This document shows positions 1-20,160 of a stretch of 20,160 nt of DNA, one piece after another. The DNA comes from a virus. Numbering within the stretch: the first letter of the stretch is position 1; every line of letters starts with the position of its first letter. The translations under genes and the position numbers were made by a program. The notes under the pieces are model-generated. The model was not told the DNA's origin, did not search any database, and was given only the letters and a program-made list of their open reading frames with translations. The stretch spans positions 1 through 20,160 of the IMG/VR virus record IMGVR_UViG_3300020477_001931; one strand, given 5' to 3'.

Positions 1-1725
1 TCGCACGGGTCGGTCCTGGACACCGTGCCAACCGCAGGCCGCAGCAATGGCCACGTCACCATGACTGCGGCCTTTGGCAGACTCGTCAGCCGTGTTGGCT
101 GAGCCGGCATGGATCAGGCTGCCGTTGCGGTACACGTACTGGCCACACTCCTCGAGGATGATGCTCGAGCGGATCACGCACTCTCCAACAGACATGGCAC
201 GCTGCATCTCGCCCAGGATGGCCTCGCCCTTGTCGGAGTTGTGGTAGCCCGGTTTCTGGGTCTTCTTGCGGAACCCAACCAGCTCGACGTTGCGGTAGAA
301 CAGGTTGGTGTAGCTGATGCGAATCAGCTCCTTCATGAAGGTCGCACCCAGGGGACCGTTGACCTCGGGCACGAGGTAGGCGTTGTTGAACCAGCGGCCG
401 GTGGCCACGGCCAGGCCCGCGAGCTGGTCAGGTCGCATGGTGTTTGAGATCCACTCGGCAACCTGCTCACCGGTCTGCACGTTGAAGATCACCATGGCCG
501 AGTTGCTCGAGAAGCTGCCCCCCGTACCGGCCGAGATGTCTATGCCAATGGCGTACATGTCCCCATCAGGCAACTGGCCATAGGCGTCAGGGTTCACCCA
601 CAACCGGAACGGCCCGTTGTCCTTTTGCGACCAGACAGCCTTGTAGGTCTCCGAGTCGTAACCCAGGACGCCACGCATGAACGGCTCGCGAATGGTCGTC
701 TGACGCAGGTGATCTATAAGAGTGCCGTCAAAGTAAGAGTAAGCAGCCCCGCCAAAACTGCGGTCCAGTTCCGCCGCAATACTCTGGGGGGTAGCGAGCG
801 GACGTTTGCACTCCCAGTCGTAGTACGGGCTTCGGGTCTTGCCGTCAGCCACGAACGGGTAGTCCTCGGGAAACTCATACTCCTCATCCAGTATCTGGAG
901 CTTGCCGTCTTTTGAGGTGTAGAGTCCTGTCCTTTTTTGTGGGTCATCTTTCCAGTCCAGAGTGATCTTATCCATGTTGGAATCATCATCATTGATGAGG
1001 TCGTAATAAGCGCCGGCGGGACCACGCTTTCGGGACGGCGTCGAAATGACAATACGGCACGGTGTCACGTGCTGCGTACTGTCATGAGCGGCGTAGTCCT
1101 CGCCGGCTTTGAACGAATGAAACTCGTCGAGAATGAAGAACAACTTGCGGCCACCACGACCCACATCCCCGACGGCCGAGTACCCGACAATGCTCGAGTT
1201 GTTGTCGAGATTGGTCAGGGAGTGGTTGCTGGTCTTACGCTCCCACCCGGTGGGGTTCAGCCAGGTGGGGACGTGATCCCTGACAAAGTCGAGCTTGGAC
1301 ATCAGGGAGTCAGGGTCGTCGGGGTTGTCCACGGCTGACTCGGTCCTGGAGACCAAACCTATCTGGCTCCACTCCTTGAACCGCCAGTACCAGTCCGCGA
1401 GATAGAGACACATCCACGTGGCCCCGGTGGCCCGGCTCTTGTGAATGCCAACGTCCCGAATGCCCACAGCTTCCTGCATCCGCAGGATGGCGTCGTCCTG
1501 GTACTCGTAGGTCAGGAAGGGGATGACCTTGGGTGCGTCACCGACGGCACGAGGCTCGAGCAGCCAACCGAACACGTTGATGTAGAACAGGATGTCCCTG
1601 CTGCACATCATCCACAGCTCGCTACGCTGCTCGAGGTCCTCGGTGCCAAGCTGGATCATCCACTTGCGGAACTCCAGGTTCTTGCAGCGGTCCTTGGGGA
1701 CCAGGCTGTAGTACTCGGTTGTCAC
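1..1725 (-). CDS. terL: Phage terminase large subunit (3' end outside window)
   Basis: This is the ATPase-nuclease motor that packages phage DNA into proheads. I translated 575 codons; the frame is open to the window edge, so the C-terminus is missing. A Walker A-like segment KSRATGATW lies at residues 96-104, Walker B LFFILDE at 195-201, and a coupling-type ISTPS motif at about 227-231. The nuclease domain has the expected acidic residues: D396 in AIGIDISAG, E454 in VPEVNG, and D557 in SHGDVAI. The start is GTG at 1725, overlapping the upstream stop as GTGA and preceded by AAGGAGGGG. It is the last visible gene of the leftward packaging operon. The GTG start probably explains why a simple ATG scan would miss it. 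Confidence 0.93.
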   Translation of the reverse strand, partial: MTTEYYSLVPKDRCKNLEFRKWMIQLGTEDLEQRSELWMMCSRDILFYINVFGWLLEPRAVGDAPKVIPFLTYEYQDDAILRMQEAVGIRDVGIHKSRATGATWMCLYLADWYWRFKEWSQIGLVSRTESAVDNPDDPDSLMSKLDFVRDHVPTWLNPTGWERKTSNHSLTNLDNNSSIVGYSAVGDVGRGGRKLFFILDEFHSFKAGEDYAAHDSTQHVTPCRIVISTPSRKRGPAGAYYDLINDDDSNMDKITLDWKDDPQKRTGLYTSKDGKLQILDEEYEFPEDYPFVADGKTRSPYYDWECKRPLATPQSIAAELDRSFGGAAYSYFDGTLIDHLRQTTIREPFMRGVLGYDSETYKAVWSQKDNGPFRLWVNPDAYGQLPDGDMYAIGIDISAGTGGSFSSNSAMVIFNVQTGEQVAEWISNTMRPDQLAGLAVATGRWFNNAYLVPEVNGPLGATFMKELIRISYTNLFYRNVELVGFRKKTQKPGYHNSDKGEAILGEMQRAMSVGECVIRSSIILEECGQYVYRNGSLIHAGSANTADESAKGRSHGDVAIAAACGWHGVQDRPVR

Positions 1726-2195
1726 TCCCCCTCCTTGAGAACCTCACGGCTCTTTCTGAGAGCGGAAGACATGTCAGCCAGCTCGGCCCTGTAACGGATC
1801 CCCGTGGCCTGTTCCTCGTCAACCAGCTTCTCCTGGACGTAGTCAAGGAAACGTGTGGCGGTGAAGACCAGTTTGCGGAGAAGGGCACGCGAGTCCTCGG
1901 GGTCTATCTGGCGAACAAACACCGGGGTCTGCTCACCGACATACGCCCCGACCGTATTGAACTCAAAATACTCCACGGCCTCCTCGTAGGTCATGCCGCC
2001 CTGCACGAGGACCGTGATGCAGCGGTCGTAGTCATAGACCGCTCGGGGTTCCATGCCGGCCGCGTGACCAATGAGGGCCTGGTCAAAACCGTCAGCCAGT
2101 AGTATCTCGTCCTCGCTCCCAAGCAGGCTCAGGAGCTTCTCCACCGTGGAACTGAAGGAGCTTGTCAACAATTGCGAGTTTTTCTCTGCCGTCAT
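1722..2195 (-). CDS. Conserved phage protein upstream of terL
   Basis: The 157-residue product has no assigned function. The central stretch, around ADGFDQALIGHA and continuing to MTYEEAVEYFEF and GAYVGEQTP, matches a pattern I know from many uncharacterised phage proteins, where it reads DGFD, then AVYD, then YEEAxEYFEFN, then GAYVGExTP. The C-terminal third is helical and charged. The ATG at 2195 has a moderate ribosome site (AGGTGATCAGGG) and overlaps the upstream gene by 104 bases. A later GTG would shorten the overlap but lacks a good ribosome site. The stop overlaps the GTG start of terL, which suggests translational coupling with packaging. Confidence 0.8.
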   Translation of the reverse strand: MTAEKNSQLLTSSFSSTVEKLLSLLGSEDEILLADGFDQALIGHAAGMEPRAVYDYDRCITVLVQGGMTYEEAVEYFEFNTVGAYVGEQTPVFVRQIDPEDSRALLRKLVFTATRFLDYVQEKLVDEEQATGIRYRAELADMSSALRKSREVLKEGE

Positions 2196-2823
2196 CCCTG
2201 ATCACCTTTTCCGTTTCGGCCTCCTTGCCACTCTTTGAAAAGAACCGTAAAGCCATTTCCATGAACTTGGCTCTTGCTTCACGCCCGTACTCGAGCATGA
2301 ACCACGCCCCACCACTCGGTGCGTCTTTGGCTTTGACACCTGTGTTTCCTATGTTCCTGTAAGCCCACTCGAAGTCGCCGGCAAAGGTGGCCTCCTCGGA
2401 GCGACGGGCCAGGGCCTCCAGCTCCTGCTCAGCCTTGCGGGCCGCATAGGACTCCCGCTCGGCCTTACGCTCTTTCTCGAGCTTGGCCATCTTGCGTTCC
2501 ATCTTCTTCTCGAGCTGCTCACCGTGTTTCTTCTTCCACTCTCGCTCCTGCTTGGTCTTACCCTTCTTGGACAGCACCTCGGGGATCTCGGGCTGGGGGT
2601 CCAGCAAGGGGGGGAAGTAACTCAATGCCTTGTAGAAAGCCTCGTCATCATCAAGGTGCTGCTTCTTCTTGTATTCACTCCGCAACTTGCAGAAGTCAGG
2701 CCACCGCTTCTCCTGGCGTAGACGCTTCATGGCGTCCTTCTTGGCCTCGAGGTAAGGCACCTCCTCGCCGGCCACCTTGTCCTTCACCATCTCGCGGTGC
2801 GCGAAGTCACTCAATTCACCCAT
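2092..2823 (-). CDS. Coiled-coil protein, positional small-terminase candidate
   Basis: The 243-residue product is very rich in Lys, Glu and Arg. A long predicted coiled coil covers about residues 80-150 and includes repeated KKxE and ERKAE patterns. The N-terminal 70 residues are compact and helical, and the C-terminal part contains GGAWFMLEYGREARAKF. I recognise no family. Its place two genes before terL, together with a charged helical architecture, makes a DNA-recognition (small terminase) or packaging-adaptor role possible, but this is inference from position only. Only three bases separate its start from the previous stop. It overlaps the next gene by 104 bases. Confidence 0.75.
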   Translation of the reverse strand: MGELSDFAHREMVKDKVAGEEVPYLEAKKDAMKRLRQEKRWPDFCKLRSEYKKKQHLDDDEAFYKALSYFPPLLDPQPEIPEVLSKKGKTKQEREWKKKHGEQLEKKMERKMAKLEKERKAERESYAARKAEQELEALARRSEEATFAGDFEWAYRNIGNTGVKAKDAPSGGAWFMLEYGREARAKFMEMALRFFSKSGKEAETEKVIRDDGREKLAIVDKLLQFHGGEAPEPAWERGRDTTG

Positions 2824-2826
2824 GTT

Positions 2827-3180
2827 TCAATACATCCCGCTTTCATCATTCAGCACCTCACCGGTCCAGCCAACCAGCATGGCACCCTCGGGAACTTCCT
2901 CGCCTTGCCCCACCACAACGCTCTTCTTGACCAGTGGATGATTCTTGAGATGACCAAATACCAGCTTGGCTTCTGCTTCCCCGTATTCCCCGAATACGGC
3001 ACTGACACAGTTAAGTATTCCAATAGCCAGATAATCATGGACTTGCAGGAAGCCCAAGTCTTTGAACTCCTCGGTGTGACACGTGGTGTTGCTACCACCA
3101 CGGGCATTGATCTCTATGGTCACCTTAAAATGACTAGTCTTGTCCGAATAGATTTCCTCAAGTTCACTCCTCGGCATCAA
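2827..3180 (-). CDS. Hypothetical protein in packaging operon
   Basis: The 117-residue acidic protein is of no family I can name. It has alternating strand-like segments (FKVTIEINA, AEAKLVFGHL, KSVVVGQGEE, AMLVGWTGEV), consistent with a small mixed alpha/beta fold. No signal peptide or membrane segment is visible. AAAGGGTGAGTTG precedes the ATG at 3180, giving a reasonable ribosome site. It lies between the HNH nuclease and the coiled-coil protein with very short gaps, so it is almost certainly co-transcribed with terL. Confidence 0.72.
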   Translation of the reverse strand: MMPRSELEEIYSDKTSHFKVTIEINARGGSNTTCHTEEFKDLGFLQVHDYLAIGILNCVSAVFGEYGEAEAKLVFGHLKNHPLVKKSVVVGQGEEVPEGAMLVGWTGEVLNDESGMY

Positions 3181-3189
3181 CTCACCCTT

Positions 3190-3477
3190 TCAACTATCAA
3201 CCTCTGACCAATAAGACGACCAGTAGCACCGGTGTTCCTCGGGATCTGTCCACCACTCACCATTCAGGTCAAGGTGACGACGGCGGTGACACTCGCGACA
3301 AAGCACTGCGTAGTCCTCGGCAACCTCGTGACCCACACGCCGGTAGCTGACGTGGTGACACTCCAATGCATGAGAGACAACACCACAGTCCTCGCAGCAA
3401 CCACCAGAACGCATGCGAGCCGAGTTCCTGGCTTCCTGCACCACTGCAGCTCTACCAGACAAGGTGCTAACCATCAT
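3190..3477 (-). CDS. HNH endonuclease
   Basis: This is a small HNH (beta-beta-alpha metal) nuclease of 95 residues. Two CxxC knuckles are visible, CCEDCG and CREC. The catalytic segment is ALECHHVSYRRVGHE, followed by AVLCRECHRRRH, which carries the last conserved His. HNH proteins encoded beside terL are often needed for head packaging in tailed phages, and the context here fits. The frame stays open upstream to a GTG at 3537, but that region codes for a separate overlapping zinc-ribbon peptide. I therefore choose the double ATG at 3477/3474, which overlaps that peptide's stop codon. AGCAGG lies just before it. Confidence 0.85.
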   Translation of the reverse strand: MMVSTLSGRAAVVQEARNSARMRSGGCCEDCGVVSHALECHHVSYRRVGHEVAEDYAVLCRECHRRRHLDLNGEWWTDPEEHRCYWSSYWSEVDS

Positions 3478-3550
3478 CCTGCTCACAATGAGGACATGTA
3501 TCCATAGAAGCACTGTAATAAGCACCACACTTGTCACACTTCTTGCACAT
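3467..3550 (-). CDS. 27-residue zinc-ribbon peptide
   Basis: This tiny frame codes for 27 residues that begin MCKKCDKCG and end CPHCEQDDG. They contain a CxxC pair and a CPHC pair, the two knuckles of a rubredoxin-like zinc ribbon. Its ATG shares a base with the TAA of the upstream membrane protein (TAATG). Its TAG lies within the first codons of the HNH gene. Both junctions have the coupled form used throughout this operon, which supports real translation. The role is unknown; it could bind the HNH protein or DNA. The alternative is chance, but two CxxC knuckles in 27 codons at exact junctions make that unlikely. Confidence 0.68.
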   Translation of the reverse strand: MCKKCDKCGAYYSASMDTCPHCEQDDG

Positions 3551-3855
3551 TACCAGTCCCACAACACAGTGCAGTAACTCGACAAAACACCAACCTGTAC
3601 ACCAACCAAAGCGCACATTCCCATCTCACTCCACCGACGACACCAATTCCACAATAACCCTGTTATCCCCAATGACAAAGATGTTCCAATTACCTTGATG
3701 CCAGCAAAAGCAGGTGCCCCATACTCAAACACCACAAAACGTGCTAATGGGTTCATCTCAAATAACCGCAAACTCTCCACATCATCCAAGCTGCGGTAAG
3801 TGTCATATCCACTCACCAAAGCAACAAAACACCACATCAATACAAACAACCTCAA
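3550..3855 (-). CDS. DUF5658-like small membrane protein
   Basis: The product of about 101 residues has at least three hydrophobic segments: the N-terminal LFVLMWCFVALVSG, a middle AGIKVIGTSLSLGITGLLW, and a C-terminal ALVGVQVGVLSSYCTVLW. Between them is a DTYRS and FEMNPLARF region. That DxxT/E-x-NP arrangement resembles the uncharacterised DUF5658 membrane family. I choose TTG at 3855 because GGGAGGAG lies five bases upstream and TTGA overlaps the stop of the DUF3310-like gene. A GTG at 3894 (longer) and an ATG at 3837 are alternatives. Its function in the packaging operon is unknown. Confidence 0.66.
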   Translation of the reverse strand: MRLFVLMWCFVALVSGYDTYRSLDDVESLRLFEMNPLARFVVFEYGAPAFAGIKVIGTSLSLGITGLLWNWCRRWSEMGMCALVGVQVGVLSSYCTVLWDW

Positions 3856-4061
3856 CCCCGCTCCTCCCGCTCTATCAAACGCTCCAGGTACCACTGAGCC
3901 TTACGCAAATCCTCAACCGGCTTGCCCTTGTGACGGTAACGGCTCAGGTACTTCAACACGTTCCCCTCAAAGTATCCCAACCCCAATCCCTCAATAGCCT
4001 GGACAGTCTCCAAGCTCCCAGAACGGTAGTGCTTAGGTCGGTTTACAGGGTCATTACTCAT
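3852..4061 (-). CDS. DUF3310-like phage protein
   Basis: The 69-residue product reads NRPKHYRSGSLETVQAIE, then NVLKYLSRYRHKG, then DLRKAQWYLERLI. This is the signature of the DUF3310 family: PxHY, then E.I.AI, then N..KYL.RY..K, then DL.KA.WYL. These proteins are common in phages, sometimes labelled nucleotide-kinase-like without biochemical proof. The ATG at 4061 follows ACAGGTAACT. An open frame extends upstream to 4442, but that part has none of the composition of a real gene and lies in the intergenic control region. This is the first gene of the leftward packaging operon. Confidence 0.9.
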   Translation of the reverse strand: MSNDPVNRPKHYRSGSLETVQAIEGLGLGYFEGNVLKYLSRYRHKGKPVEDLRKAQWYLERLIEREERG

Positions 4062-4239
4062 AGTTACCTGTCTTAACATCCGGATTTGGTGTGGTTTTGG
4101 TGGGGCTATATACGAAGGGGAGCCTGCGGCGGGCCGGGGGGTCGGTTCGGATCCTGAGCAACGGGGGGGGTGTTGCATTTTGCTACAAGAAATAGACGAG
4201 TTTCTGCGGGGTTGAGGGGGGGCAGACGGGGCCGTGCAA

Positions 4240-4306
4240 ACATGGCCTCTAGACGGTGGGATTCTCAGCCTCATCAGGCCGTCTGGTGCAGCCTGTGAGG
4301 CCATGT
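4240..4306. repeat. Nested inverted repeat (hairpin or cruciform)
   Basis: The outer arms ACATGGCCTC (4240-4249) and GAGGCCATGT (4297-4306) are perfect 10-base complements. Inside them AGACGG (4251-4256) and CCGTCT (4279-4284) form a second stem. No T run follows on either strand, so this is not a simple terminator. It lies about 180 bases upstream of the leftward operon's first gene, and could be a structured leader, an untranslated RNA, an operator or an origin element. Confidence 0.6.
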
Positions 4307-4561
4307 GATGAGTCAACTGGTGGTGCGTGTCGAGGTGGAATGGATACCCCACACAACCCCACAGCCAACCACACCACACACCCCCACCACAGCCCCTCCG
4401 AGCCTCCACACAGCACCTCAATCTGAGCACCTGACTGGCCATCTGAGAGACACGGTCGAGCAGCCTCCGACGCAGTCGGGGGATGTTGAGACCCCGCCCT
4501 TACCCGGCTGACCTGACTGAGCCACTGGCCCAGTCTTCAGGTCCTGATCCTCCACATTCTT

Positions 4562-4592
4562 CCGAGGCAGTGTCGGGGTCTGCCGACCTCGG
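4562..4592. repeat. Small nested hairpin in the control region
   Basis: CCGAG (4562-4566) can pair with CTCGG (4588-4592), and GTCGG with CCGAC stack inside it around a six-base loop. There is no T tract. The function is unknown. It is listed because it is one of several hairpins clustered in the non-coding control region. Confidence 0.4.
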
Positions 4593-4771
4593 TGTGACCG
4601 GTTTGGTCGTGCCTGATGTGGCCACCATTCTGGCCACCGCTTTGCCCCGCAGGGCGAGTGGTACGGGCACCGTTTAACCACGACCGGCCAGCGTCCCGGC
4701 TGACCGACTGCGGCCAGTGTACAGGCCCAATCTCAGCACCTGGAGGGAAAAATAATGCTGATCCAGAAAAA

Positions 4772-4795
4772 AACTTAACTCGTGATAATTAAGTT
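4772..4795. promoter_or_regulatory. AT-rich inverted repeat, candidate operator
   Basis: AACTTAA (4772-4778) and TTAAGTT (4789-4795) are perfect inverted arms around a ten-base centre. The stretch is much more AT-rich than its surroundings and lies about 140 bases upstream of the first gene of the rightward array. A dimeric repressor site or promoter-associated operator fits this form. No confident -35/-10 pair could be assigned. Confidence 0.4.
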
Positions 4796-4885
4796 ACTTA
4801 CGTTACAGTGAGACACAGTAATTCCAACAAAATGCTAACTTTACGCTGTACATCCTGACGACAGGACACTAGGGTCACTTTCACC

Positions 4886-4931
4886 GGGGGGCAAAGCCTG
4901 CCCCCCACAAACCCAGACGAGGAGTTGAGAC
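4886..4931 (+). promoter_or_regulatory. Leader hairpin plus start box of array gene 1
   Basis: GGGGGGCA (4886-4893) and TGCCCCCC (4899-4906) form a perfect eight-base stem with loop AAGCC. Fifteen bases later comes the box GGAGTTGAGAC (4921-4931), directly followed by the ATG at 4932. No U tract follows, so this is not an obvious terminator. It is the first copy of the hairpin-plus-box arrangement that precedes every gene in this array. Confidence 0.65.
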
Positions 4932-5297
4932 ATGCTGACAACCGAACCGACCACGCTGCGAAATGGGGCGACTGTGCTGGCCCGCCATCCGAGTAAATCA
5001 CTGGGCTGCGGAGACGTGGTCTTGTGCCAGAGTGGTGCCGAGTTTGTGACGTGGGTCTTGGATTCAGAAGGGCACGCACACTGGGGCCACTATCACCCGA
5101 CGCGGTCTTTCACCGACCAGCCCAACCCGGTCAAGGCAGCCCTACAGCGGGCCGTGGGTGATTTCCTCGACCGAATTGTGGAGCCGAGCAACAAAGAGCA
5201 AACAGCAGAAATCATGTTGCGACACCTCTACAAGCCTGTAGAAGTCGCGGACAAAATCATCTCCGAGATGAGGGATACTGACACAACCCAATCCTGA
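4932..5297 (+). CDS. Hypothetical array protein 1
   Basis: The 121-residue protein is unrecognised. The N-terminal half has strand-like segments (NGATVLARHP, GDVVLCQSG, FVTWVLDSEGHAHWGHY). The C-terminal half is helical (VKAALQRAVGDFLDRIV, and AEIMLRHLYKPVEVADKII). There is no signal peptide or membrane segment. The start is certain because ATG 4932 directly follows the array's GGAGTTGAGAC box. It is the first of seven plus-strand genes that share this box and probably one transcript. The order suggests accessory (host takeover or lysogeny) genes, but the sequence gives no function. Confidence 0.8.
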   Translation: MLTTEPTTLRNGATVLARHPSKSLGCGDVVLCQSGAEFVTWVLDSEGHAHWGHYHPTRSFTDQPNPVKAALQRAVGDFLDRIVEPSNKEQTAEIMLRHLYKPVEVADKIISEMRDTDTTQS

Positions 5298-5389
5298 GCC
5301 GAAACGCCCCACACGGGGCTTCGCGGGGATCCGGCCTACCCCGCCTGATGAGGCAGGCCATTCACTGACCCTGATGAGGAGTTGAGACC
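5298..5389 (+). repeat. Array intergenic element B (diverged copy)
   Basis: This spacer of 92 bases holds three possible stems: GCCCC/GGGGC (5306-5319, loop ACAC), GCGGGG/CCCCGC (5323-5344), and GCCTG/CAGGC just after it. It ends with GGAGTTGAGACC (5378-5389) before ATG 5390. The box is identical to other copies, but the hairpin part has no clear sequence identity with them. It is best seen as a distant member or a functional analogue. Confidence 0.55.
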
Positions 5390-5878
5390 ATGAGTGAGAA
5401 CCAGACACCACCAGAATTCACCAGCTTTGAAATAGGAGCGCGTGCAGAATTCATGCAGTCCGACGGCACACGCTATTTCCTTGATGCAAATGCAAATGAT
5501 CTGCGCAGGGAACCCATTGCGGAGTGGACTGAGGCCCGGGCAGACCTCTTGCTCACGACGCACCACACCATCTCGGGACTCACGGATGAGGGCGGGGTCT
5601 GTAGGCTGTTTGAGTTACAGACTGAAGCATACGCCCGTGAGGTTCTCGGGACGCTGTCTGTAGGGGACGACGGGGCGACAATCTTGATTGAGTCCTACGG
5701 CGAGCTTTTGGAGACCGCTGACGCACTCGGATGGGACTCTGAGTCGCAAGAACACGACTGCGGCTACAAGAGAGATGAGGAAGGCGAGTGGTCTGATTCG
5801 GCAGCCGACGCGCTCGAAGAGGCTGCGGAAGAGTACATCCAATCACGTGGATTGAAGGTTGTCTACGAGGAGGACTGA
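5390..5878 (+). CDS. Hypothetical acidic array protein 2
   Basis: The 162-residue protein is strongly acidic, especially in its C-terminal 60 residues (DSESQEHDCG, EEGEWSDSAADALEEAAEEY, then VVYEED at the end). No family is recognised. The high negative charge is seen in DNA-mimic proteins and other phage inhibitors of host nucleic-acid-binding enzymes, but charge alone does not establish that role. The start follows the array box GGAGTTGAGACC. No membrane segment or Cys cluster is visible. It lies in the probable polycistronic rightward array. Confidence 0.8.
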   Translation: MSENQTPPEFTSFEIGARAEFMQSDGTRYFLDANANDLRREPIAEWTEARADLLLTTHHTISGLTDEGGVCRLFELQTEAYAREVLGTLSVGDDGATILIESYGELLETADALGWDSESQEHDCGYKRDEEGEWSDSAADALEEAAEEYIQSRGLKVVYEED

Positions 5879-5971
5879 GGACCCCCAACCGCGCACACCT
5901 GGAATTGGGTGTGCCGGATTGGTGGCCCTTTTGAGGCTGATTTTTGAAACCCCGAGATAAGGAGTTGAGAC
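5879..5971 (+). repeat. Array intergenic element C, structured repeat
   Basis: The 93-base spacer shows the common plan. It starts with GGACCCCC (5879-5886) right after the stop. The inner stem is GCACACC (5893-5899) with GGTGTGC (5908-5914). An unpaired CGGATT follows, then the outer right arm GGTGGCCC (5921-5928), then an AT-rich tail and the box GGAGTTGAGAC (5961-5971) before ATG 5972. The inner stem sequence differs from those of the neighbouring copies while pairing is kept. Confidence 0.72.
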
Positions 5972-6322
5972 ATGGGACGGTTGGACCAGGTTATGGAAAG
6001 AGTGCGGAACTCTTTTGTTGGTGAGTGCAAAATTGAGGTCACAATTGCGGACACAAAGACAAACAGAGAGGGAGAGTTGGCCTATCAAGAGGGCCATTTT
6101 GCCTACCAGTTGCACAATTTTTTCCGAATGAGGCTGCGTCAGATTGTCGAGCCGCCAGAAGAGTGGTCGTCAAAAGATCTCTGCGAACTGCTGAGGGGAC
6201 TCGACGAGATAAAGACTCACCTGAGCGGGTACCGTCAGCGTGTGCAGGAACGGTATGACGAATTGCTACTCGAAGAGATCATTGAAAGCCGTGTGGAGGA
6301 GGCTTTGCGAGACGCCAACTAA
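5972..6322 (+). CDS. Hypothetical array protein 3
   Basis: The 116-residue protein is mostly helical and charged, and of unknown family. The N-terminus (MGRLDQVMERVRNSF) looks amphipathic. The C-terminal half (LRGLDEIKTHLSGYRQRV, then YDELLLEEIIESRVEEAL) suggests a short coiled coil. The last codons, GACGCCAACTAA, are identical to those of the next gene, so the downstream repeat extends back into the coding end. The start follows the box GGAGTTGAGAC. No catalytic motif is visible. Confidence 0.8.
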   Translation: MGRLDQVMERVRNSFVGECKIEVTIADTKTNREGELAYQEGHFAYQLHNFFRMRLRQIVEPPEEWSSKDLCELLRGLDEIKTHLSGYRQRVQERYDELLLEEIIESRVEEALRDAN

Positions 6323-6409
6323 GGACCGTCCCCCGCCGCTCCTGGCCCTCAGGAGCGTCGGATTGACGGCCCTTGGCCATTTACCCGAGACCTTGAAGGA
6401 GTTGAGACT
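6323..6409 (+). repeat. Array intergenic element D, 87-base structured repeat
   Basis: Outer arms GGACCGTC (6323-6330) and GACGGCCC (6365-6372) pair with one mismatch. They enclose the perfect inner stem GCTCCTG (6338-6344) / CAGGAGC (6350-6356) with loop GCCCT. CGGATT lies unpaired after the inner stem. The tail contains CCTTGGCCATTTACCCGAGA and the box GGAGTTGAGACT (6398-6409). Length (87) and layout equal those of elements E and F. Identity with E continues upstream into the last four codons of the preceding gene. Confidence 0.8.
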
Positions 6410-6766
6410 ATGAGTAAGAAACTGACGTGGAAGCGGACAAATGACGCCGGGCAAACCGAGTCCCACTGTGGCCGGTTCTGGTTTGTTTACACAGACCTCA
6501 GTGTATTTGAAATGTCTGAGCACAACCTTTGTTGCGACGACGCCGCTGATGGTTCCTCCCTCTTCATCCGACTGTGGCACGCAGACACCGGCGTGATTGT
6601 GGGCCACTACGCGACCAAGTCCGAGGCCAAGGCGGCAGCAGAGAAGCACCTCGCCGGGTTTGCTGAAGAGGTGCGGCAATTGCGTCACCGGGTCGTGGAC
6701 CTGGAGGACGCAGTCGAGGAACACGAGGAGGACTGGGAGTCCTTGACCGCCACAGACGCCAACTAA
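6410..6766 (+). CDS. Hypothetical array protein 4
   Basis: The 118-residue protein has a probable N-terminal alpha/beta part with three Cys residues (SHCGRFWFV, EHNLCCDDAADG). A segment DTGVIVGHYATKSEAKAAAE follows, and then a charged coiled coil (about residues 85-110: EEVRQLRHRVVDLEDAVEEH). No family is recognised. The start is set by the box GGAGTTGAGACT. The ending GACGCCAACTAA is shared with the previous gene and belongs to the repeat that follows both. The function is unknown. Confidence 0.8.
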   Translation: MSKKLTWKRTNDAGQTESHCGRFWFVYTDLSVFEMSEHNLCCDDAADGSSLFIRLWHADTGVIVGHYATKSEAKAAAEKHLAGFAEEVRQLRHRVVDLEDAVEEHEEDWESLTATDAN

Positions 6767-6853
6767 GGACCGCCCCCCGCCGCACCTGGTCCGCCGGGTG
6801 CGTCGGATTGGCGGCCCTTGGCCATTACCCGAGACTTTGAAGGAGTTGAGACC
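6767..6853 (+). repeat. Array intergenic element E, 87-base structured repeat
   Basis: It is nearly the same as element D. Outer arms GGACCGCC (6767-6774) and GGCGGCCC (6810-6817) carry a T-A to C-G paired change relative to D. The inner stem GCACCTGG (6782-6789) / CCGGGTGC (6794-6801) has one G-U pair and a different sequence from D. CGGATT is again unpaired, and GGAGTTGAGACC (6842-6853) precedes ATG 6854. Paired changes suggest selection on RNA or single-stranded DNA structure. Confidence 0.82.
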
Positions 6854-7183
6854 ATGACTTTTGCGACACCACACGACAACCACGGGGCTTTTGAAACAAA
6901 CCCCAAGCCAGCCGGACTAACATTCCCCGGCGACGAGCGAGCCTGTTGGACAACGCCCGGTCTCTACGTCACCCGGTTGCGTCTGCTGTCTGATCCGGGG
7001 TTTCCGGCATGGGACGTTAGCTATTGCTGGGGCGAGTTGGATGGTCGGCCAGTGCAGGTGATTCTGCCCTTCAGCCAGCTTCCCAAACGTGGAGTCACTC
7101 GGCGGATCATCTCATGGGCCAAGCACGACGGTGTCTACGCAAAAGCCTTGGGGATTCTGGACAACATTAGTTGCTGCTGTTGA
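6854..7183 (+). CDS. Hypothetical array protein 5
   Basis: The 109-residue protein is unrecognised. It is rich in strand-like segments (GLYVTRLRLLSD, WDVSYCWGELDGRPVQVILP) and ends with a Cys run (SCCC), which could bind a metal or be modified. The RGVTRRIISWAKHDGVYAKALG stretch is basic and helical. An upstream ATG at 6818 is in frame, but it lies inside the repeated spacer, so the start at 6854, immediately after GGAGTTGAGACC, is preferred. It is followed at once by another 87-base spacer. Confidence 0.78.
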   Translation: MTFATPHDNHGAFETNPKPAGLTFPGDERACWTTPGLYVTRLRLLSDPGFPAWDVSYCWGELDGRPVQVILPFSQLPKRGVTRRIISWAKHDGVYAKALGILDNISCCC

Positions 7184-7270
7184 GGACCCCCACCCGTGTC
7201 CACCCCGCAGCGGGGTGGGCCGCCGTGGCGGCCCTTAGGCCATTACCCGAAACCCCATGGAGTTGAGACC
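7184..7270 (+). repeat. Array intergenic element F, 87-base structured repeat
   Basis: This is the third spacer of exactly 87 bases. The inner stem is CCACCCCG (7200-7207) / CGGGGTGG (7211-7218), different in sequence from D and E but strong. GGCGGCCCTTAGGCCATT and ACCCGA are shared with D and E. The box GGAGTTGAGACC (7259-7270) precedes ATG 7271. The outer GGACCCCC arm pairs less well with its partner than in D or E. Confidence 0.76.
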
Positions 7271-7348
7271 ATGACCATCTTTTACGTTTGCTACAGCATA
7301 CTCGCCGCCTTCATCCTTGAAGCCTGGGCGAGCCGGAGTTCAAAATGA
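7271..7348 (+). CDS. 25-residue membrane peptide, possible leader peptide
   Basis: The short frame MTIFYVCYSILAAFILEAW continues to a basic end, ASRSSK. A single hydrophobic segment covers about residues 3-19. It begins exactly after a perfect copy of the array box GGAGTTGAGACC, which is the strongest evidence that it is translated. It sits 115 bases upstream of the serine recombinase, and its last codons include CCGGAGTT, which can pair with the downstream sequence that could mask the recombinase start. It may be a small membrane protein, a leader peptide, or both. A type I toxin-like peptide is a further possibility without direct evidence. Confidence 0.68.
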   Translation: MTIFYVCYSILAAFILEAWASRSSK

Positions 7349-7463
7349 TTCAAGGACAGCCAGCGGCAGCGGCTGGGGAGCTAGCTCAAGAGTTGGGGCC
7401 AATCTCAACTCCGGCCCCCTCTCGAGTCGCTGGCTGTCCGTTTTCCCCGAGAGGAGTTGAGAT
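7349..7463 (+). promoter_or_regulatory. Structured leader of the serine recombinase with start-box complement
   Basis: GGACAGCCAGCG (7354-7365) and CGCTGGCTGTCC (7428-7439) form a perfect 12-base stem, followed by GTTTTCC. Inside lies ATCTCAACTCC (7402-7412), an exact 11-base complement of the recombinase start box GGAGTTGAGAT (7453-7463). The same segment can instead pair with GAGTTG just upstream (7391-7396 region) or, as AACTCCGG (7407-7414), with CCGGAGTT (7333-7340) at the end of the leader peptide gene. These exclusive pairings resemble a translational attenuator. An alternative view is a weak intrinsic terminator with four U residues. Confidence 0.68.
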
Positions 7464-8237
7464 ATGACCGTCAAGTGGACAACAAAAGTGGTGAGCTATC
7501 AGCGGTTTTCTGACCGCCGCAATGCTGACCAGTGCGAGTCAAATGAGGCCCAGCGGGATTTCATCAAGGAGTTCTGTGACGAGAAGGGCTGGCAAATTGT
7601 CGAGAGCTTTTCCGACGAGCGGAAGTCTGGTCGCGGCAAGCAGAACGCAACCAACCGAGACGAGTTGGACCGGCCTGGACTCTGGGCTGCGGTGGACGCA
7701 ATCAAGCCGGGCTACACGCTGGTCGCGTGGCGACCTGACCGCATTGCTCGCGACGTGTTCCTCGACGAGCTGGTGCGTCGGCAGGTCGAGAAGGCCGGTG
7801 GCCGAGTGGTCACCGTGCTGGCCAACGTCGAGGGCGACACGCCTGAGGCCAGCATGATGCGGACTATCCTCGCTGCGTTCTCGCAATACGAGCGAGACGT
7901 GATCAGCGTCCGCACGTCTGCGGCCATGCAGCGGCATCAGGCCAACGGGCGGCGCATGACCAGTTTCCGGTCTGTTCCCTACGGCTTCCGGCCTTGCCCT
8001 CGCGACCTGACCCTGATGGAGGAGGACCCTGAAGAGCAGGCCATCATTGATGTGATCATTGATATGTTCCGCACCAAGCACCCAATCAAGGATATTGTCC
8101 GCCACCTGGAGGATATGGAGACGCCAACCCGTGCCGGCAATGGCATATGGTATCCGCAGGCCGTCCGACGCATCCTCAAGCGTGCTGGCGAGTACCTGAC
8201 TCCGGCGGAGCGCAAGGAGCGTGACGCCAAGGTCTAA
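7464..8237 (+). CDS. Serine recombinase (resolvase/invertase-type catalytic domain)
   Basis: The 257-residue product is a site-specific serine recombinase. The catalytic Ser is S16 in YQRFSDRRN. Other landmarks are NEAQRD (27-32), WRPDRIARD (89-97, active-site Arg residues), and YERDVISVRT (142-151, the start of the long helix). PYGFR (172-176) marks the beginning of the recombinase DNA-binding domain. It is shorter than large serine integrases (usually about 450-600 residues) and lacks the zinc ribbon and coiled coil. It closes the rightward array and ends just before an intrinsic terminator. A separate tyrosine integrase exists, so this enzyme probably performs another reaction, such as inversion, resolution or cassette exchange. 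Confidence 0.9.
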   Translation: MTVKWTTKVVSYQRFSDRRNADQCESNEAQRDFIKEFCDEKGWQIVESFSDERKSGRGKQNATNRDELDRPGLWAAVDAIKPGYTLVAWRPDRIARDVFLDELVRRQVEKAGGRVVTVLANVEGDTPEASMMRTILAAFSQYERDVISVRTSAAMQRHQANGRRMTSFRSVPYGFRPCPRDLTLMEEDPEEQAIIDVIIDMFRTKHPIKDIVRHLEDMETPTRAGNGIWYPQAVRRILKRAGEYLTPAERKERDAKV

Positions 8238-8253
8238 CAGGCGAGCCGCGCCG

Positions 8254-8283
8254 AACCGGGGTCAGCAATGGCCCCGGTTTTTT
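8254..8283 (+). terminator. Intrinsic terminator of the rightward array
   Basis: AACCGGGG (8254-8261) and CCCCGGTT (8272-8279) pair around a ten-base loop and lead into six T residues (8278-8283). It starts 16 bases after the recombinase stop. The opposite strand lacks a T run after the stem, so it serves the plus strand. It overlaps the stop codon region of the convergent metallophosphoesterase gene. Confidence 0.88.
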
Positions 8284-9151
8284 ATTGCGCCCATGTAATG
8301 TCATAGCAAACCTGGGCCAGCTTGTTGTGCCACCAGAACCTGAGCCAAGCCGCCCCAATGGGTTTCGGCGGCGCACCCCGCTCGACGTGCCAGCCACCGT
8401 ACCCGTCACCGTATTCCTCTTTGTACGTCGGGACCACGACGTGTGTCTGGGTGTCGTGGTAGACCTTGCCGCCGGAGTTGATACGCACCCGTTGCAGGTC
8501 CAGGGTCCAACGCTCGTGGATGTGGCCACTCACGACCAGGTGGGCGTCGGGCAGATATGTGGCTCGCCGGTTGGTCTGGATAACCCCCTTGGTGACCGGG
8601 CCACCGCCGCCGTAGCCATGCGAATAGTTGAGCAGGACCGCCTTGGTGGCACCGCTGCCACCCCAGTCGAAGAGGAACCGCACCCAGCCACCGTACCCGC
8701 CGCAGCAGATGTTGCTGCCCGTCCGGTCATTCAGTATCCCGACCAGCCGCTCGGTCAGATGTGTCTCGTGCCGTTTGCGAATAGCCTCTTCATGATTGCC
8801 GACTCCCAGCACAATCATGTTCTTAGTCCACGGCTCGAAGAAGTCAGCCGCCGTGCCGACCAGTGCGTCAAGGTAGCTGTCCACCTGATGCTCCGGTCTC
8901 ACATCAGACTTGCTGGACCTCTTGTCATACTTGCCCTGCATAGCACAGAACAGGTCACCAATGTCTATCACCCCAGCGTTCCGTTTGACGGCCTCCTCCA
9001 GGTGGTCCTTTTGCAGGTCGTGGTTGCTCTTCGGGTTGTCCCAATGGCGGTCACCGGAGAGCAGAAACCACTGCTCCCAGTCGTTACGTCGCGAGCCATC
9101 CACCCGTACCTGGATGACATTGCGGCCCTGTTTTTCTACCTTCCAGGTCAC
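8282..9151 (-). CDS. Calcineurin-like metallophosphoesterase
   Basis: The 289-residue product has the ordered metal-binding motifs of this superfamily: GDRHWDN (about 33-39), IGDLF (64-68), GNHEE (118-122), YSHGYG, and SGHIHERW near the C-terminal third. Enzymes of this type cleave phosphodiester or phosphomonoester bonds using two metal ions. Phage members can process nucleic acids or nucleotides, but the substrate here is unknown. I choose GTG at 9151 because it overlaps the upstream stop as GTGA, with GGAGG seven bases before it. A longer frame to 9211 lies inside the previous gene. It is the last gene of the minus operon. Confidence 0.88.
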   Translation of the reverse strand: MTWKVEKQGRNVIQVRVDGSRRNDWEQWFLLSGDRHWDNPKSNHDLQKDHLEEAVKRNAGVIDIGDLFCAMQGKYDKRSSKSDVRPEHQVDSYLDALVGTAADFFEPWTKNMIVLGVGNHEEAIRKRHETHLTERLVGILNDRTGSNICCGGYGGWVRFLFDWGGSGATKAVLLNYSHGYGGGGPVTKGVIQTNRRATYLPDAHLVVSGHIHERWTLDLQRVRINSGGKVYHDTQTHVVVPTYKEEYGDGYGGWHVERGAPPKPIGAAWLRFWWHNKLAQVCYDITWAQ

Positions 9152-9501
9152 TCGGAATCCTCCGGCACCAACACAATTCTTTGGCGAGCCTCGTGATCTG
9201 TCAGAAGCCACTCGCTGATCATGGCAGCAATCACGTTGATCATCACCTGGAGCATCACGGCCAAAAATACGGACTCAATAAAGCCTTTGGGCTTGGGTTT
9301 GTACCGCCGCCGCAGCCACTTCTTGAGAGCCGCCGCACACTTCTTGTCCTTGGTTCCCCAGCCGAAGTGTGCCCACCACTCTATGCTCAGTTGTGTGATC
9401 TCATTCGCGTGACGACCACGGTGGCCGGTTTGCCAGCCGGTCTCTCGCTGCACCCAGTACTGGACCGCCGCGAGACTTTGACCATGTGGCCGACGGCTCA
9501 C
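9148..9501 (-). CDS. Small basic protein with one membrane segment
   Basis: The 117-residue protein has a basic N-terminal part (KKWLRRRYKPKPKG near 63-74). A hydrophobic segment follows at about 74-100 (FIESVFLAVMLQVMINVIAAMI), and then an acidic tail ending LVPEDSE. No family is recognised. GTG 9501 overlaps the upstream stop as GTGA, and the gene's own stop overlaps the next GTG, so translation is probably coupled through three genes. The location in the lysis-like operon makes a membrane or structural function plausible, but nothing specific is visible. Confidence 0.7.
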   Translation of the reverse strand: MSRRPHGQSLAAVQYWVQRETGWQTGHRGRHANEITQLSIEWWAHFGWGTKDKKCAAALKKWLRRRYKPKPKGFIESVFLAVMLQVMINVIAAMISEWLLTDHEARQRIVLVPEDSE

Positions 9502-9809
9502 GACTTCACCTCTATGCTCACATCAGGCAGGCCACTCAGCTCGACCTGAATCTCTTCGCGTGTGATCTTGACACCAGTCAGGTAGCCGCTGAGGAATGAG
9601 TACCGCACCTTGGGGCACGGCTCCTCGAGCGTCACGACCAGTGCGTCATTATGAACCACGCACTGGACGTTCAGCGGGCCGGTGCAGGTGAGTGTCGTGC
9701 GTTTGTCCAGCTCAATGCCGTCGCCAAACAACGCGAACACCTGATCAATGTGCTCCAGAGCGCCCTCAACAGGCTCCAACTCAAACCCCGTTTTCGGATC
9801 ATCAGTCAC
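9498..9809 (-). CDS. Hypothetical protein, beta-rich
   Basis: The product of about 103 residues is of unknown family. It has strand-like repeats in its second half (TLTCTGPLNVQCVVHND, ALVVTLEEP, YLTGVKITREEIQVELSG, VSIEVKS). I choose GTG at 9809 because AAGGAG lies seven bases upstream and this start overlaps the end of the lipoprotein gene. The frame is open to 9890, but that stretch would overlap the lipoprotein gene by 89 bases. Two Cys residues might form a disulfide. The role is unknown. Confidence 0.68.
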   Translation of the reverse strand: MTDDPKTGFELEPVEGALEHIDQVFALFGDGIELDKRTTLTCTGPLNVQCVVHNDALVVTLEEPCPKVRYSFLSGYLTGVKITREEIQVELSGLPDVSIEVKS

Positions 9810-10032
9810 ACTTGCACTCCTTGCATGGGCATGGGCCGAGACCATCACCAGACCGGCCAGTGCCGGCGCAGATATCACACGTGTTGTCACCGCCGGCTGG
9901 GCCAGCGTGCTGGGTCACAGCAATTGAAATGGCCACCGCTGTGCGTCCCCGGTCCACCTCAAGCTGGTCGAGTGACCACGAGCAGCCAGCCAGAATGAGC
10001 AAAGCTGACAGCGGGGCAATACGGGCCTGCAC
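9802..10032 (-). CDS. Small lipoprotein with a DnaJ-like CxxCxGxG tail
   Basis: The N-terminus reads VQARIAPLSALLILAGC, a short signal sequence ending in a lipobox (LAGC), so the Cys should be lipidated and membrane-anchored. The C-terminus has CDICAGTGRSGDG followed by CPCKECKCD, resembling one zinc-binding repeat of DnaJ. Short lipoproteins of lysis cassettes (o-spanin type) have the lipobox, but the Cys-rich end is unlike typical spanins. The start is uncertain: GTG 10032 gives a normal signal length but a poor ribosome site. Starts at ATG 10098 or 10128 would add a long N-terminus. Confidence 0.66.
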   Translation of the reverse strand: MQARIAPLSALLILAGCSWSLDQLEVDRGRTAVAISIAVTQHAGPAGGDNTCDICAGTGRSGDGLGPCPCKECKCD

Positions 10033-10135
10033 CCTGAATTTGGACCGTTTTGGGGCAAATCCCTGAAATTCGGCCGCCGTATTTGCCCTGTGAGGCATTT
10101 GGATTGGTTGGCGTGAGGTATATGTCATGGCAAAT

Positions 10136-11032
10136 TCAGATGATTCTCAGGTTCAGGTTCTTGGCTGGCCAGCCCTCGTAATCCCCGAAAGCCCACGAGT
10201 CGTGCTCGCTCAGGATCTTCTTTTCCAGCACCTCGGCGTCCACCCAGAAGGACCCCGGTGGCTGGTTGTGTCGGGTTGGACCGGTCACCCAGTTGGTGCC
10301 CCAGGAATTCATGACGAGCACACCGGGCCGCTCGAACTCGTCATCCATTCCAATGACAGCCATCTGGTGCGGCCACTCTCCCGACGGCTTGAGGAATCCG
10401 TTTTCGTCACGGTGATCCCGAAATCCCTGCATGCTGGCAATGGTCACCGCATACCCGTTGGCCAGGGCATCACGCACATCCTCATACGTTGTGACCAGGC
10501 TGATTTCTCGGATCAGGTGCTCTCGAGCTGTCGGCTCCAGCTCGTCGGGTAGCCCATTCACGCCCCACTCGCGAGCCAGCTCGCCGCTGTATTGCGACAG
10601 GTTGTGCTGGCCGTACCGCTCGCGAACCAGCGTGCCGTATTCCTTCACCGCCTGGGCACCCCACGCGCCGTAGCTGCCATCCTCCTGCCCCAGTTCACCT
10701 TGCCCCACCTCAACCCGGGAGAGTCCATAGATGGCTTCTGACGCTGTCTCGGCCCGCCAGATACCCGGCTCACCCGCTTGAATGCTGGTGGCCTTGACGA
10801 CGTCCACCGCCGTGGCGGCACCCTGCGAGACGCAGTCACCAATGGCCTGAGTCCGCACCGGGAACTCACCGACCAGCTTCTCGACGTGCTTCCATAGCAG
10901 GGCTGTTTTGCCAGCACCGGTGCCCTTGATGGCCGAGGCCGCTGGCCCCATCAGGGGATGCCGGAGCTGTGCGAGGACCCCGTCTACAGCTCGAGGGTTG
11001 GGCGACCAGCCGAAAATTTTACCCGCTGGCAT
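10136..11032 (-). CDS. Papain-like cysteine protease (C1-type fold)
   Basis: The 298-residue product shows the papain triad layout. QAIGDCVSQGAA places the oxyanion Gln at 62 or 63 and the catalytic Cys at 67. WPHQMAVIGMDD gives His 222, and VMNSWGTNW gives Asn 242. It has no signal peptide. I prefer ATG 11032, preceded by AGGGGG and overlapping the end of the upstream gene. A protease of this kind in a lysis or structural region could act in virion maturation, entry or lysis; the sequence does not decide. GTGAGKT near residue 37 resembles a P-loop but lacks the required first Gly. Confidence 0.82.
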   Translation of the reverse strand: MPAGKIFGWSPNPRAVDGVLAQLRHPLMGPAASAIKGTGAGKTALLWKHVEKLVGEFPVRTQAIGDCVSQGAATAVDVVKATSIQAGEPGIWRAETASEAIYGLSRVEVGQGELGQEDGSYGAWGAQAVKEYGTLVRERYGQHNLSQYSGELAREWGVNGLPDELEPTAREHLIREISLVTTYEDVRDALANGYAVTIASMQGFRDHRDENGFLKPSGEWPHQMAVIGMDDEFERPGVLVMNSWGTNWVTGPTRHNQPPGSFWVDAEVLEKKILSEHDSWAFGDYEGWPAKNLNLRII

Positions 11033-11483
11033 CTCGGATACCCCCTGCGAGATCCCGAAACAGGGTGACCAGCTCGGCGGCCACAAGTCTGAGTTTCTTG
11101 GACTTGTTGAATCCCCGACGAGTTAGCTCAGCCTCAACCAGATTAGTCAGCTCTGGGTAATTCTCGAGTTCCCATCCGGAAATCAAAACGGCCCTCGCCC
11201 AGATCTCCAGCAGGTTCTGGGTGTCGTCACATCCAGGGTGGCCAGCCTCGAGGTAGTCGGCCAACCCACTGAGCAGGCCGTACACCTTGGCCTGGTCTTC
11301 GGGGGGGGCCTCGGCTAACGCAGCGGCGGCGCGCGCCCGCACGCTGCGAGCTGTCTCGACCACTGGTGCTGTCGGGAGGCGCACCGTCAGCATCCAGCAG
11401 AAGACAGCCGTGTTAGCCGCGAGAAGACCCCACGTCAGACAGTCTCTGAGCAGGCTACGCTGCTGGTTCAGCAGGTTGTTCAT
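11019..11483 (-). CDS. Single-pass membrane protein, unknown function
   Basis: The 154-residue protein has one strong hydrophobic segment near the N-terminus (LTWGLLAANTAVFCWMLTV, about residues 17-35) and a mostly helical soluble remainder. ATG 11483 has GGGAG five bases upstream, and it overlaps the end of the holin-like gene by 29 bases. Another in-frame start at 11504 is less well placed. The N-terminal anchor plus helical domain is compatible with an i-spanin or other lysis accessory, but there is no clear family match. It sits between the holin-like gene and the cysteine protease. Confidence 0.68.
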   Translation of the reverse strand: MNNLLNQQRSLLRDCLTWGLLAANTAVFCWMLTVRLPTAPVVETARSVRARAAAALAEAPPEDQAKVYGLLSGLADYLEAGHPGCDDTQNLLEIWARAVLISGWELENYPELTNLVEAELTRRGFNKSKKLRLVAAELVTLFRDLAGGIRDASG

Positions 11484-11688
11484 CCGAACTCCCGTCCGTA
11501 ACAAATTTGCGAAAAGCGTTCACCACGACAGCCAGGCCGGCGGTGATCAGGGGCGTGAGAATCCCGAAGTCCGAGCCGCTGGCCCACTCACTGATGTAGG
11601 TCAGTGCCGCACCACCGGCCGCAATCAGTAGACCCTTGCACATACTGATCAGGTCTACACCATTCAAACTGAACCGTTTACTTCCCAT
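11455..11688 (-). CDS. Holin-like small membrane protein
   Basis: The 77-residue protein has two hydrophobic segments (about 15-32, MCKGLLIAAGGAALTYIS; and about 43-58, GILTPLITAGLAVVVNAF) and a short charged C-terminal tail (TDGSSDEQPAEP). Size, two membrane spans and a hydrophilic tail are usual for phage holins. GGAGG lies six bases before ATG 11688. It overlaps the ends of both neighbours, with a serine protease upstream and a membrane protein downstream. The holin role is inferred from architecture and from the XhlA-like partner nearby. Confidence 0.68.
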   Translation of the reverse strand: MGSKRFSLNGVDLISMCKGLLIAAGGAALTYISEWASGSDFGILTPLITAGLAVVVNAFRKFVTDGSSDEQPAEPAA

Positions 11689-12556
11689 CAGTTGCCTCCA
11701 GTTTTCTGTGAATACGGAACGGATATTTTTTCATGTCCGCTTTGCCGCCCTTGGACTCGCCACCCGGTGGGTCACCAATGGGCAGCTTCTTCAGCTCTGC
11801 CTCAGTGGGCAGCTTGACCTTGGCATCAATGGCCCAGCTCACATTCACCCTCTTGGCCCAGGTCCGCATGCGTCGGACAGGCACGTACAGGCTGAAGCCC
11901 TCACCAGCACCACGGACGAGCATGCCCACATACTGCCCGTCTGCGGCGCGGTAGATCCCGCCGCCGGAGCTGCCGGGGAAACTTGTCGCGTCGGTTTGGT
12001 CATAAATCTTTTTTGCCAGAAGTCTGCCATGGGCACTGCAAATTCCTCCCGTCAGAGAATTTGAGCCTACCTGGCCAAGTAGGCTTCCGACGTGCAGGAG
12101 GGGCGTGCCCAGAGGCGGCAGGTCATCCGGCGTGAATACCACGCTTCGGGTAATGAATCCCTTCTTGCGGACTCGCAGGATGGCCAGGTCATCACCGTAG
12201 TCGGCACCGGAATACTTCAGGACCTCGGCATCAATCATCAGGTGGCCCACAGTGCGGCCGTTCTCGACCAGGGTCTTGACCACCTGGGCATCTCGGAACG
12301 TGGTAACACTTCGCATGGTCCCGGTCGTCGGGTCAGGCACCCGGCGTATCATCTGCAACCCGTTGACCACGTGGCCGGCAGTCCAGATGAAACATTGGCC
12401 GTCTCGGACAAACGCGACCCCAGAGCCTTCAGACCGGCCAGCCTTCACTGTGACCGAAATAGTCTGGAGATGAGTCGCAATATCCTTTGCGGCAGCTTGC
12501 AGCTCGTTGCCCAGAAACAGGGCAAACACCATCAGCGTGATACCGAGTCGCCTCAT
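11678..12556 (-). CDS. Exported trypsin-like serine protease
   Basis: The 292-residue product has a clear N-terminal signal sequence (MRRLGITLMVFALFLGNELQ). It also has the chymotrypsin/DegP catalytic triad: His in WTAGHVV (about residue 62), Asp in YGDDLAIL (122/123), and Ser in FPGSSGGGIY (197). No PDZ domain follows; the C-terminus is a Pro/Gly/Lys-rich tail (GDPPGGESKGGK). AAGGGA precedes ATG 12556. Its place between XhlA-like and holin-like genes suggests an exported enzyme for envelope disruption or for superinfection effects. A host-derived stress protease picked up by the phage is another possibility. Confidence 0.87.
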   Translation of the reverse strand: MRRLGITLMVFALFLGNELQAAAKDIATHLQTISVTVKAGRSEGSGVAFVRDGQCFIWTAGHVVNGLQMIRRVPDPTTGTMRSVTTFRDAQVVKTLVENGRTVGHLMIDAEVLKYSGADYGDDLAILRVRKKGFITRSVVFTPDDLPPLGTPLLHVGSLLGQVGSNSLTGGICSAHGRLLAKKIYDQTDATSFPGSSGGGIYRAADGQYVGMLVRGAGEGFSLYVPVRRMRTWAKRVNVSWAIDAKVKLPTEAELKKLPIGDPPGGESKGGKADMKKYPFRIHRKLEATDGK

Positions 12557-12572
12557 GGAATCCCTTCCGTTT

Positions 12573-12806
12573 TCAGATCAGGAAGCGGGACGCAGCCCCG
12601 CCAAGCAAAGCCCCGACGGCCGCTGAAGCCCCCGAGAAGTACATGACCCTTTTTTCAAGTGCGACCAGACGCCTCTCGTGGTCCCTGATTGTTTGTGCCA
12701 GTGTTTCGTTCAGGTTCTGCTGGGTGGCCCAGCGTTCCTCGCCTCGCCCCATCTGCTCGGCCTGAGCTAGCTCAAGACTCCTCAACCTCTCCTGTTCCGC
12801 ACTCAT
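12573..12806 (-). CDS. XhlA-like coiled-coil membrane protein
   Basis: The 77-residue protein has a long amphipathic helix with heptad-like spacing (ERLRSLELAQAEQM through RDHERRLVALEKRV). A C-terminal hydrophobic segment follows (FSGASAAVGALLGGAASRFLI). This is the architecture of XhlA/haemolysin-type lysis proteins of phages, which associate with the membrane and work with a holin. The length also fits that family. ATG 12806 follows AGAGGTCGTG and overlaps the previous gene by 35 bases. The family call rests on architecture rather than on a strict motif. Confidence 0.7.
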   Translation of the reverse strand: MSAEQERLRSLELAQAEQMGRGEERWATQQNLNETLAQTIRDHERRLVALEKRVMYFSGASAAVGALLGGAASRFLI

Positions 12807-12996
12807 TTTTCACGACCTCTGTGTGGTAAAGTCTTGCCTCGTCCACACCAGGGCCGACGGGTTTGTCGGACAGGTAGCAGTGCTCAAAGATGCCGGTGTC
12901 AACCACTTCCATGACGTAGACGTGTTTGACCCCCTGGCTGCGTTCTTCAACGTGGCCATCCAGCGGGCCGCCAATCCAGATGAGGCGAACAAACAC
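12772..12996 (-). CDS. Small phage protein with an N-terminal GGPLDG motif
   Basis: The 74-residue protein begins MFVRLIWIGGPLDGHVEE. The IWxGGPLDG start is common among small uncharacterised phage proteins of this size. A HVYVMEV strand and an acidic tail follow. GTG 12996 has GAGGGA upstream. The gene starts only about 18 bases after the T run of the strong terminator at 13015-13055, so expression must depend on readthrough, antitermination or a promoter inside that narrow space. It is the first gene of the lysis-like operon. Confidence 0.72.
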   Translation of the reverse strand: MFVRLIWIGGPLDGHVEERSQGVKHVYVMEVVDTGIFEHCYLSDKPVGPGVDEARLYHTEVVKNECGTGEVEES

Positions 12997-13014
12997 GGCA
13001 TCTTGTCCCTCGTT

Positions 13015-13055
13015 AAAAAAAGGAGGCGACGGAGAACAAGGTCCCCGCCGCCTCC
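13015..13055 (-). terminator. Strong intrinsic terminator between early and lysis operons
   Basis: On the minus strand GGAGGCGGCGGGGA pairs with TCTCCGTCGCCTCC over 14 positions (two G-U pairs) around a six-base loop, and seven T residues follow (13021-13015). It begins 19 bases after the stop of the last early gene. Its T run is about 18 bases from the next start codon, so it is also a candidate regulated attenuator of the lysis operon. Confidence 0.92.
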
Positions 13056-13073
13056 ACGGCTCGTGCGTTCATT

Positions 13074-13274
13074 TTACTCGCCGGGATGGTTGTCATCCAG
13101 ATCAAGTGAGGCAGACAGTATCTCAGCGTCACCCCAGCATGACGGCCACGTCAGGTGAATCTTGGCACGTCGGCCACGGCCAGAACTAAACTCGCAACGG
13201 ATTGTCAGGTCACCGTCTGGTGTCTCGACAGTGATCATGCGGCCGTTTCTGAGATCCATCCAGCGGTCAGGCAT
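13074..13274 (-). CDS. Hypothetical protein, last gene of early operon
   Basis: The 66-residue protein is unrecognised. Strand-like segments RMITVETPDGDLTIRCEFSS and RRAKIHLTWPSC suggest a small beta-rich fold, followed by an acidic tail (DLDDNHPGE). ATG 13274 overlaps the stop of the resolvase-like gene (ATGCCTGA), so translation is likely coupled. The terminator at 13055-13015 follows directly. No catalytic or binding motif is visible. Confidence 0.68.
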   Translation of the reverse strand: MPDRWMDLRNGRMITVETPDGDLTIRCEFSSGRGRRAKIHLTWPSCWGDAEILSASLDLDDNHPGE

Positions 13275-13608
13275 TCTCGGCCACCGTCAGGTACACGTTT
13301 GTGGCCACCGCCGGGAGATCCTCAAACGGCAGGATCACATACCACCGCCCGTTGTTCCAGCGGTGAGCAACCACCGGCACACGGTTACCGGAGTCCTCTT
13401 CAGCCTGGGCAATGGCCTTGCGAAGTTGCAGCCGCTCGGTTCGCTTGACCTCAAAATGGATGCCGGTCAGTGAGTGCACCACGTCAGGTGACTCCGGCCC
13501 ACCGGCATGCTGTACACCACGGCGTGCCTCTACGCCTGGAAGCACACGCTCAATCTCGTGCGCAAACTCCCGCTCGCCAGCGGCACCCTTGGCTCTTGAG
13601 TTCACCAT
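13267..13608 (-). CDS. Holliday-junction-resolvase-like PD-(D/E)XK nuclease
   Basis: The 113-residue protein matches the small phage resolvase type. KGAAGEREFAHEIERVLPG carries the N-terminal Glu, ARRGVQHAGGPESPDVV the catalytic Asp, and IHFEVKRTERLQL the ExK motif. A helix (KAIAQAEEDSG) and PVVAHRWNNGRW complete the fold. Such enzymes cut four-way junctions made during phage recombination and resolve branched DNA before packaging. GGGGGAGC precedes ATG 13608, which overlaps the previous stop (TAATG). It acts logically with the Sak4-like ATPase, SSB-like protein and nuclease upstream. Confidence 0.86.
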   Translation of the reverse strand: MVNSRAKGAAGEREFAHEIERVLPGVEARRGVQHAGGPESPDVVHSLTGIHFEVKRTERLQLRKAIAQAEEDSGNRVPVVAHRWNNGRWYVILPFEDLPAVATNVYLTVAENA

Positions 13609-13799
13609 TAGCTCCCCCCCATCTGGCCACGCAGCGTATGGTTCTCGGCCCTCGCCAGGTCGAGCTTGTACTGGATGGCGTCAACAGCATGAGTCAGCCG
13701 CTGGATCTCGGTCTTGGCACGCTGCAAGAGCCTGCGGTCCACGACAATGGTGCGGTTGTGCTCAATTTCGCAGGTCAGGTCGTCGAGCAGTTTGTTCAT
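13608..13799 (-). CDS. Small coiled-coil protein
   Basis: The 63-residue protein is largely helical, with a likely coiled coil over residues 20-57 (RRLLQRAKTEIQRLTHAV through LDLARAENHTLRG). No family is recognised. AAGGTGATGT precedes ATG 13799, and it overlaps the end of the replication-type gene by 38 bases. Its stop and the next start share a base (TAATG). It may be an accessory subunit of the replication or recombination proteins around it, by position only. Confidence 0.66.
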   Translation of the reverse strand: MNKLLDDLTCEIEHNRTIVVDRRLLQRAKTEIQRLTHAVDAIQYKLDLARAENHTLRGQMGGS

Positions 13800-14232
13800 A
13801 CATCACCTTGAAACGGCCAAAGGCCACCTCGGGATTTGTCATGTCGCACAAGCGGGACCACCCCATCTCTCGTGCCGCCGTCTCCACCTCGTCAGGCAGG
13901 CTGGCCATGGCCTCACGCACCCCCTTGATGCCGTAAGACCTGACCGCCGACCTGACCATCTCGAAAGCCGCTGCGGCCGGCAGGGTCGGGCCACTCGGCC
14001 ACCACTCTTCCCGGTCGTCAGCCCACCGCTCTTGGTTGAACCATGTGGCTGGGTAGGGGGTGTACTCTCGCTCCTGCCCCTCACGAGCACGGGCGTACTC
14101 GCGGACGGCCTCCAGCAGCTCCTCGTAAGGCACGGCTTTGAGTGCCTTGAGGATTGCCTTCATGGCCGCACCACGCCCCACCTTGCGGGGATACGCTTCA
14201 TAAAGCGTACGGCACTGATCAGGCAGGCTCAA
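13762..14232 (-). CDS. Phage replication-type protein (YPRK-PATW family)
   Basis: The 156-residue product contains YEAYPRKVGRGAAMKAI near the N-terminus and YTPYPATWFNQERWADD at about 58-74. The pair YPRKxGKxxA and HPATWLNxxRWxDD is well known from phage replication and replisome-organiser proteins, usually in their C-terminal domain. Here that domain stands alone at the N-terminus, followed by a helical extension. I choose TTG 14232: GAGGTG lies five bases upstream, and TTGA overlaps the stop of the SSB-like gene. The exact biochemical role is not established. Confidence 0.72.
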   Translation of the reverse strand: MSLPDQCRTLYEAYPRKVGRGAAMKAILKALKAVPYEELLEAVREYARAREGQEREYTPYPATWFNQERWADDREEWWPSGPTLPAAAAFEMVRSAVRSYGIKGVREAMASLPDEVETAAREMGWSRLCDMTNPEVAFGRFKVMYEQTARRPDLRN

Positions 14233-14747
14233 AATGGCACCTCATCATCCGGCACCTCTTGCGGTGCTGCGGCCTTCTTGGCCTTGGCTTTCGGCTTGGA
14301 CTTGTTCCCCATCAAGCGGTCCAGCTTGATTGCAATCTCGGGGTCAGGCTCGGGGCCACTGCCGACAGGCTTGGAGCTTCTTGGGAAACTGAAGTTGTCA
14401 TAGACCTTGGTGCCAACCTGCTCACGGGTGCAGACCAACGTGACTTCCTGGTTGCTGAAGTCGTGGAACCCGTCGGTCGCCGGGTCCAGGTCCACAAACC
14501 GCTCGCCGTCCCAGCCGAGATCCATGAGCTGGTTTCCGGTGATCTCGACAGCCTTGGCCGTGAGCCACAGACGCACAGTTCTCGGCCAGTCCTCGCACGG
14601 GGTGAGTGGCCCGTCTGGGTCTGTCGGGTTGAGCCGCCCCAACGGCACGACCGTCAGCCCGAAGTATTCAGTCTTCTTGTCATTGTCCAGTTTGAAAAAC
14701 CCCTGACCGCTGACACGGCAGCGGTAGGTTCCTTGTTCGTATGCCAT
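14229..14747 (-). CDS. Single-stranded-DNA-binding-like protein
   Basis: The 172-residue protein has a beta-rich N-terminal region (EQGTYRCRVSGQGFFKLD, TEYFGLTVVPLG, EVTLVCTREQVGTKVYDNF), compatible with an OB-like fold. A flexible Lys/Ala/Pro linker follows, and the tail is the acidic DDEVPF. That tail closely resembles the DDDIPF end by which SSB proteins recruit partners. The gene lies directly after the Sak4-like ATPase, which in other phages works with SSB. ATG 14747 overlaps the previous stop (TGATG) after AAAGGTGAAAACTG. An SSB role is inferred from tail and context. Confidence 0.72.
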   Translation of the reverse strand: MAYEQGTYRCRVSGQGFFKLDNDKKTEYFGLTVVPLGRLNPTDPDGPLTPCEDWPRTVRLWLTAKAVEITGNQLMDLGWDGERFVDLDPATDGFHDFSNQEVTLVCTREQVGTKVYDNFSFPRSSKPVGSGPEPDPEIAIKLDRLMGNKSKPKAKAKKAAAPQEVPDDEVPF

Positions 14748-15556
14748 CAGTTTTCACCTTTCATTGCGTCCAAAAGATTTGTCCACGCCTCCGCGCCGCT
14801 GTCGCCCATGTCGAGTTCGTCGGGCATTTGGTAGCGGTTCTTGCAGTCCCAGGCCGGGCTGTAGGTGGTTCGCAATATGCGAGTCTTCCCGCCCTTGCCC
14901 TTGGGCCGGTTGCCCGACTCGTCCACTGAGACGAAGTAGTCGGCCATCATCACAGCGTCGGCCGAGCGGTGGAGGAGGTCCCACGTCTTGGCATGCAATG
15001 CCGGAACAAACCGGTCGTAGTCCTCGCCAAGAGGATTCTTGTAGGGACGCACCTGCGTGTGCTCGAGCATCACGACCGACATGCGTTTCTCGTCGCGGAT
15101 CCTGTCGACCGCCCTGAGGAACTGGCGGAAGTCGGCCAGGCTAGCTTCTATCCCTCGCGCATAAGCCAGGAATCCACGCTCCCACTCGCCGTTGTAATCA
15201 CGGGCACACACATGCTCGTGCATCATTCGCTCGGCACAGCTCACCGTGTCAATTGCCAGACACTTGTAGTTGTGGTCCCCCGTGGCCAGCTCCTCGAGCA
15301 TGGCGAGCAGCTCGTTCCAGTTGGCCGGGCACGGGAACACTGCCGCATCCTCCGGCACAGCCCCGGTCGCCTTGAGGGCACCAATGCTCTGCTCTTGTGT
15401 GAACTGGATGCAGACCACGCCGGGAATGTTGAGTGCCAGGCTGGTCTTACCCACGCCCGGCTTACCCATGATCACCAGCAGGGCCGGCCGTTTGGCCACC
15501 TTCTTGGTTATCTGCGACAGCCAGTTCTTGCTTGCCGCTTTTGTTGCTGTTGCCAT
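14747..15556 (-). CDS. Sak4-like RecA-fold ATPase, single-strand annealing recombinase
   Basis: The 269-residue product has Walker A GKPGVGKTS at 31-39 and a Walker B strand KCLAIDTVS at about 98-106. A VVMLEHTQVRPYKNP segment is typical of phage AAA_24/Sak4-type proteins. These RecA-like ATPases promote annealing-type recombination with SSB, matching the SSB-like, nuclease and resolvase genes around it. I prefer ATG 15556, preceded by GAGGAGAG. The open frame to 15670 is upstream shadow. The first 95 bases overlap the end of the permuted nuclease gene in another frame, which is long even for this compact genome. Confidence 0.86.
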   Translation of the reverse strand: MATATKAASKNWLSQITKKVAKRPALLVIMGKPGVGKTSLALNIPGVVCIQFTQEQSIGALKATGAVPEDAAVFPCPANWNELLAMLEELATGDHNYKCLAIDTVSCAERMMHEHVCARDYNGEWERGFLAYARGIEASLADFRQFLRAVDRIRDEKRMSVVMLEHTQVRPYKNPLGEDYDRFVPALHAKTWDLLHRSADAVMMADYFVSVDESGNRPKGKGGKTRILRTTYSPAWDCKNRYQMPDELDMGDSGAEAWTNLLDAMKGEN

Positions 15557-16589
15557 TCTTCTCTCCTCGACTTGCAGCGGCCCACCAAGCATCCATCGCG
15601 TGGTGCCACAGCGTCCCGAAATGGAGTGCGTCCATGCGCTCCTCGTCCACTCGTTCAATTCCAAGTTCATACTGGTAGTAGTGCTTTGCCTCGCACTGAA
15701 GAAAGCACTTCATGCGACTGTTGGTCACCACGTCGCGGCCGTCAGGCACCTCACCGTCCAGCTCGACATGCACGTCCTCTTTGATTTGCCAGCGGTGAGA
15801 GTCAGGCCGGTCGTGCCCCGAGCAGATGCCAAGGAACTGGCACGGCCGGCCGTAATGCATGCACGCGCCAGGATTGCGTAGCTTGTGGTCACTCTTCTTT
15901 GACCGCTGCACACGCTGGCCCACCTCCCAGAGGTCGCCGGCAAACTGGATCAGCTCGCTGGTGATCCGCTCGACCGAGCGGCGTGCGAAATACTTCTCGG
16001 GGTGAGTTTTGATCTCAAAAAACAGGCGTGCCTCGAATAGCTCGGGGTTCTCACGCTGGGCTTCCATGGCCCAGGTCACGCTGTCGGCTGACACGTCAGA
16101 TCCGTACCAGTTGCACGTTGCCACGAGTGCCTTGCAGTCGGCCACGCTGATCCGACGTGGAGACAGCCGGGGCTTCTTGGCCACGTCCCAGACAACCCGG
16201 TCCACGAGCACCCCGTTCTGGCCGAGCAGTAGCTCGTACATCTTGGGCTGGCTGTCCACCGCGAGCTGACGCCAGTAGTTGCTGTTGGGGTCTTCTATAT
16301 TGTCCGACGTTGTCTTGTGATCAAAGAAGACCACGCCGTCCTGGCGGGCCACCTTGTCGAGTTTGCCGGCCAGGCTCAGCTTGCGACTGCGGCGGCCGGT
16401 CTCGGGGTTGATCAGATCCGCCGTAAAAGTCTGCTCGGTCGAGATCAGTTCAATCTGCTCATGTGCCTTGATCCACTGCCGGTGGTACGCACGCAACATG
16501 GCACGACCCATGCAAGCCATCTTCCAGTCGGTTTCATCATTCAGTTCAAATGTGAACAGGGCCGCCTTGAGAGCAGGGTGTGTTTTCAT
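15462..16589 (-). CDS. RecB/Cas4-like PD-(D/E)XK nuclease in permuted order
   Basis: The single 375-residue frame contains all elements of the RecB/Cas4-like phage nucleases, but in rotated order. Residues 1-256 carry LAGKLDKV (catalytic D78), FFDHKTTS (D90, K92), QPKMY (Q114, Y118), and three cluster Cys residues (C243, C250, C256). Residues 285-337 then give VTNSRMKCFLQCEAKHYY and HFGTLWHHAMDAWW. That segment normally opens such proteins and supplies the first Cys and the conserved His. ATG 16589 overlaps the previous stop (ATGA). The enzyme would resect DNA for the Sak4/SSB system. The tail after 340 is low complexity where it overlaps the next gene. Confidence 0.85.
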   Translation of the reverse strand: MKTHPALKAALFTFELNDETDWKMACMGRAMLRAYHRQWIKAHEQIELISTEQTFTADLINPETGRRSRKLSLAGKLDKVARQDGVVFFDHKTTSDNIEDPNSNYWRQLAVDSQPKMYELLLGQNGVLVDRVVWDVAKKPRLSPRRISVADCKALVATCNWYGSDVSADSVTWAMEAQRENPELFEARLFFEIKTHPEKYFARRSVERITSELIQFAGDLWEVGQRVQRSKKSDHKLRNPGACMHYGRPCQFLGICSGHDRPDSHRWQIKEDVHVELDGEVPDGRDVVTNSRMKCFLQCEAKHYYQYELGIERVDEERMDALHFGTLWHHAMDAWWAAASRGEKNGNSNKSGKQELAVADNQEGGQTAGPAGDHG

Positions 16590-17056
16590 ATTTGCACCAC
16601 CAGGTCGTCTGGGACCTCTTCAAACAGGGCATCACTTGGCTTGATGCAATAGCACTGCTGGTGGCCGTCGTCCCTCGAGCGGTCGGACACCTCGGCGGTC
16701 CACCACAGCGGGCGGGTGTTTCGCTTGACCCGAATGACGTGCGTCATCCTGTGGTTAAAGAGGACGTACTCCGAGGGCTTGGGCTTTGCTCGGTCGTAAG
16801 AGTGGCTGGCACAGATCAGCACCTTTTCAAACGGGAAGTCCTCGCGGCACGTCCAGTCGCGTCGGATGTGTTTGACCTCGAGTCTCTGCCAGCGTGAGCC
16901 GGGCGAGTCCTGCACAAACAGGTCCCCGTCGTCAGGTCCCTCGTCGGGAGTGGCCGGGATACGCACGTTGTTACCGTCAGCCCAGGCCCAGCTCGCCGCC
17001 ACCCAGACAGCCAGATGGCTGCGAGCCAGTCGCCGGTCAAATGTCTCGCGTGACAT
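16586..17056 (-). CDS. Putative PD-(D/E)XK-like protein
   Basis: The 156-residue protein has GDLFVQDSPGSRWQRLEVKHI (about 45-65), which resembles the D...ExK core of the PD-(D/E)XK nuclease fold. A basic region follows, then strand-like YVLFNHRMTHVIRVKR. An N-terminal helix (RRLARSHLAVWVAASWAWADG) precedes. The family is uncertain; it may be a nuclease or an inactive relative. GGAGCAG precedes ATG 17056, and it overlaps the end of csrA by 20 bases. Its stop overlaps the start of the permuted nuclease, placing it in the recombination module. Confidence 0.62.
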   Translation of the reverse strand: MSRETFDRRLARSHLAVWVAASWAWADGNNVRIPATPDEGPDDGDLFVQDSPGSRWQRLEVKHIRRDWTCREDFPFEKVLICASHSYDRAKPKPSEYVLFNHRMTHVIRVKRNTRPLWWTAEVSDRSRDDGHQQCYCIKPSDALFEEVPDDLVVQI

Positions 17057-17222
17057 GGGACTGCTCCGTCAGTTCCCCCCGTGAAACATGCACCACGGCT
17101 GGCGCATCAATGGCCACCCGCACACGCCGTTTTCTCACCTCGACAATGTGGACAGTGATCTCGCCATCTTGCGTTGAGAGGTGCAAGCTGCCCTCTTCCT
17201 TGACCGTCAGAACTAAAGCCAT
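17037..17222 (-). CDS. csrA: Phage-encoded CsrA-type RNA-binding regulator
   Basis: The 61-residue protein follows the CsrA plan closely. MALVLTVKEEGSLHL forms the first strand, GEITVHIVEVRKRRVRVAIDAP the central strands with VRxxIDAP, and VVHVSRGELTE the RNA-contacting end, with Arg about residue 48 in place of E. coli R44. CsrA dimers bind GGA motifs, often in hairpin loops over ribosome sites, and repress or stabilise mRNAs. ATG 17222 has GGAGG seven bases upstream; a longer frame to 17273 has no such site. It lies in the early operon before the nuclease genes and could time expression of GGA-rich phage or host transcripts. Confidence 0.88.
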   Translation of the reverse strand: MALVLTVKEEGSLHLSTQDGEITVHIVEVRKRRVRVAIDAPAVVHVSRGELTEQSHVTRDI

Positions 17223-17294
17223 GTGTCGCCTCCTGCTGTTGAAGCCCCGCCCGGTTCCACCGGCAGGCGACATCCTGTCGCGCGGGGTGTGGAT

Positions 17295-17687
17295 TCATTC
17301 CATGTTGTCCCAGTGATTTTTGTGCTCTCGCGGATATGTTCGGTCGGGATTGGGCAGCACCTTCGGCCGTATGTCCACGTCGTCTGGATTCCAGATTGGG
17401 TAACCAGCCGCATACCGGACCTGGTAGACGGCCACCCTCGCATGAACCATCTCGCCGCCAACCTCCTGGGCGGGAGTGCAGTCGGTCGGCTCGGCCGGAT
17501 CAATGCCGTGCCAGCCCCCGCCGTTGCACTTGCCGCACTTTGATTTTTTTGTCCCATGGTCTTTTCTCAACTCAGCAAAGCCGGTGCCGGAGCAGCCGCC
17601 ACACCGTGTTGCCACCCGGTCGGTGCCGTAACGGCTCTGCCATACGAAACTGTCGGGCAGGCAGATCCCGGTCAGTCGGACGTTCAC
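17295..17687 (-). CDS. DnaJ-type zinc-finger protein
   Basis: The 130-residue protein contains two CxxCxGxG repeats, RCGGCSGTGF (about 28-37) and KCGKCNGGGW (about 50-59). They are separated by a charged linker and should bind one zinc ion as in the cysteine-rich domain of DnaJ. There is no J domain. The C-terminal half (ARVAVYQVRYAAGYPIW and a Pro/Asn-rich tail) is unrecognised. GTG 17687 overlaps the upstream stop (GTGA) after GAGGG. Small DnaJ-zinc proteins are common in phages with unknown roles. Confidence 0.76.
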   Translation of the reverse strand: MNVRLTGICLPDSFVWQSRYGTDRVATRCGGCSGTGFAELRKDHGTKKSKCGKCNGGGWHGIDPAEPTDCTPAQEVGGEMVHARVAVYQVRYAAGYPIWNPDDVDIRPKVLPNPDRTYPREHKNHWDNME

Positions 17688-17881
17688 TCGGTGCCCTCGG
17701 CCAGCGCGTCGAGCTTCTTGCCAAGGTCAGATTTTGAGCGGCTCGACGGGTCGCACAGGCCCGCGCCTTCTATTCGCTCCCATGTGACCCGTCCGTCGCG
17801 GACTCGCCGCCACGCTGACTGGTAGTGGGCGTCACAAAGCCCTCGTCTGACTGATGGCTTGTCGCAGTGTTTGCACTCCAT
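17684..17881 (-). CDS. Small zinc-binding protein
   Basis: The 65-residue protein starts MECKHCDKPSVRRGLCDAHY, a CxxC...C..H zinc module seen in many small phage proteins (the GLCxxHYxxWRR type). A basic helix SAWRRVRDGRVTWERI and a polar tail follow. The module may bind DNA, but this is not shown. AGGTGGGG lies before ATG 17881. An open frame continues upstream to 18022, but it overlaps the DUF1580-like gene and has no domain. Even with this short start, the two genes overlap by 112 bases. Confidence 0.74.
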   Translation of the reverse strand: MECKHCDKPSVRRGLCDAHYQSAWRRVRDGRVTWERIEGAGLCDPSSRSKSDLGKKLDALAEGTE

Positions 17882-18171
17882 TTCATTCCCCACCTTGTTT
17901 TGAGGTTCTCGACGGCAGCCATGTACTGCTCGTCGCTTGCATCCTTGTGTGCTGGCCCAGGCAGGCTGACCTCGGTCAACTCGTGCTGGAACCGCCGCAC
18001 CCACTCGGCAGTGGTGAACCACTGCTTGCCGTCGCGTATCGCGCGGAGCCTGACGCCGCTGACGCCCTTGGCTATCCGCCGCCGTAGCGTGGCGGTGGAA
18101 ATCTTGCGGCCACGCCGTCTCGGAAAGAGTGACGTTGCGTGTGCCAGAGTTATGTAAGTGTCAGGTGTCAT
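17770..18171 (-). CDS. DUF1580-like excisionase-type DNA-binding protein
   Basis: The 133-residue protein begins with ITLAHATSLFPRRRGRKI, then STATLRRRIAKGVSGVRL, then RAIRDGKQWFTTAEWVRRFQ. This is the pattern of DUF1580 proteins (short winged-helix, excisionase-like), which I associate mainly with Planctomycetota. The last 45 residues, overlapping the next gene, are low complexity. It is the first gene of the early operon and lies beside an operator-like region and near attP. Roles as excisionase, repressor or early activator are therefore plausible. ATG 18171 is preferred; GTG 18174 is adjacent and no strong ribosome site is visible. Confidence 0.78.
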   Translation of the reverse strand: MTPDTYITLAHATSLFPRRRGRKISTATLRRRIAKGVSGVRLRAIRDGKQWFTTAEWVRRFQHELTEVSLPGPAHKDASDEQYMAAVENLKTRWGMKWSANTATSHQSDEGFVTPTTSQRGGESATDGSHGSE

Positions 18172-18308
18172 CACGGCAACAAATTACCGTGGCATCACGC
18201 TGGCATCAAGTAACTGGGGATATTGTCTGGGTGGAAGTCTTGCATTCGTGAGAATAGAATGTTACATCACTTACATTGATATATAACCGTTACGAAGTAA
18301 GGACACGA
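18168..18308. promoter_or_regulatory. Divergent promoter/operator region of the early operon
   Basis: This AT-rich spacer separates the leftward early operon from a rightward gene. It contains an inverted repeat CACGG (18172-18176) / CCGTG (18187-18191) and a direct repeat TGGCATCA (18190-18197 and 18201-18208) with an 11-base period, about one helical turn. GATATATAAC near 18284-18293 could be a -10 region for the rightward gene, but its -35 is unclear. Binding by the DUF1580-like protein or a repressor is a reasonable guess. Confidence 0.5.
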
Positions 18309-18626
18309 ATGGCCGCCAAGGAAAAACCAAACGTAGGTAAGACCGCTTGGTCGAGGCGAAAAGCTGAGTTTACCACGGCTGAGTTCAAGAGCCAAGTTGA
18401 CTGGCTCACAGACATATCTGCCATGGCGCAGTCTATGCTCCAGGTCGTCAACGAGATGGGTATTGAATCTCTCACCGTTGACGGCGCAACAAAATTTGCT
18501 CGCGGCCAGAAAGAGATCCTTGGCTATCTCGAGAAAGTCGAGCAGGCCATTCTGCTGTCTCGCCAGCAGCACCGACGAGATACGGAGAAGTTTGGCCCCA
18601 ATGGGGACACGCCGGTCATCCGGTGA
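18309..18626 (+). CDS. Hypothetical protein between early control region and attP
   Basis: The 105-residue basic N-terminal/helical protein is of unknown family. It opens MAAKEKPNVGKTAWSRRKAE, a lysine- and arginine-rich stretch. Long helices follow (FKSQVDWLTDISAMAQSMLQ, then GATKFARGQKEILGYLEKVE). ATG 18309 has AAGGACACGA upstream; an in-frame ATG at 18276 lies in the AT-rich promoter and is less likely. It is transcribed toward attP and the integrase and away from the early operon. This position would suit a lysogeny or recombination accessory protein, but no motif supports one. Confidence 0.72.
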   Translation: MAAKEKPNVGKTAWSRRKAEFTTAEFKSQVDWLTDISAMAQSMLQVVNEMGIESLTVDGATKFARGQKEILGYLEKVEQAILLSRQQHRRDTEKFGPNGDTPVIR

Positions 18627-18628
18627 GC

Positions 18629-18661
18629 TTGACCACACTTTGACCACACTTTGACCACAAA
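18629..18661 (+). repeat. Three tandem 11-base integrase arm-site repeats
   Basis: TTGACCACACT occurs at 18629-18639 and 18640-18650, and TTGACCACAAA at 18651-18661. The 11-base period puts all copies on one face of the DNA. A partial inverted copy, AAAAGTGTG, follows at 18661-18669. The same motif recurs beside the integrase start, which makes integrase arm binding the best explanation. Confidence 0.8.
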
Positions 18662-18700
18662 AAAGTGTGTTTTCCTGTTCGTTCAACGCACACACGAATT

Positions 18701-18721
18701 ACAGAGAACTTGTTGTAAGTT
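18701..18721. repeat. Inverted repeat inside attP
   Basis: GAGAACTT and AAGTTCTC are perfect eight-base arms around GTTGT, lying near 18703-18723. A further AGAACTTGT is found at about 18733-18741. The site lies between the left arm repeats and the core, where excisionase or host bending proteins bind in related systems. Confidence 0.55.
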
Positions 18722-18749
18722 CTCAATTTCAAAGAACTTGTAGAGTTTC

Positions 18750-18820
18750 TGTCTCCTAGGTGGCTCAGTCAGAATTTGACTCTGAATCACTTAGTCTAGG
18801 TTCAAATCCTAGTCGGGCAA
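18750..18820 (+). tRNA. tRNA-Gln(CTG)-like sequence, attP core or decayed tRNA
   Basis: The 71-base stretch has tRNA geometry. The T arm CTAGG-TTCAAAT-CCTAG (18796-18812) is perfect. The anticodon loop CTCTGAA (18780-18786) carries CTG, and TCGGGCA forms the 3' acceptor strand. The 5' half fits poorly: TGTCTCC pairs only partly with the 3' strand, the D arm does not pair, and two anticodon-stem pairs are lost. A good 3' half beside an integrase is typical of an attP core that restores a host tRNA after integration. A working phage tRNA is less likely. Confidence 0.55.
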
Positions 18821-18892
18821 CTTTCACCAAACCCCGTGCCTGAAAGCGGAAACGCATCCCCGGCCCTGAGCCGGGCGCAGGTTCTTCACCAA

Positions 18893-18920
18893 AAAAGTGT
18901 GGTCACCTGACCACACTTTT
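18893..18920. repeat. Inverted arm-site pair overlapping the integrase leader
   Basis: AAAAGTGTGGTCA and TGACCACACTTTT are perfect 13-base arms separated by CC. Each half is the arm motif found three times left of the core. The right half ends four bases before the integrase ribosome site (GGAG), so bound integrase could also reduce its own expression. Confidence 0.8.
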
Positions 18921-18936
18921 GAAAGGAGAGTCTGCT

Positions 18937-20160
18937 ATGCGTATTCCAGAACTCAAGAAACACACCTCCGGCCGAGCATTCGTCCGCGTCCAAAAAAACG
19001 GAACGCGGAAGGATTACTATTTCGGGGTGCACGGCACTCCCGAGGCCGAGACCAAATACAAGCAGTGGCTCGCTCGCCACATGGCTGGCATTCCTCACCC
19101 CGAGGATGAGACCTGCGGCAAGAAGGTCGCCCAGGTCGTCTCATTCTACCTCGACTGGATTCACGACGAGGGGCTGGTCTCCGAGGGGGAGCACTACCAG
19201 ATCCGGCACACCCTTGACGTTGTGTGCGAGCACTACGGCTCGCTGCCGGTCGAGAAGTTTTCAGCCGAGGAACTGAGCGACCTGCGAAAAGTTTTCCAGT
19301 CGCGGTACACCCACAGAACCGCCACCCAGAAACTCGGCCGCATCAAGAAGATGTTCCGAAAGTGCCTGGAGAAAAAGAAGAGCACTGGCGTGACTGGCGA
19401 GCAGGTCAACGAGCTGCTCCTGGTCGAGGGCGTCCACAAGGACAAGCCCGGCGTCAGGAACAGTCGCGAGGTTCCGGCTGTGGCCTGGACCGAGGCGAGC
19501 AAGCTGATGCCCTTCCTGTCACCAGTGGTCTCGGCATTGTGCAAGGTGCAATTCCTTTGCGGCCTACGGCCAACCGAGGCTTGCGTCATGACGCTCGACC
19601 AGATGGACACCAGCGGTGACATCTGGACCTACCAGCCCGACCAGCAGAAGACCGGCCACCGTGGCTGGAAGCCAGCGTCGGCTGTGCCGCCGGTAGCCCA
19701 GAAGATTCTTGAACCGTTCCTCGACCGAGCACCCAGTGAGTTCCTGTTCAAGCCGGCAGAGGCTGTTGCGTGGAAGATGGCTCGCGACTCGTACTATCGC
19801 ACCACCAAGGTGTACCCGAGCGAGGTCAAGCGGGTGCAAGCGGCGAGGAAGAAACGCAAGGCCCGTGGCGTGAAGCGGGCGGAGCACTACACCGCCAGCA
19901 CCTACGGTGGTGCCTTGAAGCACGGCTTCCGAGCCGCCGAGGAGGCTGGCCTGACGCTGGAACGCTGGTCACCCAACCAACTGCGTCACGGTATAGCCAC
20001 GCTCGTCGCCCACCAGCCGGGGCTGGGCCAAGAAGCGGCCCAGGCGTACCTCGGGCACGCTCACCTCTCGACGACTCAGGTCTACGTCGAGAAACAAAAG
20101 AGCAAGGTCATCAGCGTGGCCACGGAGCTGGAGCCACTGCTGGCCGAGCTGGTCACATAA
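18937..20160 (+). CDS. int: Tyrosine recombinase, phage integrase
   Basis: The 407-residue product integrates and excises the phage at attP/attB. An N-terminal arm-binding-type region (RAFVRVQKNGTRKDYYFG) and a SAM-like core-binding domain (about 60-150) precede the catalytic domain. Catalytic residues are R211 in FLCGLRPTEA, a Lys in QKTGHRGW (about 238), R350 and H351 in PNQLRHGIAT, H374 in LGHAHLSTT, and Y383 in VYVEK. The usual first His of HxxR is Asn, as I recall from planctomycete integrases. ATG 18937 follows GGAGAG. The gene ends on the last base of the window and lies directly beside the arm repeats it probably binds. Confidence 0.93.
   Translation: MRIPELKKHTSGRAFVRVQKNGTRKDYYFGVHGTPEAETKYKQWLARHMAGIPHPEDETCGKKVAQVVSFYLDWIHDEGLVSEGEHYQIRHTLDVVCEHYGSLPVEKFSAEELSDLRKVFQSRYTHRTATQKLGRIKKMFRKCLEKKKSTGVTGEQVNELLLVEGVHKDKPGVRNSREVPAVAWTEASKLMPFLSPVVSALCKVQFLCGLRPTEACVMTLDQMDTSGDIWTYQPDQQKTGHRGWKPASAVPPVAQKILEPFLDRAPSEFLFKPAEAVAWKMARDSYYRTTKVYPSEVKRVQAARKKRKARGVKRAEHYTASTYGGALKHGFRAAEEAGLTLERWSPNQLRHGIATLVAHQPGLGQEAAQAYLGHAHLSTTQVYVEKQKSKVISVATELEPLLAELVT

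What the first reader, a model, noticed from the sequence alone, without database searches (positions are those of the whole stretch)
5879..7270. A family of structured intergenic repeats with compensatory base changes
Spacers D, E and F are each exactly 87 bases, and C is 93. They share GGACC at the start, an inner hairpin, CGGATT (C, D and E), GG(C/T)GGCCC, ACCCGA (D-F) and the start box. Inner stems differ in sequence but stay paired: GCTCCTG/CAGGAGC, GCACCTGG/CCGGGTGC, GCACACC/GGTGTGC, CCACCCCG/CGGGGTGG. D and E also show a T-A to C-G paired change in the outer stem. This points to selection on structure in RNA or single-stranded DNA. I do not recognise it as a known RNA family.
Basis: partly seen in the sequence, partly recalled or inferred. 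Interest (0 to 1): 0.86.

Follow-up and report, generated by a model that had tools for sequence, protein, structure and literature searches.

The report
Structured RNA spacers in phage operon
In this uncultured virus a row of small genes is separated by RNA hairpins whose paired bases have changed together, one spacer looks like a self-cutting ribozyme, and every gene begins with the same 'start box', which suggests that the virus cuts or insulates one long message at each gene border and may control all the genes through their shared start signal.

Summary
The repeats are real and their pairing is conserved. Spacers C-F directly follow a stop codon, share one covarying hairpin plan and end in a start box, GGAGTTGAGAC(N)ATG. 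A covariance model from C-F found two more copies in a second, unrelated virus (G001, 74.6 kb). On the six sequences 93.8% of cells pair, 8 of 19 pairs show changes on both sides, and 0 of 500 shuffles reach the covariation score. Planctomycete genomes gave nothing convincing. (1) All seven genes of the + strand operon (4932-8237) carry the box; it is nowhere else in the record. (2) Spacer B (5298-5359) fits a type II hammerhead ribozyme, including its usual pseudoknot, with one flaw. (3) Spacer G shows the complement of its own start box in a hairpin loop; G001 has such a hairpin right after its array. Best reading: intercistronic RNA elements that cut or insulate one long mRNA and standardise translation starts, possibly under antisense control. 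The closest known kind is the SAS/ESAS repeats of mycobacteriophages, whose function is unknown; unlike ESAS, pairing is supported here. Mechanism and host are unproven.

The parts
4886..4931 (+). Spacer A: leader of the first array gene, GC-rich hairpin and start box GGAGTTGAGAC at 4921-4931
   Evidence: Sequence and fold; box by pattern search
5298..5359 (+). Spacer B: type II hammerhead-like element. Stem II 5298-5300/5352-5354, GAAA 5301-5304, stem III 5306-5310/5315-5319, UUC 5320-5322 (predicted cut after 5322), stem I 5323-5328/5339-5344, CUGAUGA 5345-5351, pseudoknot 5333-5337/5355-5359
   Evidence: Rfam RF02276, 35.7 bits, E 5.3e-5 (gathering score 37); coordinates; pseudoknot read from sequence
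5378..5389 (+). Start box of gene 5390-5878 (GGAGTTGAGACC)
5879..5971 (+). Spacer C: two-part hairpin 5877-5932 and start box
6323..6409 (+). Spacer D: two-part hairpin and start box
6767..6853 (+). Spacer E: two-part hairpin and start box
7184..7270 (+). Spacer F: two-part hairpin and start box
7354..7439 (+). Spacer G: branched fold closed by a 14-bp stem (7354-7367/7426-7439)
   Evidence: MFE -55.6, z -3.3
7401..7412 (+). Anti-box loop AATCTCAACTCC of hairpin 7395-7418, complementary to the start boxes; 11 of 11 bases with the box at 7453-7463
7453..7463 (+). Start box (variant GGAGTTGAGAT) of the recombinase gene
4932..8237 (+). Seven-gene operon: starts at 4932, 5390, 5972, 6410, 6854, 7271 and 7464
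   Evidence: ORFs; 7271-7348 read
7464..8237 (+). Serine recombinase, last gene of the array
   Evidence: Pfam PF00239 E 5.4e-26; PHROG 95 integrase
8253..8285 (+). Intrinsic terminator of the operon
   Evidence: 12-pair stem followed by a T run

Best explanation
The spacers are intercistronic RNA elements of one polycistronic viral mRNA (4932-8237). A structure right behind the stop codon (hammerhead-like in B, long two-part hairpins in C-F, a branched fold in G) marks the gene border: it cuts the message (B) or protects and insulates the neighbouring cistrons (C-F). Behind it an almost invariant start box, an extended Shine-Dalgarno sequence, gives every gene the same translation start, so that each cistron is translated independently and at a level that can be set for all together. 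Shown at sequence level: the repeats, covarying pairing, restriction of the box to this operon, recurrence in a second virus, hammerhead architecture of B, the operon terminator. Inferred: cotranscription, cleavage, insulation and the role in translation.
For: Covariation within the window and with the second virus. Structures begin within a few bases of the stop codon. Spacer B matches Hammerhead_II with both core motifs, three stems and the type II pseudoknot (literature). All box matches with up to 3 mismatches in the record are array leaders and 18 other starts lack it. No sigma-70-like promoter in 4700-8300, terminator-like sites at background level, and a good terminator only after the last gene. 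The box contains GGAG at Shine-Dalgarno distance. G001 has the same order of parts, all on one strand; G002 has two such spacers.
Against: No expression data. The hammerhead scores just below the gathering score and has a C-U clash at 15.2/16.2, so it may be inactive. F is not unusually stable for its composition (z -1.35), and several G001 spacers are short or weakly structured. The host is unknown, so host promoters inside the spacers would go unseen. Only two genomes support covariation, and the six-sequence alignment was fitted to the model.
Confidence: 0.55

Rival explanations
1. An antisense regulon: the start box is conserved mainly because a hairpin loop in the same RNA (7401-7412) pairs with it and blocks or times translation, in cis on the recombinase gene and possibly in trans on all seven genes.
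For: Loop and box in spacer G are exact complements over 11 bases, including the variant T of that box. G001 has one exact anti-box on the array strand, in the loop and closing pairs of a 12-bp stem right behind its last gene. Permuted anti-boxes match as well in 42/3000 (window, up to 1 mismatch) and 3/3000 (G001, exact). Duplex energies with all window boxes -15.9 to -17.6, with G001 boxes -12.7 to -23.2 kcal/mol. K1 mycobacteriophages show an anti-SAS in a hairpin loop.
Against: A 12-nt loop may not pair over its whole length. No anti-box with at most 1 mismatch on the array strand of the partial G002 record. Most other SAS phages tested lack it: Pixie, TM4, Boilgate, AnnaSerena, and K6 loops do not match their SAS well.
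Confidence: 0.2
2. Protein binding sites: hairpin and box are bound, as RNA or DNA, by a virus or host regulator, as the authors suggest for ESAS (DNA-binding, possibly promoters).
For: ESAS authors favour DNA binding and later work places putative promoters in ESAS. Conserved unpaired stretches here (GGACC, ACCCGA, box) could be contacts.
Against: For DNA binding, arm sequences should be conserved; here they vary with compensation. No sigma-70-like promoter found.
Confidence: 0.13
3. Recombination borders: the spacers are folded single-stranded recombination sites (attC-like) or homology patches that let small genes be exchanged.
For: Unrelated orphan genes, a recombinase in the array, D and E share their upstream gene ends too (6310-6353 and 6754-6797, 89%), and two unrelated viruses share the spacers.
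Against: No attC core sites: the box reads GTTGAGA where GTTRRRY needs a final pyrimidine, and no matching RYYYAAC-type arm lies at the 5' end (sequence). Homology patches would not need compensatory changes.
Confidence: 0.08
4. Transcription terminators or attenuators between the genes.
For: GC-rich hairpins directly behind stop codons.
Against: No T run behind the hairpins of D, E and F, only CTTTT in C; terminator-like sites are not above shuffles (4 against 3.0) while the operon end has a clear one.
Confidence: 0.04

Closest known systems
SAS and ESAS repeats of Cluster K mycobacteriophages (PMC3203893) and Cluster EF Microbacterium phages (PMC7302621)
   Same: A short asymmetric motif that contains a Shine-Dalgarno core, repeated before many non-structural small genes, with a second repeated element upstream in wide intergenic gaps
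   Different: Sequences unrelated; the upstream element here directly follows the stop codon, has variable but covarying arms and a conserved two-part fold; ESAS arms are conserved in sequence and do not support pairing according to the authors
Type II hammerhead ribozyme (Rfam RF02276; PMC3088659), for spacer B only
   Same: Core CUGAUGA and GAAA, three stems in type II order, loop I-tail pseudoknot; hammerheads between phage genes are known
   Different: C-U clash at position 15.2/16.2 and a score of 35.7 against the cut-off of 37; here it shares its tail and start box with a series of other structured spacers
Antisense RNAs that pair through a hairpin loop with a ribosome binding site (general class, own knowledge)
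   Same: A loop exposes the complement of a ribosome binding site
   Different: One loop matches a box repeated at all genes of the operon and lies inside that operon; no evidence of expression
Integron attC sites (own knowledge)
   Same: Folded, sequence-variable elements between small genes in one orientation
   Different: No core sites; ribosome binding site included; structure tied to the stop codon

Membership tests
SAS/ESAS (Cluster K type) | Repeated asymmetric motif at the ribosome binding site of many genes, more conserved than an RBS needs | tested here: met
   7 of 7 array genes, none elsewhere
SAS/ESAS (Cluster K type) | Motif sequence GGGATAGGAGCCC (K) or GGGAAAGGACCCC (EF) | tested here: not met
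   Box is GGAGTTGAGAC(N)ATG; only the GGAG/AGGA core is shared
SAS/ESAS (Cluster K type) | Upstream 17-bp inverted repeats conserved in sequence, departures not supporting pairing | tested here: not met
   Arms vary and covary
SAS/ESAS (Cluster K type) | Putative promoter inside ESAS | tested here: inconclusive
   No sigma-70-like site, but the host and its promoters are unknown
Type II hammerhead ribozyme (spacer B) | Core CUGANGA and GAAA | tested here: met
   5345-5351 and 5301-5304
Type II hammerhead ribozyme (spacer B) | Three stems, stem II open, loop I-tail pseudoknot | tested here: met
   Stems of 6, 3 and 5 pairs; GGCCT/AGGCC read from sequence
Type II hammerhead ribozyme (spacer B) | Paired 15.2-16.2 next to the NUH triplet | tested here: not met
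   C5305 opposite U5320; marked as non-standard pair
Type II hammerhead ribozyme (spacer B) | Rfam gathering score | tested here: not met
   35.7 against 37 bits; significant by E-value
Type II hammerhead ribozyme (spacer B) | Self-cleavage | not testable with these tools
   Needs an in vitro assay
Integron attC site | Core sites RYYYAAC and GTTRRRY in paired arms | tested here: not met
   Sequence of C-F
Intrinsic terminator | Hairpin followed by a T run | tested here: not met
   met only at 8253-8280
Any Rfam family (C-F) | Covariance model match | tested here: not met
   None at gathering; only weak unrelated matches at E up to 10

The most novel reading that the evidence does not exclude
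A viral operon in which every gene border carries an RNA device (self-cleaving or hairpin) plus a standard start box, with an anti-box hairpin loop in the same RNA able to pair with all boxes: an RNA-only regulon that would also give a testable explanation for the unexplained SAS repeats of actinobacteriophages.
Probability: 0.2. Interest if true: 0.87.

Novelty: new variant of a known kind. Interest (0 to 1): 0.64.

Why it matters
Start-associated repeats have been known in phages since 2011 without a function (PMC3203893; role still called unknown in PMC11373665, 2024). Here the upstream element shows base-pair covariation, one spacer is hammerhead-like, and two genomes carry a hairpin loop complementary to the box. 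That turns 'possible role in translation initiation' into concrete tests: cleavage of spacer B, and compensatory mutations between loop and box. It would also mean that a virus evolved modular gene insulators of the kind that engineers add by hand (ribozyme or hairpin plus a fixed ribosome binding site).

Tried and rejected
Named phages and plasmids: no useful DNA similarity. Exact single boxes in IMG/VR (40, 35 and 113 stretches) look like chance: only G001 has many copies with the right layout. Planctomycete host: 392 genomes with the model and 294 with the box gave only weak or isolated hits that lack the plan on inspection. One scan of all GTDB contigs with ACCCKA-N-box gave 11 isolated hits in unrelated taxa. 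Closest terminase relatives (L005-L009, 85-88% identity) do not reach the array. Array proteins have no close relative in IMG/VR; the recombinase query confirmed none there. attC and terminator readings were rejected (membership test). Anti-SAS as a general rule of SAS phages was rejected: absent in Pixie, TM4, Boilgate and AnnaSerena, diverged in Unicorn and Cain.

Full report
WHAT THE RECORD IS. The window is a whole IMG/VR virus record of 20,160 bases. It has a large terminase gene on the - strand at its left end, a tyrosine integrase at its right end and a Sak4-like ATPase. Nothing similar is in the named phage collection; its closest terminase relatives are viral metagenome fragments at 85-88% identity. 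The host is unknown. Between two blocks of - strand genes lies a + strand operon of seven genes, 4932-8237. The last gene encodes a serine recombinase and is followed by a good intrinsic terminator at 8253-8285. The five longer small genes have no Pfam or PHROG match and no close relative in IMG/VR; the 25-residue product of 7271-7348 was not searched.

THE OBSERVATION. All described features of C-F are in the sequence, with one slip (D has GACGGCCC). The four align with few gaps. For a 23-pair structure 92.2% of cells pair, five pairs have changes on both sides and no shuffle reaches the covariation score; sliding the 3' arm by 1-3 columns drops pairing to 35-50%. The two closest copies, D and E, differ at five stem positions and every change keeps pairing. 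MFE z-scores are -3.4, -2.8, -3.0 and -1.35 for C, D, E and F. Six stem cells are G-U on the + strand; the only A-C mismatch is the invariant column pair 6/53. Most of this favours + strand RNA, although that invariant A-C would be G-U on the other strand.

HOMOLOGUES. A covariance model from C-F (R1) was searched in the loci fetched. One record, G001 (IMGVR_UViG_3300037247_001239, 74,578 bases), has strong matches (36.2 and 29.6 bits). Its only detected gene in common with the window is a distant nuclease-like protein (26% identity). In its array at 14.4-18.8 kb the exact box GGAGTTGAGACNATG occurs four times and near-boxes several more times, and the bipartite motif ACCC(G/T)(A/G)-N-GGAG occurs six times, all on one strand and above control patterns. 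On the six distinct spacers 93.8% of cells pair, 8 of 19 pairs show both-side changes and 0 of 500 shuffles reach the covariation score. That alignment was fitted to the model, which leans towards the structure, but the slid controls are at 39-49%. A third record from the same metagenome, G002 (IMGVR_UViG_3300037247_000468), has two spacers in the same order of parts: TAACCAGACTC, a hairpin of different sequence in each, TGTGTGTTTACCC, box. These two were not tested for covariation and only one has the full box.

THE SERIES IS LONGER. Spacers A, B and G end in the same box. The box precedes all seven genes of the operon; every match with up to three mismatches in the record is one of these leaders, and 18 other predicted starts lack it. 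It contains a Shine-Dalgarno core but is conserved nearly to the start codon, beyond what pairing with 16S rRNA needs.

SPACER B IS HAMMERHEAD-LIKE. 5297-5362 matches Rfam RF02276 (type II hammerhead) at 35.7 bits, just under the gathering score of 37, with E 5e-5 to 8e-5 for the short stretches searched. Both core motifs are intact. Stem I (6 bp), stem II (3 bp) and stem III (5 bp) occur in type II order. The pseudoknot between loop I and the tail, described for a majority of type II hammerheads (PMC3088659), is there: GGCCT 5333-5337 with AGGCC 5355-5359 (read from the sequence). The flaw is C5305 opposite U5320 (15.2/16.2) next to the triplet UUC. The predicted cut is after C5322, 25 nt behind the stop codon. 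The tail AGGCCATT followed by ACCC recurs in F (AGGCCATTACCC) and nearly so in D and E (GGCCATTTACCC, GGCCATTACCC), which ties B to the same series.

ANTI-BOX LOOPS. In spacer G, 7401-7412 (AATCTCAACTCC) is the loop of a GGGGCC/GGCCCC hairpin inside a 14-bp outer stem and the reverse complement of the box of its own spacer over 11 bases. In G001 the only exact complement on the array strand lies in the loop and closing pairs of a 12-bp stem directly behind the last gene of the array. Permutations of the anti-box match as well in 42/3000 (window operon, up to one mismatch) and 3/3000 (G001 array region, exact); the hairpin context was not part of that control. Predicted duplexes with the boxes range from -12.7 to -23.2 kcal/mol.

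COMPARISON WITH SAS/ESAS. The closest known kind is the start-associated sequence and its extended form in Cluster K mycobacteriophages and Cluster EF Microbacterium phages. Layout and genomic setting are alike, sequence is not, and ESAS arms do not support pairing according to the authors. Those authors noted one reversed SAS in each of four K1 phages without explanation. In Anaya and Angelica it lies in the loop of a strong hairpin near the right end; Adephagia, Niklas and Curiosium share it, with stems that differ but stay largely paired. K6 phages keep the hairpin with another pyrimidine-rich loop; TM4, Pixie, Boilgate and AnnaSerena lack an anti-SAS. This is a lead, not proof of a shared mechanism. 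The SAS role was still called unknown in 2024 (PMC11373665).

HOW IT MOST LIKELY WORKS. One transcript probably runs from upstream of 4932 to the terminator at 8253-8285 (inferred from gene strand, lack of sigma-70-like promoters and terminator position). At each border the structure behind the stop codon cuts or insulates, and the box starts the next gene. Translation could be tuned for all genes at once, by ribosome availability or by the anti-box loop. What is shown is sequence-level only; cotranscription, cleavage and regulation are inference. Confidence is 0.55 for intercistronic RNA elements in general and 0.2 for antisense control as the main reason why the box is conserved.

Noticed in passing
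L313:19850-19910 (phage Anaya 59850-59910); L314, L321-L324, L327, L328, L318: Cluster K mycobacteriophages carry a hairpin near the right end with a changing, largely paired stem and a pyrimidine-rich loop; in K1 phages the loop is the complement of the SAS with one mismatch, which may explain the 'reversed SAS' noted in PMC3203893.
   Followed up: partly
window 6310-6322 and 6754-6766: D and E share not only the spacer but also the end of the upstream gene (AGACGCCAACTAA), a footprint of recent duplication or gene conversion of the gene border.
   Followed up: no
window 5334-5359, 5926-5941, 6368-6379, 6812-6823, 7230-7241: B-F all hold GGCC followed by a second GGCC (GGCT in C), able to pair with each other; in C-F this competes with the 3' arm of the outer stem, in B it is the hammerhead pseudoknot. 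A switch between two folds is possible.
   Followed up: no
window 4755-4870: AT-rich leader before the first array gene in an otherwise GC-rich record; likely promoter region of the operon.
   Followed up: no
window 7464-8237 and 18919-20160: A short serine recombinase and a tyrosine integrase occur in the same 20-kb record.
   Followed up: no
L203:1-660: Another virus record (IMGVR_UViG_3300005731_000120) has a repeated leader GGTCAGCTAACTAACATTTAAGGAGTCGAGA before two adjacent small genes, and GGAGTTGAGACGATG before the gene ahead of them: a similar start-box layout without obvious hairpins.
   Followed up: no
L228 - strand, 1151-519: Third array (G002) from the same metagenome as G001: two spacers with shared ends and different hairpins, one before a DUF7249 gene.
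   Followed up: partly

Follow-up and report, generated by a model that had tools for sequence, protein, structure and literature searches.

Seven consecutive + strand genes of a viral DNA stretch carry the same 10-nt sequence (GGAGTTGAGA, hereafter the box) directly in front of their ATGs, and the only inverted copy of this box is predicted to lie in the apical loop of a long hairpin upstream of the seventh gene, which encodes a serine recombinase. We consider it probable that this hairpin (7354–7439) is an antisense RNA element of a phage regulon that would block translation start at the boxed gene set, a reading that rests on sequence and calculated folds. A start box combined with one antisense loop is most likely a recurrent phage design, of which this stretch is one member. 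The stretch analysed here, referred to as the window, comprises positions 1–20,160 (20,160 nt) of the IMG/VR record IMGVR_UViG_3300020477_001931.

Start boxes and the proposed antisense hairpin of the window

An exact search of the window for GGAGTTGAGA gave seven + strand matches (Table 1). All of them end 1–2 bases 5′ of an ATG, and these ATGs open seven successive ORFs of the + strand. The boxes contain the Shine-Dalgarno (SD) core GGAG and, as read from the sequence, overlap the SD position of the seven phage genes. The single inverted GGAGTTGAGA was found at 7403–7412 with no further exact copy in the window, and the reversed GGAGTTGAGA pattern used as a control gave no match there. An earlier note on this DNA had described the sequence in front of the recombinase gene as a start box of that gene and had paired it with the anti-box upstream. 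The pairing was confirmed, with all 11 bases of ATCTCAACTCC (7402–7412) complementary to GGAGTTGAGAT (7453–7463). However, the box turned out not to be recombinase-specific, GGAGTTGAGA being common to seven genes.

Table 1 Positions of the boxes, the antisense hairpin, and adjoining features in the window.
Feature	Position	Strand	Basis and remarks
Start box copy 1 (GGAGTTGAGA)	4921–4930	+	5′ of gene 4932–5297; exact match and ORF list
Start box copy 2	5378–5387	+	5′ of gene 5390–5878; exact match and ORF list
Start box copy 3	5961–5970	+	5′ of gene 5972–6322; exact match and ORF list
Start box copy 4	6398–6407	+	5′ of gene 6410–6766; exact match and ORF list
Start box copy 5	6842–6851	+	5′ of gene 6854–7183; exact match and sequence
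Start box copy 6	7259–7268	+	5′ of 25-residue gene 7271–7348; exact match
25-residue hydrophobic peptide gene (MTIFYVCYSILAAFILEAWASRSSK)	7271–7348	+	Boxed array member; translation
Antisense hairpin	7354–7439	+	MFE folds: outer stem of 14 bp, 7354–7367/7426–7439; inner stem 7395–7400/7413–7418; side hairpin 7371–7386
Anti-box (ATCTCAACTCC)	7402–7412	+	In 12-nt apical loop 7401–7412 (MFE); complement of all seven boxes
Start box copy 7 (GGAGTTGAGAT)	7453–7463	+	5′ of serine recombinase; exact match
Serine recombinase, 257 aa	7464–8237	+	Resolvase domain PF00239, 5.4e-26; short Recombinase-domain match PF07508, 4.4e-5 (Pfam); PHROG
Terminator-like hairpin	8253–8280	+	3′ of recombinase

The short peptide gene upstream of the hairpin, previously taken as a leader, has its own box and looks like one more gene of the array. 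Because of this box and the hydrophobic product, we read the 25-residue ORF as an array gene and not as a sensor leader. Four intergenic regions of the array (5879–5975, 6323–6415, 6767–6859, and 7184–7276) share a post-stop hairpin in which four pairs are changed on both sides. At the corresponding place 5′ of the recombinase gene stands the antisense hairpin, which is longer and is the sole anti-box site. In three of the four regions with the shared hairpin, an TTACCCGA-like motif comes next, followed by the box; similar TACCC motifs stand 5′ of three boxes of L013, a record described below.

The 12-nt stem 7354–7365/7428–7439 reported earlier was present and perfect, and it reached 14 bp in the fold. 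The MFE of 7271–7480 was −81.3 kcal/mol against a shuffle mean of −70.3 kcal/mol (z −2.2), indicating that this region folds somewhat better than its shuffles. An alternative inner fold, in which 7390–7397 pairs with 7404–7411, was just 0.8 kcal/mol worse than display of the anti-box in the loop. This pairing won over loop display in a ±40 nt fold and when the bases up to 7362 or up to 7366 were withheld. Computed duplexes between the loop and the boxed starts had energies of −17.3 to −18.8 kcal/mol at all seven starts, compared with −0.5 to −11.5 kcal/mol at the 18 unboxed starts scored; by calculated energy, therefore, the loop favours boxed over unboxed starts. For the six upstream boxed starts, the net loop/start energy was −4.4 to −9.6 kcal/mol, with opening costs and a further penalty of 4.1 kcal/mol included. 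Rfam covariance models gave no match in the window at gathering level and none in 7150–7500 at E up to 1. The exact stem pattern of the antisense hairpin had 0 matches in viral contigs, and the intergenic DNA had no match in INPHARED.

The recombinase shares just ~28% identity with phage serine integrases. The window encodes both this short 257-aa protein and a tyrosine integrase (18919–20160). The − strand gene at 8282–9211 encodes a widespread phage protein (PHROG DNA repair exonuclease), and a relative of it is encoded in all 257 of the 257 pattern-matched viral-contig stretches. The idea that the recombinase shuffles cassettes in the manner of an integron was abandoned for want of evidence.

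Inverted box copies in other phages

The same box was found in L013, an IMG/VR record of 74,578 bases (also listed as L157), which carries four GGAGTTGAGA boxes and one inverted copy over its whole length. A 12-bp hairpin displays the inverted box as its loop. It follows the boxed genes and is flanked by a + strand gene whose end is at 6676 and a − strand gene whose end is at 6730. Since these two flanking genes are convergent, the opposite strand would display the box itself, which counts against an antisense role of this hairpin. One boxed gene encodes a clamp loader, for which a search for relatives returned L013 alone, and among the start boxes of this record there is a gradation towards looser SD variants. 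A serine recombinase, judged by eye to be resolvase-like, is encoded at 7884–8942 of L013, 1.2 kb beyond the antisense hairpin; each of the two GGAGTTGAGA arrays found in this analysis has a serine recombinase nearby. Two GGAGTTGAGA pattern scans of viral contigs gave mostly single chance-like sites, with four sites only in L013 and two in tandem in L030. The two − strand copies of L030 are 69 nt apart and represent a tandem duplication of the box and a short start region (AAGGAGTTGAGACAATG). The pattern scan of genome contigs gave 16 single sites scattered over unrelated taxa and hence no host signal.

A repeat of this kind has been described in cluster K mycobacteriophages. Their start-associated sequence (SAS) is a repeated asymmetric box a few bases 5′ of many starts that extends beyond the SD core, and the genes preceded by it belong to the non-structural half (Pope et al. 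2011, PMC3203893). One SAS in each of Anaya, Adephagia, Angelica, and CrimD has the opposite orientation and is not obviously at a gene start (PMC3203893). That study left open whether the SAS partner is RNA or protein; its SAS section treated the inverted site as an exception and proposed no antisense role for it (PMC3203893). A 2024 paper still describes the role of SAS as unknown (PMC11373665). The window resembles this system in having an asymmetric repeat in one orientation 5′ of many starts (seven at seven consecutive starts in the window) and, as in the K1 phages, one inverted copy away from gene starts. In contrast, the window box GGAGTTGAGA does not fit the SAS consensus GGGATAGGAGCCC. 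The SAS system also includes ESAS, 17-bp inverted repeats with a promoter; covarying hairpins of RNA type are present in the window intergenics.

In the K1 phages, we found 13–18 SAS and one inverted copy, which a conserved hairpin carries in its loop. For GGGATAGGAG, both Anaya and Adephagia gave 14 forward copies and one reverse copy, the reverse copy lying in a 10-nt loop of a GC-rich hairpin in Anaya and likewise in Adephagia. The noncoding stretch around this anti-SAS hairpin matches 177 phage records, and the 60-nt hairpin itself matches 121. Among 24 aligned phages, the loop was exact in 12, a share biased upward because part of the sample was picked by a query containing the loop; it was diverged in five (Hammy and Ekdilam; Unicorn and Shadow1; Shandong1) and absent in seven (Pixie, Yuna, LeMond, SirPhilip, Keshu, Pharb, and TribleTrouble). 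GGGATAGGAG was kept despite a diverged loop, at least in Hammy (15 copies), Unicorn (15), and Shandong1 (13). In an alignment of 14 K1 hairpins, the loop was identical in 12, and 97.6% of stem cells paired, compared with 38–54% when slid. Only two pairs were changed on both sides, a number reached in 57 of 500 shuffles; with so few two-sided changes, the K1 stem is well kept and its covariation modest. Whole cluster K records had a reverse SAS in 5 of 16 cases and none in the other 11, and in ZoeJ the reverse SAS is a genuine start box belonging to a leftward gene. No inverted copy in a loop was present in Pixie, ZoeJ, and most other sampled K phages, which have 11–18 SAS. The existence of such boxed phages suggests that the antisense element is not obligatory, or that the partner has diverged or is host-encoded. 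A search of the K1 stretch with Rfam found no family at gathering score and no B11/6C match; five weak matches (E up to 1) were obtained, none over the anti-SAS hairpin.

The anti-SAS of Adephagia maps to 58685, between the end of gene 92 (58446) and the start of gene 93 (58879), and a conserved TAGACT stands ~100 nt 5′ of it. Late transcription of Adephagia appears to begin between these two genes (PMC11373665). In the fold of the 291-nt leader, the anti-SAS stays in a loop, and we infer that the K1 late transcript carries antisense to early start sites. The conserved noncoding stretch matched in 177 mycobacteriophage records, located at 26650–27070 of L174 (59649–60069 of Anaya), is structured, with several hairpins and a conserved TGGCTGGTCACC, and is probably the late leader. 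A search of the open-access literature yielded no report of an antisense partner of SAS or of phage RNAs acting on repeated RBSs.

Further cases were sought with a survey in which the box was not chosen beforehand: 10-mers repeated 5′ of at least four distinct ORFs were collected, and inverted copies were then sought. This stricter scan replaced an earlier loose hairpin/box survey that was too noisy. It covered 126 sources (125 loci of at least 7 kb and the window), with a second round on 57 loci added later, each 6 kb or longer. Repeated start words were found in 11 of the 126 sources, and the window, L013/L157, the K phages, and L061 were returned as cases with inverted copies; L094 was set aside for its low-complexity word. 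The second round listed three sources, L213, L221 (the L048 record), and L247 (the L094 record).

The L061 record has 10 AAAACCTAA boxes and one complement, which is located directly 5′ of a strong terminator-like hairpin and 3′ of a structural operon with head protease and portal genes. In L213, whose neighbouring protein is 89% identical, the complement stands at the orthologous place with a single change, and a G.U pair preserves the pairing. A shorter complement is retained in L067, where it adjoins a terminator, and the examined stretch of L065 lacks both the box and the complement. The L061 case is weaker because its word is AT-rich and the reversed 9-mer, used as a control, matched three times in the record. 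Its host may be a member of Bacteroidota, a guess from AT-rich SD-less starts and from motifs resembling TANNTTTG, which we take to be a consensus of that group. Unrelated viral contigs contain further start-associated boxes: L048 has four − strand copies of GAACCCTAGA 5′ of starts, and L140 has six − strand copies of GCAAACTAAT, both with no inverted copy in the whole record.

The number of inverted copies expected on one strand of the sequence examined was 0.035 for the window, 0.021 for L157, 0.0037 for Anaya, and 0.074 for L061, and one was seen in each. A random 10-nt site fell in a hairpin loop with a closing stem of 5 bp or more at 1.15% of the 1824 window positions, 0.7% of the 1867 L157 positions, and 0.4% of the 2519 Anaya positions (overall range, 0.4–1.4%). 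These chance figures are rough and partly post hoc, yet they multiply across unrelated phages.

Alternative explanations of the hairpin

The earlier note had raised a possible translational attenuator of the recombinase. In such a cis attenuator, acting on the recombinase alone, translation of the 25-aa peptide would switch the anti-box/box pairing against other stems. The complementarity does adjoin the recombinase start, and competing pairings are present. GAGTTG (7390–7395) complements CAACTC (7406–7411), as had been stated, and of the pairing claimed between the anti-box and the end of the peptide gene, the arms 7332–7347/7400–7415 do pair at 81%, but pairing of 7333–7340 with 7407–7414 costs 15.3 kcal/mol. 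When the folding of 7271–7480 suggested as a check was performed, the nested pairing 7402–7412/7453–7463 was 13.6 kcal/mol worse than the best fold (−67.7 vs −81.3 kcal/mol). It was 18.8 kcal/mol above the best fold in 7349–7480, 10.7 kcal/mol worse in 7363–7480, where the withheld bases up to 7362 stand for those covered by a ribosome that has reached the peptide stop, and 8.6 kcal/mol worse in 7367–7480. No competitive, exclusive SD-masking stem was thus found in these four contexts. The cost arises from geometry, since the nested pairing crosses the 14-bp stem and the two could coexist solely as a pseudoknot; one between the loop 7401–7412 and 7453–7463, 13 nt past the stem, is conceivable. 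ermC-type attenuators combine a short upstream ORF with alternative pairings near the SD, whereas in the window a mutually exclusive stem over the SD is strongly unfavourable and seven genes share the targeted box. The peptide, itself boxed, has no obvious regulatory codon run; no close relatives of the recombinase with homologous leaders were found in viral or genome contigs; and in unrelated phages of like design, the antisense copy lies outside the leaders of boxed genes. Because the box is common to seven genes and the pairing costs 13.6 kcal/mol, a leader-peptide attenuator of the recombinase only is not supported, and we regard it as quite improbable. What stands of the attenuator claim is an RNA element that is predicted to be able to mask a start site by pairing.

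It is unlikely, in our judgment, that the hairpin is an ordinary intergenic one serving termination, RNA processing, or stability, with its inverted box derived from template switching or chance. The covarying post-stop hairpin of four other array intergenics (four two-sided pairs) and the partial sense copy GAGTTG adjoining the anti-box fit such an origin, but the exact 10-mer was seen once where 0.035 copies were expected, and a single looped inverted copy is also present in L013 as well as in the K1 phages, whose box is a different one. The long perfect inverted repeat adjoins a serine recombinase gene, and 1.2 kb beyond the hairpin of L013 there is likewise a gene for a resolvase-like serine recombinase, as might be seen if the hairpin were a DNA-level recombination or binding site of the enzyme and the box a part of a repeated DNA site. 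However, the boxes lie 1–2 bases 5′ of ATG with the SD core GGAG included, and in Anaya, whose design is alike, the integrase annotated in the examined stretch is of the tyrosine type; we consider a DNA site very unlikely.

Proposed action of the antisense loop

As an antisense element, the RNA of the hairpin may stay in the polycistronic transcript or be cut out. Its loop would pair in trans with the seven box start sites, at the recombinase start perhaps as a cis pseudoknot, and loop–box pairing would keep ribosomes off, so that the boxed genes would be turned down together. We infer production of the RNA, its pairing in the cell, repression and not activation, and the timing of its action. 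In K1 and the L061 clade, the element is part of the late (structural) transcript and would be a late-to-early off switch. In the window and L013, it shares the strand of the boxed genes, which suggests feedback. A broader reading, which we put forward tentatively as a plausible one, is that the boxes are docking sites for phage antisense RNA that were independently invented in several lineages with different boxes; the loop or seed carried by the leader or 3′ end of the late K1/L061 transcript would silence early genes at translation, and that of the window and L013 would act in feedback.

The proposed element has partial counterparts among known RNAs. The c4 antisense RNA of phages P1 and P7 is cut from a longer transcript that runs in the direction of the operon it targets and comes from the leader of that operon; it acts on a single target region and is not known to act on a multi-gene box. 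6C/B11 of mycobacteria is host-encoded with C-rich generic loops, and its targets are not known to carry a dedicated repeated box. In this sRNA, a loop of a structured RNA pairs with the RBSs of many mRNAs and represses them, which shows that the repression of many genes by one RNA through loop-to-RBS pairing is workable (PMC10470900). The window likewise has a loop complementary to several RBSs (−17.3 to −18.8 kcal/mol at seven of seven), but no Rfam sRNA family match at gathering level. For the role of SAS in mycobacteriophages, the window has pointed to a concrete candidate, namely a single antisense loop in each genome. If the antisense reading is true, one phage RNA and a common address label would control many genes.

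Follow-up and report, generated by a model that had tools for sequence, protein, structure and literature searches.

The window, a 20,160-nucleotide stretch of DNA from IMG/VR virus record IMGVR_UViG_3300020477_001931, carries on its minus strand the gene for what is very probably a tailed-phage exonuclease of the PD-(D/E)XK (RecB/phage Cas4-like) type, with a complete active site and a circularly permuted chain. The open reading frame starts at ATG 16589, stops at 15462 and encodes 375 amino acids (PF12705 / PHROG 1218). Residues 1-284 (15738-16589, minus strand) correspond to what lies beyond motif I in ordinary enzymes, and hold two helices, GKLD (75-78; D78), DHKT (90-93; D90 and K92), Q114xxxY118, the Cys triad C243/C250/C256 and a VH.EL tail. 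The motif-I segment, N-terminal in ordinary enzymes, lies here at the C-terminus beyond the C-C-C motif (residues 286-339; 15573-15734, minus strand; delimited by hhalign and by PHROG 1218 positions 9-56). It contains TNSR (289-292; TNSxxxxFxxC299), C299 and FGTLWH (324-329), the last forming a helix with H329. The VH.EL element that ends the ordinary relatives serves as linker in the permuted protein, and the chain starts ~4 residues past the motif-I helix of these relatives. An earlier note on this DNA had proposed that the motif-I segment is moved to the C-terminus of one open frame, and that the protein begins where this segment would normally end. The motif read-out and the swapped profile blocks described below agree with the former, and the start position with the latter. 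Residues 340-375 and the stop codon (15462-15572, minus strand) form a poorly conserved tail of low pLDDT, encoded where the frame runs into the beginning of the Sak4 gene downstream.

The rotated order was apparent in profile comparisons. The exonuclease matched PF12705 with 61.6 bits (gathering cut-off, 22 bits) and PHROG 1218 (exonuclease) with an E value of 4e-26, in both cases in two stretches. Residues 1-285 alone matched PHROG 1218 positions 88-330 (E 8e-15), and the C-terminal 55 residues alone matched positions 9-56 (E 4e-10). Upon back-rotation, the sequence gave a single colinear match to PHROG 1218 (positions 9-330, 97.7 bits) and a single match to PF12705 (63.4 bits). That two swapped profile blocks merge upon rotation shows that the order had been read correctly in the earlier note. 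Alignments of permuted and ordinary proteins compared by hhalign behaved likewise: the permuted core aligned with positions 60-325 of the 354 ordinary positions (score 498.5) and the permuted C-terminus with positions 5-56 (score 120.6, E 4e-16), while the rotated permuted profile gave one alignment of 316 columns (score 612.0). Close relatives of the two orders can be aligned end to end only after rotation. When rotations were scanned against eight more distant phage exonucleases of ordinary order, the native order scored 206 bits, and a cut of the profile between the fourth Cys and TNS gave ~446 bits. The standard order of the PF12705 family is motif I, II, III, QxxxY and Cys triad; in the exonuclease motif I comes last, making it a variant of this family rather than a standard member. 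The Pfam Cas4 model was absent among the matches of the protein with E values up to 1, which comprised only PF12705, DUF7822 and DUF3799. A sequence search of solved structures returned no match for it.

Two gene pieces joined in the wrong order during assembly or binning could give rise to such a frame, and the source is a 20-kb linear metagenomic virus record. However, scans found the same order, core first and motif-I segment last, in 66 IMG/VR loci, and a later scan added five further contigs among the best 80 of 106 loci. In all, about 70 other viral contigs share it at 33-98% identity (the five of the later scan being counted among the best 80 of 106 loci). By tblastn, the permuted order was also detected, at 46-48% identity, in the complete genomes of two cultured Tunturiibacter phages, Tunturi_1 and Tunturi_2. 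A first scan of genome contigs gave 0 matches and a second one a Planctomycetaceae MAG contig; with a genome of the same phylum (G103, L188), the order is thus present in two bacterial assemblies. It is common to all permuted relatives whose sequence was read, and the linker region is conserved. Given this recurrence in independent contigs, phage isolates and bacterial assemblies, an assembly error, which the earlier note had named as a possible objection, did not materialise, and we regard an artefact as having a negligible chance of being correct.

Relatives of either order, which it had been proposed to look for, were both found, in the same operon position. The ordinary ones emerged from the scan with divergent permuted members, of which the best 80 of 106 loci were kept. 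In these relatives the motif-I segment (29-62 bits) precedes the core (189-230 bits); after removal of near-copies, 26 non-redundant ORFs of close ordinary relatives remained among the best 80 of 106 loci. Neither a duplication intermediate with the motif-I segment at both ends nor a separate motif-I ORF was detected when the ORFs of the fetched loci were inspected. A Streptomyces plasmid match (H11) was considered as a split permuted gene and rejected once translation revealed that its frame contains stops and that the match is due to chance. Several loci showed peculiarities of their own. In L099 (2869-3889) and L182, the core and C-terminal part lie in two overlapping frames with the break inside the core, reflecting either a sequencing error or a real frameshift. 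L131 (2372-3754; identical to L095) has a permuted ORF of 461 amino acids with an insertion inside the core after profile position ~152. One genome (G110; contigs C164, C75, C20 and C68), from the phylum of the MAG behind L036, contains four copies of the nuclease family, which suggests several prophages; one of these copies (L190) has the ordinary order.

To analyze the predicted fold, we used AF2 with 49 input sequences for the permuted protein (the Tunturi_1 and Tunturi_2 rows being left out) and 21 for the ordinary relative L166. The permuted model had a mean pLDDT of 91.6 and a pTM of 0.86, with pLDDT values of at least 93 over the moved segment and ~50 for residues 341-375; L166 was predicted with similar figures (pLDDT 92.1, pTM 0.84). 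The order of secondary structure elements in the L166 model is E-H-H-E-H followed by H-H-E-E-E-H-H-E..., and that of the permuted model is H-H-E-E-E-H-H-E... followed by H-H-E-H, i.e. the L166 order rotated. Residues 4-259 of the permuted model aligned with AdnA 840-1039 (Z 8.9, 3.2 Å, 177 residues) and residues 2-258 with ACE1 81-271 (Z 7.9, 3.0 Å, 173 residues). The ordinary L166 model aligned over residues 1-319 with AdnA 789-1039 (Z 15.7, 3.8 Å, 222 residues) and over residues 1-321 with ACE1 7-274 (Z 15.2, 3.3 Å, 226 residues). The part of the templates unmatched by the permuted model is the part covered by the ordinary N-terminal segment. Thus, the permuted protein is predicted to have a RecB-like nuclease fold over residues 2-259, and the moved segment is predicted, from pLDDT, pTM and secondary-structure order, to dock in its usual place. 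A fold left incomplete by the C-terminal segment, the outcome that would have spoken against the earlier note, was not what the model suggested; the prediction is confident and complete, moved segment included. In a viral structure library, A0A6J5NSY1 and A0A6J5MFE0 (both 'PD-(D/E)XK nuclease superfamily') resembled the permuted model more closely than they did the ordinary one (TM by target length, 0.79 and 0.71 versus 0.51 and 0.49), and for this reason they may share the permuted order.

A C-terminal segment of this kind might alternatively complete the nuclease of a second chain, in a domain-swapped dimer or oligomer. Circular permutants and swapped dimers are often interconvertible in principle, and the Cas4 protein SSO0001 is a decamer (PMC4176176). 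In the permuted exonuclease, however, the monomer is predicted confidently across the moved segment, and the linker past Cys256 consists of the ordinary C-terminal tail and a few residues, which gives a short intramolecular path. We therefore consider a swapped assembly distinctly unlikely and favor the permuted monomer. Circular permutation draws its support from the swapped profile pieces, the relatives of either order, the independent records and the confidently predicted fold.

We next compared the functional residues of 57 permuted sequences with those of ordinary relatives, 26 close and 8 distant. The Gly and His of motif I, the Asp of GxxD, and the Lys, Gln and Tyr were invariant across all three groups. 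The acidic residue of motif III was Asp in 52 and Glu in 5 of the 57 permuted sequences, compared with Glu in 26 of 26 close ordinary ones; a divergent permuted protein, L188, has the ordinary-like Glu. All four cluster cysteines were kept in 57/57 permuted and 26/26 close ordinary sequences, and some distant ordinary relatives have lost cysteines of the cluster. In every permuted sequence (57/57), one of the four is contributed by the motif-I segment and three follow QxxxY. This conservation bears on a further alternative, that the frame is a decayed or neo-functionalised fusion of a nuclease core with the leftover N-terminal piece of a neighboring copy, devoid of nuclease function. Tandem duplication and trimming would, by reasoning, leave such fragments. 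But the His, Asp, Lys, Gln, Tyr and four Cys contributed by both pieces are invariant in the 57 sequences, which is the opposite of decay, and a fusion without function is in our judgment very improbable. In the functional permuted enzyme, His329, Asp78, Asp90 and Lys92 would bind metal and cut DNA, and C243, C250, C256 and C299 would hold a single Fe-S cluster.

The exonuclease gene belongs to a compact gene cluster. Directly downstream lies a gene for a Sak4-like ssDNA annealing protein (14747-15556, minus strand; profile match to AAA_24 / PHROG 124), whose start codon (ATG 15556) is located inside the exonuclease ORF, overlapping its 3' end by 95 bases. The next gene of the module (14229-14747, minus strand) encodes a putative single-strand DNA binding protein (SSB). 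It had no family match of its own and is assigned by position, the gene in the same position in Tunturi_1 and Tunturi_2 being annotated as SSB; its homologues follow Sak4 in most permuted loci. A Sak4 homologue was present directly downstream in 49 of 49 permuted loci with at least 900 bases of downstream sequence, and in all 26 ordinary loci. Replication and RusA-like genes occur around these exonuclease-Sak4 loci, usually with the SSB. The neighbors of the exonuclease gene that were searched are phage genes. An annealing-protein gene thus adjoins the exonuclease, the arrangement that characterizes a recombination module. Sak4 of phage HK620 anneals single strands, aided by its SSB (PMC5928155), and the most plausible role of the permuted nuclease is accordingly that of the partner that resects the ends. 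Resection within a phage recombination module made up of exonuclease, Sak4 and SSB is thus its most likely task: the enzyme would resect DNA ends, and the adjoining Sak4 and SSB would then anneal the strands in phage replication and recombination. A role in CRISPR has been reported for Cas4-like phage proteins of the PF12705 type (PMC5704561), and the exonuclease might accordingly serve in CRISPR interference instead of recombination, in the manner of the Campylobacter phage Cas4-like protein, which takes part in spacer acquisition. We hold such a role to be most unlikely and favor recombination, given that Sak4 is invariably linked to the gene, in most cases together with SSB, replication and RusA-like genes in the surroundings.

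Other genes of the window merit mention. Directly upstream, a 156-residue protein (16586-17056, minus strand) overlaps the exonuclease start by ATGA and had no match in Pfam or PHROG; its D..GDLF(x15)LEVKH pattern resembles a second PD-(D/E)XK-type site. Two proteases are encoded in one phage region (10136-11086 and 11678-12556, both minus strand), a papain-like peptidase recognized by eye (GDCVSQG ... PHQM ... NSWG; no Pfam match) lying near a trypsin-like peptidase (PF13365, E 1.7e-10). The same 20 kb contain a serine recombinase (PF00239; 7464-8237, plus strand) and a tyrosine integrase (PHROG 1; 18919-20160, plus strand).

Among known systems, the closest in order are the exonucleases of Tunturi_1 and Tunturi_2 (XJP11549.1 and XOB77130.1), which are permuted, 43-48% identical and followed by Sak4 and SSB. 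They differ in being without the long C-terminal tail, the chain stopping shortly past the motif-I helix, and in having a small ORF between exonuclease and Sak4, unlike the IMG/VR record. The main text of the Tunturi phage paper (PMC11924767) contains none of the terms exonuclease, nuclease, Sak4 and recombination. The ordinary exonucleases that precede Sak4 in uncultured phages (L157, L159-L187) are ~26-33% identical to the permuted ones and share with them all catalytic and Cys residues, the gene slot and the C-terminal VH.EL tail, but their motif-I segment is N-terminal and their motif III has Glu (26/26) where the permuted proteins mostly have Asp. PHROG 1218 / PF12705 exonucleases such as the 'Cas4 family exonuclease' of Gordonia phage SheckWes, Muddy gp43 and that of Yersinia phage P744 share the motifs and, as in the permuted loci, have a RecA-like/Sak4 gene nearby. 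Their order is ordinary, and the whole profile fits the permuted protein only after rotation. The nuclease domains of AdnA, AddB, RecB, Dna2, Exo5 and the Cas4-family ACE1 share the RecB-type fold with the permuted model over its residues 1-260, as predicted, but carry the motif-I part at the N-terminus.

How the permutation arose was addressed by phylogeny. In a quick tree of 91 re-registered rows, the permuted sequences grouped as a single clade (SH-aLRT 98), with the ordinary close relatives next to it. In a careful outgroup-rooted tree, which included L188 and four more ordinary genomes, the distant outgroup attached inside the permuted group, and the ordinary close relatives fell within that group, next to L188. 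Forcing the permuted sequences together in this tree cost only 4.1 log units, and a single permuted clade was not rejected (p-AU 0.23). The simplest reading is one ordinary-to-permuted event, because all other RecB-type nucleases considered have the ordinary order, although its direction and number are not firmly rooted. The ancestor would have been an ordinary-order gene that either was duplicated in tandem and then trimmed or had its ends fused. A short linker would thereby have come to connect the old C-terminus to the old N-terminus, with the new termini falling in the loop that follows the motif-I (FGxxxH) helix. It is rather improbable, yet worth keeping in mind, that the permuted form is older than the ordinary close relatives and that the chain was cut and rejoined twice, the sister group having regained the ordinary order. 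If true, this would represent a natural reversal of circular permutation within one operon slot.

The earlier note knew of no described natural case of this kind, and our search of the open-access literature likewise found no description of a permuted RecB/Cas4-like nuclease. This is provisional, because circular permutation is reportedly mentioned elsewhere in the PD-(D/E)XK superfamily literature and the search covered open-access sources only. The rotated order bears on the presumed Fe-S cluster. AddB, Dna2 and Cas4 carry a four-Cys 'iron staple' (PMC7430649, PMC3466216), the Cys pattern covering the whole domain, as in ordinary L166, where the cluster cysteines run from C19 to C316. In contrast, this span is absent in the permuted form: C243, C250, C256 and C299 lie within 57 residues (codons at 15693-15863, minus strand). 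The proposal that the presumed Fe-S cysteines could still meet in the rotated chain fits the strict conservation of all four. In AddAB, domain integrity is considered to depend critically on the cluster (PMC7430649); by contrast, loss of the cluster from the Cas4 protein Pcal_0546 was without effect on cutting (PMC4176176). Retention of the four Cys is informative because the ends that the staple holds together in ordinary enzymes are already connected by the permuted chain, so that a pure staple would be redundant. Their strict retention in 57/57 sequences argues that the cluster may have a role beyond stapling ends, or may still be required by the local fold.

In practical terms, profile annotation as 'exonuclease' or 'PD-(D/E)XK nuclease' silently spans different chain topologies. 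With permuted and ordinary pairs available from one operon slot, two cultured phages among them, the staple idea can be tested directly, and this phage family thus provides a natural experiment on the purpose of the iron cluster.
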